Source: Lachnospiraceae bacterium (GTDB lineage: Bacteria > Bacillota > Clostridia > Lachnospirales > Lachnospiraceae). From it: a DNA stretch of 64,000 bases. The notes beneath the pieces are model-generated. The model was not told where the DNA came from and did no database searches. It saw only the letters and a program-made list of their open reading frames with translations. Positions 1-64,000 of the stretch are shown piece after piece. Both the position numbers and the translations under genes were made by a program. The stretch covers positions 1 to 64,000 of the forward strand of contig JAQXVT010000031.1 in assembly GCA_029225065.1 (NCBI GenBank). Direction: 5' to 3'. The first letter of the stretch is position 1. The number at the start of each line of letters is the position of its first letter.

Positions 1-29
1 AATATAAATTTGTAAGTTGAAAATATCAT
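1..29 (-). CDS. 5' end of an unidentified gene (cut by window edge)
   Basis: An ATG at 29 reading leftwards is preceded by an AGGAGAG Shine-Dalgarno sequence at about 34-40. Only nine codons (M-I-F-S-T-Y-K-F-I) lie inside the window, so no function can be assigned. It is on the same strand as the carboxyltransferase and 118 bases downstream of it, so the two could share a transcript. The start call rests on the ribosome binding site alone. Confidence 0.45.
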
Positions 30-44
30 TTTTCTCTCCTGTTT

Positions 45-167
45 CTATATCAGATCCAAAATGAAAGCAGCTGTCCTGCCTGCTTCAGTAAAAGTCACAG
101 GCAAGCTTGCCCACTGTTTGAAATTCTCATATATTTTCCATTCTTTCTCACAGCGGCATGTTTCCAT
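45..167 (-). CDS. Possible 40-residue protein overlapping the carboxyltransferase end
   Basis: A short reading frame starts with ATG at 167, inside the last codons of the carboxyltransferase, and ends with TAG at 45-47. The peptide begins METCRCEKEWKIYENFKQWA and has an ordinary amino-acid mix with no membrane segment. No Shine-Dalgarno sequence is obvious, so translation would depend on coupling to the upstream stop. I do not recognise it. It could equally be a chance frame in a short intergenic stretch. Confidence 0.25.
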   Translation of the reverse strand: METCRCEKEWKIYENFKQWASLPVTFTEAGRTAAFILDLI

Positions 168-1734
168 GTCTGCGCATGGTCACTTTGTCGATCTGTTTTG
201 TCCGCAGCATGCGAAATGTCTCGCACAGCCGCGGCACGGTCTCCTCCGGCAGAATGATTTCATCCACATATCCTTTTTCTGCCGCCAGAAACGGATTGGA
301 AAACTGCTCCTCGTACGCTTTTTTGCAGGCTTCATATTCTGCCTGCGGATCTTCCGCCTGTTCGATGCGGTGCCGGTTAATAATCCGCACTGCACCTTCG
401 GCTCCCATGACTGCGATCTCCGCAATCGGCCACGCATAGACCACGTCGGCGCTCATCATTTTGCAGTTCATCGCGATAAATGCACCGCCGTACGCCTTTC
501 GCATGATCAGCGTCACCTTGGGCACCACTGCCTCGGAGTACGCATACAGTATCTTCGCGCCGTGGCGGATGATTCCGCTTTGCTCCTGCTGCGGCCCCGG
601 GAAAAACGCCGGCACGTCGACCAGTGTCAGAAGCGGGATTCCGAAGCAGTCACAGAACCGGATAAAGCGCGCCATCTTGTCTGCCGCGTTGCAGTCGATC
701 GCACCGCCGAGGCTGATCGGATTGTTCGCCACGATACCGATTACGTTTCCGTCAAAAACGCCAAAACCGACAACTGCATTTTGTGCGAAATCACGGTGGA
801 TCTCATAGAAGCTGTCGTTCAGCAGAATATTCTGAATCACACCGTGTACATCGTACGCATGCCTGGAATTGTCCGGCACGAGATCTTCGAACCTTTTCGG
901 CGCGTGAGGTTTTTGTTTTATCAGATGAGCCAGTCCCGATGACGGGCTGTGCGATCCCTGCAGCTCCTGAACCGCTTCTTTGCTGCAGTTATCCGGCAGA
1001 TAGGTAAGCAGCTTTTTGATGCTGTCCAGACAGCTTTTTTCATCGTCGCACACGACATGTGCCACGCCGCTCTTCTCTCCATGCACCTTCGTGCCGCCGA
1101 GCTCGTCGAGCGTTGCCTTGATGCCAATCACGGATTCGACCACAGCCGGTCCGGTCAGGCACATCTTGCTCAACTCTTTTACCATAAAGACGAAATCGCA
1201 CAACGCCGGAGAATAACTTGCGCCGCCCGAGCACGGGCCGAGGATCGCCGCGATCTGCGGAATTACACCGGAGGCGCGCACGTGACGCTGAAACATACCG
1301 CCATAGCCGCTTAAGGAGAGGATTCCTTCCTCGATTCTGGCTCCGCCGCTGTCTCCGAGCAGGATGATCGGAACGCGCATCTCGTACGCCAGATCCTGAA
1401 TCTCACAGATTTTTTTTGCGTGAACCTCACCTAAGGTGCCGCCGATGACAGTGAAATCTTCTGAGGCTACGCATACGCGTCTGCCGTGGATGGTGCCCCA
1501 CCCGCAGATGACGCCGTCGCCTAAAAATGTTTCTTTCATCAAAGATGCGCTGTCCTCACTCGTCCGGAAAAAGCTGTTCATCTCATGAAAGGAATCCGGA
1601 TCCAGCAGATAGTGGATCCGCTCCAGCGCTGTCATTTTGCCTTTTGCGTGTTGTTTGTCGATTCTCGCCTGGCCGCCGCCGAGGTGGTGGCGTTTACGCA
1701 GGGAGAGGGTTTTGGGGATTTGGGTGTTCCACAT
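148..1734 (-). CDS. Acyl-CoA carboxylase/decarboxylase carboxyltransferase subunit (PccB/MmdA family)
   Basis: The 528-residue protein is a biotin-dependent carboxyltransferase, close to the usual length of about 510-520. Such enzymes move a carboxyl group between biotin and an acyl-CoA (acetyl-, propionyl- or methylmalonyl-CoA) in the cytoplasm. The N-terminus has the family's GGG-x(2)-RI-x-KQHAKGKMTALERI stretch. Two crotonase-like halves follow, with the glycine-rich oxyanion motifs GDSGGARIEEGI, GPCSGGASYSPA and RKAYGGAFIAMNC. The start is fixed by AAGGAG nine bases upstream of ATG 1734. No biotin carrier or biotin carboxylase gene is visible, so the partner subunits lie outside the window. 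The substrate cannot be told from sequence alone: propionyl-CoA carboxylase beta chain and methylmalonyl-CoA decarboxylase alpha chain are the main options. Confidence 0.88.
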   Translation of the reverse strand: MWNTQIPKTLSLRKRHHLGGGQARIDKQHAKGKMTALERIHYLLDPDSFHEMNSFFRTSEDSASLMKETFLGDGVICGWGTIHGRRVCVASEDFTVIGGTLGEVHAKKICEIQDLAYEMRVPIILLGDSGGARIEEGILSLSGYGGMFQRHVRASGVIPQIAAILGPCSGGASYSPALCDFVFMVKELSKMCLTGPAVVESVIGIKATLDELGGTKVHGEKSGVAHVVCDDEKSCLDSIKKLLTYLPDNCSKEAVQELQGSHSPSSGLAHLIKQKPHAPKRFEDLVPDNSRHAYDVHGVIQNILLNDSFYEIHRDFAQNAVVGFGVFDGNVIGIVANNPISLGGAIDCNAADKMARFIRFCDCFGIPLLTLVDVPAFFPGPQQEQSGIIRHGAKILYAYSEAVVPKVTLIMRKAYGGAFIAMNCKMMSADVVYAWPIAEIAVMGAEGAVRIINRHRIEQAEDPQAEYEACKKAYEEQFSNPFLAAEKGYVDEIILPEETVPRLCETFRMLRTKQIDKVTMRRHGNMPL

Positions 1735-1792
1735 AAAATGCTCCTTATTGAAAAATCAAAGGATGAGTTTGCTGCTGTTCTGAACTGGTTTG

Positions 1793-3457
1793 TCACATCA
1801 ATGGCGCTACCAGCCGCATAAACTGACCCGCGATTTTCCGGGTGATCTTGTCGTGGCGGACGTCGAAGTCGGTGATCAGCTGGCACTTTGGAAGTGTCGC
1901 GTGGAAGTCATCCTCGATCGCATTGATCTCGGCCACTCCGTGCAGGTACAGCGCACACTCGAAATGCAGGTACAGACTGCGGAAGTCCAGGTTGATCGCA
2001 CCGACTACCGCGCGCACGTCGTCGCTGACAAATACTTTGGAATGGACGAAGCCCGGTGTGTATTCGTAAATTTTCACGCCGTCCTTCATCAGCCGTTTAT
2101 AATAGGAATGCGCCAGTGCAAACGCATACTTTTTGTCCGGGATGTGCGGCAGGACGAGTTTAACGTCCACGCCGCGCTTCGCCGCATATTTCAGCGCCTG
2201 AATCAGTTCCTGATCCGGCACAAGATACGGTGTCATGATGTGCACGTAGTGTGTCGCACTGTTGATGATTTCCAGATAGACGCGCTGTGCTGTCCGGTCT
2301 GCCGCAAACGGGGATTCCGCATACGGAAGCACGTAACCGCGGGAACAGTCAAATCCGGCAGTTCGGTACGCCAATGCATTTTCTTTTCCCGTCGCCAGAG
2401 CGTCCGGTGCTTCTGCGGCTTTCGGCCCTGCTGCCGGTACCGGCCTTAAGTAAACGGCCATATTTTCCGTCTTTTCCGACACCGCCCACATTTTCAGGAA
2501 CATCACGGTAAAGCTCTTTACCGCCTCGCCCTGTACCATGATTGCAGCGTCCTTCCAGTGTCCAAACCGTTCCCTGCGGTTGATGTATTCGTCCGCAAGA
2601 TTCACGCCGCCTGTAAATGCGACGCGTCCGTCGATCACCACGATCTTGCGGTGGTCACGGTTATTGTAATGAGTGGAAAAAATCGGATAGACCGGGGAAA
2701 ATACCTTGCAGCGGATTCCCATTCCTTTCAGTTCATCGGGATATTCGTGCGGCAGATTGAACATTTCATCGGTGCCGTCGTACATCACGCGCACCTCGAC
2801 ACCCTCCTGCACCTTCTGCTTTAGGATGTCCAGCACACTGTCCCACATGTAACCTTCTGATATGATAAAGTATTCCAGGAAAATGAATTTTCTCGCCTGT
2901 TTCAGCTGGTAGATCAACTCGTCAAATTTCGTCTCGCCGCTCGGGAAATAGCGGACACCCTCATTGCGATAGATCGGAAATCCGTTTTTCCGCATATAGT
3001 TTGCCAGCTGCGCAGCTCTCGGATCAATCTCGCTGATCTCCCGCAGCATTCCGGGATCCGACTTTAAGACGCCCTCGCATTCCCGCTCGATCTCATCGAT
3101 CCTGCCGCTTAGAAGCTTTGTTCCCGGCTGCAGCTCTATATACAGGTACAAAAGCCCGCCAAATGCGGGGAACAAGAGAACCAGCGATGCCCAGGCCAGC
3201 TGAAAGGAGGGATTTTCCGTCCGGTTCAGGATAATCAGAAGAATGATCAGTCCGAAGACCATATATCCGCCGACAAACACATAAATGTATTCGGAAAGTG
3301 CGCGCAGTCCAAGAATCAGAACGAGAAGCTGTAGCAGAAAGCAGACCAGCATGATACTGGTCCGACCGAAGATCACCTGCTTGACTCCCCGTTTTCCTTT
3401 GTTGATCGACGCGTCTTTGATTTCTTTGATATCTACATCCTGGAAATGTTTTTTCAT
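1793..3457 (-). CDS. cls: Cardiolipin synthase (phospholipase D family), copy 1
   Basis: The 554-residue membrane enzyme condenses phosphatidylglycerol molecules into cardiolipin. Hydrophobic segments at roughly residues 34-55, 58-78 and 88-108 anchor it. Two phospholipase D HxKxxxxD motifs follow: HRKIVVID (about residues 269-276) and HSKVFVSD (about 472-479). An Ala/Pro-rich stretch near residues 340-360 between the two halves is probably a species-specific linker. GGAGG just upstream of ATG 3457 supports the start. It lies 58 bases upstream of the carboxyltransferase start and may be co-transcribed with it. A second, diverged copy is at 27700-29259. Confidence 0.93.
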   Translation of the reverse strand: MKKHFQDVDIKEIKDASINKGKRGVKQVIFGRTSIMLVCFLLQLLVLILGLRALSEYIYVFVGGYMVFGLIILLIILNRTENPSFQLAWASLVLLFPAFGGLLYLYIELQPGTKLLSGRIDEIERECEGVLKSDPGMLREISEIDPRAAQLANYMRKNGFPIYRNEGVRYFPSGETKFDELIYQLKQARKFIFLEYFIISEGYMWDSVLDILKQKVQEGVEVRVMYDGTDEMFNLPHEYPDELKGMGIRCKVFSPVYPIFSTHYNNRDHRKIVVIDGRVAFTGGVNLADEYINRRERFGHWKDAAIMVQGEAVKSFTVMFLKMWAVSEKTENMAVYLRPVPAAGPKAAEAPDALATGKENALAYRTAGFDCSRGYVLPYAESPFAADRTAQRVYLEIINSATHYVHIMTPYLVPDQELIQALKYAAKRGVDVKLVLPHIPDKKYAFALAHSYYKRLMKDGVKIYEYTPGFVHSKVFVSDDVRAVVGAINLDFRSLYLHFECALYLHGVAEINAIEDDFHATLPKCQLITDFDVRHDKITRKIAGQFMRLVAPLM

Positions 3458-3521
3458 AATAGCCTCCTGACTTTGCTATTATAGCAGAAGCATTTCCGGC
3501 AAACAAGGGCGGAAATGGGAT

Positions 3522-4757
3522 TCATACTTTCATATAAATATCTTTTGTCACATATGCTTTCACGAATATTCCTTCTGCCTGATACTCCTCCGACAGCAGT
3601 TCCCCCTTCCGGCGGATGATCTGGATCAGACCGGCCTGGTCGTACGGGTAAAGGCGTTCGATGTAGATTTTCTGGTCGCGAAGGATCTGCTCGATGCCTG
3701 CCTTGATCTCTTCCATGCCCTGCCCTGTGCGCGCAGATGCAGATACGCACAGCTCTGCGTGGTGATCGCGAAATGCTTTTGGCTCCGGCAGAAGATCCTG
3801 CTTATTGAAAACGGTAATCACCGGGCGGTCGTCTGCCCCCAGCTGGTGCAGCGTCTCGTAAACCACACCCATCTGAACCTCCATCTGCGGACTTGACGCA
3901 TCGACCACATGAATCAGGATGTCTGCACAGCACACTTCTTCCAGCGTGCTCTTGAATGCCTCGACCAGATGATGCGGCAGCTTGCGGATAAATCCAACCG
4001 TGTCGGTCAGCAGCACCTCCTGCTTTCCGGAAAGACGGATGCCGCGCGTCGTCGTGTCCAGCGTTGCAAACAGCTTTGCGTCCTCCAGGACATCCGCACC
4101 GGTCATTCGCTTAAAAATCGCCGATTTTCCAACTGAGGTATAGCCGACGAGCGCCGCAATCTTCTGCTCCGATTTTTTCCGTCCTGCTCGGATCAGCTCT
4201 CTGTGGCGGATCACCTCCTCCAGCTCCTGTTTCAGATGGCTGATGCGGGTCCGAATCAGTCGGCGGTCCATCTCCAGCTTTTTCTCTCCCGGTCCTCTCG
4301 TTCCGATTCCGCCGCCAAGACGGGACAGGGAATTGCCAAGGCCCGTCAGACGCGCCGCCCGGTACCGCAGCTGTGCCAGCTCGACCTGAAGCTTTCCTTC
4401 GCTCGTCACCGCATGACGCGCAAAAATATCAAGAATCAGAAGTGTCCGGTCCATGACCTTGCAGTCCAGCTCGCTCTGCAGGTTGTTCAGCTGCGCCGGA
4501 CTTAATTCGTCGTCACAGATAATGCCTGTCGCATCGGTCTCCCACAGGAGCATGCGCACCTCGTCCAGCTTTCCCTTTCCGATGTATGTCCCCGGATGAA
4601 TTTTTTCGCGGTTCTGGATCACGGAACCGACTACCTGCGCCCCGGCCGTCTTCGCCAGCTCTCCCAGTTCCTTTACGGATTCCTCCGTGTCATCGCCGTC
4701 CGCCTGCTGGACGCCAACGAGAATGACACGCTCCTCGATTTCATTTAATTCAATCAA
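3522..4757 (-). CDS. hflX: GTPase HflX (ribosome-associated)
   Basis: The 411-residue protein is an HflX-type GTPase, which binds the large ribosomal subunit and helps rescue or split stalled ribosomes. The N-terminal HflX domain carries the family's GGGIGTRGPGE loop near residue 150 and a long helical segment after it. The G domain follows with P-loop GYTSVGKS (205-212), DTVG (252-255) and NKQD (318-321). The P-loop reads SV where many HflX proteins read NA; the lysine and serine are kept. The start codon is TTG at 4757, chosen because AAGGAG sits seven bases upstream and no in-frame ATG is closer. The next gene on the strand is cls, 64 bases away. Confidence 0.92.
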   Translation of the reverse strand: MIELNEIEERVILVGVQQADGDDTEESVKELGELAKTAGAQVVGSVIQNREKIHPGTYIGKGKLDEVRMLLWETDATGIICDDELSPAQLNNLQSELDCKVMDRTLLILDIFARHAVTSEGKLQVELAQLRYRAARLTGLGNSLSRLGGGIGTRGPGEKKLEMDRRLIRTRISHLKQELEEVIRHRELIRAGRKKSEQKIAALVGYTSVGKSAIFKRMTGADVLEDAKLFATLDTTTRGIRLSGKQEVLLTDTVGFIRKLPHHLVEAFKSTLEEVCCADILIHVVDASSPQMEVQMGVVYETLHQLGADDRPVITVFNKQDLLPEPKAFRDHHAELCVSASARTGQGMEEIKAGIEQILRDQKIYIERLYPYDQAGLIQIIRRKGELLSEEYQAEGIFVKAYVTKDIYMKV

Positions 4758-4804
4758 ACCTGTTCTCCTTTTCCTGCACTTGATTCTCCATAACTTTTAG
4801 GAAC

Positions 4805-4838
4805 AAAGCAGCTATGCGCAATCCTTTTGCTGCTTGCC
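4805..4838. repeat. Degenerate copy of the CGCAATCC...GCTTGC repeat module
   Basis: This stretch (AAAGCAGCTATGCGCAATCC then TTTTGCTGCTTGCC) resembles the module seen at 6028, 22824 and 29938. It can fold because AGCTATG pairs with a nearby CATAGCT. It lies in the 191-base space upstream of hflX. It is the most diverged of the four copies, so membership is tentative. Confidence 0.35.
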
Positions 4839-4948
4839 CATAGCTGATCATCTGCTTTTATTTTACTCTTATAATCATAGCTGTCTTTCCTTCCATTTTA
4901 TCCACACAATTTTACTATAATCCGAAAAATATCCACACTTTCCGCATC

Positions 4949-6001
4949 TCACCGCGTCTTCAGGAACGTCCACTCCTTCTGCCCAGCCTCATCCGACGGA
5001 TACTTTTCCACATACACCTCCGCCTTCGCCTTCGCAGTCTCAAAATCCAGCTTCCGCTCATACGCCACAATCTCATTGAAATAAAGCTCCTGGCGGTCAT
5101 CCGTGCCGTCCAGCGCCAGCCCTTTTCCGATCTCGTCCAGCGCTGTGTCATACTCACCGCGCGCCAGTGCGCACAGTGCCAGCCCGTTGTAGCCCGCTGC
5201 GCTCTCGCCGAACTCAGACTGCATTGTCTCGTAGACTGCCTCCGCGTGGTCATAATCCTCCTGCGCCAGATAAACGCGGCCCATTAAGGTCATCGCAGGC
5301 TCGTACTTCTGCTCCACCACCTTGATCAGCTCACTCTGCGCCTTGTCGTAATCGCCGAGATAATAGTAAATGCGGCCCCGGTTGTAGTAGTCCTTCTGCT
5401 CCGTCCCCTCGATTGCAAGCGCACTTTGCAGGTACTCTCCGCCAACCGCCGACAGGTTCATCTCCCGGTATGTCTCATAAATATTCAGATAAAGGTCGTA
5501 ATCATCCGGCGTCAGATTCACCGCACTGTCAAAGTCCGCTTTGGCATCCTCCTGATTTCCCTCGTGCAGCTGCGAGGCCCCACGCAGATAACAGGCATCC
5601 GCCACGCCTTTTTCCTGCGCATCCAGAATCTCTGTGCAGGTATCAATCGTCTTCTCATATTCTGCAAGACGATACTCCACGGCCGCCAGATACAGCTTTA
5701 AATCCTGCGTGTTTTCCGGCATTTTTTCATCTGCCGCATCCAGCGCGTTCTGAAAGGCTGTCTCAGCCTCCTCATACTGTGCCAGTCCCATATCGGCAAG
5801 CCCGAGTCCGCGCCACGCCAGCATCTGCTCCTCATTTTCCTGCACTGCTTCCTCAAAAAGCTGCTGTGCCTGTGAATAATTACCGTCATCCAGCGCCGCA
5901 ATGCCCTGTGTTGTCTTCGTACCGCTTGCGCCGCCCATCGCACACCCGCCAAGCAGCAGGGAGGCCGCGGCAAGCAAAGTGAGCCATTTCCATTTTCTCA
6001 T
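4949..6001 (-). CDS. Tetratricopeptide-repeat lipoprotein
   Basis: The 350-residue protein begins with a lipoprotein signal peptide ending LLLGGC, so it should be processed at Cys20 and anchored outside the membrane. The rest is a run of about eight TPR-like helix pairs with patterns such as A-x(2)-LF-x-EA-x(3)-N and AWRGLGLADMGLAQYEEAE. TPR domains usually act as protein-protein scaffolds, and no enzymatic motif is visible. AAAGGAAC upstream of ATG 6001 supports the start. It is the only clear lipobox protein among the exported proteins of this window. It has no close operon partner. Confidence 0.8.
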   Translation of the reverse strand: MRKWKWLTLLAAASLLLGGCAMGGASGTKTTQGIAALDDGNYSQAQQLFEEAVQENEEQMLAWRGLGLADMGLAQYEEAETAFQNALDAADEKMPENTQDLKLYLAAVEYRLAEYEKTIDTCTEILDAQEKGVADACYLRGASQLHEGNQEDAKADFDSAVNLTPDDYDLYLNIYETYREMNLSAVGGEYLQSALAIEGTEQKDYYNRGRIYYYLGDYDKAQSELIKVVEQKYEPAMTLMGRVYLAQEDYDHAEAVYETMQSEFGESAAGYNGLALCALARGEYDTALDEIGKGLALDGTDDRQELYFNEIVAYERKLDFETAKAKAEVYVEKYPSDEAGQKEWTFLKTR

Positions 6002-6270
6002 GTTCTGTTCCTTTCTGTATTCCTGTCAAAGCGGATATTCACAATCTGCTTCGCTACTTGCTGAATCTACACATTATATCTCATAATCTTTTCATTTCTT
6101 ACTTATTCTCAGAACTTCTTGTTCTTTGTTTCCTATCATTCAAAATCTTCTTGTTTCAATTTTTCTATTCCAAATTTTCTCCCGTCTTCTCAAAATCATT
6201 TATCTTTGCACTTCGATTAAATCTTACTCTTCTTTCTCAAAAACTTCACCATCTTCGCAGAAAGCGCCGA
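6002..6270. other. Intergenic stretch with a repeat module and a polypyrimidine tract
   Basis: Between the TPR gene and the mscS-like gene, positions 6028-6060 carry a repeat module and 6063-6250 is strongly pyrimidine-rich on the plus strand. That makes it purine-rich in the minus-strand transcript. I see no convincing gene or terminator here. Confidence 0.5.
6028..6060 (+). repeat. Interspersed palindromic repeat module A
   Basis: The sequence begins AAAGCGGATATTCACAATCT and ends GCTTCGCTACTTG. The same module recurs at 22824-22860 and 29938-29970, and in degenerate form at 4805. The GCGGAT/ATCCGC arms make it self-complementary. It lies in the leader of the TPR lipoprotein gene. Confidence 0.65.
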
Positions 6271-7110
6271 TTACTTCTCCGTGCGCACATGCACATCCAT
6301 CTGTGGAAACGGAATATGAAGCCCGGCCCGGTCAAACTCATTTTTAATCTGTTCATTCATCTGCCACAGCGCCGGAAAATACTGCTCTGTCTTCACCCAG
6401 CACCGAAGCCCCATCACAACGCTGCTCTCCCCGAGCTCTGAGACGAATACCTGCGCCTCCTGCTCGCGGATGACATATTCGCTGCGCTCGATGATCTGCA
6501 AAAGCACCTGCTTCGCCTTGCTGATATCATCCTCATACGAAATTCCAACCGTGATATCCAGCTTTCTGCGGTCCGCGCCGGTCGCATTGACGATCACGTT
6601 GTTGGCGAGGTTTCCGTTTGGGATGATGACCTTGCGGTTGTCGATCGTGTGAAGCGTCGTGTAAAGGATCTCGATCTTCTGCACTGTGCCCTCCTCACCC
6701 TGCGCAAGGATGTAATCTCCAACCTCAAACGGCTGAAACAGCAGGATCAGAAAACCGCCCGCCAGATTCGAAAGTCCGCCCTGAAGAGCCAGACCGATCG
6801 CCACACCGCCAGAAGCGACGAGCGCCGCCACCGACGATTCCTTCACACCAAACTGCATCGCAATCCCGAAAATCAGGATCAGATACAGAAAAATCTTGAG
6901 CATCGAGACGATAAACGTCGCCGCACCTGTCTGCATCTTCGTGCGAAGCAGCATCGAGCGCACCGTCTTCACGACCCATCCGATCACATTCTTTCCTATT
7001 ATATAGATAATGATACAGACAATAATTTTCAATAAAAAAGCGGCCACACCTGGAATGTGACCGCCAAAATAATCCACTGCTTTCTGTAACACAGCTTCCA
7101 TATCTGTCAT
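6271..7110 (-). CDS. Small-conductance mechanosensitive channel (MscS family)
   Basis: The 279-residue protein is an MscS-type channel that opens under membrane tension to release solutes during osmotic downshock. The N-terminal half has three membrane segments. The pore-lining TM3 has the Gly/Ala-rich pattern (ASGGVAIGLALQGGLSNLAG) followed by the beta domain typical of MscS (PFEVGDYI, VIIPNGNLANNVIVN). The start is ATG 7110, because AGGAGG lies nine bases upstream. The frame is open to 7131 but lacks such a site there. A strong promoter at 7143-7171 drives it, probably as a single gene. Confidence 0.9.
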   Translation of the reverse strand: MTDMEAVLQKAVDYFGGHIPGVAAFLLKIIVCIIIYIIGKNVIGWVVKTVRSMLLRTKMQTGAATFIVSMLKIFLYLILIFGIAMQFGVKESSVAALVASGGVAIGLALQGGLSNLAGGFLILLFQPFEVGDYILAQGEEGTVQKIEILYTTLHTIDNRKVIIPNGNLANNVIVNATGADRRKLDITVGISYEDDISKAKQVLLQIIERSEYVIREQEAQVFVSELGESSVVMGLRCWVKTEQYFPALWQMNEQIKNEFDRAGLHIPFPQMDVHVRTEK

Positions 7111-7142
7111 AAGCCGCAGCCTCCTGCACATTCAATGCAGTT

Positions 7143-7171
7143 ATTATAAAAGCTTTGGCGGACTGCGTCAA
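7143..7171 (-). promoter_or_regulatory. Promoter of the mscS-like gene
   Basis: Minus-strand TTGACG (7166-7171) and TATAAT (7143-7148) are separated by exactly 17 bases, about 33 bases upstream of the chosen ATG. The -35 box lies just beyond the terminator of the sugar permease gene. Confidence 0.8.
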
Positions 7172-7192
7172 CGTCTTTCCCCTCCCGCAACA

Positions 7193-7224
7193 GAAAAAGT
7201 CCTCCGCCCTAAGGCGAAGGACTC
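7193..7224 (-). terminator. Terminator of the first sugar ABC operon
   Basis: After the permease stop, AGTCCTTCGCC and GGCGGAGGACT form an 11-base stem with a TTAG loop followed by TTTTTC. This is a standard intrinsic terminator. Confidence 0.85.
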
Positions 7225-7228
7225 TCAA

Positions 7229-8053
7229 TCACGCTTTCGTTCCCGTAAACGCAATACCCTCAATAAACTGCTTCTGGAATACCGCGAACATGATAACCAG
7301 CGGCAGAATTGCCATAACGGAACCGGCCATCATTGTCGGATAATCCGTTGAATACTGTCCCTGCAGGTTTGCAAGTGCTGCAGCCAGCGTCGTCTTTGAG
7401 GTAGACGGATTGACTACGAGCGGCCACATCAGGTCGTTCCATGCCAGACGCACGGTAATGATTGCCAGTGTAATCAGACCAGGCTTTACCAGCGGAAGCA
7501 TAATTTTATAGAAAATCTGGAAATAATTACAGCCGTCAAGCTTTGCCGCATCTTCCAGCTCCTTTGGCAGCGACATAAAGAACTGCCGCATCAGGAATGT
7601 GCCGTATGCCGAAAACAGGTTCGGAAGAAACAGTGCCGGGATCGTATTTAAAAGACCCATCTTCTGAATCATCAGGTACTGCGGAAGAATAAACAATGTG
7701 GACGGAATCATCAGGACGGAAAGGCAGATCACGAAGATCACATTTCTTCCCGGGAATTTGATACATCCAAATGCATAGCCTGCCATGGAACACATGAACA
7801 GCTGTGCAACTACCGTTACGACTGCCGAAATAATCGTATTTTTATAGGCAGATAAAAATGGCAGCTTATCAAATACATTTTTGAAGGTTTCCAGATCCCA
7901 GTGACTTGGGAAAATGATCGGCGGTACGTGAATCGCCTCGTTCTGTGTCTTAAATGCCGTCAGTACCATCCACGCAAACGGCAGTATCATGATAAGGGAC
8001 CCTGCAAGCAAAATAATGTGCACCAGCAGATGTCTTGAATTTTTTTCTTTCAT
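7229..8053 (-). CDS. Carbohydrate ABC transporter permease, MalG type
   Basis: The 274-residue inner-membrane protein is a CUT1-family sugar permease. It has six predicted membrane segments and the ATPase-contacting EAA loop (ELEDAAKLDGCNYFQIFYKI) about 80 residues from the end. It should pair with the permease encoded just upstream (8104-9009) and the binding protein at 9246. The frame is open to 8089, but ATG 8053 has AAGGAG six bases upstream and gives the usual N-terminus, so it is preferred. No ATPase gene lies in the operon, so a shared MsmK/UgpC-type ATPase is expected from elsewhere. Confidence 0.9.
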   Translation of the reverse strand: MKEKNSRHLLVHIILLAGSLIMILPFAWMVLTAFKTQNEAIHVPPIIFPSHWDLETFKNVFDKLPFLSAYKNTIISAVVTVVAQLFMCSMAGYAFGCIKFPGRNVIFVICLSVLMIPSTLFILPQYLMIQKMGLLNTIPALFLPNLFSAYGTFLMRQFFMSLPKELEDAAKLDGCNYFQIFYKIMLPLVKPGLITLAIITVRLAWNDLMWPLVVNPSTSKTTLAAALANLQGQYSTDYPTMMAGSVMAILPLVIMFAVFQKQFIEGIAFTGTKA

Positions 8054-8103
8054 TTCCTTCTCCTTCCAGTATAAGGATGACATACTCATTTCGGATCAGA
8101 GCA

Positions 8104-9009
8104 TCAGTCGTAATTTACCCACTTTTTCTGTCCCATCATCTGCAGCAGTGTGATAATCATGATAATGACAAACAGCAGCATTGCGATTGCACATGCATAG
8201 CCCTTGTTGCCCAGCTCAAATGCATTTCGATAGAAATACATAACAACACTCTGCGTATTTTCCAGAACGACGGTATTCTTACCGATCATCATGAAGATGG
8301 TATCGAAAATCTGGAATGCACCGATCAGACCTGTGATCAGAATGAAAAACAAAGAAGGAGTGACAAGCGGCAGTGTAATGTTGAAAAATTTTGCAACGGT
8401 ACCCGCGCCATCGATTTCTGCCGCCTCATAATACGTTGGAGAAATTCCCTGAATACCTGCCAGAAGAATGATCATGTTGTATCCAAGGCTGCCCCAGATC
8501 GAAACAACGATGATCGAATACGGTGCAATCGCAGGATTGGTCACCCACTGCTGTCCCTTGATTCCAAACAGGCCCAGGATGTAGTTGATCAGGCCGAAAT
8601 CTCCATTGAACATCCATTTCCATACTGCGGCGATTGCTGCTGCCATCGTAACGTACGGAAGGAAATAGATGACACGGTAAATACCGCGGCCCTTTAAATT
8701 TTTCGTATTCAAAAGTACTGCAAGCAGGAGTGAAAGAATGATCGTCAGCGGCACCGTAAAAATTACGTAGCGGAACGTATTAAAAAGTGTGTGCCACAGG
8801 GAATCATCTGTCGTCAGCTTCTTGTAGTTTGCCAGTCCGCACCATTTTGATACGTTGAACGCGCCGATCGTCTTGAAGCTGTTTATCAGCGTATCAAAGA
8901 ACGGATAGATGTAAAAAATGGCAAGTCCGATAACCACCGGAGCAATCATCAGATAACCCCACATCCACTGTCTTCTCTTCATGCTGGAAACTTTCTTTTT
9001 CTTTGTCAT
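8104..9009 (-). CDS. Carbohydrate ABC transporter permease, MalF/UgpA type
   Basis: The 301-residue protein has six predicted membrane segments and a conserved EAA loop (YEAAEIDGAGTVAKFFNITL) towards the C-terminus. It belongs to the first-position permeases of CUT1 sugar importers. TGGAGG upstream of ATG 9009 supports the start. It is followed by the MalG-type gene 50 bases on. It is separated from the binding-protein gene by a 236-base spacer with two large hairpins that probably set the binding protein to permease ratio. Confidence 0.9.
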   Translation of the reverse strand: MTKKKKVSSMKRRQWMWGYLMIAPVVIGLAIFYIYPFFDTLINSFKTIGAFNVSKWCGLANYKKLTTDDSLWHTLFNTFRYVIFTVPLTIILSLLLAVLLNTKNLKGRGIYRVIYFLPYVTMAAAIAAVWKWMFNGDFGLINYILGLFGIKGQQWVTNPAIAPYSIIVVSIWGSLGYNMIILLAGIQGISPTYYEAAEIDGAGTVAKFFNITLPLVTPSLFFILITGLIGAFQIFDTIFMMIGKNTVVLENTQSVVMYFYRNAFELGNKGYACAIAMLLFVIIMIITLLQMMGQKKWVNYD

Positions 9010-9079
9010 ATGCTACCTCCAGACATTTTCCAACTATAGAGCAATCCGGAAGCCCGTTCCGAACTGCTGAAAAATAAAT

Positions 9080-9187
9080 ACAAAAATGCGTCATTCCGAA
9101 ACATCCTTGTTTCACACTCTCCCAGGTATTTTCCAATACGCCCCTGAGCGAAGTATTCAGAGATACCTTCGGAATAACGCATTTTGT
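9080..9187 (-). promoter_or_regulatory. 108-base imperfect inverted repeat between binding protein and permease
   Basis: The arms at 9080-9100 and 9168-9187 (ACAAAATGCGTTATTCCGAA against its near-exact complement) would fold the transcript into one long hairpin. The inner part can pair further (GGTAT...ATACC). There is no T-run, so it is more likely an mRNA processing or stability element than a terminator. A mobile-repeat origin is also possible. Confidence 0.6.
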
Positions 9188-9203
9188 AACCGTACTTTAT
9201 AAG

Positions 9204-9236
9204 AGCGGGGCACCGCAGCCATCCGCGGTCCCCGCC
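9204..9236 (-). promoter_or_regulatory. Stem-loop directly after the sugar-binding protein gene
   Basis: GCGGGG-ACCGC and GCGGT-GCCCCGC form a GC-rich hairpin starting about 10 bases after the binding-protein stop codon. It is followed by CTCTTATAAAG rather than a T-run. It should protect the upstream mRNA end or cause partial termination, as is common in malE-like operons. Confidence 0.65.
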
Positions 9237-9245
9237 TTTTCTTTT

Positions 9246-10505
9246 TTACTGCTGTGCAAGTGCCTCGTTCATCTCTGTAACTGCGTCTGCGCAAGCCTCT
9301 TCAACGGTCTTATCCTTGTTGAATGCAGCGTAAACTTCATCATACATCGGAGACATCCATGCAGATGTATTCATAGTTGCCGGGTAAGCATAGGAGTAAT
9401 CTACCATGTTCATGAATGCCTGCAGGTTGTAGTTTGTGTTCGCATTAACCCAGATATCCTGGCAGTCTGTTCTTGCGGAGATATCGATTCCTGCTTCAGC
9501 CTGCATCGTCATTGCCTCTTTGCCGCCGAGGAACTCTACGAATTTTGCAGCTGCTTCCTGATTCTCAGACTGAGAATAGATTACATTGCCAAGACCGTGG
9601 ATTACGCATGCCTTGTTTCCGTCTACGCTCGGAAGCTCTACGCAGTCAAATTTGTCTGCAAACTCCTCATCTGACATGAAACCGGACAGAGAGTAAGAAC
9701 CACCAAACATCATAGCAACCTTACCGGAACGGAACATATCGCTTAATCCGGTATCGTTGAGCTGTGCATAATTCGGGGAAACGCCCTCATCGATCAGGTC
9801 TACCCAGCACTGGATACCCTTCTGAGTATTCGGATCATCAAATCCGGATGCTGTCTTGTCCTCGTTTAAGATCTCGCCGCCGAACATTGCTACCGTATTG
9901 TACCAGCCTGCCTGCTCATCGAGCTGAACTGCGGTACCGTATACGCCGTTGTCTGCATCTGTCAGCTGCTTTGCGATCTCTACATAATCATCCCAGGACC
10001 AGTCTGTTGTCGGGTATGCAACACCTGCATTGTCAAACAGCTCTTTGTTGTAGTATACAGCGATTGTATCGAATCCCTTCGGCATACCATACCATACACC
10101 GTTATCGGAATACATATCTACCAGGCTCTCCGGGAAATCTGCCTTGGAAGCAACCTCGGAATCACCGATTGCATCGTCAAGGCTTGTAAGCATGCCGCCC
10201 TGTGCATACATAGCAAAATGCGGTGCGTTCATCCAGAATACATCCGGTGCGCTTCCGCCGGTAGCGGATGTCTCAAGTGTGGTCCAGTAATCACCCCACG
10301 GTGTTACCTCGATCTCAACCTTGATGCCCGGATTCTCTTCTTCAAATTTGTCTGCGATCTCGCGCAGCGCATCCTTCTGATTGTCATCCCAGATGCCGTA
10401 ACGAATGGTAACATCTTCGTCCGATGCACCTGCGACAATGCCAAATCCTGCCATACCTGAAACCATCATCAGTGCGCTCAGCGCCATACATAACTTTCTT
10501 TTCAT
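9246..10505 (-). CDS. Extracellular sugar-binding protein (CUT1 ABC importer)
   Basis: The 419-residue exported protein belongs to solute-binding family 1 and delivers a sugar or oligosaccharide to the two downstream permeases. Family features include the N-terminal EIADKFEEENPGIKVEIEVT segment, the APDVFWM motif and Trp/Asp-rich binding loops. The signal peptide ends near VAGAS and has no lipobox cysteine, which is unusual for a Gram-positive binding protein. AAGGAGG upstream of ATG 10505 supports the start. A consensus promoter lies about 105 bases upstream. The neighbouring GH129-like enzyme suggests a glycan-derived sugar, but the ligand is not readable from the sequence. Confidence 0.9.
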   Translation of the reverse strand: MKRKLCMALSALMMVSGMAGFGIVAGASDEDVTIRYGIWDDNQKDALREIADKFEEENPGIKVEIEVTPWGDYWTTLETSATGGSAPDVFWMNAPHFAMYAQGGMLTSLDDAIGDSEVASKADFPESLVDMYSDNGVWYGMPKGFDTIAVYYNKELFDNAGVAYPTTDWSWDDYVEIAKQLTDADNGVYGTAVQLDEQAGWYNTVAMFGGEILNEDKTASGFDDPNTQKGIQCWVDLIDEGVSPNYAQLNDTGLSDMFRSGKVAMMFGGSYSLSGFMSDEEFADKFDCVELPSVDGNKACVIHGLGNVIYSQSENQEAAAKFVEFLGGKEAMTMQAEAGIDISARTDCQDIWVNANTNYNLQAFMNMVDYSYAYPATMNTSAWMSPMYDEVYAAFNKDKTVEEACADAVTEMNEALAQQ

Positions 10506-10530
10506 AAGTGAATCCTCCTTATTTTTTGAG

Positions 10531-10549
10531 GTCAGCCGTTTCCGGCTGC
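10531..10549 (-). promoter_or_regulatory. Small hairpin in the leader of the sugar-binding protein gene
   Basis: CAGCCG and CGGCTG with a four-base loop lie between the promoter and the ribosome binding site. It could stabilise the transcript's 5' end. Confidence 0.4.
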
Positions 10550-10610
10550 CATATATCTTTTAATGCAGCCACACACATACTGCACAAAAAATCTTTAGCA
10601 TACCCTGTCA

Positions 10611-10639
10611 ATTATAGGCGTATTACCCAGATTTGTCAA
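10611..10639 (-). promoter_or_regulatory. Consensus promoter of the first sugar ABC operon
   Basis: TTGACA (10634-10639) and TATAAT (10611-10616) are both perfect matches with a 17-base spacer. So perfect a promoter implies high intrinsic strength, with control by a repressor or by catabolite repression. I could not identify an operator. It shows that the ABC genes can be transcribed separately from the upstream glycosidase genes. Confidence 0.88.
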
Positions 10640-10726
10640 TAACACAAAGACATTCGTTTTTATTCCGTGTACCAACATCTGTGACCACATAAGAAAAAGA
10701 TGCCGCTTATCCTGTGATCCTTTTTA

Positions 10727-12604
10727 TTACTTTGTCGTAATTTCATACGTGCTGTCATGGAAGTTGACCCGCACGCGCGTGCCGTCTGCAAAAATGCTCT
10801 CCTGCTTTTTCGGATCTCCATCCAGAATATGATGAGCCTTCAGCTCGCAGTACGCCACTCTCTCATGAAGAGCTGCGACCTCCTGACACCGCTTCATATG
10901 CTCTTCCATTGCAAGTGCCGCTCCGTCGTACGCTCCGTCCGTGCCCTCGTACGCGCCAAGGCGGACGAGATACGGTGCACCGCCGTTTAACAGCGCGTAG
11001 AGCATGTAGTCTTCCTCTTCATGCTTCTCCATCATCCATGGCTCCACGACGCAGTCATGGTAAACCAGATTAAACAGCGGAACCGGGATGCCTTTTTTCG
11101 GCGCGCCCGGCTGACGCAGCATAAAGTCATACGGTGCGTAGTGGCAGAACACCAGACTGTCCATGCTCCAGTCCGAAACCTCCTCGGAACTCGGCAGAAT
11201 ACCGTTTGCCGTCAGATAATCAAAGCATTTTTTCCGGTATTCATAGCAGTCTCTGCGGCTCATGCGGTGGCGCGGATTCGCACACTCATCGCCTTCGTTG
11301 CACGTAAATACATCGAGATACGCTCCGTCAAGTGGGATATGGTTGTCAAACAGACGGTTGAAATTCCGTTTTACATAATAAAGCGCCTGCGATGCACACA
11401 GATAGGACTGCGGACCGCCCGCCCATTTCGCATGGGTGTAATGCGTACCGTCCACACTCTGCACTGCGTACTCCTCCTCATAGGAAGGCGCGTCGTGGTA
11501 ATAATCACGGTACTGATCATGAATGCCGAAGTAGCTGCCAAGCTCGTGCATCGTCTCTGCCAGAGAACGCATGCCGTCCCAGCCGCCGGCGTCCTCGCAT
11601 GCCGGGAAATAATCCGGATGGCGGTTGTCATAGCCCGGCTGCGCCCAGCCGTCCAGGTGCAGGTACATTTTTCTCGCGCCCTGCGCATAGAGATCGCGGA
11701 TCATCTTCTCCCGGTCTGCAAATGAGGTCAGCCGGCCGTTTTTCTCCGGATGCTCATGATTGTAAAATTCCGAAGCCGGGTTCGTGCTCGACTTGATGCC
11801 GAAATGGACAAACTCCGCACCGATCAGGTGCTCCACGCCAGGGTTGCGGATCGCTTTCTCTTTCAGGCTCACAAAGTGTCCCGTTTCTTTTACGTACTCA
11901 CGATATTCCTTGCACAGATCGTTGTAATCGCATTTATCAAAAAAGCTGAAACGCAGAACTCTGCGGTAATCCATCTTTCCAAGGCTCGGCTCCCACCATG
12001 CTCCTGCATGTGTATAATCGCCGTCTGCCGGATGATCTACCCAGATACCGCCGTTCCACGGGGTCTGTGCGATCGCAATGTAGCCATTTCCGTCCTTTAC
12101 CTGACCAAACCACGGCATGTAAGCGCCCGCAGTCAGGAACATTCCGTCAAAGACGAGCGCCTTTAATTCCTGCGGCCACGTATTCGGCACCAGCAGCCCC
12201 TGCTCCTCCGGAAGCAGCGTGTACCAGTCATCGCTCGCTTTCTGAAATTCCATCGCACCCGGCCAGAATACCTTTGCAATCTCCGCTGTGCCCTCGCCGA
12301 TCGGGATCCACTCAAACCAGAAGTCTCCGGTCGTCTCCTCCAGCCAGACATACGTCTCAAATGAAAGGCCCGTGCTCTTCTCAAAGCCTTCGTAGTGGCT
12401 CAGAATACCGCTGCCTACGCCGTTTTCGACCATCTTGTGTCCCTTTACCGCCGCTTCATCAAAACGGATTGTCTCCCCGTTTTTCAGAAGCAGGTACGGA
12501 TGGTAGCTTTCCTGCCAGCTCCAGAGTACTTCTTTTGCTGCTACTGAAAAGTGCAGCGTATTTTCATCAAAGAGCAGCTGCAGCTGCTGTGTCGTTATTT
12601 TCAA
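10727..12604 (-). CDS. GH129-like glycoside hydrolase (possible alpha-N-acetylgalactosaminidase)
   Basis: The 625-residue protein has no signal peptide, so it acts in the cytoplasm. The N-terminal beta-sandwich-like half is followed by a TIM-barrel-like core with the strands KMYLHLDGW (about 312-320), SYFGIHDQYRDY and DGAYLDVFTCNEGDE. Asp431 in YLDVF and Glu474 in SSEEVSD lie 43 residues apart. From memory this matches the nucleophile and acid/base spacing of bifidobacterial NagBb (GH129, about 630 residues). GH129 enzymes cleave alpha-linked GalNAc from mucin-type peptides. The start codon is TTG 12604 with AAGGCGG upstream. It sits between an isomerase gene and a sugar ABC operon. The family call is moderate and the substrate call is inference; DUF5696/GH101-like is the alternative label. 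Confidence 0.6.
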   Translation of the reverse strand: MKITTQQLQLLFDENTLHFSVAAKEVLWSWQESYHPYLLLKNGETIRFDEAAVKGHKMVENGVGSGILSHYEGFEKSTGLSFETYVWLEETTGDFWFEWIPIGEGTAEIAKVFWPGAMEFQKASDDWYTLLPEEQGLLVPNTWPQELKALVFDGMFLTAGAYMPWFGQVKDGNGYIAIAQTPWNGGIWVDHPADGDYTHAGAWWEPSLGKMDYRRVLRFSFFDKCDYNDLCKEYREYVKETGHFVSLKEKAIRNPGVEHLIGAEFVHFGIKSSTNPASEFYNHEHPEKNGRLTSFADREKMIRDLYAQGARKMYLHLDGWAQPGYDNRHPDYFPACEDAGGWDGMRSLAETMHELGSYFGIHDQYRDYYHDAPSYEEEYAVQSVDGTHYTHAKWAGGPQSYLCASQALYYVKRNFNRLFDNHIPLDGAYLDVFTCNEGDECANPRHRMSRRDCYEYRKKCFDYLTANGILPSSEEVSDWSMDSLVFCHYAPYDFMLRQPGAPKKGIPVPLFNLVYHDCVVEPWMMEKHEEEDYMLYALLNGGAPYLVRLGAYEGTDGAYDGAALAMEEHMKRCQEVAALHERVAYCELKAHHILDGDPKKQESIFADGTRVRVNFHDSTYEITTK

Positions 12605-12635
12605 AATCCGTTACCGCCTTTTCTTTGTACTTATT

Positions 12636-13466
12636 TTATTTCAGTCCGCTGATGATCTCATCCAGCATTCCCTTTGCCATCTGAATGTCTTTTTTCTGCT
12701 GTTCGCCGGTGATCTCACGCTCGATCGTGATATCTCCGTCATAGCCAAGCTCATGCAGCTTCTTTAAAAATACCGGGAAGTTTACTTTTCCGTCTCCGAG
12801 TGCCACTTCCGCTCCAAGCTCTCTTCCGTCGGTCGGGTAAAGTCCGTCCTTGCCATGTACGCCGCGGACGTATTTTCCGAACACATCAAGAGAATCCACC
12901 GGATTTGCCTTGCCGTACATGATCAGGTTTGCCGGATCCAGGTTGATGCCCACGTTGTCGTATCCGATGTCCTGCATGACACGAAGCAGTGTTACCGGTG
13001 TCTCCTGACCCGTCTCAAACAGGAAATACTGTCCGTTCTGTTTGCATTTTCTGACGAGATATTTGAGCGCAGTGATGATCTCCGGATACTTCGGATCGTG
13101 CGGATTCTCCGGCATGTAGCCTGCATGTGTTACAAGGTCCGTCACGCCAAGCTCCCTGGCAAAATCAGAACCCTGCGCCAGCATCTCAATGCGCTTGAAG
13201 CGATACGCCTCCGGCACAAGTCCCAGAGTATCCTGGCCCTCATAGAAATTCCAGAAGCGCGGGCCTTCCCAGCCACACCATACGGCCGAAATCTCAATGC
13301 CCTCGTCCTCGCAGATCTTTTTTACCTCTGCCGCATGCTGCGCATCGAGCACGCTTCTGTCCCAGCATACCAGCTGACAGCTGTTCATGCCCATTTCCTT
13401 CAGCTGACGGAACGAATCCACCAGATCCGCTCCCTTAAAATAATCGATTGTACATCCTACTCTCAT
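12636..13466 (-). CDS. Sugar phosphate isomerase/epimerase-like TIM-barrel protein
   Basis: The 276-residue protein belongs to the xylose isomerase-like (AP endonuclease 2) barrel superfamily, with strands such as VGCTIDYF, ITHAGYMP-like VTHAGYMPEN, VGINLDPANLIMYG and GDITIEREI. The metal-ligand pattern E/D/H/E is consistent with Glu in FETGQE, Asp in NLDPAN, His in VRGVHGKDG and Glu in IERE. The start is ATG 13466, which overlaps the upstream stop by four bases (ATGA) and has GGAGGAG before it, so the pair is translationally coupled. With a Gfo/Idh/MocA partner it may process an oxidised or inverted sugar; the substrate is unknown. Confidence 0.82.
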   Translation of the reverse strand: MRVGCTIDYFKGADLVDSFRQLKEMGMNSCQLVCWDRSVLDAQHAAEVKKICEDEGIEISAVWCGWEGPRFWNFYEGQDTLGLVPEAYRFKRIEMLAQGSDFARELGVTDLVTHAGYMPENPHDPKYPEIITALKYLVRKCKQNGQYFLFETGQETPVTLLRVMQDIGYDNVGINLDPANLIMYGKANPVDSLDVFGKYVRGVHGKDGLYPTDGRELGAEVALGDGKVNFPVFLKKLHELGYDGDITIEREITGEQQKKDIQMAKGMLDEIISGLK

Positions 13467-14506
13467 GACTTTTTCTCCTCCAGATACTTCTTGGCAAGCT
13501 CCCATTCCTTCAGTGCATACTTCACAGACGCAAGTCCCTCCTCAAGGGTTGCGATATCCGGATTTTTACCTTCCTTCAGGCACTGATAGAAATACTGGAT
13601 CTCGGTGTAATACGGCCCGAAGGTGGAAATATTCAGTCCCTGCATGCCGCCCTCAAGGCTGAACGCCTCTTTTACGTCCGGCTTCTCCACTGTACCGTCT
13701 GCATGGTATACCTTCAGGGTATCCGGCTTGTCACGGCCGTCAAAGACGAGGTCTGCCTGCTCAAACTGCGCGTAGAAACGCGGGCAGAACGGAAGTGCAG
13801 AGGACTCTGCCCAAAGTCCCTCTGCGCTGATCGGCGCATCCACACCGTCAAACGTATAATTCGTGATGATCTGGTTGACCATGCCGCTTTCATATGCCGT
13901 TGCCGTGCAGGACATTTCCTTCGGATCGCCAAAGGTATACCGCAGGAAATCAAGATCATGGATGTGCAGATCCAGCACAACGGAACCGCTCTTTTCCTCG
14001 TCATGGAACCAGTCCTGATAGCCCCACATTACATTTCCGCTTAAGCGCTGCATCGATAAGGATTTCAGCTTTCCAAAGGTCTGATTTTTGTATGCCTCTC
14101 TTAAATAGCGATATTCCGGGAAAAATCTTACAACCTGTCCTACCATCACGGATACGTGATTTTTCTCTTTGGCCGCAAGCATCCGCTCACAGTCTTCTGC
14201 CTTCAAGCACGCCGGTTTTTCTACCAGAACGTGGATTCCTTTGTTCATCGCCTGAATTGCCAGCTCCGCATGACGGTAGCTCGGCACACAGATATGTACC
14301 GTGTCAAGCTGCTCCTTCTCCAGAAGCTCCGCACCCTCCGCGTAAATCGTGGCCTCCGGCCACTCCTCTTTTGCTCTTTCCTGATATTTTTCCTGCAGAT
14401 CCGCGATGGCTACTACCTGAAGCCCCATCTCGTCTGCCAGACTCTTCAGCGCCTTCACATGGGTAAATCCCATTCCTCCGACACCGATCACTCCTACTCG
14501 TGTCAT
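13463..14506 (-). CDS. Gfo/Idh/MocA-family NAD(P)-dependent oxidoreductase
   Basis: The 347-residue cytoplasmic protein starts with a Rossmann fold (VGVIGVGGMGFTH) and carries the family's EKPACL motif after the fourth strand. The C-terminal alpha/beta substrate domain follows. The family oxidises or reduces sugars, inositols and glycosides. AGGAGG precedes ATG 14506. It is the first gene of a minus-strand run with the isomerase and the GH129-like enzyme. Oxidoreductase-isomerase pairs of this type are known in inositol use and in redox-assisted deglycosylation, so either role is possible. Confidence 0.88.
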   Translation of the reverse strand: MTRVGVIGVGGMGFTHVKALKSLADEMGLQVVAIADLQEKYQERAKEEWPEATIYAEGAELLEKEQLDTVHICVPSYRHAELAIQAMNKGIHVLVEKPACLKAEDCERMLAAKEKNHVSVMVGQVVRFFPEYRYLREAYKNQTFGKLKSLSMQRLSGNVMWGYQDWFHDEEKSGSVVLDLHIHDLDFLRYTFGDPKEMSCTATAYESGMVNQIITNYTFDGVDAPISAEGLWAESSALPFCPRFYAQFEQADLVFDGRDKPDTLKVYHADGTVEKPDVKEAFSLEGGMQGLNISTFGPYYTEIQYFYQCLKEGKNPDIATLEEGLASVKYALKEWELAKKYLEEKKS

Positions 14507-14527
14507 GTCTTTTCCTCCTGTCTGCTA

Positions 14528-14572
14528 AGAGCGTATTTAAAAAAGACTGAACTGATTTTTCAAATACGTTCT
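14528..14572. repeat. Short MITE-like palindrome (45 bases)
   Basis: The ends read AGAGCGTATTT and AAATACGTTCT with A/T runs inside, matching the termini of the 135-base element at 46113-46247. It looks like an internally deleted copy. It lies between the oxidoreductase promoter and its ribosome binding site, so it is transcribed as a leader hairpin. Confidence 0.65.
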
Positions 14573-14602
14573 ACTGTGTAGTCGTGCTGTAAATCTTTTT
14601 CT

Positions 14603-14631
14603 ACTTTATCACAGGTTCACAAATTTGTCAT
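14603..14631 (-). promoter_or_regulatory. Likely promoter of the oxidoreductase-isomerase-glycosidase operon
   Basis: ATGACA (14626-14631) and TAAAGT (14603-14608) are separated by 17 bases. Each box matches the consensus in four or five positions. It sits about 97 bases upstream of ATG 14506, with the short repeat in between. Confidence 0.6.
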
Positions 14632-14692
14632 TCGAAAATAATTATGAGGATATTTGCAGGTGCTTAGATGGACGTGACAGGTCACCCACTCC

Positions 14693-16159
14693 TCACACCG
14701 GCTTCATCCACGGCACCTCCTCCGCCAGCGTCGGGAAATCTTTTCGCAGCACTTCCTGACTGCCTTCTTTTCCGATTACCAGAAGGCGGTCTGCCATCGA
14801 GAGCGAATCGGAGAGATTCAATGAGACAAGCACAACCGCGATCCCATGATCCATCAGCTGCTCCAAAAGGCGCCAGATGTGGATGCGGTGCGGCAGATCT
14901 GCGCCCTTAAACGGCTGGATGCAGAAAACGACATCCGGGCGGGCCAGCTGTACGCGCGTGTAAATCATCTGATATTTCTGGCGCTCCGTCAGCGATGAAA
15001 CCGGAAGATCAAACACTTCCTCGCCGAGAATCGGTCCGTACTCCCGCCGGATGCTGCGGCGGATGCTCTTTCTCAGCCAGAGCGCCGGAACACGCATGGA
15101 AAGGGAAATGCACAGATTTTCCATGTAAGAAAGCTCCGGAAACACCATGGTCCGCGTCGCCAGCTCCTGAATCACTGCGATCCTCCGGTCCGAAAAATTC
15201 CGCCGCCTGCGTTTTCCAACCCACAGTTCGCCGCCCTCCGGCACCTGGTTCTGCAAAAGAAAGCTGCGCAGCTCCACAAAGACGCTGTTGTCGAGGATCT
15301 GCATGGCAAGGCACTCCCCGGCACCAACGGTAAATGAAAGATCCCGCAGGTGTTCCCCCCGCAGATGCTCCGCCGCAAACGCCTGCCGCTGTGCTTTCAA
15401 CTTCTCCTGCCGGTTTTCCATGTGAACGCGGACCATCCGCTTGTACTCCGCCGTGTAGAGCCGCTCCGCGCTCTCCTCATCATTGCACGGAATCAGCTTT
15501 AAAATTCGCCCGTGCGACATCATCGCACACCGCTCGCAGATGCGGCTCGTCTCCTCGTAATGCAGGCAGATATAGAGAAACGAAAACCCCTGCGCCGCAT
15601 AGTGCCGCAGAATTTCATGCAGCTTATCCAGCTCCTCATAGCTGATCAGGGCACCGATCTCATTCAGCACAATGAATTTCTGACCGAACACGACGGCACG
15701 CAGCAGCTCCAGCACGACACGCTGAAAGACGGTCAGCCGCTCTACCGGCATCTCTGTCGGAATGTCCATGCCGATGTCCGCCAGAAACGGCAGAAGCTGC
15801 CTGCGCAGAAGCCCGGTGCGGATCACCTCCTGCCGAAATCCTTTCCTGAGGACAAAAATATTGTCCGTGACGCTAAGCGTCTCCACCAGACGGTTTTCCG
15901 CCCCGATCACGCTGATCCGATTGCGCGTCCGTTTCGAATCCTTCCACGAGTTTATGATCTCGCCGCGGCTGTAGACGTAACCATCCTCCAGCGGATAGTT
16001 CACCTCGAGCAGCTTTAAAAATGCATTCAGTCCGTAGCCATTGACCGGAATCAGACCAAGGATCTCGCCCTCATCAATCCGGAGATTGAAATCCTTCAGA
16101 AACGTGACGCCGTTTTCCTGATACGTGACGCGCTCCATCCGAAATACCTCCCGGTTCAT
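14693..16159 (-). CDS. Catalytically dead RbsA/MglA-like double ABC protein, partner of a two-component system
   Basis: The 488-residue protein has the length and two-domain layout of ribose/galactose importer ATPases (compare 21200-22726), but the nucleotide-handling motifs are gone. The first Walker A reads PVNGYGLNAF (about 38-47), with Leu and Asn for Lys and Ser/Thr. The signature region reads ERLTVFQRV, Walker B reads FIVLNEIG with Asn166 for Asp, and the H-loop region reads YICLHYEE. The second half lacks a P-loop entirely (CLAMQILDNSVFVEL). It should therefore bind partners rather than hydrolyse ATP. The ATG overlaps the kinase stop (ATGA) and has AAAGGAGG seven bases upstream. Its place behind a kinase with no sensor domain suggests it links a permease to signalling; that is inference. 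Confidence 0.8.
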   Translation of the reverse strand: MNREVFRMERVTYQENGVTFLKDFNLRIDEGEILGLIPVNGYGLNAFLKLLEVNYPLEDGYVYSRGEIINSWKDSKRTRNRISVIGAENRLVETLSVTDNIFVLRKGFRQEVIRTGLLRRQLLPFLADIGMDIPTEMPVERLTVFQRVVLELLRAVVFGQKFIVLNEIGALISYEELDKLHEILRHYAAQGFSFLYICLHYEETSRICERCAMMSHGRILKLIPCNDEESAERLYTAEYKRMVRVHMENRQEKLKAQRQAFAAEHLRGEHLRDLSFTVGAGECLAMQILDNSVFVELRSFLLQNQVPEGGELWVGKRRRRNFSDRRIAVIQELATRTMVFPELSYMENLCISLSMRVPALWLRKSIRRSIRREYGPILGEEVFDLPVSSLTERQKYQMIYTRVQLARPDVVFCIQPFKGADLPHRIHIWRLLEQLMDHGIAVVLVSLNLSDSLSMADRLLVIGKEGSQEVLRKDFPTLAEEVPWMKPV

Positions 16160-17208
16160 ACGCGCTCCTCCTTTGATTCCAGCCGTGTCACCACCGGAAT
16201 GGATATCTCCACATCCGTCCCGCTGTCCGCCATCGAATACACATGCATTCCATATTCATCGCCGAAAATCAGATGAATCCGGTTGTTGACGTTCGCCAGT
16301 GCAATCCCTCCCTGCTTTTCCTCTGGCTGCTGCGTGATCGCGTCGACGCCGCGGTTCAGCTTTGCATTCAGACTCGCCAGTGTCTCCTCGTCCATGCCGA
16401 CACCGTCATCTGAAATCGTGATAATCAGCCGGTTCTCCGTCCTGCGGAAGCGAATCCACAGATTGCCCTCGCCAATCTTCAGCTCCGTCCCGTGAATGAT
16501 GCTGTTTTCCAGAATCGGCTGCAGCGTCAGCTTCGGAATGCGGCAGTTCATGATCTCCTCCCACTCATCCGGGTCATATTCAATGTGCAGCTGCAGCCGG
16601 TCTCCAAACCGGTATTTCTGAATCCCGAAATACGTCTCGCAGTTGTCCAGCTCCTCCTCCACTGAGACGAGGTTTTCCACCTTCGTGATCGTGTAGCGGA
16701 AAAATTTTGCCAGGGATTCCGTCATATCCGCCACGCTGTCCAATCCGGCGATCAGCGCCTCCCCGCGGATGCTCTCCAGCGTATTATAAAGGAAATGCGG
16801 ATTGATCTGATTCTGCAGCGCCAGATACTGCGCCTGCCTTTTATTGAGGTCCATCAGCTGCGGCGAGTGAAGCATTCTTTCTAACATTTCCATCTGCTCC
16901 CGCATGGTCGGCGTCAGCACCGCCCGTTCCAGATCCTCCCTGGAAAACATATAGCCCGCCAGAAACCGCTTTTCGACCTTCTCATGCTCCCGGTACGGAT
17001 GGACCACCCAAAACCAGAACGCCGCCGCAAGTGTGGCCCCGGCAAGCAGGGTCAGACATCCGGTAAAAAGCACGCCTTTCCCCGTCTCGGCCGCCACAAG
17101 CTGCGCGGCTCCCGACACTGAAAAAGCCACAAGTGCGAGAACGCCGAGCACCTGCACGCGGTTTGATATGTATTTCCATTTATTTTTCCACTTTTCTTTC
17201 CAGCTCAT
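16156..17208 (-). CDS. YesM/LytS-like sensor kinase without an extracellular sensor domain
   Basis: The 350-residue membrane protein has two N-terminal membrane segments (about 18-40 and 47-69) joined by a loop of only some six residues. A cytoplasmic helix follows, then a His_kinase domain with NPHFLYNTL (His138) and a HATPase domain with PILENSIIHG and ISDDGVGMD. Typical YesM proteins are near 580 residues and carry a large outside domain and HAMP; both are missing. Kinases built this way often take their signal from a membrane partner such as a transporter. It is encoded four bases after the response regulator and overlaps the dead ABC protein, which is the obvious candidate partner. Confidence 0.88.
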   Translation of the reverse strand: MSWKEKWKNKWKYISNRVQVLGVLALVAFSVSGAAQLVAAETGKGVLFTGCLTLLAGATLAAAFWFWVVHPYREHEKVEKRFLAGYMFSREDLERAVLTPTMREQMEMLERMLHSPQLMDLNKRQAQYLALQNQINPHFLYNTLESIRGEALIAGLDSVADMTESLAKFFRYTITKVENLVSVEEELDNCETYFGIQKYRFGDRLQLHIEYDPDEWEEIMNCRIPKLTLQPILENSIIHGTELKIGEGNLWIRFRRTENRLIITISDDGVGMDEETLASLNAKLNRGVDAITQQPEEKQGGIALANVNNRIHLIFGDEYGMHVYSMADSGTDVEISIPVVTRLESKEERV

Positions 17209-17212
17209 CGTC

Positions 17213-18802
17213 TCACCCGTACAGCTTCCGGTACACCGCAGGCTTCACGCCCGCTGCCTTCTCAAATGTATGTGTAAAATGCTTCACGTCATTGTAGCCC
17301 ACCAGCCGGCAGATCTCCGACACCGGACTGTTCGTCTCACGCAGCAGGATTTTCGCCTGCTCCATCCGCACGTTAATCAGATATCTGGCAAAGCCCTCGC
17401 CCTCTGTCTTTTTAAAGAGCACGCTGAAATACGCGGGGCTTAAGCCCACCACGCTGCTGACTTCCTCCTGCGTGATCGGTTCGCTGTAATGCTCCTGAAT
17501 GTACTGCTTCGCCTTTCGGATCGGCCTCACCGACTCGCTCTCCTGCTGTGCACTCTGTCCGGCCAGATAGTCGCAGCAAAATTCCTTTAAGCAACCAAAT
17601 ATCTGCGTGGCTTCGCTGCACCGCTCCACCTGCTGATGCAGCCGCTCCAGAAACTCCGCGCGCTCCGCCATCTGCGTCCGCACCGCAAATACCTCCGCCG
17701 CAGAATTGGCTGCTTCAAGGATCTCATACCCGTGCACATCCTTAATCGCCTGGCATTCCCTGGCAAGCGTATCCACCGCCGCACCGAGCTGCTCCGGATC
17801 GAACACCTCCGCCGCATGCGTCATGTCGCGCAGATAGCGCTCCAGCGCTCCGCTTCCAAGCAGCTGTGAGGGTCCCCCCATGCGCTCATACAGCCGACCG
17901 GTGCCGTAAACAATCCGCTCCTCGATCAGCGTCAGCGCCTCCTTCATCGATGTGCCAAGCTCCTCCGGCGCACTCCCCGCGCTTCCAAGTGCCACGGAAA
18001 AGCTGACCGGCCGGAACAGACTTTTTTGCAGCTCCAGCTGATTGACGCAGCTTTTCAGCGCGCGGCGCACCTCCTCTTTTTTCTGCGGCGCATAATTCAA
18101 AATTCCGGCGCAGACAAAGCCCTGAACTGCTGACACGAACTCCAGACATTTACCAGAGACAGCCTGCTGCACGCCCTCCTGTGCCTTTTCCATCAAAAGC
18201 ACCGATGCCGTCGGGCTGAGTTCTTCCCGTCCGCAGTCCATTTTCAGAACAAACGCCTGAAATACACCGTCCTGCACCTGCAGGTCGTACTGCTCCCGCA
18301 GTTCCGCGATGCTCACGGTCTTCTTTTTCTGATCCAGCAGTCCGCTGATCAGGTTTTCCCGCAGCAGTGCTGCATCCTTCTGCGTCTTTTTCCGCTGCTG
18401 TGCCTCGTCCTCTGCATTCTTTCGCTGCGCACGTATCCGTTCCGCAAGCTTTTGAAGCGTCGCAGTCAGCTCTGCTTTGCTGATCGGCTTGAGCAGATAA
18501 TCGCCGACCCCGTATTTGATCGCCTGCTGCGCGTACTCAAAATGTGCGTAACCGCTGATAATCACGATCTCCAGTGCCTGATTGCCCTCTTTTACCTGCC
18601 CGATCAGATCCAGACCGCTGCATCCCGGCATCCGAATATCCGTGATCAGAATGTCCGGCTGCAGCGTCCGCACCATCTCAATCGCCTCCAGGCCGTTGTG
18701 CGCCGTCCCGACCACCTTCAGTCCGAGCGCCTCCCAGTCGACGAGCGCCAGGATCAGCTGACAGATCCGCACCTCGTCGTCCGCAATGACTGCTTTTATC
18801 AT
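17213..18802 (-). CDS. YesN-like response regulator with AraC-type DNA-binding domain
   Basis: The 529-residue cytoplasmic regulator has an N-terminal receiver domain with acidic DDE at residues 8-10 and phospho-acceptor Asp55 (ILITDIRMPG). A long middle region of about 250 residues follows. The C-terminus carries two AraC helix-turn-helix motifs (ITQEEVSSVVGLSPAYFSVL and SEICRLVGYNDVKHFTHTF). It is first in a three-gene operon with the kinase and the dead ABC protein and lies downstream of the ribose-type importer, which is its likely target. GGGGG precedes ATG 18802. Confidence 0.92.
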   Translation of the reverse strand: MIKAVIADDEVRICQLILALVDWEALGLKVVGTAHNGLEAIEMVRTLQPDILITDIRMPGCSGLDLIGQVKEGNQALEIVIISGYAHFEYAQQAIKYGVGDYLLKPISKAELTATLQKLAERIRAQRKNAEDEAQQRKKTQKDAALLRENLISGLLDQKKKTVSIAELREQYDLQVQDGVFQAFVLKMDCGREELSPTASVLLMEKAQEGVQQAVSGKCLEFVSAVQGFVCAGILNYAPQKKEEVRRALKSCVNQLELQKSLFRPVSFSVALGSAGSAPEELGTSMKEALTLIEERIVYGTGRLYERMGGPSQLLGSGALERYLRDMTHAAEVFDPEQLGAAVDTLARECQAIKDVHGYEILEAANSAAEVFAVRTQMAERAEFLERLHQQVERCSEATQIFGCLKEFCCDYLAGQSAQQESESVRPIRKAKQYIQEHYSEPITQEEVSSVVGLSPAYFSVLFKKTEGEGFARYLINVRMEQAKILLRETNSPVSEICRLVGYNDVKHFTHTFEKAAGVKPAVYRKLYG

Positions 18803-18971
18803 CGTTTCAACCCCCGTAGTTTCTCATTTTCCGTTCTGTTTTTGTATTGGCAGCTCTTTTTCTGCCCCAAAGCCGCTGTCTGTGATTCGGCTTCTATCAC
18901 GTATTTTTATCATACCGCAAATTCACAGTATACGCCACAGAGAAAACGGCAAATTCCCACAAGCAAACAGG

Positions 18972-19012
18972 CTCATAAGGGATCCTCCCGCAAACGGGCC
19001 CCGCCTTGTGAG
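18972..19012. repeat. Interspersed palindromic repeat module C
   Basis: CTCATAAGG and CCTTGTGAG enclose an inner CCCGCAAACGGG palindrome. Related copies are at 29991-30023 and 46169-46209. Confidence 0.65.
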
Positions 19013-19020
19013 ATCGCGCA

Positions 19021-19053
19021 AAGAAGAGGCAGGACATCCGCCCGCCTCTTCTT
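19021..19053 (-). terminator. Hairpin after the ribose-type binding-protein gene
   Basis: AAGAAGAGGC and GCCTCTTCTT form a 10-base stem, followed by TTTGCG on the minus strand. The T-run is short, so some read-through into the response-regulator operon is possible. Confidence 0.55.
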
Positions 19054-19114
19054 CGTATTATGGCTCACTTTTCGTTCACACTTTCGTGTAAATACCTCTG
19101 TTTTTCTGCCTGTC

Positions 19115-20059
19115 TTACTCGGTCACTGCCTCAGTCTCAGCCTCTGCGCCTGCCAGAGAATCTGCCGTGATAACGGAAACACCTGTGTCAGTTACTTCGC
19201 CGCCAAGTGACTCGCCGCCGATTGCTGCAACTGCTGCCTTCACACCCTCATAGCCCATTACATCCGGGTTCTGAGCCATGGTTGCCAGAAGATATCCGTC
19301 GTCAATCAGGTTCAGGATTGCGTCAGACTTATCGAAACCTACGCCTATGATATCGCTGCTGCCGGAAGCCTTGATTGCATTTCCAGCTCCTGTGGTGGAA
19401 CCCTCGTTGCATCCGAAGATACCAACCACACCCTGTGTGATGTAGTTCTCAGCGATTGTCTGTGATTTTGCAGCATCGCCTTCGCCATACTGTGTTTCCA
19501 TGATCTCGAAATCTGTTCCGTCAAATGCTGCGCGGAAGCCTTCCTCACGTTTTACAGTAGAGTCTGTTGCTGCATTTACATTGATGATACCGATCTTGCC
19601 GGAGGTGATGCCCTTTTCCTCAAGTGATTTAATCATCTCTTCGCCTGCAGTCGTTCCGGCTGCCTTATTATCAGTAGAGAATGTTGCTTCTGCGTCTACG
19701 TTTGCCGGTGAGTCTACGTATACGATCTTTACGCCTGCATCTACTGCTTCCTTCAGTGCGGAAGAAATTGCATCCGGGCCGTTTGCTGCTACGAGGATTG
19801 CCTGATAGCCGCCTGCTACTGCGTTGTTTACACACTCAATCTGCTGTGCGTCATCTTTTGTATTCGGGGACATGAAGGTTACTTCTGCATCAAGCTCTTC
19901 TGCTGCCTTCTGTGCGCCCTCGTTCAGGCTGATCCAGTGCTGGTCGATGGAATCCATTGTGATCAGGGCGATTTTCTCGCCTGCTGCGGATACCGTCATT
20001 GCTCCCAGAGATCCTACCATTGCTGCTGCCATGAGCACTGCCAACATTTTCTTTTTCAT
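19115..20059 (-). CDS. Ribose-type periplasmic-binding-like sugar-binding protein (RbsB family)
   Basis: The 314-residue exported protein is a type I (LacI-like) sugar-binding protein. The mature part starts with EKIALITMDSIDQHWISLNEGAQKAAEEL and includes the hinge and ligand-loop patterns VAANGPDAI, VYVDSPANVD and GCNEGSTTGAGNAIK. The signal peptide ends TVSAAG and lacks a lipobox cysteine. The C-terminal tail is Glu/Ala-rich (GAEAETEAVTE), perhaps a flexible extension. It is the last gene of an RbsA-RbsC-RbsB-like operon. AAGGAGG precedes ATG 20059. Ribose, galactose, xylose and similar sugars are all possible ligands; the nearby ribokinase hints at ribose. Confidence 0.9.
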   Translation of the reverse strand: MKKKMLAVLMAAAMVGSLGAMTVSAAGEKIALITMDSIDQHWISLNEGAQKAAEELDAEVTFMSPNTKDDAQQIECVNNAVAGGYQAILVAANGPDAISSALKEAVDAGVKIVYVDSPANVDAEATFSTDNKAAGTTAGEEMIKSLEEKGITSGKIGIINVNAATDSTVKREEGFRAAFDGTDFEIMETQYGEGDAAKSQTIAENYITQGVVGIFGCNEGSTTGAGNAIKASGSSDIIGVGFDKSDAILNLIDDGYLLATMAQNPDVMGYEGVKAAVAAIGGESLGGEVTDTGVSVITADSLAGAEAETEAVTE

Positions 20060-20186
20060 TTTGAATTTCCTCCTTGAAATTTGATTTTCTTTTTTTCGTT
20101 TCTATCCCTTATCTGCGTCCGTCCGGCGCAGTACGGTTCCTTTTTTGAAGCCTGTCCTTTTTGTATGTATGCTGCCGAGTTTCTTT

Positions 20187-21203
20187 TTATGCTTTCTTTT
20201 TCCTGCCGAACTGGCCGCTTCTTACGACAACATCCAGAAGTACCGCGCCTACTACGATGACACCGATAACAACTCGCTGGATGCCGACCTGTGCGCCGAT
20301 CATGTTCAGTCCATTTTCAAGTGTCTGCCATACAGCTGCACCTGCGAACGTTCCAAGCAGAAGTCCGGTGCCGCCAAGCGGAGATACGCCGCCGATAACG
20401 CCGGCTGCTACGCCGTACATCTCGTACATGTTTCCTGCTTCCATGTTGCCCATACCCGCCTGTGCACAGAGGATCAGTCCGACGATGCAGGAGCAGATTG
20501 AGCTGACCAGATACGTCTTTGTCGTTGTCAGAACCACGTTAACGCCCGAGAGCTTTGCTGCATCGATGTTGGAACCGATCGCATAAATGTGACGTCCGGA
20601 GCGTGTCTTTGACAGGATAAAGAAGAAAATGATGAATGCGACAAGTGCGATCCAGAAGGTGTTGTACACACCGAGTGTCTTTCCATAGTAGAAGAAGTTC
20701 TGGAAACGGTCTGCCGACTCTTTGCCGATGCCGGTTGCGATCGCGTCTGTGTTGCGGTTATTGTTTACCATGTAGGCGATACCTCTTGTCACAAACATGG
20801 TACCCAGTGTTGCGATGAACGGCGGCAGGCGGAATTTTCCAACCAGGTAGCCGTTTACCACACCGACAACAAGGCAGCTTACAAGTGCAACCACGATTGC
20901 CATAATCGGATGCACGCCTCTTGTCATCAGAGTTGCGGAGATCATGGCGCTCATGCCGACCATGGTTCCGATTGAAAGATCAATGTTTCCGGTGATCAGC
21001 ACGTAGCTCTGTGCAATACCGATCAGCAGGTATTTTGACATCGAACGCAGCAGATTCTGAATATTCTGTCCTGAGAAAACTGCCGGATTGATGATACCGA
21101 ATGCGATATAAATAACTACCAGTCCCACGAACGCCGTGAGCGCTGCTCCCATTCCCCGGATGCCAAGAAGCTTCTTTACGGGGCTTTGATTTTTACTGTT
21201 CAT
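20187..21203 (-). CDS. Ribose-type ABC transporter permease (RbsC family)
   Basis: The 338-residue protein is a CUT2-family permease with eight to ten hydrophobic segments and the family patterns SYVLITGNIDLSIGTMVGMSAM and GGVSPLGGTG. It imports a monosaccharide with the ATPase encoded at 21200-22726 and the binding protein at 19115. Its ATG overlaps the ATPase stop by four bases (ATGA) and uses a Shine-Dalgarno sequence within the end of that gene, so the two are translationally coupled. If the dead ABC protein docks on a permease, this is the nearest candidate. Confidence 0.92.
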   Translation of the reverse strand: MNSKNQSPVKKLLGIRGMGAALTAFVGLVVIYIAFGIINPAVFSGQNIQNLLRSMSKYLLIGIAQSYVLITGNIDLSIGTMVGMSAMISATLMTRGVHPIMAIVVALVSCLVVGVVNGYLVGKFRLPPFIATLGTMFVTRGIAYMVNNNRNTDAIATGIGKESADRFQNFFYYGKTLGVYNTFWIALVAFIIFFFILSKTRSGRHIYAIGSNIDAAKLSGVNVVLTTTKTYLVSSICSCIVGLILCAQAGMGNMEAGNMYEMYGVAAGVIGGVSPLGGTGLLLGTFAGAAVWQTLENGLNMIGAQVGIQRVVIGVIVVGAVLLDVVVRSGQFGRKKKA

Positions 21204-22726
21204 TTCCCTTCTCCTTCCACCGCAGAAATTTTCTTGTTTTCAAAAGAGGTCGCCATCGTCAGGATCTGCTCCTGCGTCGCTTCCTTCGCCGAGATTTCAC
21301 CGGTGATCCGGCCGTCGCACATGACGATGATCCGGTCTGCAATTCCCATGACCTCCGGCATTTCCGAGGAAACAAAGATGACTGCGATTCCTTTCTGCTT
21401 CAGCTCATTCATCAGATGATAGATCTCAACCTTCGCTCCGACGTCGATACCTCTCGTCGGCTCGTCGAAAATCACGACTCTTGAATTTCGTGCCAGCCAT
21501 TTTCCGACTACGACCTTCTGCTGATTTCCTCCGGAAAGATTGCCGGAATCGATCTCCACATTCGGTGTCTTAATTCTCAGATCTGCAACTGCCTTCTTAC
21601 AAAGCTCGTCCTCTTTTTTGCTGCTGACTACACCCAGCTTATTGCACAGAAGATCAAGATTTGGAAGTGCCAGGTTGTGGCGGATACTCAGCTTCGTGCA
21701 CAGGCCGTCTTTCTTGCGGTCCTCCGGTGCCAGTACGACACCGTTTTTGATTGCGTTCTCCGGACAGCGGATATGGACTTCTTTTCCGTCCACATAGATC
21801 TCGCCGCTCTCTTTCGGATCGACTCCGAAGATCGCCCGCGTCGTCTCGGTACGTCCTGCGCCCATCAGACCTGCAAATCCTACGATCTCTCCCTCGTATG
21901 CCGAGAAACTGATGTTGCGTACCATTCGGCCTGCATTTAAGTTTTTAACCTCAAAGATCTTCTTTCCCTTTTTGCACTCTACCCGCGGGAACTGTTCCTT
22001 AATCTCACGGCCAACCATGTTCGTGATGATCTGATCCATGGTCATGTCTTTGAAATTGCCCTTTGTGATGAACTGGCCGTCTCTCATGATCGTCACGCGG
22101 TCCACGATGTGTGCCAGCTCCTCCAGACGGTGCGAGATGTAAACGATGCCGCAGCCCTCTGCTTTCAGCTTCCGGATGATGCGGAACAAATCATCGATTT
22201 CCTTCGATGTAAGTGACGATGTCGGTTCGTCCATGATCAATATCTTTGCATTTGTCGATAATGCTTTTGCAATCTCAACCATCTGCTGCTTTGATACCGG
22301 AAGATCACCGACCGTCTGTCTCGGATCGATGTCGATCTTCAGATCATCGAGGATTCGCTTCGCTTCCTCCTCCATCGCGCGGTTGTTCAGTGCCAGCTTT
22401 CCCTGCTTCTCACGTCCCAGAAACATATTTTCTGTGACCGAGAGATGACGGCACATGTTCAGCTCCTGATGAATGATTGCCACGCCAATCTGCTGCGCCT
22501 GTTTCGGTGTCAGATCGCCGTATTCTTTTCCGAAAATCTTCATTTCGCCGCCGTCTCTGGTGTAGACGCCGCTCAATATTTTCATAAGCGTCGATTTACC
22601 TGCACCGTTCTCTCCCAGCAGCGCCATGACTTCTCCTGAGCACAGCTCAAAGCTTACATTATCGAGTGCCTTGACACCCGGAAATGTCTTACTGATGTTG
22701 CTCATGGAGACAATGACTTCACCCAT
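21200..22726 (-). CDS. Ribose-type ABC transporter ATPase (RbsA/MglA family)
   Basis: The 508-residue protein has two ATPase domains in tandem, as usual for CUT2 importers. The first has Walker A GENGAGKST, Walker B ILIMDEPTSSL and His in YISHRLEEL. The second has the customary degenerate P-loop (GLMGAGRTE) but an intact LSGGNQQKV signature and VVIFDEPTRGID. It powers sugar uptake with the downstream RbsC-like permease. A long structured leader with a repeat and hairpins precedes it. It is the functional counterpart of the dead protein at 14693-16159, which makes the loss of motifs there easy to see. Confidence 0.93.
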   Translation of the reverse strand: MGEVIVSMSNISKTFPGVKALDNVSFELCSGEVMALLGENGAGKSTLMKILSGVYTRDGGEMKIFGKEYGDLTPKQAQQIGVAIIHQELNMCRHLSVTENMFLGREKQGKLALNNRAMEEEAKRILDDLKIDIDPRQTVGDLPVSKQQMVEIAKALSTNAKILIMDEPTSSLTSKEIDDLFRIIRKLKAEGCGIVYISHRLEELAHIVDRVTIMRDGQFITKGNFKDMTMDQIITNMVGREIKEQFPRVECKKGKKIFEVKNLNAGRMVRNISFSAYEGEIVGFAGLMGAGRTETTRAIFGVDPKESGEIYVDGKEVHIRCPENAIKNGVVLAPEDRKKDGLCTKLSIRHNLALPNLDLLCNKLGVVSSKKEDELCKKAVADLRIKTPNVEIDSGNLSGGNQQKVVVGKWLARNSRVVIFDEPTRGIDVGAKVEIYHLMNELKQKGIAVIFVSSEMPEVMGIADRIIVMCDGRITGEISAKEATQEQILTMATSFENKKISAVEGEGK

Positions 22727-22823
22727 TTCGCCACCCTCCCTTTTTTATGATGTATTCGCGGAATCTTTTCCCGTCCGATTCTGCGAGTACATTATGCCCC
22801 TTTGGAGCATTGCCCCAAATAGT

Positions 22824-22860
22824 AAAGCGGACATTCGCAATCCGCTTTGCTACTTGCTCA
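22824..22860 (+). repeat. Interspersed palindromic repeat module A
   Basis: AAAGCGGACATTCGCAATCC then GCTTTGCTACTTGC is the best-preserved copy of the module also seen at 6028 and 29938. GCGGA and TCCGC pair, so it folds in the ribose-operon leader. Confidence 0.7.
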
Positions 22861-22861
22861 T

Positions 22862-22889
22862 GAACGCAGTCGCTTCGCGACCTGCGTTC
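22862..22889 (-). promoter_or_regulatory. Perfect leader hairpin of the ribose-type operon
   Basis: GAACGCAGGTCGC and GCGACTGCGTTC flank a GAA loop. No T-run follows, so it is a structural element rather than a terminator. It abuts repeat module A and may belong to it. Confidence 0.6.
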
Positions 22890-22985
22890 AAATCGTTCAC
22901 GCCCTTTTGCGCAGTCATCTGTCATTTTGTATATTTTTTTGTGACTTTTTTCTCTCTTTCAGGCGTTTTTCTTTTTCCTGAGACT

Positions 22986-23014
22986 ATTATAGCATAATGC
23001 TTTTATGCAGAAAG
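22986..23014 (-). promoter_or_regulatory. Extended -10 promoter of the ribose-type operon
   Basis: TATGCTATAAT gives a consensus -10 (22986-22991) with an upstream TG. The -35 position (CTTTCT) is poor, which is normal for extended -10 promoters. Confidence 0.6.
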
Positions 23015-23073
23015 GGTGGTAGTTTTTATTTTAGAGGGGGATTTTTTATGCAGTTCGCCGGAAGAAGGAGCGA

Positions 23074-23092
23074 ATTGCTTGACTCGATTAAA
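23074..23092 (+). repeat. Interspersed repeat module B (partial)
   Basis: ATTGCTTGACTCGATTAAA matches the core of the module found at 24008, 25560, 29788, 30025 and 56247. It overlaps the T-run side of the terminator of the YczE-like gene. Confidence 0.5.
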
Positions 23093-23130
23093 AAAGTGCC
23101 CTCTGATTTTGTTTTATCAGAAAGGCACCT
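23088..23130 (-). terminator. Terminator of the YczE-like gene
   Basis: GTGCC-TTTCTGAT and ATCAGAGGGCAC form a stem followed by TTTTTTAAT on the minus strand. Confidence 0.82.
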
Positions 23131-23136
23131 GTCTCT

Positions 23137-23790
23137 TCAGTCCTGCAGAAACTCAAATTTTTTCTTCATCACATCTCCGACTCCCGCAATGACCGGACCG
23201 AGCGTCAGCGCCATCAGAAATGTCACAATGCCGAGACGGCCGCCAAACAACAGGCCGATAACAACGACAGTAAAATCAAAGATCATACGAACCGTGCGGA
23301 ATGAAAGTTTCTTCACACGTTTGGAAATGATGATCGGAATCGCATCATACGGCGCCGTTCCCATATCCATATCAGTGTACACCGCCACAGCAACCACGAA
23401 AATCGCCAGCGCCGGAATCAGCACTGCGATGCGCACGCCCCAGCTGGAAAACAGATCTGCCGGAAGAATTTTCGCCCATACCCAGGAAAAGAAATCAATC
23501 GAATATCCCACCAGAAACATGTTTGCCAGCGTACCGAAACCGAGATTGCGGCCGCCGAAAATCACCACGATCACCAGCAAGATGATATTTAAAAGTGCCT
23601 GCCAGTTGCCAAGTGAAATTCCGATCGTATCTGCAATCGCCACATTCATCAGGGTACACGGGTCCGTGCCGAGGTCTACCAGCAGCAGCCACGACAGGCA
23701 GAAGCCCATCACAATCACCGCCGCGACCACCGCGCACAATCGGAACCAGAAATGCTTTTTATGAAAAAAGCCGTCAATAATGTCCTGCAT
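23137..23790 (-). CDS. YczE/YitT-like integral membrane protein
   Basis: The 217-residue protein has five or six membrane segments and the GLY/ASP-rich pattern of the YczE family (LLVDLGTDPCTLMNVAIAD and DMDMGTAPYDAIPIII in the two halves). Family members are membrane proteins of poorly defined role; some are linked to transport. It is a single gene with its own likely promoter (23902-23930) and terminator. No transporter partner is adjacent. Confidence 0.75.
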   Translation of the reverse strand: MQDIIDGFFHKKHFWFRLCAVVAAVIVMGFCLSWLLLVDLGTDPCTLMNVAIADTIGISLGNWQALLNIILLVIVVIFGGRNLGFGTLANMFLVGYSIDFFSWVWAKILPADLFSSWGVRIAVLIPALAIFVVAVAVYTDMDMGTAPYDAIPIIISKRVKKLSFRTVRMIFDFTVVVIGLLFGGRLGIVTFLMALTLGPVIAGVGDVMKKKFEFLQD

Positions 23791-23901
23791 ATTTTTCTCC
23801 TTCTCTGTTGTTTGTTTTCTTTAAAGTAAACAGCTCAGTTTCACTTCGGTGCTGCGGACTGTTCCTTTGCCGCAGTATGTATCATTGGCGCAACAGTTTT
23901 C

Positions 23902-23930
23902 ATTATTACAGAAAAACGTCAGAATGGCAA
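23902..23930 (-). promoter_or_regulatory. Likely promoter of the YczE-like gene
   Basis: TTGCCA (23925-23930) and AATAAT (23902-23907) are 17 bases apart. Confidence 0.5.
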
Positions 23931-24007
23931 TCCTTTTCTTTTAAAATTGGGAATTTCTGTGGTTTATCTTTTTCATTTTATCAGGTGCAATTTTCCCTTC
24001 TGCCATC

Positions 24008-24049
24008 GCTTATCGCTCTTCGCAGTGGACTTGCCTGACTCAGTTAAAC
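24008..24049 (+). repeat. Interspersed repeat module B at the end of the lysR gene
   Basis: GCTTATCGCTCTTCGCA followed by GGACTTGCCTGACTCAGTT is a clear module B copy. Its TTA at 24044-24046 is the lysR stop codon read on the other strand. Confidence 0.65.
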
Positions 24050-24946
24050 TTCTACACTTCCAGTTTCCGCCGCCCGCTCCTCCACATAATTCAAAAATTC
24101 CTGCGCAACCCTTGAAAGTGTGCGCGACCGACTGCGGATCAGTACGTAGGAGGCCACCACTTTCGGCTCTTTGATCCGGCGGATACAGATGCCGTAGCTC
24201 TCGGCCAGATCCTCTGCCGCTGCCGGATAAATGGTAATTCCGACCCCGCGCTTTGTCAGCTCATAGGCATTCATCATATGGGCAATCCTGCAGCGGATTA
24301 TCGGCTTTTGTCCTTCCGGGAACCATCCATTGATCTCCTGAAGCCTTGATTCTCTCGATGGAATGATCAGCTCATACGGCAGCAGCTCCTCCATCCGAAT
24401 CGTTTTCTCTTCTGTCTGTGCAAGGGGATGCCCCTTCGGAATCATCGCCGCCCACGCTTCCTCATAGAGCGGATAGGAGTCCACACCCTCTGCATTGTGC
24501 GGCTCCAAAATAATCGCAAGATCGCACAGTCCTTTCATGACGCGGTTTACGACATCATCCGAGTTTCCGTTCCACATGTTGTAGGTCACATGCGGATACC
24601 TTTCGTGAAATCCGGCAATCCACTCTGACAGAAGTGCCGGCGCATGCCCCTCTACGGATGCCAGGTACAGGGTTCCCTTCAGGCCGGTTTCCATCTCTCC
24701 GACGTCCTCCGCAGAGCGTTTTACAAGATCCAGGATCTGCTGCGCATACTGCCGGAACAAAATGCCCTCCTCCGTCAGCTGCAGCGCATGTGGCTTTCTC
24801 ACAAACAGCTTTGCTCCAAGTTCCGCCTCCAGCTCCTGAATCTGACGGCTGAGCGGCGGCTGCGCAATGCACAGCTTCTCCGCCGCGCGTGTAAAATTTA
24901 TCTCCTCTGCTACTGCGAGGAAATATCGGATGTGTCGTAGTTCCAT
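24044..24946 (-). CDS. LysR-family transcriptional regulator
   Basis: The 300-residue cytoplasmic regulator has the LysR winged helix-turn-helix at its start (RHIRYFLAVAEEINFTRAAE, then CIAQPPLSRQIQELEAELG) and a two-lobed effector-binding domain. GGGAGGG precedes ATG 24946. The divergent region upstream holds a perfect ATAC-N7-GTAT LTTR box and the promoter of a 24-residue peptide gene, so that peptide is the natural target. The effector is unknown. The last codons and stop lie in repeat module B. Confidence 0.92.
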   Translation of the reverse strand: MELRHIRYFLAVAEEINFTRAAEKLCIAQPPLSRQIQELEAELGAKLFVRKPHALQLTEEGILFRQYAQQILDLVKRSAEDVGEMETGLKGTLYLASVEGHAPALLSEWIAGFHERYPHVTYNMWNGNSDDVVNRVMKGLCDLAIILEPHNAEGVDSYPLYEEAWAAMIPKGHPLAQTEEKTIRMEELLPYELIIPSRESRLQEINGWFPEGQKPIIRCRIAHMMNAYELTKRGVGITIYPAAAEDLAESYGICIRRIKEPKVVASYVLIRSRSRTLSRVAQEFLNYVEERAAETGSVEV

Positions 24947-25105
24947 ATGTGTGCCCTCCCGTTGTTCTTTCTTCCTGATATACCTTTCACTTCCGCGTCA
25001 TATCTGCTGTCACATTTCCTGATTTGCCCTTTATTTCACTTTTTTACATTCTGCTTCCCGGTATCCTTTTCTCGAATACTATTTGAAATTCGCATCAGGC
25101 TTTAT

Positions 25106-25122
25106 GATACCTGTCAGGTATC
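25106..25122. promoter_or_regulatory. LysR-type operator (perfect 17-base palindrome)
   Basis: GATACCTG-T-CAGGTATC contains ATAC-N7-GTAT, the T-N11-A pattern of LysR binding sites. Its centre lies about 66 bases upstream of the predicted start of the divergent peptide transcript, where LTTR recognition sites usually sit. Confidence 0.75.
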
Positions 25123-25144
25123 GCAGCACCTTTATTATATGTAT

Positions 25145-25173
25145 TTCACAATCTCGCGTCAACCTGTTATAGT
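25145..25173 (+). promoter_or_regulatory. Promoter of the 24-residue peptide gene
   Basis: TTCACA (25145-25150) and TATAGT (25168-25173) each match the consensus at five of six positions, with a 17-base spacer. Confidence 0.75.
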
Positions 25174-25248
25174 AATGTCATCAAAGGAAAGCGGTAAACA
25201 AAACCGCAAAACTTCAACAAAATAAGCGGATTAAAGGAGGATTTCATC

Positions 25249-25323
25249 ATGAAGGCTATTAAATCGATCAGAGAGTTTTTCAAAGAATACTACAAGAGTT
25301 TTTCCGCATCTTATCAGGGATAA
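25249..25323 (+). CDS. 24-residue peptide under LysR-type control
   Basis: A short gene starts at ATG 25249 with AAAGGAGG upstream and ends with TAA at 25321. The peptide starts MKAIKSIREFFKEYYKSF and ends SASYQG. It has clustered lysines, acidic residues and aromatic residues, and could form an amphipathic helix. It has no signal peptide. Promoter, LTTR box, ribosome binding site and a following hairpin all line up, which is strong evidence that it is expressed. I do not recognise it. It may be a regulatory or membrane-active peptide, or a leader. Confidence 0.65.
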   Translation: MKAIKSIREFFKEYYKSFSASYQG

Positions 25324-25362
25324 GCGCTGAGGTAAAACATCATGGATGAACAAACTGAAAAC

Positions 25363-25406
25363 GGCTAAGCGGAACATACCAGAGAATTCGTATGTTCCGC
25401 TTAGCC
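25363..25406. promoter_or_regulatory. Perfect 17-base-stem inverted repeat after the peptide gene
   Basis: GGCTAAGCGGAACATAC (25363-25379) and its exact complement (25390-25406) flank a 10-base loop containing GAATTC. There is no T-run on the plus strand. It could end or stabilise the peptide transcript, or bind a protein. Confidence 0.7.
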
Positions 25407-25511
25407 ATTCCTGATTCTGAATCCGTCAGATCATATATTTCTCTTCCGCCAGCTGTTCTGTTGCCCTCAGCGCAGCGACGGAATGCCCTTTGGATTTTGT
25501 TCATCCTGCCT

Positions 25512-25559
25512 CTTTTTGCAGCGGGTTGCCGGTTCGTCCGACAGCCCGCTGTTTTTTTA
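25512..25559. terminator. Bidirectional terminator between the peptide gene and ribokinase
   Basis: CAGCGGG and CCCGCTG stems with an inner CCGG pairing are flanked by TTTTTGC on one side and GTTTTTTTA on the other. It ends ribokinase transcripts on the minus strand and rightward ones on the plus strand. Confidence 0.8.
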
Positions 25560-25601
25560 CCGAGTCAGGCAAGTCCCAACCAATTGCTTATTGCTCCCCG
25601 C
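25560..25601 (-). repeat. Interspersed repeat module B, rearranged, at the end of ribokinase
   Basis: The minus strand reads GGGGAGCAATAAGC then GGGACTTGCCTGACTCGG. The GCTTATTGCTC half is inverted relative to the copies at 24008 and 30025. Its CAATAA supplies the last codon and stop of ribokinase. Confidence 0.6.
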
Positions 25602-26478
25602 ACTTCCGCAAAACTTCCTCCGCCGTCGGAATCGACGGTACTGCTCCCTTTCTCGACACCGCGATTCCGGACGCGACCGTCGCCGTCTTCAGCGCCTGCG
25701 CCGGTGTCTTTCCTCCGAGAATTGATGCGAGAAAATAACCGGAAAAGGTATCTCCGGCTGCGGTTGTATCGACTGCCTTTACCTTACAGATTTCCTGATA
25801 ACAGCGTCCGTTTTTGTCTGCATACCACGCGCCGTCGCTGCCGAGTGTCAGGATCAGGCGGCTCTCCGGGTATTTTACAAGCACGCCGTCCATGATTTTC
25901 TGTGGATCCTTTTCGCCGGTCAGCATTTCTCCCTCAATCTCATTTACAAAGAAGCAGGTAATCTTTGTCAGGTCACAGTCCAGCACTGCCTGGTCAAACG
26001 GGGATGGGTTCATTGCAATGACCATGCCTTTCTCATAAGCACGATCTACGATATAATCGATCAGGTTGATTTCATTCTGCAGTACGACCACGTCGCCCTT
26101 TTCAAAATGACTCAGCACCTCATCGACGTGTTCCTTTGTATTGGCGCGGTTTGCGCCCGGGAACAGGACGATGCAGTTCTGTCCCGCGTCATTCACCTGA
26201 ATGATCGCATTTCCGGTCCGCACCTCCATCGTCTGCACGTATTCCGTGTGGACTCCGTTTTTCCGGCAGGTCTCCAGAAGCCCATTTCCGTCGTTTCCCA
26301 CCATTCCAGCATGATAGACCTCAAGACCCGCACGGCTCATCGCAATCGACTGGTTCAGTCCCTTGCCGCCATCGTTTACACTTAAGGATGTCGCCGTGAT
26401 CGTCTCCCCCGGCTGCACGATATGCGGAAGCTGATACACGTAATCGATATTCATCGATCCGAAATTCAGTACCCTCAT
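25588..26478 (-). CDS. rbsK: Ribokinase (PfkB family)
   Basis: The 296-residue cytoplasmic kinase phosphorylates ribose (or a similar sugar) at the 5 position using ATP. The PfkB signatures are the substrate motif GGKGLNQSIAMSRAG near residue 40 and the catalytic DTTAAGDTFSGYF with Asp243. The usual forms are GGKGANQ and DTTGAGDTF, so the glycine-to-alanine change in the anion hole is mild. It lies 3 kb from the ribose-type importer on the same strand, separated by the YczE-like and lysR genes, which suggests a ribose-use region. A ribose identity is likely but not proven by sequence. Confidence 0.87.
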   Translation of the reverse strand: MRVLNFGSMNIDYVYQLPHIVQPGETITATSLSVNDGGKGLNQSIAMSRAGLEVYHAGMVGNDGNGLLETCRKNGVHTEYVQTMEVRTGNAIIQVNDAGQNCIVLFPGANRANTKEHVDEVLSHFEKGDVVVLQNEINLIDYIVDRAYEKGMVIAMNPSPFDQAVLDCDLTKITCFFVNEIEGEMLTGEKDPQKIMDGVLVKYPESRLILTLGSDGAWYADKNGRCYQEICKVKAVDTTAAGDTFSGYFLASILGGKTPAQALKTATVASGIAVSRKGAVPSIPTAEEVLRKCGEQ

Positions 26479-26499
26479 TACTTCATCTTCCTTTCTTTT

Positions 26500-27188
26500 T
26501 TATTCTGTGATCTCCGTACCGGTTGCCCCGTGAATAATCTCAATCAGTTCCTTCGCCTTAACCGGCTTTGCGATATGGCCGTTCATTCCGGCCTCCAGGC
26601 ACTGCTTCTCGCTCTCCTGCGATGCCTGCGCCGTCTCCTCCATTTTTGCGCGGTTTTTGTCCACATACATGTTTTTATCCGCATAACGGAACAGGTCGCG
26701 CATCGTGCATTCTTCAAAATCCTGCGCCATCGCGTAACCGACCGCATAGCTGATCGGCATCTCCGGATGTTCTTCTGAGTATGCTGCCGTCTGCTCGCGG
26801 ATGCTCTGCAGGCAGGCGCGCACACCCTTTTCATCCAGTCCGCGCAGCACCGCAAGAAATTCATCACCGCCGTCACGGCCTACAAACTGCTCCGGTGCGA
26901 CCGCTTTTCGCAGCTGTACGGCAAAGCTCCTGATGTACTCATCGCCTTTGTCATGCCCTAGGAACGAATCGTCTCGATCATCTTATCCTGCGGATATCCG
27001 GCGTCCTCCAGCTTGATCATCCGCTGCGTCCCGCCGCGCACCAGTCCCGCATAATTGACCACGCGCGCCGTACCCTGAATCTTGCCGACAAGCACCATGA
27101 TCCAGAGAAACAGCGCGATCAGAATCGCCGTCAGCACTGTCATCAATGCTCTCGTGATAAACTCTGTCTTTTTTCCCGTTTTCTTCAT
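26500..27188 (-). pseudogene. Remnant of a membrane sensor with GGDEF domain (internally deleted, frameshifted, fused to receiver tail)
   Basis: ATG 27188 with GAAGGAAA upstream begins a sensor N-terminus: one membrane segment near residues 10-32, then GTARVVNYAGLVRGGTQRM, a pattern seen at the start of many clostridial GGDEF sensors. This frame stops at 26958. The other frame continues directly with GHDKGDEYIRSFA and GRDGGDEFLAVL, the last two thirds of a GGDEF domain with an intact GGDEF motif. Its C-terminus then switches to CLEAGMNGHIAKPV, the end of a receiver domain. At least two deletion junctions and a frameshift are needed to explain this, so it is not functional as a whole. Confidence 0.72.
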
Positions 27189-27420
27189 TTTTCCTTCGGC
27201 TTCGATTCGTGTTATCGATGCGTTTATTTTAGCCGATTCGGTGCGTTTGTGCAAGCGGATTTGATCGTCTGCAGCGGCGTGTCAAAACGGATAATTGCAG
27301 GCGGCTTTGATCTTAGCAGGCGGTATGCTCTCCTGTACTTTTTCGGGTGATCATTTTTTGGCGAAAAACGGTTTCTTCCGCTTTTACATGTTCTGTGCTG
27401 TTGATGCTGTTGATAATTTT

Positions 27421-27662
27421 TTCTGCGGCAAAAGCGGACTGATGCTGCCGCGTGTATCGCTCGGTCTCTGGCACAGGAGCACGGCGAAACGCTCTCCGAG
27501 ATGGCACTTGGATGGCTGCTCTCCCACAAGGAAGTCACCAGCGTCCTGATCGGCGCCTCCAAACCGTCACAGATTCTGGATAATGCCAAGGCGATCCAGT
27601 GTGCACCGTTTACAGAGGAAGAGCTGCGCAGGATTGAGGAGATTTCTGTGGAACAGCCGTAA
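27421..27662 (+). pseudogene. Remnant of an aldo/keto reductase (internally deleted)
   Basis: The plus strand reads CGKSGLMLPRVSLGLWH, the N-terminus of an aldo/keto reductase. It then switches frame at about 27463-27474 into SLAQEHGETLSEMALGWLL, VTSVLIGASKPSQILDNAKA and a natural C-terminus ending at TAA 27660-27662. Roughly 220 residues of the middle are missing. The surrounding 27189-27420 holds nothing recognisable. Confidence 0.75.
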
Positions 27663-27699
27663 CAGTATTTCTGCAGTCTTTTCATTTCAAATAACAATC

Positions 27700-29259
27700 T
27701 CACAGCAGTTCCGCAAACAGCCGCAGAAACAGCTGTGAAAGTCGCAGGTACGCGCTTCGGCCGCTTCTGTACTTTTCGGTCACGTCGCGGCACTGTGTCA
27801 TGGTGTGCTCCAGGTCCTGGCGAATCGCAAGGACCGCGTCGCAGTCTGCCATAAAGCATCCGTTTTCAAAGTGGTGATAGAGGCTGCGATAATCGAGGTT
27901 GATCGTGCCGCAGGTCGCCATGCAGTCGTCCGCCACACTCATCTTGGCGTGGCAGAAGCCCGGCGTCCACTCGTAAATCCTCACGCCATTTCGTACCAGT
28001 CCGTGATAGAACGACCGTGTCACGCTGTACACCAGCTTTTTATCGGGAATACCAGGCGTGATAATCCGGACATCCACACCGCGTTTGGCCGCGAGTGAGA
28101 GCGCATGCGCCATCTCATCTGTGATAATCAGATACGGTGTCATAAACCAGCAGTATTTTTCTGCCTTGTTTGCCATGCTGATGTAGACCCCTTCTCCGAC
28201 CTGCTCATGATCGAGTGGGCTGTCCGCATACGGCTGGATGAAGCCCTTCTGCTTCGCCGCGTACGGATACTTCGGCAGAAATTTTGCAAAATCACTGTCA
28301 TTTTGATCCTTGTCACTCACAGCATTCCACATTTCCAGAAATGTCACCGTCATCGAGCGGACGGCATCGCCCTCCAGACGGATGCCGGTGTCCTTCCACT
28401 GTCCGTACGGATGCGTCAGATTGAAGTATTCATTTGCAAGATTGTAGCCGCCGGTAAATCCGACCTTTCCGTCGATCACCGTGATCTTGCGGTGATCACG
28501 GTTGTTCAGGAAGAAATTCAGGCCAGGCGCAAGCGGATTGAAGACTCTGCAGCGGATGCCAAGCGCCTCCATCCGTTTGATAAAGTCCGTATTGATAAAC
28601 CAGATCGACCCCATATCATCGTAAAATACACGCACCTCGACACCGGCCTTCGCCCGCTCCTCCAGCACCCGCTGGATCCGCTGCCATGCCTCGGCATCCT
28701 CAATCGCATGATATTCCATAAAAATGAAACGCTGCGCCTTTGCCAGATCCGCAAGCTGTGCCTCCAGCCCCTTCTCCGCCTCATCGTAATACGTCACATC
28801 CGTGTTCTGATAGACCGGATAGCAGGCATTTTTCTGAATGTAGGAGACAATGTTGCCCGCACGCGGAATCTTCTCCTGAAGTGCTTCTCTTACTTGCTCA
28901 TTTTTCGGAAGCAGCGGCAGCAGACGGCTATCGATCTCCTCATAACGCTTCCGCATTTTCTCGGTGCCGCCGTTTAAACCGACCAGAAGATACAGAGCAA
29001 GCCCCATCACCGGAAATGACAGGATCAGAAGAATCCAGGGCATTTTCATTGTGGATGTCATCGGAGAAGCATACATATTTAAAATAATAATGATCCCCAG
29101 AACTCTGGTAAACAAATTAATCGCCTCTGCATACCGATTCAGTCGGGTACACAGCAGAAGAATAAATACGACTTCCAGCAAAATACACAGCGACGAAAAG
29201 ACCAGACGCGTGATTCCGTTCTTTGTTTTTTCTCTTCCCTCTACGGTTGTTGGTTTCAT
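27700..29259 (-). CDS. cls: Cardiolipin synthase (phospholipase D family), copy 2
   Basis: The 519-residue membrane enzyme has two or three N-terminal membrane segments and two HxKxxxxD motifs: HRKITVID (about 256-263) and HAKMSVAD (about 437-444). It has no long insert between them, unlike copy 1. AAGGGTGG precedes ATG 29259. It lies 112 bases downstream of an XRE-type regulator gene on the same strand, which might control it. Two cls genes in one genome often respond to different growth conditions. Confidence 0.93.
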   Translation of the reverse strand: MKPTTVEGREKTKNGITRLVFSSLCILLEVVFILLLCTRLNRYAEAINLFTRVLGIIIILNMYASPMTSTMKMPWILLILSFPVMGLALYLLVGLNGGTEKMRKRYEEIDSRLLPLLPKNEQVREALQEKIPRAGNIVSYIQKNACYPVYQNTDVTYYDEAEKGLEAQLADLAKAQRFIFMEYHAIEDAEAWQRIQRVLEERAKAGVEVRVFYDDMGSIWFINTDFIKRMEALGIRCRVFNPLAPGLNFFLNNRDHRKITVIDGKVGFTGGYNLANEYFNLTHPYGQWKDTGIRLEGDAVRSMTVTFLEMWNAVSDKDQNDSDFAKFLPKYPYAAKQKGFIQPYADSPLDHEQVGEGVYISMANKAEKYCWFMTPYLIITDEMAHALSLAAKRGVDVRIITPGIPDKKLVYSVTRSFYHGLVRNGVRIYEWTPGFCHAKMSVADDCMATCGTINLDYRSLYHHFENGCFMADCDAVLAIRQDLEHTMTQCRDVTEKYRSGRSAYLRLSQLFLRLFAELL

Positions 29260-29371
29260 GAATTTCCACCCTTCTTGTCATTTTCTCTGCGCGGTTTTGT
29301 CACCTTTAGCAATCACTGCGCAGAACATCCCTGTTTCCTACGCTCGATCTGCAAGTCAAAGACTTCCTGCT

Positions 29372-29692
29372 TCATCCTGCATTTTCTTTTTCCGACTTTC
29401 CTGTTTCCAGTTTTTCCATCGCGATACGATATGCAAGCAGCCGCAGCACATAATCCGGCATCTTCCGCGTGCCGCGCTCCCACTCCGTCACCGTGCGGTA
29501 CGGAATCCCAAAATAAGCGCAGAACTCTTTGCGGTTCATACCGGTGCTTTTTCGAAGACGCGTGACCTGAACGCTGACTTCGGATTCATTTTCTCCTATG
29601 CTTTCTTCCACAGTTTCTTCTATATTTCTGTTTTCCTGCATGCTTTCTGTTTCTGTCGTGATTTCCCCACAGGTTTTTTCCATCTTTTTCAT
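29372..29692 (-). CDS. XRE-like helix-turn-helix DNA-binding protein
   Basis: The 106-residue protein has an acidic N-terminal half (many Glu, possibly coiled) and a C-terminal helix-turn-helix (RLRKSTGMNRKEFCAYFGIP, then YRTVTEWERGTRKMPDYVLR). The WERG signature is typical of XRE-like regulators and antitoxin-type proteins. The start at ATG 29692 has GGGAGAGA upstream; the frame is open to 29734 but lacks a site there. Its promoter carries a palindrome at the start point that suggests self-repression. No toxin gene is adjacent. Confidence 0.78.
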   Translation of the reverse strand: MKKMEKTCGEITTETESMQENRNIEETVEESIGENESEVSVQVTRLRKSTGMNRKEFCAYFGIPYRTVTEWERGTRKMPDYVLRLLAYRIAMEKLETGKSEKENAG

Positions 29693-29787
29693 GCTCTCTC
29701 TCCCATGTATCCTATTTTTATCTTCAATCCACAATCAATATTTCCCCATCCCATTAGAAAGGGGAAAATCCTTGTGTTATTCTGTTG

Positions 29788-29811
29788 AATTTAACCGAAT
29801 CAGGCAGGCAG
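29788..29811 (-). repeat. Interspersed repeat module B (core only)
   Basis: The minus strand reads CTGCCTGCCTGATTCGGTTA, the core of the module. It lies in the 5' leader of the XRE-like gene. Confidence 0.5.
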
Positions 29812-29861
29812 CGCGTCCGATTTCAAATATCTGCTTTATATCAAACCAGCCAAGCCATTTA

Positions 29862-29876
29862 ATACACATTGTGTAT
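29862..29876. promoter_or_regulatory. Palindromic operator at the XRE promoter
   Basis: ATACAC-N3-GTGTAT lies two bases downstream of the -10 box, where a bound protein would block transcription. The XRE-like product is the simplest candidate. Confidence 0.5.
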
Positions 29877-29878
29877 CT

Positions 29879-29907
29879 ATTATACTTCCTGACCATGCCA
29901 TTTGCAA
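29879..29907 (-). promoter_or_regulatory. Promoter of the XRE-like gene
   Basis: TTGCAA (29902-29907) and a perfect TATAAT (29879-29884) are separated by 17 bases. Confidence 0.78.
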
Positions 29908-29937
29908 GCCCTGTTTCATGAAATTTTGCCATCGTCA

Positions 29938-30075
29938 AAACAGATATTCGCAATCCGCTTCACTGCTTGTAAAATCATAAAGAATCCAGACTCATAAGAA
30001 TTTTTCCCGTAAACGAGTCCCCGCTGCTTATTGCTCTTCTCAATTGAAACAGGGGACTTGCCTGATTTGATTAAA
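29938..30075 (+). repeat. Composite repeat: modules A, C and B in a row
   Basis: Module A (29938-29970: CAGATATTCGCAATCCGCTT), module C (29991-30023: CTCATAAG...CCCGTAAACG) and module B (30025-30075: GCTTATTGCTCTTC...GGGGACTTGCCTGA) follow each other within 138 bases. It lies upstream of the pyrophosphatase gene. This is the only place in the window where all three are together. The rest of 29908-30236 holds AT-rich sequence without a clear promoter. Confidence 0.68.
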
Positions 30076-30236
30076 AATGTTACCATATACCCAGTGTTAT
30101 TTTCACCAGTTTATGGTCAATTTTCACATATTTATTTTTTATTTTCACCCGACAGATATGCTACATTTGTAAAACACCGAACTATCTGCCCTGATCACTC
30201 GCGATCTACCTTTTTAGTTTGAAAGGATTTTCACAC

Positions 30237-31892
30237 ATGAACACAAAAAAGAAAGAACCACTCTACATCACCGGGCACCGGCATCCGGACACGGATTCCA
30301 TCGCCTCGGCCATTGCTTTTGCATTTTTTAAACGTTCCATGGGGCAGCCGGCCACACCATGCCGGCTTGGCGCGCTCAATGCAGAGACCTCCTACCTGCT
30401 GAACCGCTTTGGCTTTGAGCCGCCGCAGCTGCTGCAGGATGCGCGGATGAAGCTTTCCGAGATTGCCATGGATCCGCCGGTCTCCATCACACCGGAAACC
30501 ACAATCTACGAGACCATGCAGATCATGCAGAGGGAAAATCTCGCCTACTGCGGTGTTGTCGATGCACAGAACCATGTGCTCGGCATGGTCACAAAATCCG
30601 ATTTCTCTGTTGTCGGTCTCGACGATACCGCCAGATCCATCGACATTCTGGCACACACGCCGGTCGAAAACATCCGCAAAACGATCAACGGAAGCATCGT
30701 CTATGACGATCCGGATGTCGCGGTCAACGGCAAGGTCAGCATCATTGCCATGACCTGCCCAGAGCACCTCGACCGTTATGAGGTTGAAAAACGAATCGTC
30801 ATCGTCGGTGCGGATACGATGGCACAGAAAAAGTGCATTCAGCTCGGCGCCGGTATGCTGATTATTGTATGGGCAGATACCGTCGATGAGTCCGTCATTG
30901 AGGAGGCAAAAAAACATCACTGCCCGATCATCCGCTCCGGACACGGCACGATGAATACCTCGCGTTATCTCTACTTCGCGCCATCCGTTTCCCGTATCAT
31001 GAAAAAAAGCCCGATTCTCTTCCATACCAATGAACTGGCAGAGGACGTAGGCGTAAAAATGCTGCGCAACCGTTACCGGGCCTACCCGGTTGTCGATCAG
31101 AACGAGCAGCTCTTCGGTTACGTTTCCAGATACCACATCATGAACGCTCCGAAGCGCAAACTGATCCTCATTGACCACAATGAATTTTCACAGTCCGTCA
31201 ACGCAATCGAAAAAGCGACCGTGCTTGAAGTCATCGACCATCATCGGATCAATGATTTCTCGACCTCACAGCCGGTCGCATTCCGAAACGAAATCGTCGG
31301 CTCCACCGCCACAATCGTTGCCACGATCTTCCGTGAAAACCAGATTCCGATTCCGCCGGGACTCGCCGGACTTTTACTCGGCGCAATCCTGTCCGACACG
31401 ATGGACTTCCATTCACCGACCACGACCGACCGCGATGTCCAGACAGCCAACATTCTGGCGGCTATCGCAGACCTCGATATCGACACCTTTGCGGAGGAAA
31501 TGTTCCACATCACCTCCAATCAGGAGAAGATGACCTTCAGCGATATGATCAATCAGGATCTGAAGATCTATGATATCTCCTCCTGCAAGCTCTCCATCTC
31601 CCAGGTGATCGTACCGTCCGCCAAAGAGATGCGCAGCGATTCGAGGGAGATTCTCGCGGCAGTCGAGCGCTTCGCTCAGAAGAAGCGCATCGATCTCGCT
31701 GTCCTCGTCTTCACGAGCATTCTGGAGAACGGATCCGTCATCTATGCAGGCGGAAACCGCGCGCCGTGGGCCGCTGAAGCATTTCCGGATAAAAATGGTC
31801 TGGAGCACTCGTTCCAGGAAAACCTGCTCTCAAGGAAGCAGCAGATTCTGCCGGCGCTGACGGGAGTGATTACGGAGTATATTGGGGGATAA
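30237..31892 (+). CDS. ppaC: Family II (Mn-dependent) inorganic pyrophosphatase with CBS and DRTGG regulatory domains
   Basis: The 551-residue cytoplasmic enzyme hydrolyses pyrophosphate. The DHH catalytic domain starts GHRHPDTDSIASAIAFAFF and continues with VVDHHRIND-type VIDHHRI and the DHHA2 domain. Between them are a CBS domain pair (DPPVSITPETTIYETM and MLRNRYRAYPVVDQNEQLFGYV) split by a DRTGG domain. Such enzymes are inhibited by AMP/ADP and activated by ATP or diadenosine phosphates. The length matches known CBS-pyrophosphatases. ATG 30237 has AAAGGA upstream; an in-frame TTG at 30219 falls within that region and is rejected. It is a single plus-strand gene. Confidence 0.93.
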   Translation: MNTKKKEPLYITGHRHPDTDSIASAIAFAFFKRSMGQPATPCRLGALNAETSYLLNRFGFEPPQLLQDARMKLSEIAMDPPVSITPETTIYETMQIMQRENLAYCGVVDAQNHVLGMVTKSDFSVVGLDDTARSIDILAHTPVENIRKTINGSIVYDDPDVAVNGKVSIIAMTCPEHLDRYEVEKRIVIVGADTMAQKKCIQLGAGMLIIVWADTVDESVIEEAKKHHCPIIRSGHGTMNTSRYLYFAPSVSRIMKKSPILFHTNELAEDVGVKMLRNRYRAYPVVDQNEQLFGYVSRYHIMNAPKRKLILIDHNEFSQSVNAIEKATVLEVIDHHRINDFSTSQPVAFRNEIVGSTATIVATIFRENQIPIPPGLAGLLLGAILSDTMDFHSPTTTDRDVQTANILAAIADLDIDTFAEEMFHITSNQEKMTFSDMINQDLKIYDISSCKLSISQVIVPSAKEMRSDSREILAAVERFAQKKRIDLAVLVFTSILENGSVIYAGGNRAPWAAEAFPDKNGLEHSFQENLLSRKQQILPALTGVITEYIGG

Positions 31893-31925
31893 AGGGAGCC
31901 GCATTTCCAAGTAAAATGTAATTTC

Positions 31926-31977
31926 GCTAACCTGGTATTTTTACTGCCTTGAGAGGTAATAATTTTACCGGGTTAGC
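31926..31977 (+). terminator. Hairpin after the pyrophosphatase gene
   Basis: GCTAACCTGGTA and TACCGGGTTAGC pair with one mismatch. A T-run (CTTTTTATTATTTTTT) follows only about 18 bases later, so it is an imperfect terminator. Confidence 0.5.
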
Positions 31978-32032
31978 ACTGCCGGGCGGCGAAATCTTTT
32001 TATTATTTTTTCTCTTCTTTGTGGAATAATAC

Positions 32033-32062
32033 TTGTTCGGGAGTGGATCGCTGTGATATAAT
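32033..32062 (+). promoter_or_regulatory. Promoter-like site upstream of a gene-free stretch
   Basis: TTGTTC (32033-32038) and a perfect TATAAT (32057-32062) are 18 bases apart. The only downstream signal on this strand is the terminator at 32327. Confidence 0.45.
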
Positions 32063-32326
32063 GCTAATGGATTGAGGAACTGCACAAAAAATAGGAATTT
32101 ATTTGTGTAAGTTTAACGATGCATCTCGCACCCCTTACGGGGATTGTTACTATATTTTCCATATCCACCCATCTTTTACAAGCAGAATAATATCAACCTC
32201 CTCACTCTTTCTCCAACTGCTCTTTCACTTCCCTGCCTCTATGATTCCCATACATCTGAAAAATCCGTTTCATCCTGATAGCCCACAGCTTGCGCACCTA
32301 AAGCGGAGGAATACTTACCTGCGTTT

Positions 32327-32379
32327 AAAAAACCGGAATGCCATCTCCTGTTTGAGAGAGATGACATTCCGGTTTTTTC
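32327..32379. terminator. Bidirectional terminator between the pyrophosphatase region and the GH3 gene
   Basis: AAAAAACCGGAATG and CATTCCGGTTTTTT flank an inner CATCTC/GAGATG stem, giving T-runs on both strands. It serves the GH3 gene on the minus strand. Confidence 0.85.
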
Positions 32380-32415
32380 TAATCGTATAGCCTTTATTCT
32401 TTTCCCCTGTATCCG

Positions 32416-34575
32416 CTATCTTTGGTACGCTATCTCCACTGCCTGCTTTCCGGTCAGCTCCTCGCTGCGCGCATCCGGCTGGCTGCAGCCCACATAGAAG
32501 GTATATGCTTTGCCAGCATCGCTACGGATGCCATCCTCGCCGACCACGGTAAGGGCACGATGTCCTACCGGAATGCGGATCTGCTTTTTCTCGCCTGCGT
32601 CCAGATGAATTCGTGCAAACGCACACAGCTCCGGGTGCTTATCCTTGTCTGCGCAGTCGTGATTTTTCACATAGACCTGAACAACCTCATCGGTCGCATG
32701 GGTTCCTGCGTTATGAACATCAGCGAGAATCGTAAGTGCCATGCTCTTTGCTTTGTTTCCGCCTTCGCCTGGTCCTTCCGTTTTCTTGTCTCCAGCTTCT
32801 CCACTTCTGTCAATCTTCGCCTCCGTCACGTGTACATCACCGTACGTCAGTCCATATCCAAACGGGTACTGTGCTTTTCCTTTCATATAACGGTACGTTC
32901 TGCCTGCCATGTGGTAATCGGTGAACTCCGGAAGTTCATCGAGGCTCTCGTAAAATGTCACCGGAAGCTTTCCGGACGGCGACACTTCTCCGAACAGCAC
33001 CCTTGCTGCTGCTTTACCGCCCTGTGCGCCCGGATACCACAGCTGCAGGATTGCATCGAAGTGCTCCTCTGCATAAGAAAGATCGATATCGCTGCCTGCC
33101 ATCAAACACAGCACTACCGGTTTGCCGGTTTCTTTTACCGCCTCCATCAGATCTCTTTGTACCTGCGGAAGCTGCAGGTCTGTCTTATCCCCGGAAGCAT
33201 AGCTGTTTCCGGTGTCTCCCTCTTCGCCTTCAAGTGTCTCATCAAGACCAACGCACAGAACCACCACGTCGCTGTTGTCTGCCACGATCTTCGCCTCAGA
33301 AAGGCGGTCTGCCGGAAATGCCAGATTTTCGGTGCGGTCACGGAAGAGCTCGCAGCCGATGCTTGTCAGAACGCGCACATCCTCTCCAAGATAATCCTGC
33401 AGTCCCTCCAACACGGTCACGTATCGGCTCGCCGTTCCGTGATAGTTTCCAACCAGCGCCGCGCGGCTGTTCGCATTTGGTCCAATCACGCCGATCGTCT
33501 TTATTTTTGTTTTGTCCAGCGGCAGGAGTCCGTTGTTTTTCAGAAGAACGAAGCTCTCCTCCGCCGCTTTTTCCGCCAGTGCAAGATGCGCCGGAGCTTC
33601 CACCTCCGTATACGGAATCGCATCGTATTCACTTCCGTCGAACAGTCCGAGCAGGTAACGCGTCGTAAACAGACGGATCGCTGCCTCTGTGATCGTCTCC
33701 TCGCTCACCAGTCCGTCCTGCACGGCACCAAGGATGTGCAGGTACGTATTTCCACAGTTGAGATCGCAGCCGTTGTTGATCGCAAGTGCTGCTGACTCAC
33801 GGATATTTTTTGTCACCATATGGTGCTCGTGGAAATCACGGATTGCCCAGCAGTCGGACACAAAATGTCCCTCAAAGCCCCAGTCATCCCGGAGAATTTT
33901 CTGCAGCTTCGGACTGCCGCAGCACGGCTCCCCGTTCGTGCGGTTGTACGCACCCATGACTGCTTCCACACCGGCTTCCTGCACAAGTGCCTGAAAGGCC
34001 GGAAGATACGTCTCTTCCATATCCTTCGGTGTTGCCTCCGCATCAAACTCGTGCCGTACCGCCTCCGGGCCGGAATGCACCGCAAAATGCTTTGCGCATG
34101 CGGCTGCCTTCATCGTCTCACCGTTGCCCTGCAGTCCTTCCACAAAAGCAACGCCAAGACGGCTTGTCAGATACGGGTCTTCTCCGTATGTCTCATGGCC
34201 GCGGCCCCAGCGTGGGTCACGGAAAATATTTACATTCGGTGACCAGAAGGTCAGCCCCTTGTAAATGTCGCGATCGCCTTTTTCAGAGTAGGCATTATAT
34301 TTCGCTCTGCCCTCCGTCGCTATAACGTCCGCCATTTCCTTTACCAGAGCGGTATCAAACGTTGCGCCCATTCCAATGGCCTGCGGAAAAACGGTGGCCT
34401 GACCGGCACGTGCCACGCCGTGCAGCCCCTCATTCCACCAGTTGTAGGCCGGAATGCCCAGACGCTTCAGGGCAGGCGCACCGTATTTGAGCTGCTCCGC
34501 CTTCTCTTCGAGTGTCATTTTTTCTACAAGGGCTTCCGCCTTTTTTCTTGCCTCTTCTCTGTTCATCTTGGTCAT
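32416..34575 (-). CDS. Glycoside hydrolase family 3 enzyme (beta-glucosidase/beta-xylosidase type)
   Basis: The 719-residue protein lacks a signal peptide and should act in the cytoplasm on imported oligosaccharides. The N-terminal barrel has YNWWNEGLHGVARAG, DPRWGRGHETYGEDPYL and the nucleophile region GHFVSDCWAI (Asp in SDC). The GH3 C-terminal alpha/beta sandwich domain (GVIGPNANSRAALVGNYHG, VLCVGLDETLEGEEGD) and a fibronectin III-like domain follow. These motifs fit xylosidase/glucosidase subfamilies; the exact sugar is open. It follows a sugar ABC importer on the same strand and has its own likely promoter. The first or fourth codon may be the true start. Confidence 0.92.
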   Translation of the reverse strand: MTKMNREEARKKAEALVEKMTLEEKAEQLKYGAPALKRLGIPAYNWWNEGLHGVARAGQATVFPQAIGMGATFDTALVKEMADVIATEGRAKYNAYSEKGDRDIYKGLTFWSPNVNIFRDPRWGRGHETYGEDPYLTSRLGVAFVEGLQGNGETMKAAACAKHFAVHSGPEAVRHEFDAEATPKDMEETYLPAFQALVQEAGVEAVMGAYNRTNGEPCCGSPKLQKILRDDWGFEGHFVSDCWAIRDFHEHHMVTKNIRESAALAINNGCDLNCGNTYLHILGAVQDGLVSEETITEAAIRLFTTRYLLGLFDGSEYDAIPYTEVEAPAHLALAEKAAEESFVLLKNNGLLPLDKTKIKTIGVIGPNANSRAALVGNYHGTASRYVTVLEGLQDYLGEDVRVLTSIGCELFRDRTENLAFPADRLSEAKIVADNSDVVVLCVGLDETLEGEEGDTGNSYASGDKTDLQLPQVQRDLMEAVKETGKPVVLCLMAGSDIDLSYAEEHFDAILQLWYPGAQGGKAAARVLFGEVSPSGKLPVTFYESLDELPEFTDYHMAGRTYRYMKGKAQYPFGYGLTYGDVHVTEAKIDRSGEAGDKKTEGPGEGGNKAKSMALTILADVHNAGTHATDEVVQVYVKNHDCADKDKHPELCAFARIHLDAGEKKQIRIPVGHRALTVVGEDGIRSDAGKAYTFYVGCSQPDARSEELTGKQAVEIAYQR

Positions 34576-34626
34576 CTGCCTTTCTGTTTCCCTGCATTTT
34601 TCAGGCGGTCTCCTGTACCGCCTCCT

Positions 34627-34655
34627 TTTATCCGTCGTACGGTTTTTTCTGTCAA
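34627..34655 (-). promoter_or_regulatory. Likely promoter of the GH3 gene
   Basis: A perfect TTGACA (34650-34655) and GATAAA (34627-34632) are separated by 17 bases, in the 111-base gap after the permease gene. Confidence 0.6.
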
Positions 34656-34686
34656 AGTGATAAGAAACTCATGACTTCTGCTCTGC

Positions 34687-35544
34687 TTATCCCTTCACAG
34701 CTCCTGTTGTAAGTCCCTCTACGATCTGGTTACTGAACAGACAGTATACAATAACCGTCGGGGCAATTGCAATAATAATCGCCGCAAACATTTGCACATA
34801 GTTCGTTGCATACGGACCTACGAAGTATGTCAGTGTAACCGGAAGTGTCTTCTTTGCCGGGTCAGAAATGAATACCATCGCAAGCAGCAGCTCGTTCCAG
34901 TTGCCGACAAACGTCATCAGACCTGATACGAAAAGTCCGGTCCGGCACAGCGGCAGTGCGATCTTAAAGAAAATCCGGTAAATGCCACAGCCGTCGATTG
35001 CTGCCGCCTCGATCAGTTCACCCGGCATCGATTTAAAAAATCCGGTCAGAAGGAAGATCGTCATCGGAAGGGAAAACGTGATGTATGGAAGCATCAGGCC
35101 GAATCTTGAGTTGGTCAACCCAAGCTTCGCAAAACGGACAAACAGAGGAATCAGGATACAGTGTACCGGCACCATCATTCCAATCAGGAAAAATGTATGC
35201 GCTGCCTCCGCCAGTTTCCATCTCATTCTCGCAATCGCGAACGCCGCCATTGCGCCGAAGAACAGGCTGACAAGCAGTGTCACGCCGCAGACCAGTGTGG
35301 AGTTGACAAGCGCTGTGCCCAGCTTGCCAAGCGACCATGCCTGCATGTAGTTTTCCCAGTGAAAGGTCTCCGGCAGTGCAAACGGCGCTGCCATCACGCC
35401 TGCGTTGTCCTTTAACGATACGGAAAGCATCCACAGAAGCGGAGCCAGATACAGCACAGCCAGAAGCACCAGAAATACGTAGATCACCACGATGACCGGG
35501 CTGACCGCTTTTTTTCTTTTTTTCATTACAGCACTCTCTTTCAT
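34687..35544 (-). CDS. Carbohydrate ABC transporter permease, MalG type (second locus)
   Basis: The 285-residue protein has six predicted membrane segments and an EAA loop (ELIEAAAIDGCGIYRIFFKI). It pairs with the permease at 35556 and the binding protein at 36730. GGAGGG upstream of ATG 35544 supports the start; the gap to the upstream permease is 11 bases. As at the first locus, no ATPase gene is present. Confidence 0.9.
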   Translation of the reverse strand: MKESAVMKKRKKAVSPVIVVIYVFLVLLAVLYLAPLLWMLSVSLKDNAGVMAAPFALPETFHWENYMQAWSLGKLGTALVNSTLVCGVTLLVSLFFGAMAAFAIARMRWKLAEAAHTFFLIGMMVPVHCILIPLFVRFAKLGLTNSRFGLMLPYITFSLPMTIFLLTGFFKSMPGELIEAAAIDGCGIYRIFFKIALPLCRTGLFVSGLMTFVGNWNELLLAMVFISDPAKKTLPVTLTYFVGPYATNYVQMFAAIIIAIAPTVIVYCLFSNQIVEGLTTGAVKG

Positions 35545-35555
35545 CTTCCGCCCTC

Positions 35556-36443
35556 CTATGACTCATACGTCTCTACTTTGATGACCTTCTTGACGAGGAG
35601 CGTCACGATCAGGCACATCACAAGCAGCACAACGGATATCGCACTCGCATAGCCGTATTTGAAGTAATTGAAGCCCTCCGCGTACAGCTCCGTCGCAAGC
35701 ACCTCGGTACGATGGTTCGGTCCGCCCTGTGTCATGTTGTAGACCAGATCGAAGAATTTCAATGAACCGATACAGTTCAGTGACAGGGAAGTGACCATCA
35801 TCGGCTTGATCAGCGGAAGCGTGATGTAGCGGAATGCCGCCGGTTTGGAAGCACCGTCCACATAGGATGCCTCATAGATATCTTTCGATATGCCGGTGAT
35901 CTGCGCCATATAAAGCATCATATTCTGTCCGACGTACTGCCACAGTGCCACAAACGCGATGACCCACATCGGAAGCACGATAAATCCCTTGGAATCCATC
36001 AGCCACAGCGGTCCCTTGATTCCGAACTGCGCCAGCAGCTGGTTGATACCGATCTTCGGGTTGAACATGAATGCCCACAAAAGACCGAGCGCTGCGGAGG
36101 AAAGTACGGACGGAAGGTAATAAATATTTTTGAATACGTTGCGTCCCTTCGGGATGTTTGTCAAAAAGACCGCGAGCAAAATACCGATCACCTGCTGTGT
36201 CACTGCCGAAAACAGCATGAAGAAAATGGAATTTTTCAGTGCAATGCGGAACGTCGCATCCTTGAAAAACAGTTTTTTATAATTTGCCAGCCCGATAAAC
36301 TCCGGCGGTGTCAGTGCTGCATAATCGCACAGCGAATAGTAAACCATCTGAAAGATCGGGATGACGAGGATCAGAATGAACATGATCAGCGCCGGTGCGA
36401 TGAAAATAAAGATGGCCTTTTTGTCTTTTAAAATTTTATCCAT
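35556..36443 (-). CDS. Carbohydrate ABC transporter permease, MalF type (second locus)
   Basis: The 295-residue protein has six predicted membrane segments and an EAA loop (YEASYVDGASKPAAFRYITL). It is the first-position CUT1 permease of this importer. AAGGAGG precedes ATG 36443. A strong hairpin in the 286-base gap after the binding-protein gene probably lowers permease expression relative to the binding protein. Confidence 0.9.
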   Translation of the reverse strand: MDKILKDKKAIFIFIAPALIMFILILVIPIFQMVYYSLCDYAALTPPEFIGLANYKKLFFKDATFRIALKNSIFFMLFSAVTQQVIGILLAVFLTNIPKGRNVFKNIYYLPSVLSSAALGLLWAFMFNPKIGINQLLAQFGIKGPLWLMDSKGFIVLPMWVIAFVALWQYVGQNMMLYMAQITGISKDIYEASYVDGASKPAAFRYITLPLIKPMMVTSLSLNCIGSLKFFDLVYNMTQGGPNHRTEVLATELYAEGFNYFKYGYASAISVVLLVMCLIVTLLVKKVIKVETYES

Positions 36444-36548
36444 AGCAGCCTCCTTGTTGTAATCTCTACATACCCTCTCCGCCTGGCGGTATCCACTTTA
36501 TGAGATTTTGCGCTGTATCCGCCGCGCCGGACAGGGCATGTATGGCAT

Positions 36549-36604
36549 AAAAAGAGCCGCTGCAGGAACAATGCGTCTTTCCCTGCATTTGTTCCGCAGC
36601 GGTT
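36549..36604 (-). terminator. Intercistronic terminator-like hairpin after the second sugar-binding protein gene
   Basis: ACCGCTGC-GGAACAAATGC pairs with GCATTGTTCC-GCAGCGG with small bulges, followed by CTCTTTTTATG. It should cause partial termination between binding protein and permeases. Confidence 0.72.
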
Positions 36605-36729
36605 TCTGATTATCCGCTGTCGTCAGAACCGTTGCTTCTGAAATTCATCCGTATGGTTCTATATATAGCAGACATTTTCAATCAATCTCAGGAACGTAAT
36701 CGCTTTCTGCCCCTGTTCATTTTATTATT

Positions 36730-38019
36730 TTATTCCCAGACATTCTCCTCATAGAAGGTCTGAACGGTCTGGAATGCCTCTTCCGGTGTCTGGTTGTCGA
36801 GGAAAATGTCAACCATTGCGTTGTCGAAGCAGTCGCCTGCCTCTACGGATGCGAGAGACTCGTTGTAGAATCCGAATGTGCCAGTTGCGTTTGCCAGGAT
36901 ATCCTGAACGTACTTCAGCTGTGCCGGAGCCTTGTCATAATCGATCTCAAGGTCTTTTACGATCGGGATCTTTCCGCCGATTTCTGCGGTATACTTCTGA
37001 GCGGTCTCATCTGTGAACATCTTCATCAGAGCGATGACTGCATCCTGATGCTCGGTCGTTGCGCTCATCAGAAGGTTATCTGTCTTAACGATCATACGGT
37101 TCGGGTCATTTGCTCCCTCGATGCCCGGAAACTGGAATACGCCGCACTTGGACTCGAAGTCCGGATTGTTGCCGTTGATCTGAGCGATTGCCCATGAACC
37201 CTGGATCAGGATTGCAGCTTCGCCGTTGTAGAAGTTTGCGGTTGCCTGATCGTTGGAGTCACCTGCTGCGGTCTCCTGGAAGTACTGGGAGAGTTCTTTG
37301 AGCTTCTTGCCTGCCTCGATGCAATTGTCATCGGTCCAGTTTGCGGTGTGGTCTGCGATTGCCGCAAGGTCAACGCCCTGGCGGTCACACAGATAACCGG
37401 CTACCATGGACAGGCACCATGCCGTACCTGCGGAACAGGAAATCGGAGTATAGCCTGCATCTTTGATCTTCTGGCACGCATCGAGCAGCTCGGTATAGGT
37501 CGTCGGAACCTCTACGCCTGCCGCGTCAAAGATCTCGGTGTTGTAGAAGCAAAGAGCAGCTGCAAAGTTCGTCGGAACTGCCATGATCTTTCCATCGTAT
37601 GTCATTCTCTCAAAAATACCGTCTGTAAATGAGGAATACCAGTCTGCTTCCTGATTCGTCAGAATATCGGTCAGGTCTGCTGCAACGCCTGCATTTACGT
37701 ATACGTCCATGTTCGGTCCCGGATTGCAGATGAACATGTCCGGTGTCTGGCCTGCTGCAACGAGCGCGTTCAGCTTTCCATCGTACTCTTCGAGGTTCGT
37801 CGTGATCGCGGTCACATGATACTGTCCGTCATACGTCTCATTGTAACGGTCGAGTACTTCTTTGTATCCCTTGGAGACCAGGTCCTCGGTTGCCTCCAGA
37901 TCATCCCAGAACATCCAGGTGATCTCTTCCGGTCCGTCTGCCTGTACCGGTACTGCTGCAAAAAGGCCCGTTGCCATTGCTGCGGTAAGCGTTACAGAGA
38001 TGAGTTTCTTAAATTTCAT
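36730..38019 (-). CDS. Extracellular sugar-binding protein (second CUT1 ABC importer)
   Basis: The 429-residue exported protein belongs to solute-binding family 1. The mature part has EITWMFWDDLEATEDLVSKG and later GEAAILIQGSWAIAQING, a ligand-loop pattern of this family. The signal peptide (KKLISVTLTAAMATGLFAAV) ends near VQADG without a lipobox cysteine. The start is ATG 38019, with AAAGGAGG upstream; the frame is open to 38094. It lies divergent from an AraC-type regulator at 38443 that probably controls it. The GH3 glycosidase downstream suggests a beta-linked oligosaccharide. Confidence 0.9.
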   Translation of the reverse strand: MKFKKLISVTLTAAMATGLFAAVPVQADGPEEITWMFWDDLEATEDLVSKGYKEVLDRYNETYDGQYHVTAITTNLEEYDGKLNALVAAGQTPDMFICNPGPNMDVYVNAGVAADLTDILTNQEADWYSSFTDGIFERMTYDGKIMAVPTNFAAALCFYNTEIFDAAGVEVPTTYTELLDACQKIKDAGYTPISCSAGTAWCLSMVAGYLCDRQGVDLAAIADHTANWTDDNCIEAGKKLKELSQYFQETAAGDSNDQATANFYNGEAAILIQGSWAIAQINGNNPDFESKCGVFQFPGIEGANDPNRMIVKTDNLLMSATTEHQDAVIALMKMFTDETAQKYTAEIGGKIPIVKDLEIDYDKAPAQLKYVQDILANATGTFGFYNESLASVEAGDCFDNAMVDIFLDNQTPEEAFQTVQTFYEENVWE

Positions 38020-38272
38020 AATACGTATCCTCCTTTTTTCTGCCCGCCGCTGCTTCGGCGCTGATATACAAAGCTGAAGTAAGCTGCGGAACATATTTTT
38101 ACGTCATTTGATGGTTTCATCATAGCAAAGCAAATTGTATTTATCTTTATAATTATTGCGTTGAAACTTTAAATTATTGCTTTTATTTTTTCATCGGTTA
38201 TAGCATTTAGTATATTTTTACAGTTTTTAATCCTATTTTTTATGCACTTTTTTATCATTATTTTTATTTTAT

Positions 38273-38286
38273 TTCGTTATAACGAA
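38273..38286. promoter_or_regulatory. Perfect 14-base palindrome, candidate operator
   Basis: TTCGTTATAACGAA lies 19 bases upstream of the araC -35 box in the divergent region. It is a plausible binding site for a dimeric regulator. Confidence 0.45.
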
Positions 38287-38304
38287 TGTTTATCGGATTA
38301 AATC

Positions 38305-38333
38305 TTGTATTTTTCCGTCATTTTTGGTATATT
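38305..38333 (+). promoter_or_regulatory. Promoter of the AraC regulator and c-di-GMP enzyme
   Basis: TTGTAT (38305-38310) and TATATT (38328-38333) are separated by 17 bases, about 110 bases upstream of the regulator. Confidence 0.65.
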
Positions 38334-38361
38334 AAAGGAAGTAAAAATCGCAATTTTTCAG

Positions 38362-38397
38362 ACATAAATTTGTCAGTTCCAGACAAATTTTATCTGG
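38362..38397 (+). promoter_or_regulatory. Inverted repeat in the araC leader
   Basis: CAGACATAAATTTGTC and GACAAATTTTATCTG pair around a seven-base loop. It would form a hairpin in the transcript or serve as a protein site. Confidence 0.5.
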
Positions 38398-38442
38398 CGG
38401 TTAATTCTGAACGACAGTAATAAAATCAGGAAGGAACCAATT

Positions 38443-39300
38443 ATGATCAAGCATCTAACCGGCATCCACGAAACGGTTGCCTACCGTCCAGACACTCAGA
38501 TCTGTCTTTATAATAATGATGAGGCAGAAGATTATCCGCCTCACTGGCATACTCCGTTTGAGATCATCATGCCGACGGAAAATTCCTACCGTGTCCTGTG
38601 CGGCGAGCAGGAATATTCGATCCGTGAGGGTGATATTCTGATCATTGCCCCCGGGAGCGTACATCAGCTTTTTGCCCCGGAGCACGGGACGCGCATCATT
38701 TTTCAGCCGGCACTCTCCCAAATTGGCATCCGTGAGCTGGAGCTGCTCACGTCAAGGCTCACGCCGGCGATCCTGATCACCCCGGAGTCCTTCCCGCAGA
38801 TCCACGCTCAGGTGCACCGCCTGATGCTGGAGATCCGCGACGAATATTTCAGAGAAGATCCCTACTCAGAATCCGCAATTTACGCGCGCTTTCTTGAGAT
38901 TCTCGTCTCTGTCGGGCGCTGTCAGGCCGAACTTACCAGGCACAGCTTCGACGCAAAAAACAGCAAGCAAAAGGAATATATGGATAAATTTCTATATATC
39001 TGCAATTATATCAACGAACATTTTACAGAAAATCTGACACTGGAGCAGATGGCTTCCCTCGCGGGCTTCAGCAAGTATCATTTTACGCGCCTGTTCCGCC
39101 AGTATGCCGACACTTCTTTCTATAAATATCTGAACCAGAAACGCATCGATTACGCAAAATCCCTGCTGCTCGACCCTGATCTTTCGGTCATCGAGGTCGC
39201 CCTGGCTTCCGGCTTCTCCAGCCTGTCTGCCTTTCTGCGGATGTTCAAGCTGATCAACCACTGCACACCGACCGAATATCGAAACATGTACGAAGACTGA
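38443..39300 (+). CDS. AraC-family transcriptional regulator with cupin sensor domain
   Basis: The 285-residue regulator has an N-terminal cupin fold (HWHTPFEIIMPTENSYRVLC, EGDILIIAPGSVHQLF), which usually binds a sugar. The C-terminal pair of helix-turn-helix motifs reads LTLEQMASLAGFSKYHFTRL and SVIEVALASGFSSLSAFLRM. AGGAAGG precedes ATG 38443. It is divergent from the second sugar importer, its most likely target. It is followed after 11 bases by the large c-di-GMP enzyme, so the two are almost certainly co-transcribed. Confidence 0.92.
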   Translation: MIKHLTGIHETVAYRPDTQICLYNNDEAEDYPPHWHTPFEIIMPTENSYRVLCGEQEYSIREGDILIIAPGSVHQLFAPEHGTRIIFQPALSQIGIRELELLTSRLTPAILITPESFPQIHAQVHRLMLEIRDEYFREDPYSESAIYARFLEILVSVGRCQAELTRHSFDAKNSKQKEYMDKFLYICNYINEHFTENLTLEQMASLAGFSKYHFTRLFRQYADTSFYKYLNQKRIDYAKSLLLDPDLSVIEVALASGFSSLSAFLRMFKLINHCTPTEYRNMYED

Positions 39301-39311
39301 CAGGAGGCATT

Positions 39312-42300
39312 ATGAGCGATCCTATTTCTGTAAAAAGGCGAAAAAAAATACAGGAGTACCTGCAGATTATCAAAGCAGTCAGCGCAAGCACCGACGATTA
39401 TCTGTATCTGACCGAATACGACACCGGGCGGGCGTACTTCACCAACAACATTCACGAAAAATATCAGCTTCCGCCCTGCGGGGAGGACGGCATCAAACTG
39501 GAAGATTGGGTAAAAACCATCTATCCGCGCGATGTCGGCCCGGTACTTGCTGATCTGCAGCGCGTCTTTGACGGCACTCAGACAACCCACAACGTGGAAT
39601 ACCGCCTGCTCGACCGTAAGGGAAACCGTTGCTGGATCAGCTGCCGGGGTACTATGATCCAGGACGATGACGGACAGCCTCTGCTTCTGCTCGGCCGTGT
39701 TTCCGATACAGTGCTCGGGCAGAAAACAGACATACTGACCGGCTTTTTCAACGGACGAAAATACGCAGAGGATATCACTGCCAGCTTAAACCGCGGCCAA
39801 AGCGGCTGTCTTCTCATCCTCGGTCTCGACAATTTCAAGGATATCAATATCAAGTATGGCCGCGCCTACGGGAACCACCTACTCAAGCAGTTTGCAGAGC
39901 TTCTCGAGGAGCACGTAGCCGCAATCTATCCGGCCTACCGGCTCGACGGAGATCGTTTCGCCCTGAATCTGTACGGCCAGAATGAGGAGGGCACCCGACA
40001 GATTTACGAGCACATCCGACAGTCTGTCACATTCGGCACGCTCTCCGGCGGTGCGGTACTTTACTCTGCCGGTTCCTCAAGCGACGGCGAAACACTCTTT
40101 CAATATGCAGAGAGTGCGCTCGACCGCGCCAAAAAGGACGGTAAAAACCGGCTGTTCTTTTTCTCGATCGATGATTATAAGCAGCACCAGAATTCTCTGG
40201 AACTGCTCGCAGAAATGCGGCACAGCATCCAGCATGACTTTGAGGGCTTTTTCCTCTGTTATCAGCCTCAGATGCAGTGCCAGAGCTGCCGGATCTGCGG
40301 GGTCGAGGCGCTGCTGCGTTTTCACTCTGCTGCCCGCGGCGGCATCGTTAGTCCGGCTGAATTTATTCCTCTGCTTGAGCAGAGCCGGTTGATCGTACCG
40401 GTCGGCGAGTGGGTACTGCGCACCGCGCTTGCCGCCTGCCGGAAATGGAGACTCTCACTGCCCTGCCTGCGCATCAGCGTAAATCTTTCCTATATTCAGC
40501 TGCTCGAGGAAAACATCACCTCCACGATTCTGGATATCCTCAAAGAATCCGGTCTGCCCGGCGATGCACTGACGCTGGAGCTGACCGAGAGCGTTCAGCT
40601 CCAGAATTATGAATATTACAACCGCATTTTTTACCGCTGGGAGATCGCCGGAATCCGGATTGCGATCGACGATTTCGGCACCGGATATTCCAGCCTTGGC
40701 TACCTGAAAAGCCTGTGTCTCGATGAAATCAAGATCGACCGCTGCTTCGTGAGCGGCATCCAGCACAGTTCCTACAATTACCGTCTGATGCGCAACACGA
40801 TCGAACTGGCACGCGGATCACAGATCCATGTCTGCTGCGAGGGCGTGGAGACAGAAGACGAACTTACTATTTTAAAGGAGCTGCTTCCGGATACGCTTCA
40901 GGGCTATCTCTTTGCACCGCCCTGCACCTCTGACATTTTTGAGCAGCTGTACATCGACTCAGATTCAAAGAGCTTCCGCAACCGCCTGCAGCTTGAAGAA
41001 CGGTTCCGTGCCATCGGTACTTCCAAAAAAGAAAATGCGCATCCCATCTTTCACAAAAAGCTGGATTTCGAAACCAACCTCACGGAATGCGCTCACCAAT
41101 TTGCAGAAGAAGCTGACACAAAGACAGCTCTTGAACACCTGCTTCTCTCCATCGCTGAATTTTACAATGCGGACTGCGCCTACATTTACGAGCCGATCCG
41201 CGACGAAACCAACTGGTACTGCAGTGCAGTCTGCTGTCTGAAAAACACAGCCGCATCGGAAGTTCCGCAGACGCTTTCCGCCGCAGTCATCGACCGCTGG
41301 ATCACCTATTTCTCTCTCGGAGAATCGGTAATCATCGAAACACCCGGCGATATTCTTTCCGGTTCACCGCTGGAGCTGGATCTCCTGCACAGCCAGAACA
41401 TCACCGGACTGATCGCTGTCCCGATCGGATGGTGCGGACAGACCATCGGCTTCATTGGCGTCACCAACCCGCTCGAGCATCCGGCAAATGACGGAATGCT
41501 GTTTGTCGCCGCCTGCTTTGTCGCAGACCGGCTGAAGCAAAGCGCATCTCCGAATCGTGTCTGCGCTGTCCCGGGCCTGACCGCAGCAGACGTTCTCTCC
41601 CGGACACAGCTCGGTCTGTGGGCGCTTCGGATTTACGCCGATCCGCAGCAAAATGAAATGTTTGCAGACGACGCAATGCTGCGCACGCTTGGTCTTTCGG
41701 AATCGCAGACGCCGCAGCAGTGCTACCGCCACTGGCATTCCCGCATCAGTGAAAATTACCGCCATTACGTTGACACGGCAATCCGCTGCATGGAGGAGAC
41801 CGGGCGGATTGTTCAGGTTGAGTATACCTGGGAGCATCCGCATCTCGGTGAGGTCATCGTCCGTTTTCTTGGGCTTCGCACAAAGGACCACACCGGTACC
41901 GTTTCTCTGTGCGGATACCACCGCGTAATCAGCAATATCGAACGTCCCGTCCTGCCGGATGCTGACAATGGACAGGCCCACATTTTTGAGCTGGAGTCCG
42001 CAAGGAAGACGGATTTCTATGAGGCAATGCTCTCAGAGACAATCGCCTACACGGAGCTGGATCTGGAAACCGGACGGCCGCTGACTGCCGGAGGACTCTG
42101 GGAGCATTATGAGGAGGACTGCCGCCAGTGGAGTGAATCGTTCCAGCAGGCCGCCTCCCGCTACATTCCGCGCGTCGTCGCACCGGAATACCACGATATC
42201 TGCCGCAGCTATTTTGACCAGTCCACCATTCATGACATGCACGGCGCCACCCGAAAATTCTGCTACCGCCGGATGGTCGGTTCCGATTTTCACTGGGTAG

Positions 42301-42899
42301 AGCTGAGTATCCATGTCTTCTGTGAGCGTTTCACCGGACATCATTACGCGCTGCTCTATCTGAAGGATATCGATACCGACAAAAAGCGCGAGCTTGCCCA
42401 GGTATCTGCCGCAAACACCGACCCGCTCACAAAGGTTTACAACCGGCGTATGTTCCAGGACGAAGTGGAATCGTTTATGGAATCTACCGACAAGCCTTCC
42501 TGCGGCGCGCTGATCCTCTTTGATATCGATGATTTCAAACAAATCAATGACCAGTACGGTCACCCGCAGGGCGATGCCGCTCTGCTGCGCATGACCGAGG
42601 TGCTCCAGTCCACGTTCCGTCAGCGTGACATCATCGGCCGGCTCGGAGGAGATGAATTTCTCGCCTTTATCAAGGACGTCACCAAACGCCAGATTCTCAA
42701 TCAGAGAATGGCCGAGCTGTCTCAGGCGCTCTCCCTCTCGGATGGTATTCCGATCGCATTCAGCGCCGGAATCACGTTCGTACAGCAGAAAAACTTTTCT
42801 TATGACCGCGCCTTAAGACAGGCGGACGAAGCGCTGTACTACAGCAAACAGCATGGCAAGGCTCAGGCCAGCTATTATGCTGATATGGTTAACAGTTGA
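39312..42899 (+). CDS. Multidomain cyclic-di-GMP enzyme: PAS-GGDEF(degenerate)-EAL-GAF-PAS-GGDEF
   Basis: The 1195-residue protein has no membrane segment. A PAS domain (about 20-130) leads to a GGDEF domain whose motif reads DGDRF (212-216) and should be inactive. An EAL domain (about 300-545) keeps VEALLRF, LTLELTES, IDDFGTGYSSL, EIKIDRCF and CEGVETEDEL and should hydrolyse c-di-GMP. A GAF-like segment (about 600-770) and a PAS-like segment follow. The protein ends in a second GGDEF domain with intact GRLGGDEFLAF (near 1112) that should make c-di-GMP. Having both activities with separate sensors suggests a switch. AGGAGG precedes ATG 39312. It is the last gene of the araC transcript, with a terminator at 42911. 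Confidence 0.88.
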   Translation: MSDPISVKRRKKIQEYLQIIKAVSASTDDYLYLTEYDTGRAYFTNNIHEKYQLPPCGEDGIKLEDWVKTIYPRDVGPVLADLQRVFDGTQTTHNVEYRLLDRKGNRCWISCRGTMIQDDDGQPLLLLGRVSDTVLGQKTDILTGFFNGRKYAEDITASLNRGQSGCLLILGLDNFKDINIKYGRAYGNHLLKQFAELLEEHVAAIYPAYRLDGDRFALNLYGQNEEGTRQIYEHIRQSVTFGTLSGGAVLYSAGSSSDGETLFQYAESALDRAKKDGKNRLFFFSIDDYKQHQNSLELLAEMRHSIQHDFEGFFLCYQPQMQCQSCRICGVEALLRFHSAARGGIVSPAEFIPLLEQSRLIVPVGEWVLRTALAACRKWRLSLPCLRISVNLSYIQLLEENITSTILDILKESGLPGDALTLELTESVQLQNYEYYNRIFYRWEIAGIRIAIDDFGTGYSSLGYLKSLCLDEIKIDRCFVSGIQHSSYNYRLMRNTIELARGSQIHVCCEGVETEDELTILKELLPDTLQGYLFAPPCTSDIFEQLYIDSDSKSFRNRLQLEERFRAIGTSKKENAHPIFHKKLDFETNLTECAHQFAEEADTKTALEHLLLSIAEFYNADCAYIYEPIRDETNWYCSAVCCLKNTAASEVPQTLSAAVIDRWITYFSLGESVIIETPGDILSGSPLELDLLHSQNITGLIAVPIGWCGQTIGFIGVTNPLEHPANDGMLFVAACFVADRLKQSASPNRVCAVPGLTAADVLSRTQLGLWALRIYADPQQNEMFADDAMLRTLGLSESQTPQQCYRHWHSRISENYRHYVDTAIRCMEETGRIVQVEYTWEHPHLGEVIVRFLGLRTKDHTGTVSLCGYHRVISNIERPVLPDADNGQAHIFELESARKTDFYEAMLSETIAYTELDLETGRPLTAGGLWEHYEEDCRQWSESFQQAASRYIPRVVAPEYHDICRSYFDQSTIHDMHGATRKFCYRRMVGSDFHWVELSIHVFCERFTGHHYALLYLKDIDTDKKRELAQVSAANTDPLTKVYNRRMFQDEVESFMESTDKPSCGALILFDIDDFKQINDQYGHPQGDAALLRMTEVLQSTFRQRDIIGRLGGDEFLAFIKDVTKRQILNQRMAELSQALSLSDGIPIAFSAGITFVQQKNFSYDRALRQADEALYYSKQHGKAQASYYADMVNS

Positions 42900-42910
42900 C
42901 TCAAATCAAA

Positions 42911-42956
42911 AGCCGCCCGGTGCTGATTTCACTCAGAACCGGGCGGTACTTTTTTG
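42911..42956 (+). terminator. Terminator of the araC/c-di-GMP operon
   Basis: CCGCCCGGT and ACCGGGCGG form a nine-base stem followed by TACTTTTTTG. Confidence 0.88.
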
Positions 42957-42999
42957 TCTGCGAAGCGGCCATTTTTTAAGGCTGCTGCAGTTTTCTTTT

Positions 43000-45402
43000 T
43001 TATTTTACTACGATATTTACGATCTTGTTCGGCACGTAGATCTCTTTTACGACGTTTTTGCCCTCGGTCAGCGCTGCGATTCTCTTGTCCGCATTTGCGA
43101 TTGCAAGTGCGTCCTCCTTTGAGCAGCCGTTCGGGATAACGATCGTAGTCTTTAATTTACCGTTGATCTGTACACCGATCTCGATCCTGGACTCTACGGT
43201 CTTTGTCTCATCATACTCCGGCCATTTGGAAAGGGAAAGGAATCCCTCGCCGCCGATGGTCTCCCACATTTCCTCGCAGAGATGCGGAGCAAACGGGCAG
43301 AGCAGCTTGATGAAGATTACGAGGTCATCGCGGCTGATTGAGCCTGCAGCATAGATCTCATTGAGCAGCGTCATCAGGCATGCGATTGCGGTGTTGAACT
43401 TCATCGCCTCGATATCGGCTGTCACCTTCTTGATCGCTTTGTGGAATTTTACTTCCATATCCGAATCTGCCGGTCCGTCTGTCATGATGTCGGTCAGTCC
43501 TGCCACACGCTCAAGGAAACGTTTGCAGCCCTTTACGGAGCTGTCATTCCACGGAGCGGCTGCGCCGTAATCACCCATGAACAGCACGTAGGTACGAAGC
43601 GTATCTGCGCCGTACTCTTTTACAATATCAAGCGGATCAACAACATTTCCCTTGGATTTGCTCATCTTTTCGCCGTCAGAACCAAGGATCATACCCTGTG
43701 CGGAACGTTTTGCGTACGGCTCTTTCGTATTTACTACGCCGAGGTCATACAGGAAACGGTGCCAGAATCTGGAGTAAATCATATGTCTGGTCACGTGCTC
43801 CATACCGCCGTTGTACCAGTCAACCGGCATCCAGTAATTCAGCTTGTCCATTGCTGCGAACTCGTCATCATTGTGCGGATCGATGTAGCGCAGGAAGTAC
43901 CAGGAAGAACCTGCCCACTGCGGCATCGTATCGGTCTCACGTTTTGCATCGCCGCCGCACTTCGGGCACTTGCAGTTTACGAAGGAATCGATCTTTGCAA
44001 GCGGTGACTGTCCGTCCTCACCCGGCTGGAAGTCCTCTACATCCGGCAGACGGAGCGGAAGCTCGTCAAACGGAACTGCCACGTCACCGCAGGTCGGGCA
44101 GTGCACGATCGGGATCGGCTCGCCCCAGTATCTCTGACGGTTAAACGCCCAGTCTTTCATCTTGTACTGTACGCCCTTCTCGCCGATGCCGCGCTTCTCC
44201 AGTTCCTCGAGCATGCGCTTGATGGAATCCTTTTTATTTGTATAGCCATTCAAAAATTCGGAGTTGATCATCTCGCCGTCGCCGGTGTACGCTTCTTTTT
44301 CAATGTCGCCGCCCTTGATGACCTGGATGATGTCGATGCCGAATTTCTTCGCGAAATCGTAGTCTCTCTGGTCATGCGCCGGCACTGCCATGATTGCGCC
44401 GGTACCGTAGCCCATCATTACGTAATCTGCGATGAAGATCGGGATCTTCTTGCCGTTGACCGGGTTGATCGCGGTCAGGCCGTCGATGCACACGCCCGTC
44501 TTATCCTTTACAAGCTGGGTACGCTCGAACTCTGTCTTCTTTGCACACTCGTCGCGGTAAGCCTGGATCGCGTCGAAGTTTCCGATGCGGTCCTTGTACT
44601 TATCAATCAGCGGATGCTCCGGTGCGATTACCATGAAGGTAACACCGTAAAGCGTATCCGGTCTCGTCGTGTAAATGCGAAGCTGATCCTCAATGCCGTC
44701 CACTGCAAAGTTTACGAATGCTCCTGTCGACTTTCCAATCCAGTTGATCTGCTGCTGCTTGATGTTTGCCGGGTAATCTACCGTCTCAAGTCCCTCAAGG
44801 AGCTTGTCCGCATACTCGGTAATCCGCAGATACCATACGTCCTTGGATTTCTGTACGACATCGCTGTGGCAGATATCACACTTGCCGCCCTGGCTGTCCT
44901 CGTTGGAAAGAACGACCTTACAGGACGGGCAGTAGTTTACCAGCGTCTTGTCACGGAATACAAGACCCTTCTCGAACATTTTCAGGAAGATCCACTGGGT
45001 CCACTTGTAAAAATCCGGATCGGTTGTATCGATCACGCGGCTCCAGTCAAAGGAGAAGCCAACGCTTTTAAGCTGCTCGGAAAAACGATGAATGTTTTTG
45101 TCTGTGATGATACGCGGATGGGTGGATGTCTTGATCGCGTAGTTCTCAGTCGGAAGTCCGAATGCGTCAAATCCGATCGGGAACAGAACATTGTAACCCT
45201 CCATGCGGCGCTTTCTTGCGATTACCTCAATGCTGGAGTACGCCTTGATGTGGCCGACGTGCATGCCCGCTCCGCTCGGATACGGGAACTCTACCAGACC
45301 GTAAAATTTCGGCTTGTCACTGCCGTCTACAGCCTTGAAAATTTCCTGATCGGCCCATTTTTTCTGCCATTTCGGCTCGATTTTCTTAAACTCATGTCTC
45401 AT
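43000..45402 (-). CDS. leuS: Leucyl-tRNA synthetase
   Basis: The 800-residue class I synthetase charges tRNA-Leu. The HIGH motif is YPSGAGMHVGH (41-51), the KMSKS motif is GEKMSKSKGN, and the CP1 editing domain holds the TTRPDT motif. The zinc-type pairs CPSC and CDICH lie in between. The start is ATG 45402 with GGAGGAA upstream; the frame is open to 45486 but that part lies in the T-box terminator. The upstream T-box leader senses uncharged tRNA-Leu. Confidence 0.97.
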   Translation of the reverse strand: MRHEFKKIEPKWQKKWADQEIFKAVDGSDKPKFYGLVEFPYPSGAGMHVGHIKAYSSIEVIARKRRMEGYNVLFPIGFDAFGLPTENYAIKTSTHPRIITDKNIHRFSEQLKSVGFSFDWSRVIDTTDPDFYKWTQWIFLKMFEKGLVFRDKTLVNYCPSCKVVLSNEDSQGGKCDICHSDVVQKSKDVWYLRITEYADKLLEGLETVDYPANIKQQQINWIGKSTGAFVNFAVDGIEDQLRIYTTRPDTLYGVTFMVIAPEHPLIDKYKDRIGNFDAIQAYRDECAKKTEFERTQLVKDKTGVCIDGLTAINPVNGKKIPIFIADYVMMGYGTGAIMAVPAHDQRDYDFAKKFGIDIIQVIKGGDIEKEAYTGDGEMINSEFLNGYTNKKDSIKRMLEELEKRGIGEKGVQYKMKDWAFNRQRYWGEPIPIVHCPTCGDVAVPFDELPLRLPDVEDFQPGEDGQSPLAKIDSFVNCKCPKCGGDAKRETDTMPQWAGSSWYFLRYIDPHNDDEFAAMDKLNYWMPVDWYNGGMEHVTRHMIYSRFWHRFLYDLGVVNTKEPYAKRSAQGMILGSDGEKMSKSKGNVVDPLDIVKEYGADTLRTYVLFMGDYGAAAPWNDSSVKGCKRFLERVAGLTDIMTDGPADSDMEVKFHKAIKKVTADIEAMKFNTAIACLMTLLNEIYAAGSISRDDLVIFIKLLCPFAPHLCEEMWETIGGEGFLSLSKWPEYDETKTVESRIEIGVQINGKLKTTIVIPNGCSKEDALAIANADKRIAALTEGKNVVKEIYVPNKIVNIVVK

Positions 45403-45440
45403 TGTGATTTCCTCCGTTATGGTGTATGAGTGGCGGGAAT

Positions 45441-45475
45441 CAAAAAACGCCCCTCGGGATTGTTCCCAAGAGACG
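45441..45475 (-). terminator. T-box-controlled terminator of leuS
   Basis: CGTCTCTTGGGA and TCCCGAGGGGCG pair imperfectly and are followed by TTTTTTGATT. The alternative antiterminator would use the T-box sequence just upstream. Confidence 0.85.
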
Positions 45476-45812
45476 GAAGAATTCATTCTTTCGCGGTACC
45501 ACTCTTTTTCATGATTTACATGCGCTCATCGGATACGAATTATCTCATATCCTGCCCGGGTAACGGTCGGGCGTTCCGTCTGCGTCTACTCTTCCAACAT
45601 GCAGCCGAAACAAATATTCGAGATCGGCTTTGAGATCTGTCTGGCTTGTTCTTTCCGCCTTTTCATACAGTCTCCTCGTGTTTTTCGCTGGAATTTCGGG
45701 CAGCCGCTCAGGGGTGAGTTCTTCTCATTGCTTCTGATGCCTCGCACCGCCCGGCATCTCTCTGGAAAAAGCGGATAAGTTACTATTCCCCGTCACTGCA
45801 TTTCTCTTTTTG
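45441..45812 (-). promoter_or_regulatory. T-box leader (leucine-specific) of leuS
   Basis: The transcript has the conserved GTGGTACCGCG T-box (45492-45505) and a 5' stem I with AGTAAC and AGAGAGATG elements. A specifier loop reads GAACTCACC, whose CTC (45716-45718) is a leucine codon. It ends in the regulated terminator. Uncharged tRNA-Leu would favour read-through into leuS. Confidence 0.92.
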
Positions 45813-45823
45813 CTCTGTGTTTC

Positions 45824-45852
45824 ACTTTAACATCGAAGCAGGGGTTTGTCAA
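45824..45852 (-). promoter_or_regulatory. Promoter of the leuS T-box transcript
   Basis: A perfect TTGACA (45847-45852) and TAAAGT (45824-45829) are separated by 17 bases. Confidence 0.8.
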
Positions 45853-46043
45853 CCCGTTTTTCGTGGAAAACAGGCCGGGAGCCTCCTGTTTTTCCTTCAT
45901 TCTGATGCGTGAATATCCTTAATACGCTTTTCCAAAACTGAAGCTCTTCATGTAAATTTTGTATGCAGCTGTAAATATCCGTTTTGATTTTTGCAGTAAA
46001 AATTGTGTTCTGCATTTTGATGATACTACAGCGAAGTATGAAG

Positions 46044-46072
46044 TTGAATTTCATTTGTTTCTTCTATATAAT
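46044..46072 (+). promoter_or_regulatory. Promoter of the plus-strand MATE gene
   Basis: TTGAAT (46044-46049) and a perfect TATAAT (46067-46072) are separated by 17 bases. The repeat element lies between it and the gene. Confidence 0.75.
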
Positions 46073-46112
46073 AGAGTAGCTGGCTACAGATAAAATATAA
46101 AATTTATTTGCC

Positions 46113-46247
46113 AGAGCGTGTTTGAAAAATGCTTTCTGCAAAATATACCACAAAACGGGGCGTGAAATCTCATAAAGATGGACCCGCTTGTGGGAGGATT
46201 CCTTATGAGCCAGTTAGATTGCGGGAATGATTTTTCAAATACGCTCT
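46113..46247. mobile_element. MITE-like element with 18-base terminal inverted repeats
   Basis: The ends AGAGCGTGTTTGAAAAAT and ATTTTTCAAATACGCTCT match in 17 of 18 positions. Inside lies palindromic module C (46169-46209: CTCATAAAG...CCTTATGAG). No reading frame or clear target duplication is visible. A 45-base copy with the same ends is at 14528-14572. It would need a transposase encoded elsewhere. Confidence 0.6.
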
Positions 46248-46279
46248 AAATTTTCTCTAGGAAGGACACCCGAAAAATC

Positions 46280-47674
46280 ATGAATTTATCATCCACCTCA
46301 CGCTCCGGCTCATCCGGAAAAAATACAACACTTCAGCTGCTGCCGGTCATCATCGCCCTTGCCTGGCCGACGATGCTTGAACAGCTGATGCAGACAGCCG
46401 TGCAGTACATCGATACCGCAATGGTCGGAACTCTTGGCACTCAGGCGACTGCCGCGGTCGGCGCGACCAGCACCGTCAACTGGCTCGTCAGCAGTACCGT
46501 CTCCGCGATCGGTGTCGGTTTTCTCTCGTATATTTCTCAGGCGATCGGCGCAGGAAAGACGGACAATGCAAAAAAAGCTGCCGGGCAGGCGGTTCTCGTT
46601 TCCTGCGTAACCGGTATCTTTTTCACCATACTCACCGTCTCCTTGAGCGGCCTTGTGCCAGTGTGGATGCAGGTTGATCCTCTCATTCATACAATGGCCT
46701 CCCGTTATTTTCTGATTCTGTATCTCCCGATGCTGTTCCGCACCATGGAAATCATTCTCGGTACGGTGCTGCGCGCTGCGGGCGATACGAAGACGCCGAT
46801 GAAAGTCGGCTGTATCATCAACCTCATCAATATCGTGCTGAACTATTTTCTGATCTATGAGACACGCCCTCTTTCCCTTGGCGGTCTTTCCTTTACGATG
46901 CCAGGAGCCGGTCTCGGAATCATCGGCGCAGCAGCGGCCAGCGCGATCGCCTACACCTATGGCGGCATTGCAATCTTCTTCCGCCTGTACCGCCATCAGA
47001 CGGTCTCGCCGCGCGGTCAGAGCCTGCGGCCTGCACCGGAGGTGCTTCGCCCCTGTCTGCGCGTCGCGTTTCCAAATATGCTGCAGCGCTTCGCGACCTC
47101 ACTCGGCTACGTCGTATTTGCGTCCATGATCAACTCCCTCGGCGAGCTTTCCACCGCCGCGCACACGATCGCAAATACTGTTGAGTCCGCGTTTTATATT
47201 CCGGGCTGGGGCATGCAGACGGCTGCCGCTACACTCTCCGGAAATGCAAGAGGCGCAAACGATGAGCAGCGCCTCACACAGCTCTCGCGCATCTTCATTC
47301 CGCTTGAAGTCGGACTGATGGTATTCTCCGGCGGACTGCTGTTTCTCTTCGCACCGAAGCTGATGCTGCTGTTCTCCCACGACCCGGAGGTGCTCTCCCT
47401 CGGCTCCACAGTTCTGCGCATGGTTGCCATTTCAGAACCATTCTACGGCGTCCCGATCATCATCGAGGGCATGATGCAGGGGCTCGGAAAAACGAAAGCT
47501 CCGTTTCTCTTCAACGTACTCGGTATGTGGTGCGTCCGGATTGCAGGCACGTTTCTGTGTACGCAGGTGCTCGGCGGCAATCTGATCTCCGCCTGGGGCT
47601 GCATGATCGCACACAATCTGCTGCTGTTCGTGCTGTTTGGGGTACATTATCTTACTGGACGCTGGAAGAAGTGA
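46280..47674 (+). CDS. MATE-family efflux transporter (plus-strand copy)
   Basis: The 464-residue membrane protein has about twelve hydrophobic segments in two homologous halves, with LAWPTMLEQLMQTAVQYIDT at the start of the first. MATE proteins export cationic drugs or metabolites using Na+ or H+ gradients. It has its own promoter with a repeat element in its 5' leader. A nitroreductase-family gene follows 29 bases later and is probably co-transcribed. The substrate is unknown. The Shine-Dalgarno sequence (GGAAGGAC) is rather far from the ATG. Confidence 0.9.
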   Translation: MNLSSTSRSGSSGKNTTLQLLPVIIALAWPTMLEQLMQTAVQYIDTAMVGTLGTQATAAVGATSTVNWLVSSTVSAIGVGFLSYISQAIGAGKTDNAKKAAGQAVLVSCVTGIFFTILTVSLSGLVPVWMQVDPLIHTMASRYFLILYLPMLFRTMEIILGTVLRAAGDTKTPMKVGCIINLINIVLNYFLIYETRPLSLGGLSFTMPGAGLGIIGAAAASAIAYTYGGIAIFFRLYRHQTVSPRGQSLRPAPEVLRPCLRVAFPNMLQRFATSLGYVVFASMINSLGELSTAAHTIANTVESAFYIPGWGMQTAAATLSGNARGANDEQRLTQLSRIFIPLEVGLMVFSGGLLFLFAPKLMLLFSHDPEVLSLGSTVLRMVAISEPFYGVPIIIEGMMQGLGKTKAPFLFNVLGMWCVRIAGTFLCTQVLGGNLISAWGCMIAHNLLLFVLFGVHYLTGRWKK

Positions 47675-47703
47675 AATAAATCTCAAGAAAGGACTACACG
47701 CTT

Positions 47704-48432
47704 ATGAACGAAATTTTAAAATCCCTCCACGACCGGAAATCCGTCCGCGTCTTCACAGAAGAGCCAATCTCTGCCACAGACAAAACACAGATTCTCGAGG
47801 CTGCGCTTGCTGCTCCGTCAGCCGGATGCCAGCTCCTCTACACGCTTCTCGACATCACAGATCAGGAGAAAAAAGACCGGCTCGCGGACCTCTGTGACCA
47901 CCAGCCATTCATCACAAAGGCACCGATGGTGCTCATCTTCTGCGCTGACTGTCAGAAATGGCTCTCCTTCTATCAGGAAGCCGGGCTTACTCCGCGGACA
48001 CCTGGCACTGGAGATCTTCTGCTCGCCGTAGAGGATGCTGTGATTGCCGCTCAGAATGCCGTCACCGCCGCTCAGAGCCTTAACATCGGCTCCTGCTATA
48101 TCGGCGATATCATGGAAAATGTCGAAGAAATCCGTTCCCTGCTCGCTCTTCCGTCCTACGTTTATCCGGCCACCATGCTCGTCTTCGGTCATCCGACTGC
48201 CTCACAGCTCGAGCGCAAAAAGCCGGAACGCTTCGCACTCTCTGATATCGTCTGCGAAAATACGTATCAGGAAAAATCAAGCGAAGAGATCCGAAAGATG
48301 TTCGATGGCCACACCGGAGTAAAAACATACGACGACTGGATGGAGGCTTTCTGGAAGCGTAAATATGAGTCAGATTTTTCCAGGGAGATGAGCCGGTCAA
48401 TGGATGTGTATCTGAAAGAGTTTCAGAAATAA
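47704..48432 (+). CDS. Nitroreductase-family flavoprotein
   Basis: The 242-residue protein is an FMN-dependent oxidoreductase of the nitroreductase fold, with the N-terminal HDRKSVRVFTEEPIS arginine motif for FMN phosphate, AAPSAGCQLLY and the late GSCYIGDI motif. Such enzymes use NAD(P)H to reduce nitro compounds, quinones or flavins. AAAGGA precedes ATG 47704. Its place behind a MATE exporter suggests joint detoxification, though this is inference. Confidence 0.88.
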   Translation: MNEILKSLHDRKSVRVFTEEPISATDKTQILEAALAAPSAGCQLLYTLLDITDQEKKDRLADLCDHQPFITKAPMVLIFCADCQKWLSFYQEAGLTPRTPGTGDLLLAVEDAVIAAQNAVTAAQSLNIGSCYIGDIMENVEEIRSLLALPSYVYPATMLVFGHPTASQLERKKPERFALSDIVCENTYQEKSSEEIRKMFDGHTGVKTYDDWMEAFWKRKYESDFSREMSRSMDVYLKEFQK

Positions 48433-48490
48433 AAAACAAGAGCGAAAAGAAGCAACTCCATTCCCGCTTCTTTCCGCTCTTATTATTTTT
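48430..48490. terminator. Bidirectional terminator between nitroreductase and the B12-regulated operon
   Basis: AAGAGCG-AAAGAAGC and GCTTCTTTCCGCTCTT form a long stem with T-runs on both strands (TTATTATTTTT and TTGTTTTTTATTT). Confidence 0.88.
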
Positions 48491-48505
48491 ACCATCCTCA
48501 GAAAT

Positions 48506-49696
48506 TTACTTCTCCGTAAACTCCTTAAATGCCTTAAAATCGGCATCCGGTGTATACGCTTTCATTACCTTCATCATATCGCTTGCGCTGTACGTATTGT
48601 AATACATTCCGATCGACAGTGCATACTGTCTGTTGTATTCTTCCGGTGTGGAAGCCTTCCAGAAGGACTGCTCCAGGCGAAATGCACTTCCATCCTCCCG
48701 ATACTCATCGGCAAAGCCTTCATATGCATTTTCGATTGCCACAAAGGACGGAGCTACGATCGCACCGTATTTTCCGACGAGATAATCCAGCTTTTCTGCT
48801 CCGCCATATCCCTTCGTATTGAACAGCTCATAATTTTCCCCGGTAAAGCAGTCGATCGCTCCTACCTGTACGTCCTGGCGGCTTGTCCGCTCATATGTAT
48901 CAATCGTTTCAATAAAATCGTTGACACCGATCACACTGAGCACTACCTGATTCTCTCCGTCAGCAAGCACTGTCTCCAGCTTTTCATTCAGATTGTCCAC
49001 GCTCGGATAACCAGGAACCAGTGTAATCGAAAGATCCGTCCCGGTCTCGATCTTTTCTACGTCCTGGGCCATCACCAGCTCTTCTACCGGCTTTTCATAG
49101 GTCAGTCCGTAATCCTCCTTCAGCTGGTTTAAGATACCTACTGCTCTGAGCCTGTGCATTTCATTTGCTTTTCCGGCTCCGCCGCTCATGATCAGATACT
49201 GATTCTGTTTTCCTTCCTCTTTAGAAGAAAAATATTCCGCCATCTCTGCCGCCGCTTCCTGCTCCATCTTTGCAGATGGACCGATGGTTCCCAGAAAGTA
49301 CGGATTATCTTTTACTTTTTCATACATTTCCGTGCTGATAGTACCCGAACCTCTCACGTAATACATACCGTAGGCTTCGCATACCGGCAGCACCTGCTCC
49401 AGATCGGAAGAAAGGAATGAAATGATCCCTTTCACACCTCTTTTGTGAAGCTCATCAATGAATTCGATTTCCTCTTCCGCCGTAAGAATTCCGGAAGAAT
49501 ACAGGAAATCAACATCAAATGTGATCCCGATATAATTTTCCAGATAATTTCGAAATGCCTGTACTTCTGTATCGTTCAGATTATATACCGACACTCCGAT
49601 CACTGTCTTTTCCGGTTCGTTTTCGCCTGCCAGCGCCGCTATGCTCATACAAATGAATACCGCGATCGCAGCCAAAACACCTGTTATTTTTTTCAT
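48506..49696 (-). CDS. Orphan type I (LacI-like) substrate-binding protein
   Basis: The 396-residue exported protein has the two-lobed fold of type I binding proteins, with VIGVSVYNLNDTEVQAFRNY at the start of the mature part and GYPSVDNLNEKLETVLADGE before the hinge. The signal peptide ends ALAGE without a lipobox. It is the last gene of the seven-gene B12-riboswitch operon, 37 bases after the MATE gene, and has no permease of its own class nearby. The type I fold differs from the OppA-like protein at the operon start. It might feed another transporter or act as a sensor. AAGGATAG precedes ATG 49696. Confidence 0.78.
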   Translation of the reverse strand: MKKITGVLAAIAVFICMSIAALAGENEPEKTVIGVSVYNLNDTEVQAFRNYLENYIGITFDVDFLYSSGILTAEEEIEFIDELHKRGVKGIISFLSSDLEQVLPVCEAYGMYYVRGSGTISTEMYEKVKDNPYFLGTIGPSAKMEQEAAAEMAEYFSSKEEGKQNQYLIMSGGAGKANEMHRLRAVGILNQLKEDYGLTYEKPVEELVMAQDVEKIETGTDLSITLVPGYPSVDNLNEKLETVLADGENQVVLSVIGVNDFIETIDTYERTSRQDVQVGAIDCFTGENYELFNTKGYGGAEKLDYLVGKYGAIVAPSFVAIENAYEGFADEYREDGSAFRLEQSFWKASTPEEYNRQYALSIGMYYNTYSASDMMKVMKAYTPDADFKAFKEFTEK

Positions 49697-49732
49697 ATTT
49701 TTTCTATCCTTATATTAAATTCGTTTCCATTG

Positions 49733-51079
49733 CTATCCTTTATGCAGCTTTCTTTCTTTTACAGAATACAAAACCACGAATGCACATCCTGCAAGAATCC
49801 ATGAAGCAATGTAAATCCAGACAATACACTCCATCGTGCCAAATTTCGGCAGCACCGTAAAAATAGCAACCACACGGAACAGGCAGATAGTAAGTAAAGT
49901 AGTGATCATCGGAACGAGCGTCTCGCCCAATCCGCAGCAGGCTCCTGAATAGGCCTCTGCAACCGCATAGAAGACAAAGAATGGAGCCATCATCCGCATG
50001 TACCGAACGACCAGCGGAATCAGCGCATCAACATCTTTCTTTGCAATAAACCACGGCCCGATTACACCAGAGCCAAAATAGAGCACAAGGCTGATCAGTG
50101 CCACCGCAATCACAGAGATTCCTGTGCCAACCAGCGCGCCTTTTTTCGCCCTGTCCTTTCTGCCGGCGCCGATATTCTGCGCCGTATACGTCGTAAGTGC
50201 CGGTCCCATTGAATCCGCAATCAGCCAGATTAAAAGATCCAGCTTATCGCAGATGCCCCAGGCAGCAATGCTGTCCGTACCCATTGTATTGACACTGGCC
50301 TGCACGATCGAGTTGGCGATCGGAAACAGCATTGACTGCAGTGCGAGCGGAAATCCCTTTCGGATCATCATCCCCATATGCTCCTTGCAGAATCTCATTT
50401 TTGCAGGAGAAAGCTGTCCTTCCAGAAAATCTGCCTTTGTCAGAAGCAGCCACATCACGCCTGCACTTACAGCCTGCGAGAGCACAGTTGCCGCTGCTGC
50501 TCCGCCAACGCCCAGACGAAAAGCTCCTACAAGAAGCAGATCCCCGATCACGTTCACTGCAGCGCAAATGATCAATACATACAACGGTCTCTTCGAGTCA
50601 CCAAATGCCCGCAGGATTCCGGCCATCATATTGTAGAGGATCATCGCCCACAGGCCCGCAAAATAAATGCGGCAGTAAATGAGCGACCCTGCCTGAATTT
50701 CCTCCGGAACAGACATCACCTGAAGCAGCCACGGAGTAAGCACCACACCGCCGATTGAGCAGATAATGCCAAGAAAAAGGGCTACCAAAAGAGCGGTTCT
50801 CACCGCACAGTGCAGCCCCTCCTTTTCTTTTGCTCCGAAATATCCGGAAATAATAATGGTCGCGCCTGCCGCCAGCCCGTTCATAAAATTAATTGGAAAT
50901 TTAAAAAGTGTATAAACAGAATCGATTGCTGCCAGTCCGGTCTTTCCGGTAAACTGTCCGACAATCACTGCATCTACCGTTGTATACAGCTGCTGAATCA
51001 GACTTCCCGCGATAATCGGCAATACAAAAAACAGCAGTGCCTTTCCAATATTTCCCTCTGTCAAACTGCTTTTTTTCAT
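49733..51079 (-). CDS. MATE-family efflux transporter within the B12-riboswitch operon
   Basis: The 448-residue membrane protein has about twelve hydrophobic segments and MATE patterns such as LFFVLPIIAGSLIQQLYTTV and AIAAWGICDKLDLLIW-like segments. Its ATG overlaps the stop of the upstream ATPase gene (ATGA), so it is translationally coupled to an importer. An exporter coupled to an Opp/Nik-type importer recalls metallophore systems, where a small chelator is exported and its metal complex taken back up. No chelator biosynthesis gene is visible here. Confidence 0.9.
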   Translation of the reverse strand: MKKSSLTEGNIGKALLFFVLPIIAGSLIQQLYTTVDAVIVGQFTGKTGLAAIDSVYTLFKFPINFMNGLAAGATIIISGYFGAKEKEGLHCAVRTALLVALFLGIICSIGGVVLTPWLLQVMSVPEEIQAGSLIYCRIYFAGLWAMILYNMMAGILRAFGDSKRPLYVLIICAAVNVIGDLLLVGAFRLGVGGAAAATVLSQAVSAGVMWLLLTKADFLEGQLSPAKMRFCKEHMGMMIRKGFPLALQSMLFPIANSIVQASVNTMGTDSIAAWGICDKLDLLIWLIADSMGPALTTYTAQNIGAGRKDRAKKGALVGTGISVIAVALISLVLYFGSGVIGPWFIAKKDVDALIPLVVRYMRMMAPFFVFYAVAEAYSGACCGLGETLVPMITTLLTICLFRVVAIFTVLPKFGTMECIVWIYIASWILAGCAFVVLYSVKERKLHKG

Positions 51080-52050
51080 TTCTGCTTATCCTTTTTATAC
51101 AAATGGCAGGCAACGCTGTGCCCTTCCTCCACTTCTATCAGCTGCGGTTTTTCTCTTTTGCAGATATCCATGCACTGCTCGCACCTTCCCTGGAACGGAC
51201 AGCCCTTCGGCAGATCCAGAGGACTCGGTGCCTCGCTTTCAATACTCTCAATCGGCTTTGAAAAATCCATGTTGATATCAAAAACCGCACCCATCAGGGC
51301 TTTTGTATACGGATGCATGGCATTTTGGGACAGATTCTTACCCGGAAGCACTTCCACCAGATTTCCAAGATACATAACGGCTATCTGATGTGCCACAGCC
51401 TGCACCAGTGCAATATCATGGCAGATAAATCCAAATGTAATGTTCTTTTCTTTCTGCAGCTTGATAATCAGCTCAATCACCGTCTTCTGCACCGATACAT
51501 CCAGTGCTGAGGTTGCTTCATCCAGCACTACAATTTCCGGCTCCAGCGCCAGAGCTCTTGCAATTGCGACACGCTGTCTCTGACCGCCGCTCATATTGTG
51601 CGGATAACGATCCGCAAACTCACCCGGCAGCTCTACCATCTCCAGAAGCCTTTTGCATACTGCATCCTTCTCGGATTTCTTTATTTTCTTAAAATTCATG
51701 AGCGGTTCGCAGACAATATCCCGAATCGTCATCTTTGGGTTAAAGGAAAGCGTCGGATCCTGAAATACCATCTGAATGTTCTGACGGCTCTGTCTTAATG
51801 CTTCACCCTTTAATTTTGTAATATCCGTACCGCGGTAGATGATCTCTCCCTCAGAAGGCTTGTCCAGAGAAACCAGAAACCGCATGAATGTACTTTTTCC
51901 GCAGCCGGATTCTCCGACCAGTCCAAGTGTTTCCCCTTTGTACATCTTCAGGTTGATATCATCATTTGCAAGCAGCGTTCTTCCGTGAGAAGCCGGAAAT
52001 CTTCTGGTTATATGCTTTGCCTCCAGTATTACTTCTCTTTTTTCAGACAT
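51076..52050 (-). CDS. Opp/Dpp/Nik-type ABC transporter ATPase, OppF position
   Basis: The 324-residue ATPase has Walker A GESGCGKST, signature MSGGQRQRV and Walker B EIVVLDEATSALD. The C-terminal cysteine-rich tail typical of OppF/DppF reads CPFQGRCEQCMDICKREKP. It powers the importer with the OppD-type partner. ATG 52050 has TTGGAGG upstream and overlaps the previous stop by eight bases. Confidence 0.93.
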   Translation of the reverse strand: MSEKREVILEAKHITRRFPASHGRTLLANDDINLKMYKGETLGLVGESGCGKSTFMRFLVSLDKPSEGEIIYRGTDITKLKGEALRQSRQNIQMVFQDPTLSFNPKMTIRDIVCEPLMNFKKIKKSEKDAVCKRLLEMVELPGEFADRYPHNMSGGQRQRVAIARALALEPEIVVLDEATSALDVSVQKTVIELIIKLQKEKNITFGFICHDIALVQAVAHQIAVMYLGNLVEVLPGKNLSQNAMHPYTKALMGAVFDINMDFSKPIESIESEAPSPLDLPKGCPFQGRCEQCMDICKREKPQLIEVEEGHSVACHLYKKDKQK

Positions 52051-52825
52051 AAGCTTCACCTCCAAGAGACGGAACCGCATCCAGAAGCTTTCTCGTATAT
52101 TCGTTCTTTGATTCCTTCAGAATATACTCTCTTGCTCCCTGATCTTCTATTTTTCCATGTTTCATAACAATAATATAGTCGGACATATACGCAGCCACAC
52201 CAAGATTGTGTGTTACCACAATAATACTGGTGTTGTATTCATCACGAAGCTGCATCATCTGACGCACGATCTGTGCCTGTATCGTTACATCCAGTGCAGA
52301 AGTCGGCTCATCCGCCAGCAGAAGCTTCGGCTGGTACGTCATACCCATGGCAATACCCACGCGCTGTCTCATACCGCCGGATAACTGAAACGGATAGGAA
52401 TTCATGACATTATCCGCTGCCGGAAGACGCATACGCTCCAGCATCATGATTCCTTTTGCCCAGGCATCCTTTTTTGAAATCTTTTCATGTGTCCTGATAT
52501 ATTCGGTAAATACATTTCCGATTTTCTTCGTCGGATTCATCATCGCGCCGCTGTCCTGAAAAATCATGGAAATATCAGAACCGCGAAGCTTTCTCCATTT
52601 TTCCGCGTTATAAGCCAGCAGATCCTCGCCCTCAAACGTGATGGTTCCGCCTGTCACCTTTCCGCCGCCCGGCAGAAGACCCAAAATGGCACGGATTACC
52701 GTCGTCTTTCCGCTTCCGGATTCTCCTACCAGAGAAATGATCTGTCCCTGCTTCATGCTCATGCTAAAATGCTCAACCGTCGGAACATTTTTATAGGAGA
52801 TCGTTACATCTTTTAATTCCAGCAT
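52043..52825 (-). CDS. Opp/Dpp/Nik-type ABC transporter ATPase, OppD position
   Basis: The 260-residue ATPase has Walker [10 protein letters not shown], signature LSGGMRQRV and Walker [13 protein letters not shown]. It is shorter than usual OppD proteins (about 330) because the C-terminal cysteine-rich oligopeptide domain is absent, which is more like NikD. ATG 52825 has AGGAGG upstream; the frame is open to 52843. It runs directly from the OppC-type gene. Confidence 0.92.
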
Positions 52826-52835
52826 GTCTTTCCTC

Positions 52836-53663
52836 CTATTCACTCTTCGGATCCAGGATATCGCGAATGGAATCTCCCAGCATGTTAAATACTACGACTA
52901 CAACAAAAATAGCAAGGCCCGGGAAAATCATCAGCCATGGTGCCGTCTGCATACAGGCTCTTCCTTCATTCAGCATATAGCCCCATTCCGGTGCAGGCGG
53001 CTTTGCTCCAAAGCCAAGGAATGACATCGACGCCAGCTCCAGCATCATGGAACCCACATCGGTTGCAGCCGTGATAATCAGTGTCGGAAGTGCATTCGGA
53101 AGCATGTATCGAAGCAGCATATACGGTGTTTTTGAACCGGTAACAATCGCTGCTGCGACGTAATCACGGTCACGGATTTTCAGCACCAGGCTTCGCGCCA
53201 GACGCGCATACTTTGTCCAGCTTACCACCACGATCGCAATAATCGCATTTTTAATGCTTGCTCCCATAATACCTGCTACTGCAAGTGCCAGTACCAGGCC
53301 CGGGAATGCCAGCATCATATCAGCAATACGCATGATAACCGCATCTACAACACCGCCAAAATAACCGGAAATGACGCCAAGCACAGAACCCAGCACGAAA
53401 ATAAGCGCAACAACTCCAAAGGTTGCAGACAGAGAAGCTCGCGCACCGTAAATGATTCTCGTAAAAATGTCACGCCCCATCTTGTCTGTTCCAAAGATAT
53501 GCTCCTTACACGGCGGCAGCAGTGCATCCATCAGCGAACCTTTCAGCGGATCTGCTCCCCCTGTGAGCAGCGGCGCAAAGATTGCTGCAAGAATAATACA
53601 AAGTGCCAGAATAGAAAACACGACAAAGGTCTTATTCTGTAAAAATCTATTTTTCTTCTTCAT
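52836..53663 (-). CDS. Opp/Dpp/Nik-type ABC transporter permease, OppC position
   Basis: The 275-residue membrane protein has the OppC/NikC N-terminus with one membrane segment and the GTDKMGRDIFTRIIYGARAS motif, then five more segments with the late AASMSFLGFGAKPPAPEWG-like pattern (LASMSFLGFGAKPPAPEWGY). It forms the channel with the OppB-type protein. Its Shine-Dalgarno sequence lies in the last codons of the preceding gene. Confidence 0.93.
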   Translation of the reverse strand: MKKKNRFLQNKTFVVFSILALCIILAAIFAPLLTGGADPLKGSLMDALLPPCKEHIFGTDKMGRDIFTRIIYGARASLSATFGVVALIFVLGSVLGVISGYFGGVVDAVIMRIADMMLAFPGLVLALAVAGIMGASIKNAIIAIVVVSWTKYARLARSLVLKIRDRDYVAAAIVTGSKTPYMLLRYMLPNALPTLIITAATDVGSMMLELASMSFLGFGAKPPAPEWGYMLNEGRACMQTAPWLMIFPGLAIFVVVVVFNMLGDSIRDILDPKSE

Positions 53664-53667
53664 GATT

Positions 53668-54606
53668 CTACTCCTTCAAACGCATACGCGGATCGATGTA
53701 GATATATGATGCATCCACAATCAGATTGATTACCATATAAATCAGCGCAAGCCATAATACGTATCCCTGAATCAGGTTGTAATCGCTTGAGGTAATTGCA
53801 GAAACCGCAAGATTGCCAAGACCCGGGTAAGAGAAAATGACCTCCACCACACTGGTTCCCCCAAGGAGGGAACCAATGGAAAGGCCAAACATGGTAATCA
53901 GCGGAAGCAACGAATTCGGGAATACATTAAGCCAGATAATTTTTGAGCGCTTTACGCCGCGTGCCTCAGCACCAATCACATAATCCTGACTCAGCTCGTC
54001 AAGCACCGCCGTTCTGACCTGCCTCGTATACTTTGAGGACATGGCAATGGCCAGCGTCAGAGCAGGGAGAAACAAACTCTTGAAATCTCCCGCAGAGCTG
54101 ATAACAGGAAACGCATTGATGTAAACACAGAATGCAAGCATCAGAAGAAGTCCAACCCAGAAGTTCGGCATTGCACAGCCGATAAACGTGATTCCTCTGA
54201 TCAGATAATCAATCCATTTATCCTTATAGAGCGCCGAGAGCATACCAAGCGGAACGGAAATAATCAGCATCAGACCCATGGACATCAGAGTCAGCTTCAG
54301 CGTCGGCCAGAGTCGGACTGCCAGGAGCTCTGTTACCGGTTTGTTTAAGCTGTAGGACTTACCGAAATCACCTTTCAGACAGTTTCCAAGCCATCTTGCA
54401 TACTGTGTAAGGAATGGGTCGTTCAGTCCAAGTTCATTTCTTGTTTCTTCGATCATTTCTTCCGTCGGCATGACACCGGTCGCCGTATACATATTGCGCA
54501 CAGGATCTCCCGGCGACATAAACGTCAGCGCAAACGTAATGAAACTGATACCGATCAGTACGATCACGATCTGCACAAGACGCCTCAAAATCTGCTTCTT
54601 ACTCAA
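53668..54606 (-). CDS. Opp/Dpp/Nik-type ABC transporter permease, OppB position
   Basis: The 312-residue membrane protein has the OppB/NikB N-terminus (RRLVQIVIVLIGISFITFAL), the extracellular domain with the GDPVR motif and six membrane segments. The start codon is TTG 54606, set by AAGGAGGAGG with seven bases to the start; no ATG is suitable. It follows the binding-protein gene by 29 bases. Confidence 0.92.
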   Translation of the reverse strand: MSKKQILRRLVQIVIVLIGISFITFALTFMSPGDPVRNMYTATGVMPTEEMIEETRNELGLNDPFLTQYARWLGNCLKGDFGKSYSLNKPVTELLAVRLWPTLKLTLMSMGLMLIISVPLGMLSALYKDKWIDYLIRGITFIGCAMPNFWVGLLLMLAFCVYINAFPVISSAGDFKSLFLPALTLAIAMSSKYTRQVRTAVLDELSQDYVIGAEARGVKRSKIIWLNVFPNSLLPLITMFGLSIGSLLGGTSVVEVIFSYPGLGNLAVSAITSSDYNLIQGYVLWLALIYMVINLIVDASYIYIDPRMRLKE

Positions 54607-54635
54607 AATGAATCCTCCTCCTTGCTCCTGGCAGA

Positions 54636-56186
54636 TTACTCTGCCGGAACAATTTCTGTTGACAGCCAGTAATAGTCTGCCGTATGAATGTGTGCAGAAG
54701 CAACTTTTTTGCTGTAGATCATAGAAGAGTTATAATATCCGTCGACCAGAACGGCTGCATCATCAATCAAAATCTGCTGCATCTTAAAGATCAGATCCTT
54801 TCTCGCCTCCGGATCCATCTCACCCTTCAGCTGCTCATACAGCTCATCGTATTCCGGATTGGAGTATGCACAGTACGTCGTATCTGTTGCCCAGTTTGCC
54901 ATATAAGCAAACGGATCACCGGTACCAACCGTTGTCCAGTTGTTATTATTAAAATCATAATCAAGCGCTGCAAGCTTGCTCCACTGATCATCCGAGCTGC
55001 CGTATTCCGGAATTACCCCGATTCCGATCTCTGCCAGATACTGTGCATGTGCATCGGAAAAATCATTTAACAGACGGTTCTCATAGGAAATATATCTCAG
55101 ATTAATATTTTCCCCGTCCAGCTCACGGATTCCGTCTCCATCCGTATCTACAATACCGGCCTCATCCAGGATTTCCATTGCCTTTTCCGGATTGTATTCA
55201 TATGGATTCACCAGCTCATCATAGCCGTAATTCAGATTGGACGGCAGTACAGAGAAGCCCGGTGTATACAGTCCGCCGATCGTCCTGGAATTGCAGATGG
55301 TATCATCATCAATTGCCATCAGGATCGCCTGACGAAGTGTTTTGTTGCCTAAAACGCCATTGAAATTCATCCAGGAAAATCCGCAGCGCACACCGGATGC
55401 GATATCAACGGTATAGTCTTCGCTGTCCTCAAAATTCTGGATATCTGCAACGTTTGTGATATTTTCTACAAGGTCTACCTGTCCGCTCTGAAGTGCCATC
55501 GTCTTTGCGGAATTATCGCCCATGAACATCAGATTAACCTTGTCATACGGAACATCCTCTCGGTAGTACTCATTTGCAAGGAGTGTATAGCCTACACCAA
55601 CGCCGTTGAAGCTATCGATCTTGTACGGTCCCGTACCGATGATTCCATTATCAAAATTCTCGATATGCTCTACATCTGTAATTCCCATAGTCGGATGGCA
55701 AAGCTGTCCGACGAGGTTCGCATACGGCTTACTGGTCTTGATAAAGATGGTATTTGCAGCATCATCTGCCGTTATCTCTGCCTCAAATTCCAGATACTTT
55801 TCCGGCTTCGCAGATCCGGACGGTCCCATTTCCTTCAGATAATCAAAGTATGCCTTTACCTTGGTCGGTGTCAGATCACATCCGTCTGAGAACTTGATGC
55901 CGTCTTTCAGCTTGATCGTCCACTCCGTATGATCGTCATTTACCTCGTAGCTTTCTGCCAGCCACGGAGTGACCTCCATACTGTCATCGAATTTAAACAG
56001 TGCCTCTGCAACGCCGTATCTCATCGCGTTCCATCCGCTGTTCTCATCCAGCACGCTGTTTACCATACCGTCTGTATACATTGCACAGCCGAAATTCAGC
56101 ACCTTTTCCTCTGCGCTCGCTGTAAATCCGATTGACATCATCGCTGCTGCTGCCGCAATCACTGCAAGTACTTTTGTGTGTTTCAT
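54636..56186 (-). CDS. Opp/Dpp/Nik-type extracellular substrate-binding protein
   Basis: The 516-residue exported protein belongs to solute-binding family 5 (peptide/nickel/opine). Family patterns include the early TPWLAESYEVNDDHTEWTIK, KLKDGIKFSDG and IIGTGPYKI. The signal peptide (KHTKVLAVIAAAAAMMSIGF) ends TASAEE without a lipobox cysteine. The start is ATG 56186, with AAGGAG upstream. It is the first gene under a cobalamin riboswitch, so its cargo is likely linked to B12: a cobalt or nickel complex, a corrinoid or precursor, or an opine-like chelate. The ligand is not determined by sequence. Confidence 0.9.
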   Translation of the reverse strand: MKHTKVLAVIAAAAAMMSIGFTASAEEKVLNFGCAMYTDGMVNSVLDENSGWNAMRYGVAEALFKFDDSMEVTPWLAESYEVNDDHTEWTIKLKDGIKFSDGCDLTPTKVKAYFDYLKEMGPSGSAKPEKYLEFEAEITADDAANTIFIKTSKPYANLVGQLCHPTMGITDVEHIENFDNGIIGTGPYKIDSFNGVGVGYTLLANEYYREDVPYDKVNLMFMGDNSAKTMALQSGQVDLVENITNVADIQNFEDSEDYTVDIASGVRCGFSWMNFNGVLGNKTLRQAILMAIDDDTICNSRTIGGLYTPGFSVLPSNLNYGYDELVNPYEYNPEKAMEILDEAGIVDTDGDGIRELDGENINLRYISYENRLLNDFSDAHAQYLAEIGIGVIPEYGSSDDQWSKLAALDYDFNNNNWTTVGTGDPFAYMANWATDTTYCAYSNPEYDELYEQLKGEMDPEARKDLIFKMQQILIDDAAVLVDGYYNSSMIYSKKVASAHIHTADYYWLSTEIVPAE

Positions 56187-56246
56187 TCTCTTCTTCTCCT
56201 TTTCTTTTTGCAATTGTTAAAAGCCAAATCAAAGCAAACCCTTCTA

Positions 56247-56300
56247 CTGATTATTGCCCCGCGCAGCCTTTCAGGAGACTTGCCTGACCTGGTTAAATTT
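56247..56300 (+). repeat. Interspersed repeat module B inside the B12-operon leader
   Basis: GATTATTGCCCCGCGCAG then GGAGACTTGCCTGACCTGGT is a module B copy. It lies between the riboswitch terminator and the first gene of the operon, so it is transcribed with the operon. Confidence 0.62.
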
Positions 56301-56337
56301 ATAGCTATTTTCTTCCATGCGATTATTCGATTTTCGA

Positions 56338-56366
56338 CAAAAAAAGCGGATGCATCTGCATCCGCC
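56338..56366 (-). terminator. Terminator downstream of the cobalamin riboswitch
   Basis: GCGGATGC and GCATCCGC flank an AGAT loop and are followed by seven T on the minus strand. It is the likely expression platform: B12 binding would favour termination. Confidence 0.88.
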
Positions 56367-56465
56367 ATGAAATTTCACAAAAAAGGCAAATATACCCTCC
56401 AGACACCGCCGAAGGCCCAGCCGTTTTATTCCAGAATTTCCTGTCGTCCGCAAGAATCTTTCCCA

Positions 56466-56612
56466 AAAATAAGCAGGTCTCCTGACTTAAGCTTCTGCGC
56501 TCTTTTGCACCTTCCCAGAATCGCTTCCAGTGGCATTTCGCAAAGAACTGGCTATCACAGTGACGGGATCGTACCGGATTCACACCGGTTTCCCTTTTAA
56601 TCATAATAACTA
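56466..56612 (-). ncRNA. Cobalamin (adenosylcobalamin-type) riboswitch
   Basis: The minus strand carries the conserved B12 box AGTCAGGAGACCTGCTT (56471-56487). It also has GGGAAACCGGTGTGAATCCG at the 5' side, CCCGTCACTGTGA, GCCACTGG and GGGAAGG in the expected order. The terminator at 56338 follows about 100 bases later. It controls the seven-gene importer/exporter operon, which should be on when B12 is scarce. Confidence 0.93.
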
Positions 56613-56667
56613 TCATCTAGTATTTTGAACTTATTTTCGATACGTTTAATAATCGCATATCATTTTT

Positions 56668-56696
56668 ATTATCGCATTACGCCTTTAGAAAATCAA
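56668..56696 (-). promoter_or_regulatory. Promoter of the cobalamin-riboswitch operon
   Basis: TTGATT (56691-56696) and GATAAT (56668-56673) are separated by 17 bases, about 60 bases upstream of the riboswitch core. Confidence 0.72.
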
Positions 56697-56724
56697 GTAT
56701 TTTTTGCTGTACAATTCAACCGCG

Positions 56725-58227
56725 TTACTGGTGGCTGAAACGCAAAAATTCCGTCACCTGCTTCGGATGCAGCCCCAATCCTCCGACTGAAACGAGCGTA
56801 TCATCGGATTCGATACGCAGCATGTCGCCGTCAAACCGGAACACAATTCTTGAACCGCTGACCGCATCCACTCTGCGCACCTCCAGCTCCAGCACACCAA
56901 GGCTTCTCCAGCCTGCGGTTGCCGCATACGTGATTTCGTTTGTCTCAGAAATCGCAGGTTCCCCGGTAAAGGAAGCCGTGATCTTCCGAATTTCTCCGTC
57001 CTCCCAGACACTCCACTGCAGTGTATCTTCCGCAAAATAGAACGCCATTTTGTCGATTTCTCCTGCATAAAGATCAAAGATACCGGCTCCGCCGATCAGA
57101 TATTCCATCGAACAGCAGCCTTGGCCGTCCGTCTTCTGCGCTGCGTATACCTGTGCGTTTAATTTTTCCTCCAGATACGGGCAGCGGTCACCGTGCACCA
57201 TTGGAAGGGCAAGATGTTCCAGTTCACCTTTCAGTGAAGTGCTCTCGATGCTCTCCGGAAGCGGCTGCTCCTTCACCGCCGGAAGCAGGTGCTTTGCAAG
57301 AGAGCTTAAAAGTGTCTGCGTCTGCTCAGTCGCCGTCGTCATGACTACGACCAGGTCAAGTGCCGGATATACCAGTCCAAACTGACCATAAGCGCCATCC
57401 GCCCGGAATGAACCCGGCTGTGTGCCCATCCAGCACTGGTAGCCGTAGCCCATGCCCCAGTCTCCGGTATGATTTTCACAGTCGTGCAGCGTCTCAATCT
57501 GTTTTACGCAGGCACGGTCAAACCATTCTTCGCGCAGCAGCTGTTTTCCTTCCCACACACCGCGGTGCAGCAGAAAATACGTAAATTTCGCCATGTCCTC
57601 GGTGCGAAGCTTCATGCCCCCGCCGCCGTGCTGTACAGAGTCTTCTCCCGGCGTGCGCGCGCAGTAAATCTCTTTGATGCCGAGCGGATCAAGCAGACGC
57701 GGGCGGAGAAATTCTATGATGTCCTCTCCCGTCTTTTTCTTCAGTACAGCCGCAAGCATGTTTGTGCCCGCCGTATTGTATTTGTAAAATGTTCCCGGCT
57801 TATGCAGAAACGGATGCGCCAGAAACAGACGAACCCAGCCCTCGGTCTCCTTATTTTCGATTTCTGTCTCATGGCCGCAGCTCATCGTGAGCAGATGCTC
57901 CAGTGTTGCTTCCTTTAGATTATCAGATACCGTCGCCGGCAGCTGATCTTCAAAAATATCCACCAGCTTTTCATCAAGAGAAAGCCTTCCCTCCTGCTCC
58001 GCAAAGCCGATCGCCGTCGCGGTCAGCGATTTGCTGAAGGAGTATACCGGATGAAGATACTGCGGTCCGTACGGCTTCCACCAGCCCTTCGCACAGCATT
58101 TTCCATGCCGGATCACCATCAGGCTGTGCTGCTCGATTCCATGCTTTTTCACGTCATGAATAAAATTCAGAATTCCCTTTGACTTGATGCCGACTGACTC
58201 CGGCGTCACGTCCTTAAAATATCCCAT
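56725..58227 (-). CDS. Serine hydrolase of the beta-lactamase/penicillin-binding family (PF00144 type)
   Basis: The 500-residue protein has no signal peptide. The class C-like catalytic motif SFSK (YSFSKSLTATAIG) lies near residue 64, and the YKYNTAG segment is a candidate for the second motif. A C-terminal beta domain of about 150 residues follows the catalytic domain. Such proteins include esterases, D-aminopeptidases and transacylases rather than true antibiotic-resistance enzymes. GGAGGAA precedes ATG 58227. It is a single gene with its own promoter. Confidence 0.85.
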   Translation of the reverse strand: MGYFKDVTPESVGIKSKGILNFIHDVKKHGIEQHSLMVIRHGKCCAKGWWKPYGPQYLHPVYSFSKSLTATAIGFAEQEGRLSLDEKLVDIFEDQLPATVSDNLKEATLEHLLTMSCGHETEIENKETEGWVRLFLAHPFLHKPGTFYKYNTAGTNMLAAVLKKKTGEDIIEFLRPRLLDPLGIKEIYCARTPGEDSVQHGGGGMKLRTEDMAKFTYFLLHRGVWEGKQLLREEWFDRACVKQIETLHDCENHTGDWGMGYGYQCWMGTQPGSFRADGAYGQFGLVYPALDLVVVMTTATEQTQTLLSSLAKHLLPAVKEQPLPESIESTSLKGELEHLALPMVHGDRCPYLEEKLNAQVYAAQKTDGQGCCSMEYLIGGAGIFDLYAGEIDKMAFYFAEDTLQWSVWEDGEIRKITASFTGEPAISETNEITYAATAGWRSLGVLELEVRRVDAVSGSRIVFRFDGDMLRIESDDTLVSVGGLGLHPKQVTEFLRFSHQ

Positions 58228-58269
58228 ATTTTACTTCCTCCGTCCTTTTTCGGTGTTTATTATGCGTTT

Positions 58270-58298
58270 ATCATAGACTGGACGCGCGATTTTTTCAA
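58270..58298 (-). promoter_or_regulatory. Promoter of the serine hydrolase gene
   Basis: TTGAAA (58293-58298) and TATGAT (58270-58275) are separated by 17 bases. Confidence 0.75.
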
Positions 58299-58353
58299 TA
58301 CTCGTTTTCTATGTTATGGTGTACGGATTACTGGTTCTCATTTCTTCTTTCAC

Positions 58354-58382
58354 ATAAAAGGGGCTGCCGTTTGGCAGCCCCT
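58354..58382 (-). terminator. Terminator of the esterase gene
   Basis: GGGGCTGCC and GGCAGCCCC flank an AAAC loop and are followed by TTTTATG. Confidence 0.85.
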
Positions 58383-58395
58383 TAAGTATTGCTTT

Positions 58396-59220
58396 TTATA
58401 TTTCCTTCACCCACCGGATCGCCATCTCAATCCAGTTCTGGCACTGCGGGAAGATTCCGCCTCCGTCGCGGTATCTTGTCTCCTCGGTTGCAAGGCTGAT
58501 GCCATGGCCGCCGATCGGATAAATATGCATCTCTACCGGGATGTGGTGCTCATGCAGCGCATTGAAAAACAGAATCGAGTTTTCTACCGGCACGAGGTCG
58601 TCCGTCTCGGTATGCCACAGAAACGTCGGCGGCACATCCGCATTTACCTGGTTTTCCAGTGACACGGATTCAACCAGCTCATCGTAGCGGTCACCGAGCA
58701 GGCTCGTAAAGGAATCGCGGTGTGCCTTCGGGCCGGAGGAAATGACCGGATAGCCGAGAATCTGTCCGTTTGGACGAAGTACCTCTGCGTCCACGCCAAG
58801 CTCATCAGCAAGAAACTCATGATTCTTCCAGAAGTCTCCATAGGATGCCGCCAGATGACCGCCTGCAGAAAATCCCATGGTGATAATTCGATCTTTATCG
58901 ATATGATATTCCTGTGCATGGGCTCTCAGCCATGCCATTGACCATGCCACCTCACGCAGCGCTACCGGATAGCGCGCCGGTGCCACGCTGTAGCGCAGGA
59001 TTGCCACATGAAACCCTGCAGCAAGAAACTGCATCGCAATCGGCTCCGCCTCACGGTCGGAGGTCATCACATAGCCGCCGCCCGGGCAGAGCAGGATCAG
59101 CGGACGGATCCGCTCCGTGTCGATCTCCTCTGTGTTATCCAGAAAATAAGTGATGAGTCTGGCATACTCCAGGCTTCCCTTTGCCTCTACTTTTATTGTA
59201 TTGTACTGCATTTTCCCCAT
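58396..59220 (-). CDS. Alpha/beta hydrolase, carbohydrate-esterase-like (BD-FAE type)
   Basis: The 274-residue cytoplasmic protein has the alpha/beta-hydrolase fold with a CPGGGYVM oxyanion segment, nucleophile Ser in GFSAGGHLA, Asp in HTETDDLVPV and His in IGGHGISL. This arrangement fits acetylxylan or feruloyl esterase-like enzymes that remove acyl groups from sugars. It is 12 bases downstream of the GGDEF-EAL gene and ends at a terminator, so it is the second gene of that transcript. The start may be the first or fourth codon. Confidence 0.87.
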   Translation of the reverse strand: MGKMQYNTIKVEAKGSLEYARLITYFLDNTEEIDTERIRPLILLCPGGGYVMTSDREAEPIAMQFLAAGFHVAILRYSVAPARYPVALREVAWSMAWLRAHAQEYHIDKDRIITMGFSAGGHLAASYGDFWKNHEFLADELGVDAEVLRPNGQILGYPVISSGPKAHRDSFTSLLGDRYDELVESVSLENQVNADVPPTFLWHTETDDLVPVENSILFFNALHEHHIPVEMHIYPIGGHGISLATEETRYRDGGGIFPQCQNWIEMAIRWVKEI

Positions 59221-59232
59221 ACCTTTCTGCAG

Positions 59233-60957
59233 CTAACGCTGCCTGTTTTGTTTACTTCCCCATTCCTGTTCCTCAATCAGCTGTTCAAATGCAGCACGCT
59301 CGCACGGTTTTCCGAAATAATAGCCCTGTATGTATTCCGGCACCATCTCGCTGATCCTCTGCAGCTCCTCCCGCGTCTCCGTTCCTTCGATGCACAGACT
59401 CAGATTCAGGCTGTGCACCATCTCACAGAAGAGCAACAGCTGCCTGAAGTCAAACTCGTGCGCCATCGCATTCGCCGTAAACAACCGGTCAATCTTGATG
59501 ATATCCGGCTGCATCTCCGTCAGATAACGGAAGTTGGAATATCCGCTTCCGAAGTCGTCCAGCGCCAGCTGCACTCCATTCCCCTTGAGCCGCGCCCACG
59601 TCCGTCGAAAACGAAGATCCGATTCCAGCAGATCACTCTCTGTCAGCTCAACAATGAGATGGGACGGACTCAGCCCATAGCGTGCGATTCCTGACAGAAT
59701 ATCCTTGTCCACACAGCTTTTCATGATCTGCACCGGCGAAAGATTGACACTGATATGGAAATCCGGGATCACCTTCTGAAACTGTACACATGCCATAAGC
59801 GCCTGGTCAAGAATCCATCGCCCGGCCGGTATGATAAGACCGGTCTCTTCCAGAATCGGTATAAATTCTGCCGGACTGACCATGCCAAACTCTTCTGAAT
59901 GAAACCGCATCAGAGTCTCCGCGCCAAAAATCCGATCGCGGTCTGTGCTGTACAGCGGCTGAAAATACGCCTCAAACCCCTCATATCCATGCTTGACCGC
60001 CTTGCGCAGCTGGCGCATCAGCTTCTGTCTGTGCAGGAAAGCCTTATAATCCTTTTCACAGAAGGTATAGCAGGTATTCTTTCCAAGCTTCTTTGCCTGA
60101 TTTAACGTAAATTCTGTCAGCTTCAGCAGATTTGCACTGCCGAACTCCCGAATATCCCGGCACAGAATCAGTCCGGCTGATACCGTATAAACCACCTGGT
60201 AATTATTTTTTTCAATAAACTGTTCGATCTTCTCCTGGATCTTTTTATACAGCTTTTTCGCGTCCTTTTCCGTGCCTCCCTGAAGATTCACAATCAGGAA
60301 CTCATCGCCTGACATATAGTACAGCTGTTCCTGGGGCAAAATACAGTGCTGAATATATTTTGCAGTCCGATGCAGCAGCATATCACCATACTCCATGCCA
60401 AGTCTGGCATTAATTCCTTTCAGGCCATCGATTCCGACACGGAGAAAAAAGCCCTCCGGTGCAGTATTCTCCGATGCTTTTCGATCTATGTACTGCTTCA
60501 GACTCGCCTCACCGAGAAGTCCGCTGATATTGTCAGCCTTCTGACGGCCTCCGATCTCATTAATGCAGCCTACCATATACCAGGGCTTTCCATCCTTTTC
60601 AATCACGCGCCCACGGCAGTTAATCCAGATCGGTTTTCCGTCTGCAGACATCCAGCGATACATCATACTGTGCGTTTTTCGCTCTCCATTTTCAAGAAGC
60701 TCAAACTCTTTTTTCAGTTCCATAATGTCATCCGGATAGACCAGCTGTTCATGCACCTTCATCACATTGTGAAACTGATTGGAAGGCAGTAAAAAACGTT
60801 TTTTTGCCTGAGGTGAAATATAATAGAAGTCATTTTGAAAATCGCAGATGTATAAATAATCATCCATCGTATCGGATACCAGATCGATCAGCCGACAAAC
60901 TTCCTCTACGCTGCCGACTGCAGCTAATGCATCTGTTCTTTCCATATATAAGTTCAC
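59233..60957 (-). CDS. PAS-GGDEF-EAL cyclic-di-GMP protein
   Basis: The 574-residue protein has no membrane segment. A PAS domain is followed by a GGDEF domain with motif SGDEF (YYMSGDEFLIVN), then an EAL domain with AETLMRF in place of EAL, IVELTES, LALDDFGSGYSN, IIKIDRLF and IEGTETREEL. The EAL change to ETL and EGTET for EGVET leave activity open. The start is GTG 60957, chosen because GGAGG lies seven bases upstream; ATG 60945 has none. It resembles the N-terminal half of the 1195-residue enzyme at 39312. Confidence 0.87.
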   Translation of the reverse strand: MNLYMERTDALAAVGSVEEVCRLIDLVSDTMDDYLYICDFQNDFYYISPQAKKRFLLPSNQFHNVMKVHEQLVYPDDIMELKKEFELLENGERKTHSMMYRWMSADGKPIWINCRGRVIEKDGKPWYMVGCINEIGGRQKADNISGLLGEASLKQYIDRKASENTAPEGFFLRVGIDGLKGINARLGMEYGDMLLHRTAKYIQHCILPQEQLYYMSGDEFLIVNLQGGTEKDAKKLYKKIQEKIEQFIEKNNYQVVYTVSAGLILCRDIREFGSANLLKLTEFTLNQAKKLGKNTCYTFCEKDYKAFLHRQKLMRQLRKAVKHGYEGFEAYFQPLYSTDRDRIFGAETLMRFHSEEFGMVSPAEFIPILEETGLIIPAGRWILDQALMACVQFQKVIPDFHISVNLSPVQIMKSCVDKDILSGIARYGLSPSHLIVELTESDLLESDLRFRRTWARLKGNGVQLALDDFGSGYSNFRYLTEMQPDIIKIDRLFTANAMAHEFDFRQLLLFCEMVHSLNLSLCIEGTETREELQRISEMVPEYIQGYYFGKPCERAAFEQLIEEQEWGSKQNRQR

Positions 60958-61012
60958 CGCCTTTCCTCCAAAATTGAGGGAACACTCTGTTCCAGCCACA
61001 ATTGCCTAGTTT

Positions 61013-61041
61013 ATTGTACGCTCTAACCCTTGAAAGTGCAA
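61013..61041 (-). promoter_or_regulatory. Promoter of the GGDEF-EAL/esterase operon
   Basis: TTGCAC (61036-61041) and TACAAT (61013-61018) are separated by 17 bases. Confidence 0.75.
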
Positions 61042-61129
61042 CTGTTTTGTTTTGCTCCTGACGCTTTGACGTAAATCCGCTACACAGGCGAAATGCGCAG
61101 AACTTCCAAAGTCTTTCATAGGGCACACC

Positions 61130-61163
61130 GAAAAAGGCCGCGGCAGATTTTCTGCCACGGCCC
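61130..61163 (-). terminator. Terminator of lon
   Basis: GGGCCGTGGCAGA and TCTGCCGCGGCC form a stem with an AAA loop followed by TTTTTCGG. Confidence 0.87.
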
Positions 61164-61192
61164 ACACCCGAAAGAATTCCTGCGGCGGTCGG

Positions 61193-63460
61193 TTATTTCA
61201 GCACCTGCGCAAGCACGTCCTTGACCTTTTTTACAGGAATGATCGTCAGCTTTTCTTTTACTTCCTCCGGCACATCCTCCAGATCCTGCACATTGTCGTA
61301 CGGAATAAATACCTTCTTCACACCGGCACGCACTGCTGCCATCAGCTTCTCCGGCAAACCGCCGATCGGCATGACACCGCCGCGCAGAGAAACCTCTCCG
61401 GTCATTGCCACATCCACCGGCACCATTTTTCCGGTTACCAGAGACGAAAGCGCTGTCACAAGCGTGATACCTGCAGACGGTCCGTCCTTCGGCACAGCTC
61501 CGCTCGGCACGTGGATGTGCAGGCTGCTTTCTTTGAATTTCTCCGCCTTTTCCGGATACAGCTCCTTCACAAGCGTATTCGCAATCTTCGCGGACTCCTG
61601 CATCACATCGCCAAGCTGACCGGTGATTGTAACCTCCCCGTTTCCTTTCGTAAACGCAGTCTCAATAAAGAGTATCTCACCGCCTGCCTGCGTCCACGCG
61701 AGGCCGGTCACGACACCTGCCTGCGGAGAGGTCATAATACGGTCATGGCGGAGTCCGTTTCGTCCGAGGAATTCCGGTACACGTTTTGCGCTCACCGTGA
61801 TGCTCTTCTCTTCCCCGCGTACCAGCTGCACTGCCGAGCACCGGCACAGCGTATCGATCTGTTTTTTCAGACCGCGTACACCGGCTTCCGCTGTGTACTC
61901 GGAAATAATCTTTGCCACTGCCTTGTCTGTCACTTTCAGATTCTTCGGCTGAATTCCCGCGTTCTCCATCGCGCGCGGCAGCAGATGACGTTTTGCGATC
62001 TGCGCCTTTTCCGACGCGGTGTAGCCCGGGAACTGAATCACTTCCATACGGTTGAGAAGCGGCTCCGGAATCGTATCAATCGTATTCGCCGTGCAGACGA
62101 AAAGTACATTTGAGAGATCGTACGGCACATTCATATAATGGTCGGTAAATGTGCTGTTCTGCTCCGGATCAAGCACCTCAAGGAGCGCGCTCGCCGGGTC
62201 GCCGCCGTAATCCTTCGCCAGCTTGTCCACCTCGTCCAGCACCATGACCGGGTTTGAGGCGCCGCTGCGCTTCATGCCCTCCATGATCCGGCCCGGCATC
62301 GCGCCAATGTACGTCCGGCGATGGCCACGGATCTCCGCCTCATCACGGATGCCGCCAAGGCTGATCCGTACATAGCTGCGGTGCAGCGCCTTCGCAATGC
62401 TCTGTCCGATACTCGTCTTGCCGGTACCCGGCGCACCCACAAAGAGCAGAATCGAACCGGACTGCTTTTTGTTGAGCGCCATGACTGCGATCTGCTGAAT
62501 GATGCGCTCCTTTACTTTTTTCAGTCCGTAATGATCCTCGTCCAGAATCTTTTCTGCCTCATTTAAATCGATCGGTGTCATCTCCGCCGGTTTCCAGGAC
62601 AGGCTCGTCACAAAATCGAGATAATCATAGAGCATTCCGTACTCATGACCATCCTTGCCCTCCTGTTTCATCCGGTTCAGGACCTTTTCCGCCTCTTTTT
62701 TCGCCTCGTCGTTCATGCCCGATTCCGCGATTTTCGTCTCAAAGCGGCGCACATCGGAAATATTTTCCGGGTGCATGTCGTCGAGCTGCTTCTGCAGAAA
62801 CTCGATCTGCTTCTTAAGTGCGGACTCCCGGTAGAGCTGGCTGTTCGAATCCTTCTGGGCCGTCTCCGCCTCCTCGCCAACCTGATAAACAGCGATCAAC
62901 TCATAGACGGCGCGCTCAATCTTTTCCATCCTCGCCTTCCGCGAGCTCTCCTCCATCAGCTCATACTTTTCTTCCCACGGAATACTTAAATAACCGGCCA
63001 GCGCACACGCCACCTCGTCAAAATTTTTCCAGCGCAGGATCATCGCGCGCGCCCACATGCCCCAGTTGAAATTTTTCGTGAAATCAAGCAGTTCTTCCTT
63101 GATCCGCGCAAAATGCTCTTTTTCCTCTTCCTCATCCAGATCATCGATCTCCGGCAAAATACTTGCAGCCGCCGTGATCTCCTCTTCCGTCACCTCAATA
63201 CCAGAAATCGCAACGCGCTCCTTTGCCGTAACGCGAACCGAACCCTCCTCGTCGATTGATTCTATCTTCGCTGACACACCGATCGGATAAAAGTCTTCCG
63301 GTGTCAGTTCCTTCCGGTCCTTTTCCTCCTTCAGAACCAGAAATAAAACGTCCTCCCCGACGTCCTCTGAAGTAATCTTTCTTGCAGGAAACATATCTTT
63401 CTTGAAATAAAAGGAAACTCCAGGCAGTACAAGTAAGTCATATACAGGTATTGTGATCAT
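61193..63460 (-). CDS. lon: ATP-dependent protease Lon (LonA type)
   Basis: The 755-residue cytoplasmic protease degrades damaged and short-lived proteins. It has an N-terminal LAN substrate domain and a coiled helical stretch. The AAA+ module has Walker A VGAPGTGKTS and Walker B PVMVLDEVDKL. The C-terminal protease domain has the catalytic Ser in PKDGPSAGIT and the Lys some 40 residues later. A CIRCE element lies upstream, so HrcA should control it. The start at ATG 63460 has GGAGGGA upstream. Confidence 0.96.
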   Translation of the reverse strand: MITIPVYDLLVLPGVSFYFKKDMFPARKITSEDVGEDVLFLVLKEEKDRKELTPEDFYPIGVSAKIESIDEEGSVRVTAKERVAISGIEVTEEEITAAASILPEIDDLDEEEEKEHFARIKEELLDFTKNFNWGMWARAMILRWKNFDEVACALAGYLSIPWEEKYELMEESSRKARMEKIERAVYELIAVYQVGEEAETAQKDSNSQLYRESALKKQIEFLQKQLDDMHPENISDVRRFETKIAESGMNDEAKKEAEKVLNRMKQEGKDGHEYGMLYDYLDFVTSLSWKPAEMTPIDLNEAEKILDEDHYGLKKVKERIIQQIAVMALNKKQSGSILLFVGAPGTGKTSIGQSIAKALHRSYVRISLGGIRDEAEIRGHRRTYIGAMPGRIMEGMKRSGASNPVMVLDEVDKLAKDYGGDPASALLEVLDPEQNSTFTDHYMNVPYDLSNVLFVCTANTIDTIPEPLLNRMEVIQFPGYTASEKAQIAKRHLLPRAMENAGIQPKNLKVTDKAVAKIISEYTAEAGVRGLKKQIDTLCRCSAVQLVRGEEKSITVSAKRVPEFLGRNGLRHDRIMTSPQAGVVTGLAWTQAGGEILFIETAFTKGNGEVTITGQLGDVMQESAKIANTLVKELYPEKAEKFKESSLHIHVPSGAVPKDGPSAGITLVTALSSLVTGKMVPVDVAMTGEVSLRGGVMPIGGLPEKLMAAVRAGVKKVFIPYDNVQDLEDVPEEVKEKLTIIPVKKVKDVLAQVLK

Positions 63461-63483
63461 AATTTATGTTCCCTCCTCTTTTG

Positions 63484-63510
63484 TCAGCACTCACCAGGAT
63501 CGAGTGCTAA
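63484..63510. promoter_or_regulatory. CIRCE element (HrcA operator) upstream of lon
   Basis: The minus strand reads TTAGCACTC-N9-GAGTGCTGA, matching the CIRCE consensus in all but one position. It lies 24 bases upstream of the lon ATG. Confidence 0.88.
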
Positions 63511-63523
63511 ACCATATCTATAA

Positions 63524-63553
63524 AAGCAGGCGAATCGCCAGGATTCGCCTGTT
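63524..63553 (-). terminator. Hairpin with short T-run between promoter and CIRCE
   Basis: CAGGCGAATC and GATTCGCCTG form a 10-base stem followed by CTTTTATAG on the minus strand, with a T-run on the plus strand too. It may end transcripts from the upstream nuclease-like gene, or be part of the lon leader. Confidence 0.55.
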
Positions 63554-63560
63554 TTGTTTT

Positions 63561-63588
63561 ATTGTAGCACGAAATGGGGAATTTGCAA
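63561..63588 (-). promoter_or_regulatory. Candidate lon promoter
   Basis: TTGCAA (63583-63588) and TACAAT (63561-63566) are 16 bases apart, upstream of the hairpin and CIRCE. Confidence 0.5.
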
Positions 63589-63699
63589 GTGTTTCTTTTT
63601 TGGATGACAGGCTATGGGCTCCATAAATGAAAAAGTCCCACCGGATTGCGCATGAAAAATCAGAGGCGTGGTGGACTCTGTTTCTGCTCTCCCGCTCTT

Positions 63700-64000
63700 T
63701 CATTTCTGGTATTCCTCAATCACACACGTATGCTCCTGTGTCTTTCGGTCATAGTTGATTCCGATAAGCAGCAGATTTCCATGATACTCCTCCAGGCTGC
63801 GGCAGTATTCTTTCTGCCGGATCTGATGGCTGGCGCCATGCGCGCTTTTATCCCATTTCAGCTCTACTACCAGCGCCGGTTTTTCCGGAAAGCGCCGCCT
63901 TGGAAGATACACAAGATCTGCAAATCCTTTCCCACCAGATAATCCAGAATATTCATGCCGCAGTACGTCTTCGCATCGATTCGCCTGCACTCCTCCAGCG
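63700..64000 (-). CDS. C-terminal part of a PD-(D/E)XK nuclease-family protein (DUF1703-like)
   Basis: The frame is open to the window edge, so only about the last 100 residues are visible. GFADLVYLP and ALVVELKWDKS give the Asp and Glu-x-Lys of the PD-(D/E)XK fold, and the end (LLLIGINYDRKTQEHTCVIEEY) is typical of PDDEXK_9 domains. These usually sit at the C-terminus of an AAA-ATPase-like protein of unknown function, common in gut clostridia. The start lies outside the window. Confidence 0.72.
   Translation of the reverse strand, partial: AGGVQANRCEDVLRHEYSGLSGGKGFADLVYLPRRRFPEKPALVVELKWDKSAHGASHQIRQKEYCRSLEEYHGNLLLIGINYDRKTQEHTCVIEEYQK

Follow-up and report, generated by a model that had tools for sequence, protein, structure and literature searches.

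The locus lies on the minus strand at positions 14693–22726 of the window, the term used here for the whole stretch of 64,000 nucleotides of Lachnospiraceae DNA that was analysed. It comprises an intact ribose-type (CUT2) importer, a YesN-type response regulator and a YesM-type kinase, together with a homologue of RbsA that has full length but lacks the catalytic motifs and is here called pseudo-RbsA (Table 1). A sequence-only reading of this DNA had described an RbsA-RbsC-RbsB-like operon followed by a regulator, a kinase and a second RbsA-length protein, and all six genes were recovered on the minus strand. The tight spacing that it reported was also found, the regulator and kinase genes being separated by four bases and the kinase and pseudo-RbsA genes overlapping by four; the RbsA and permease genes overlap by four bases as well. 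The two-component pair is of the YesM/YesN type, the kinase having a His_kinase domain (PF06580) with an H-box and a HATPase domain, and the regulator a receiver and an AraC-type domain. The window's own genome contains a second, divergent copy of the module (L042).

Table 1. Genes and predicted control elements of the locus, in window coordinates.
Feature	Position	Strand	Evidence
Pseudo-RbsA, full-length tandem ABC ATPase fold, proposed importer-kinase adaptor	14693..16159	-	motifs, linkage, model and fold match, purifying selection
YesM-type sensor kinase, 350 aa, without extracytoplasmic sensor domain	16156..17208	-	Pfam His_kinase and HATPase_c; hydropathy; AlphaFold model
YesN-type response regulator, receiver and AraC-type DNA-binding domain	17213..18802	-	Pfam Response_reg, HTH_18, HTH_AraC
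RbsB-like sugar-binding protein	19115..20059	-	Pfam Peripla_BP_4 E 3.5e-53; best PDB matches include ribose-binding proteins
RbsC-like CUT2 permease, 338 aa	20187..21203	-	Pfam BPD_transp_2 E 4.8e-36; NCBIfam ribose permease 166 bits
RbsA-like tandem ATPase of CUT2 importer, catalytic motifs present	21200..22726	-	NCBIfam RbsA 598 bits; motifs in alignment
-10-like TATAAT of importer operon, predicted	22986..22991	-	sequence; aligned between loci
Predicted operator, tandem A-run/C-run repeat ~21 bp apart	23015..23048	-	conserved before rbsA in related loci

The window pseudo-RbsA scores 105 bits against the NCBIfam RbsA model and 79–134 bits with the ten tandem-ATPase models that match it best; Pfam recognises a single ABC_tran stretch in it rather than two. 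The dead motifs named in the sequence-only reading are confirmed: the first Walker A motif is PVNGYGLNA in place of GENGAGKST, the first Walker B motif is FIVLNEIG in place of ILIMDEP, and the second P-loop is missing. The second signature (LTERQKYQM in place of LSGGNQQKV) and the second Walker B motif (VVFCIQPF in place of VVIFDEP), which that reading had not listed, are lost too.

Homologues were collected by protein similarity and not by neighbourhood, with the exception of four divergent copies from RbsA control loci. From the hits of one search forty regions were fetched, 37 for hits above 199 bits outside the window's own genome and three for hits at 189–199 bits (G124 twice, G075), chosen for their short open frames; other hits in that range were assumed to be intact RbsA. 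Three or four candidates were scored per genome in whole-genome searches, so divergent copies escape detection and every frequency given here is a minimum. The set of 66 loci excludes L037 (the same as L052, its contig starting inside the gene) and L039 (the same as L047). The tree and motif counts use 57 pseudo-RbsA, eight near-duplicates and the cut gene of L112 being excluded, and RbsA proteins thinned to 47; conservation was tabulated for 49 of the 57, second-type and other divergent rows being excluded. Motifs were checked in 47 of 84 RbsA-type open reading frames, a total that includes the RbsA of pseudo-RbsA loci and three short ABC ATPases (247–340 aa) that belong to other types. Of 20 loci fetched together as RbsA controls, four proved to contain a divergent pseudo-RbsA module and are counted among the pseudo-RbsA loci, which leaves 24 controls.

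The sequence-only reading had proposed a search for homologues that keep the Walker motifs. Among the 57 pseudo-RbsA the Lys and Ser/Thr of the first Walker A motif are present in six and the Asp-Glu of the first Walker B motif in three, and no protein has both or a complete first-domain catalytic set. The Asp-Glu of the second Walker B motif and the Gly-Gly of the second signature are each found in 0/57. In the RbsA comparison set the first Walker A and B motifs and the second signature are kept in 47/47 proteins and the second Walker B motif in 43/47. Pseudo-RbsA is therefore probably without ATPase activity, judging from its motifs, and some members may still bind nucleotide, the Walker A residues being present in six proteins.

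A tandem ABC fold of about 500 residues is predicted for pseudo-RbsA (model pLDDT 90, with a fold match). The helix that follows the Q-loop is the place where ABC ATPases meet their permease. An Asn in this helix is retained in 56/57 first domains and 57/57 second domains of pseudo-RbsA, the same as in RbsA. ABC-F proteins serve no permease, and this Asn is missing from 7/7 ABC-F half-domains of the same genome, in an alignment that is uncertain at that spot. The dN/dS ratio of pseudo-RbsA is 0.049–0.137 in eight of ten pairs, the remaining two being saturated. The reading frame is open over its full length in 65 of 66 genes, the other being cut by a contig start. The motif losses are common to the whole family and the gene is under purifying selection, which argues that they reflect neither chance nor decay.

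The comparison covers 71 pseudo-RbsA, whose sources are Lachnospiraceae, further Clostridia and additional classes of the same phylum. A kinase gene lies directly upstream on the same strand in 69 (64/66 loci and 5/5 phylum-level loci), compared with 0/84 RbsA-type open reading frames, where a kinase frame counts as directly upstream if it ends no more than 1000 bases ahead of the pseudo-RbsA start or runs at most 350 bases into the gene. The distance is at most 154 bases in all but L100 (293 bases), in which the kinase frame is broken into two pieces. The question raised earlier, whether the protein always adjoins a short YesM kinase, is thus answered positively for 69 of the 71; L112, whose gene is cut by the contig start, and L150, a true orphan with neither kinase nor importer nearby, do not follow the rule. 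Chance neighbourhood was considered and ruled out by the counts of 64/66 and 0/84. Intact RbsA in loci without pseudo-RbsA has a kinase within 5 kb in 7/25 cases, never directly upstream. These comparisons of gene order strongly support a catalytically dead RbsA homologue as part of a two-component system, and as far as the genomes searched can tell the module is widespread among relatives, not a single case. The sequence-only reading knew of no described system with this composition. A text search of the literature, covering titles and abstract openings with few subscription journals and no preprints, likewise found no description of a two-component system that includes a dead ABC ATPase; as a one-off the composition did not hold up, given its spread and the copy at L042.

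Co-divergence was considered as proof of a middle position for pseudo-RbsA. Over 42 loci the partial correlations (0.58 and -0.18) resemble those of a protein standing between kinase and permease. Inside the 30 loci of the window's importer type they are 0.03 and 0.40 and the pattern is gone, and this argument was dropped.

The H-box is kept in 63/63 module kinases. Hydropathy places 0–18 residues between the predicted membrane helices in the 51 module kinases measured, compared with 139–266 residues in seven of nine other kinases of the same class in these loci. In the AlphaFold model of the window kinase (mean pLDDT 87.4, pTM 0.66) helices 14–41 and 47–83 are joined by residues 42–46. Because the membrane helices are joined by so few residues, the kinase alone has no evident way of sensing anything outside the cell.

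RbsA and a permease are both encoded within 9.5 kb of pseudo-RbsA in 54/66 loci, and in 45 of the 48 loci whose sequence extends 6 kb or more to either side. The nearest RbsA gene is upstream of pseudo-RbsA in 12 loci, downstream in 39 and on the opposite strand in six, so the coupling to an importer does not reflect one fixed arrangement of genes. In five loci (L089, L121, L158, L150 and L122) neither RbsA nor a permease nor a binding protein is encoded within 9.5 kb of pseudo-RbsA; in the first three the contig ends just past the module, and in L122 a weak binding-protein match adjoins pseudo-RbsA. The L113 operon consists of regulator, kinase, pseudo-RbsA, binding protein and permease, with no RbsA. 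In six loci the binding protein has two complete tandem sugar-binding domains. A common sugar substrate was sought from the neighbouring genes, which differ between loci and allow none to be assigned. ROK-type sugar kinases or regulators occur near the module in 12 loci, and another group of loci has dehydrogenase-like and dihydroxyacetone-kinase-like neighbours, these names coming from reading the sequences and not from a family search.

A conserved operator-like repeat precedes rbsA in the aligned sequences of part of the family. In the window it lies just upstream of the TATAAT, 289–322 bp before the rbsA start. A strict pattern of this repeat matches the window's 3.18 Mb genome once, at the window site, and its backwards control gives 0 matches; in 11 further genomes its matches are limited to the G004 site and a single one in G432, which lies on a contig other than that of its importer. 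A profile trained on ten loci is more sensitive, and finds seven sites (E<0.05) in six further loci, of which L093 and L111 were already in the motif-discovery alignment and L151–L153 are close relatives. Six of the seven sites lie before rbsA, four of these six in loci with reversed gene order. On 24 control loci the lowest E is 2.5. The profile is not significant in 50/66 loci, nor in the five phylum-level loci. General scans of the window gave promoters at chance level (5 found, 5.6 expected) and terminators near it (11 found, 7.8 expected, sd 2.5). The YesN-type regulator is a candidate for binding the repeat.

We therefore propose a transporter-coupled two-component system, in which a non-catalytic pseudo-RbsA serves as an adaptor, docks on both the kinase and the CUT2 permease and stands in for a sensor domain, and we give this proposal a somewhat better than even chance. 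Pseudo-RbsA may dock on the permease or the kinase and report the state of transport, a reading in keeping with a kinase that has no sensor domain, with the conservation of the post-Q-loop helix and with the importer genes nearby. The input of the kinase would arrive through pseudo-RbsA, which has probably lost ATP hydrolysis and kept the fold and the post-Q-loop helix. It would sit on the cytoplasmic face of the permease, either instead of the working RbsA or by turns with it, and would contact the kinase as well. The trigger would be the docking of sugar-loaded binding protein on the permease, or permease cycling, and the resulting conformational change would pass from the permease to pseudo-RbsA and on to the kinase. 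The kinase would then phosphorylate the YesN-type regulator, which would bind the tandem operator before rbsA and alter expression of the importer. The contacts with permease and kinase, the direction of the signal and the involvement of a sugar are what we infer from this arrangement. A wider generalisation, to which we would give slightly less than even chances, is that there is a general class of transporter-derived sugar receptors, in which a CUT2 permease and a dead tandem ATPase form the sensing module of a sensor-less kinase; a retired transport motor would then have been turned into the signal transmitter of a two-component system and re-used with different importers.

Other explanations share parts of this evidence. 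Pseudo-RbsA might be a partner or scaffold of the kinase in the cytosol only, sensing an internal sugar phosphate, a nucleotide ratio or another protein, or holding the kinase off, with no contact with the CUT2 permease and the importer merely a regulated target. The tightest link is indeed to the kinase: it is adjacent in 64/66 loci, distances of pseudo-RbsA correlate at 0.89 with those of kinase and regulator and at 0.77 with those of the permease, and five loci, three of them at contig ends, have no importer gene nearby. This explanation leaves the conserved Asn in both halves and the full tandem RbsA architecture unaccounted for, and gives the kinase no other evident route to sugar outside the cell; we regard it as rather unlikely. 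The binding protein, permease and pseudo-RbsA could instead form a sugar receptor for the kinase that does not transport, transport being left to other permease molecules that carry intact RbsA. The L113 operon encodes these three proteins but no RbsA, and the tandem binding proteins of six loci would suit two users, but with RbsA beside the permease in most loci (54/66) a mixed complex or an exchange is equally possible, and the separate receptor seems to us less probable again.

The same docking surface would be expected of an importer inhibitor that reduces uptake by competing for the permease with RbsA, its gene being co-transcribed with the regulators for timing only. Pseudo-RbsA nevertheless stays directly behind the kinase, with a four-base overlap in 21/64 loci, even where the order or strand of the importer genes changes, and the kinase would be left with no input, so that we consider this very improbable. 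That pseudo-RbsA is a functionless rbsA duplicate in decay might be suggested by the lost catalytic motifs and by its faster evolution, the window and L038 proteins sharing 57% identity for pseudo-RbsA and 87% for RbsA. This is refuted by the selection test (dN/dS 0.05–0.14), and with open frames in 65/66 genes and a presence in several families and classes its probability is close to nil.

The source of the signal is a question for sensor-less kinases, and the recurring linked third protein, a dead importer ATPase, is a concrete candidate. If the adaptor proposal is true, this would be a new way of building a transporter-coupled sensor and would bear on the regulation of monosaccharide uptake in many Lachnospiraceae and their relatives. 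Proteins that resemble sugar-importer ATPases can thus have other roles, and the six-gene module makes permease signalling without transport directly testable.

Bce systems differ from the module in permease type and kinase class, and the window permease is a BPD_transp_2 (CUT2) protein and not of the BceB type. They resemble it in that a kinase without a dedicated sensing domain is encoded with an ABC transporter; this kinase controls the transporter and has been proposed to monitor its working state (PMC10314905, PMC6978683). According to the excerpts of these papers considered here, BceAB-BceSR responds to antimicrobial peptides and its kinase meets the permease BceB directly, and they mention no pseudo-ATPase. 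The PstSCAB-PhoU-PhoRB system, as outlined in part of its literature, has an ABC importer that informs a kinase without a periplasmic sensory domain via a separate adaptor (PMC5775613, PMC6978683). That adaptor is PhoU, whereas in the module the candidate is a catalytically dead paralogue of the ATPase belonging to the importer itself. PhoU is not an ABC ATPase; no PhoU match was found among nine window proteins scanned with Pfam, and the importer is of the sugar type and not for phosphate.

The three-component systems XylFII-LytS and CuaDSR also have sugar-responsive kinases, and the AraC-type regulator of CuaDSR is described as controlling a sugar ABC importer; in the portions cited, the kinase has an extracytoplasmic domain with which the binding protein makes contact, CuaS being 627 aa long (PMC6321045, PMC10384115). 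The module kinases have no such domain, with 0–18 residues between the helices in the 51 measured. In Caldicellulosiruptor bescii the two-component system GxgRS is predicted to control the CUT2 importer GxgABC, in a gene list given as GxgABCA1X (PMC8579813). Compared by description only, this locus may be a member of the module, with A1 as the second ATPase; the excerpt considered makes no mention of an inactive ATPase or of a kinase lacking its sensor domain. The closest relatives of pseudo-RbsA itself in design are the tandem ATPases RbsA, XylG and AraG, which share its length, its tandem ABC fold and its post-Q-loop helix. Pseudo-RbsA differs from them in the loss of the catalytic motifs and in being encoded directly behind a kinase.

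The window contains a ribose-type CUT2 importer followed by a YesN-type regulator, a YesM-type kinase and pseudo-RbsA, a full-length RbsA homologue without catalytic motifs; the six genes and other features are listed in the table. The arrangement of an importer beside a two-component system, proposed in the sequence-only reading, is borne out by family matches. The RbsA and permease genes overlap by 4 bases, gaps of 127, 312 and 4 bases follow, and the kinase and pseudo-RbsA genes overlap by 4 bases, so that the tight spacing claimed for the regulatory genes also holds. Motif comparison agrees with the losses that had been read in the second RbsA-length protein: Walker A1 lacks its Lys and Ser/Thr, Walker B1 lacks its Asp, and the second P-loop is absent. 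The second signature and second Walker B are missing as well. Farther along the same strand, 186 bases downstream, lie genes for a GFO/IDH/MocA oxidoreductase, a xylose-isomerase-like TIM barrel and a DUF5696/GH101-like protein, which are perhaps catabolic partners. At locus L046 the next gene after pseudo-RbsA encodes a GH43 enzyme.

Coordinates of the features discussed (L numbers are fetched genomic loci)
Feature	Locus	Position	Strand
RbsA, permease, binding protein, response regulator, kinase, pseudo-RbsA (transcription order)	window	14693-22726	minus
Oxidoreductase, TIM barrel, DUF5696/GH101-like protein	window	10727-14506	minus
Predicted operator	window	23015-23048	
Second predicted operator copy	L093	11817-11884	
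Module with surroundings, Hespellia stercorisuis	L041	4631-5728	
Permease, same contig as the module (position on the contig)	L041	77417-78370	
Second module of the window's genome, contig 50	L042	4992-9220	
Row without RbsA	L113	6992-13181	
Pseudo-RbsA, GLSGAGKTL	L122	9337-10782	
Pseudo-RbsA, GLSGAGKSL	L124	9301-10767	
Orphan pseudo-RbsA	L150	9115-10569	
Two-domain binding protein	L088	13112-14947	
Two-domain binding protein	L090	13441-15348	
Two-domain binding protein	L091	4416-6263	
Two-domain binding protein	L093	3907-5781	
Two-domain binding protein	L104	640-2523	
Two-domain binding protein	L156	3565-5361	

Pseudo-RbsA proteins form a separable group in protein and profile searches, which covered the window's own genome and its relatives, named genomes and a sample of 397 genomes from the same family. 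At least 35 of these 397 carry one or more, as counted from the places fetched and checked. At class level at least 13 of 391 genomes, the own genome included, stand clear at 460-614 bits (the next match has 316 bits), and at phylum level at least 7 of 398, again with the own genome, reach E≤1e-105, one of the seven having already been found in the class search. All three genome counts are lower bounds since three or four candidates were scored per genome. Hespellia stercorisuis DSM 15480 and Parablautia sp. Marseille-Q6255 are among the named carriers. The window's genome holds a second, divergent module (L042), which comprises a regulator with a broken reading frame, a 290-aa kinase, a 463-aa pseudo-RbsA, a binding protein, RbsA and a permease. 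Four further modules of this second type are present among 20 loci fetched as RbsA controls.

Motifs were aligned in 57 pseudo-RbsA and 47 RbsA proteins. The Walker A1 Lys and Ser/Thr are found in six pseudo-RbsA and the Walker B1 Asp-Glu in three, and no homologue retains both; the Walker B2 Asp-Glu and the second signature Gly-Gly occur in none. The corresponding counts in RbsA are 47, 47, 43 and 47 of 47 (A1, B1, B2 and second signature). L122 and L124 keep Walker A1 with the other motifs gone, and are possible intermediates. The post-Q-loop helix of ABC ATPases lines the permease-binding cleft. The Asn of this helix is retained in 56/57 pseudo-RbsA in the first domain and 57/57 in the second; it is absent from 7/7 ABC-F half-domains of the same genome, a weak check as the alignment is uncertain in that region. 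E4, R7, F340, Y400 and F475 are at least 90% conserved in 49 main-type pseudo-RbsA and not in RbsA. Eight of ten near pairs have a dN/dS of 0.049-0.137, the other two being saturated. The AlphaFold model of the window protein has a mean pLDDT of 90.1 and aligns along its length with fused importer ATPases in comparisons that included Foldseek. In a tree built by a quick method a branch with support 100 has all 57 on the same side; a single origin is likely rather than certain, because several branches are long, the second type among them.

In a scan of all reading frames with six family profiles, 64 of 66 pseudo-RbsA genes are immediately preceded on their own strand by a kinase gene, versus 0 of 84 RbsA-type ORFs. 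In each of five further loci, from the phylum search, a single strand carries the six genes, which brings the linkage to 69/71, in agreement with the proposed tie between pseudo-RbsA and kinase. The exceptions are L112, whose gene is truncated by the start of its contig, and the L150 gene, a true orphan that follows an apparent ileS, with no kinase or importer found within about 9 kb. The exact 4-base overlap of kinase and pseudo-RbsA genes recurs in 21/64, and at L100 the kinase reading frame is split into two parts. In loci without pseudo-RbsA 7 of 25 intact RbsA have a kinase within 5 kb, none directly upstream; intact RbsA does not generally avoid kinase neighbourhoods.

The H-box is retained in all 63 kinases of at least 250 residues. 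Hydropathy predicts two membrane helices before it in 50 of these, one in 11, three in one and none in one, with gaps between helices of 0-18 residues in the 51 kinases measured. Seven of nine other kinases of the same class in these loci have 139-266 residues between the helices, and two are not resolved by hydropathy. In the AlphaFold model of the window kinase, helices 14-41 and 47-83 are separated by five residues. Second-type kinases, 281-295 residues long, have one helix each. With the H-box retained and only short gaps between helices, the kinase is therefore presumably functional and is without an evident outside sensor.

Within 9.5 kb of the 66 pseudo-RbsA genes are found a regulator in 63, RbsA in 58, a permease in 55 and a binding protein in 52; RbsA and permease occur jointly in 54 and all three importer components in 48, the binding-protein counts being too low because the profile misses second-type proteins. 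Of the 48 loci with at least 6 kb of visible sequence on either side, 45 have both RbsA and permease (exceptions L150, L113 and L122). The nearest RbsA lies upstream in 12 loci, downstream in 39 and on the opposite strand in six. Tandem binding proteins of 598-635 aa, with both sugar-binding domains complete, stand beside pseudo-RbsA modules in six loci. At L041 the permease lies about 11 kb away from the other genes of the module (binding protein, regulator, kinase and pseudo-RbsA); the stretch between them contains an integrase-like gene, as read from sequence, and is probably an inserted element.

On the simplest account, the input that the kinase lacks would come from pseudo-RbsA, which would read the state of the CUT2 permease. 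Pseudo-RbsA retains the architecture for docking on the permease, lacks what drives it and is genetically tied to the kinase. Pseudo-RbsA might either replace RbsA on some permeases, giving a non-transporting receptor, or join or alternate with it. Replacement is favoured at least at L113, because the row there consists of regulator, kinase, pseudo-RbsA, binding protein and permease, without RbsA. An N-acetylmuramoyl-L-alanine amidase gene comes next after this row. The main rival explanation casts pseudo-RbsA as a kinase partner that is purely cytosolic. A co-divergence test over 42 loci at first pointed to a position of pseudo-RbsA between kinase and permease, but the pattern failed in the 30 loci that share the window's importer type and was dropped as evidence.

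Upstream of rbsA, 12 related loci share a conserved tandem repeat before TATAAT (an A-run then a C-run, twice, about 21 bp apart) in sequence otherwise unlike between them. Tandem direct repeats fit AraC-type regulators. A profile built from 10 of the 12 detects seven sites, all of them intergenic, in six untrained loci at E<0.05; six precede rbsA and the seventh precedes a GH92 glycosidase gene. Two of the six loci (L093 and L111) are among the 12 that first revealed the repeat; L105, L151, L152 and L153 lie outside them, L151-L153 being close relatives, and in these four the importer follows the regulatory genes and the site occupies the gap before rbsA. The pattern occurs once in the window's genome. 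The profile gives no significant site in 24 control loci (lowest E 2.5), in 50 of the 66 loci or in the five phylum-level loci, and the predicted operator is thus limited to part of the family. At L093 a second predicted copy precedes the large GH92-family gene, which also encodes a CBM6, and suggests a larger regulon at that locus.

Transporter-coupled kinases without a sensor domain are known from BceAB-BceS (PMC10314905) and Pst-PhoU-PhoR (PMC5775613, PMC6978683), and sugar-binding proteins meet extracytoplasmic kinase domains in XylFII-LytS (PMC6321045) and CuaDSR (PMC10384115). The cited portions of these descriptions contain no dead ABC ATPase adaptor, whereas here pseudo-RbsA is the candidate adaptor. 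Caldicellulosiruptor bescii has a two-component system, GxgRS, whose predicted target is a CUT2 importer with the gene listing GxgABCA1X (PMC8579813); going by this listing, A1 may be a pseudo-RbsA-like protein. Literature text searches on the module found no description, and they located no adaptor of this kind within transporter-coupled two-component signalling in print.
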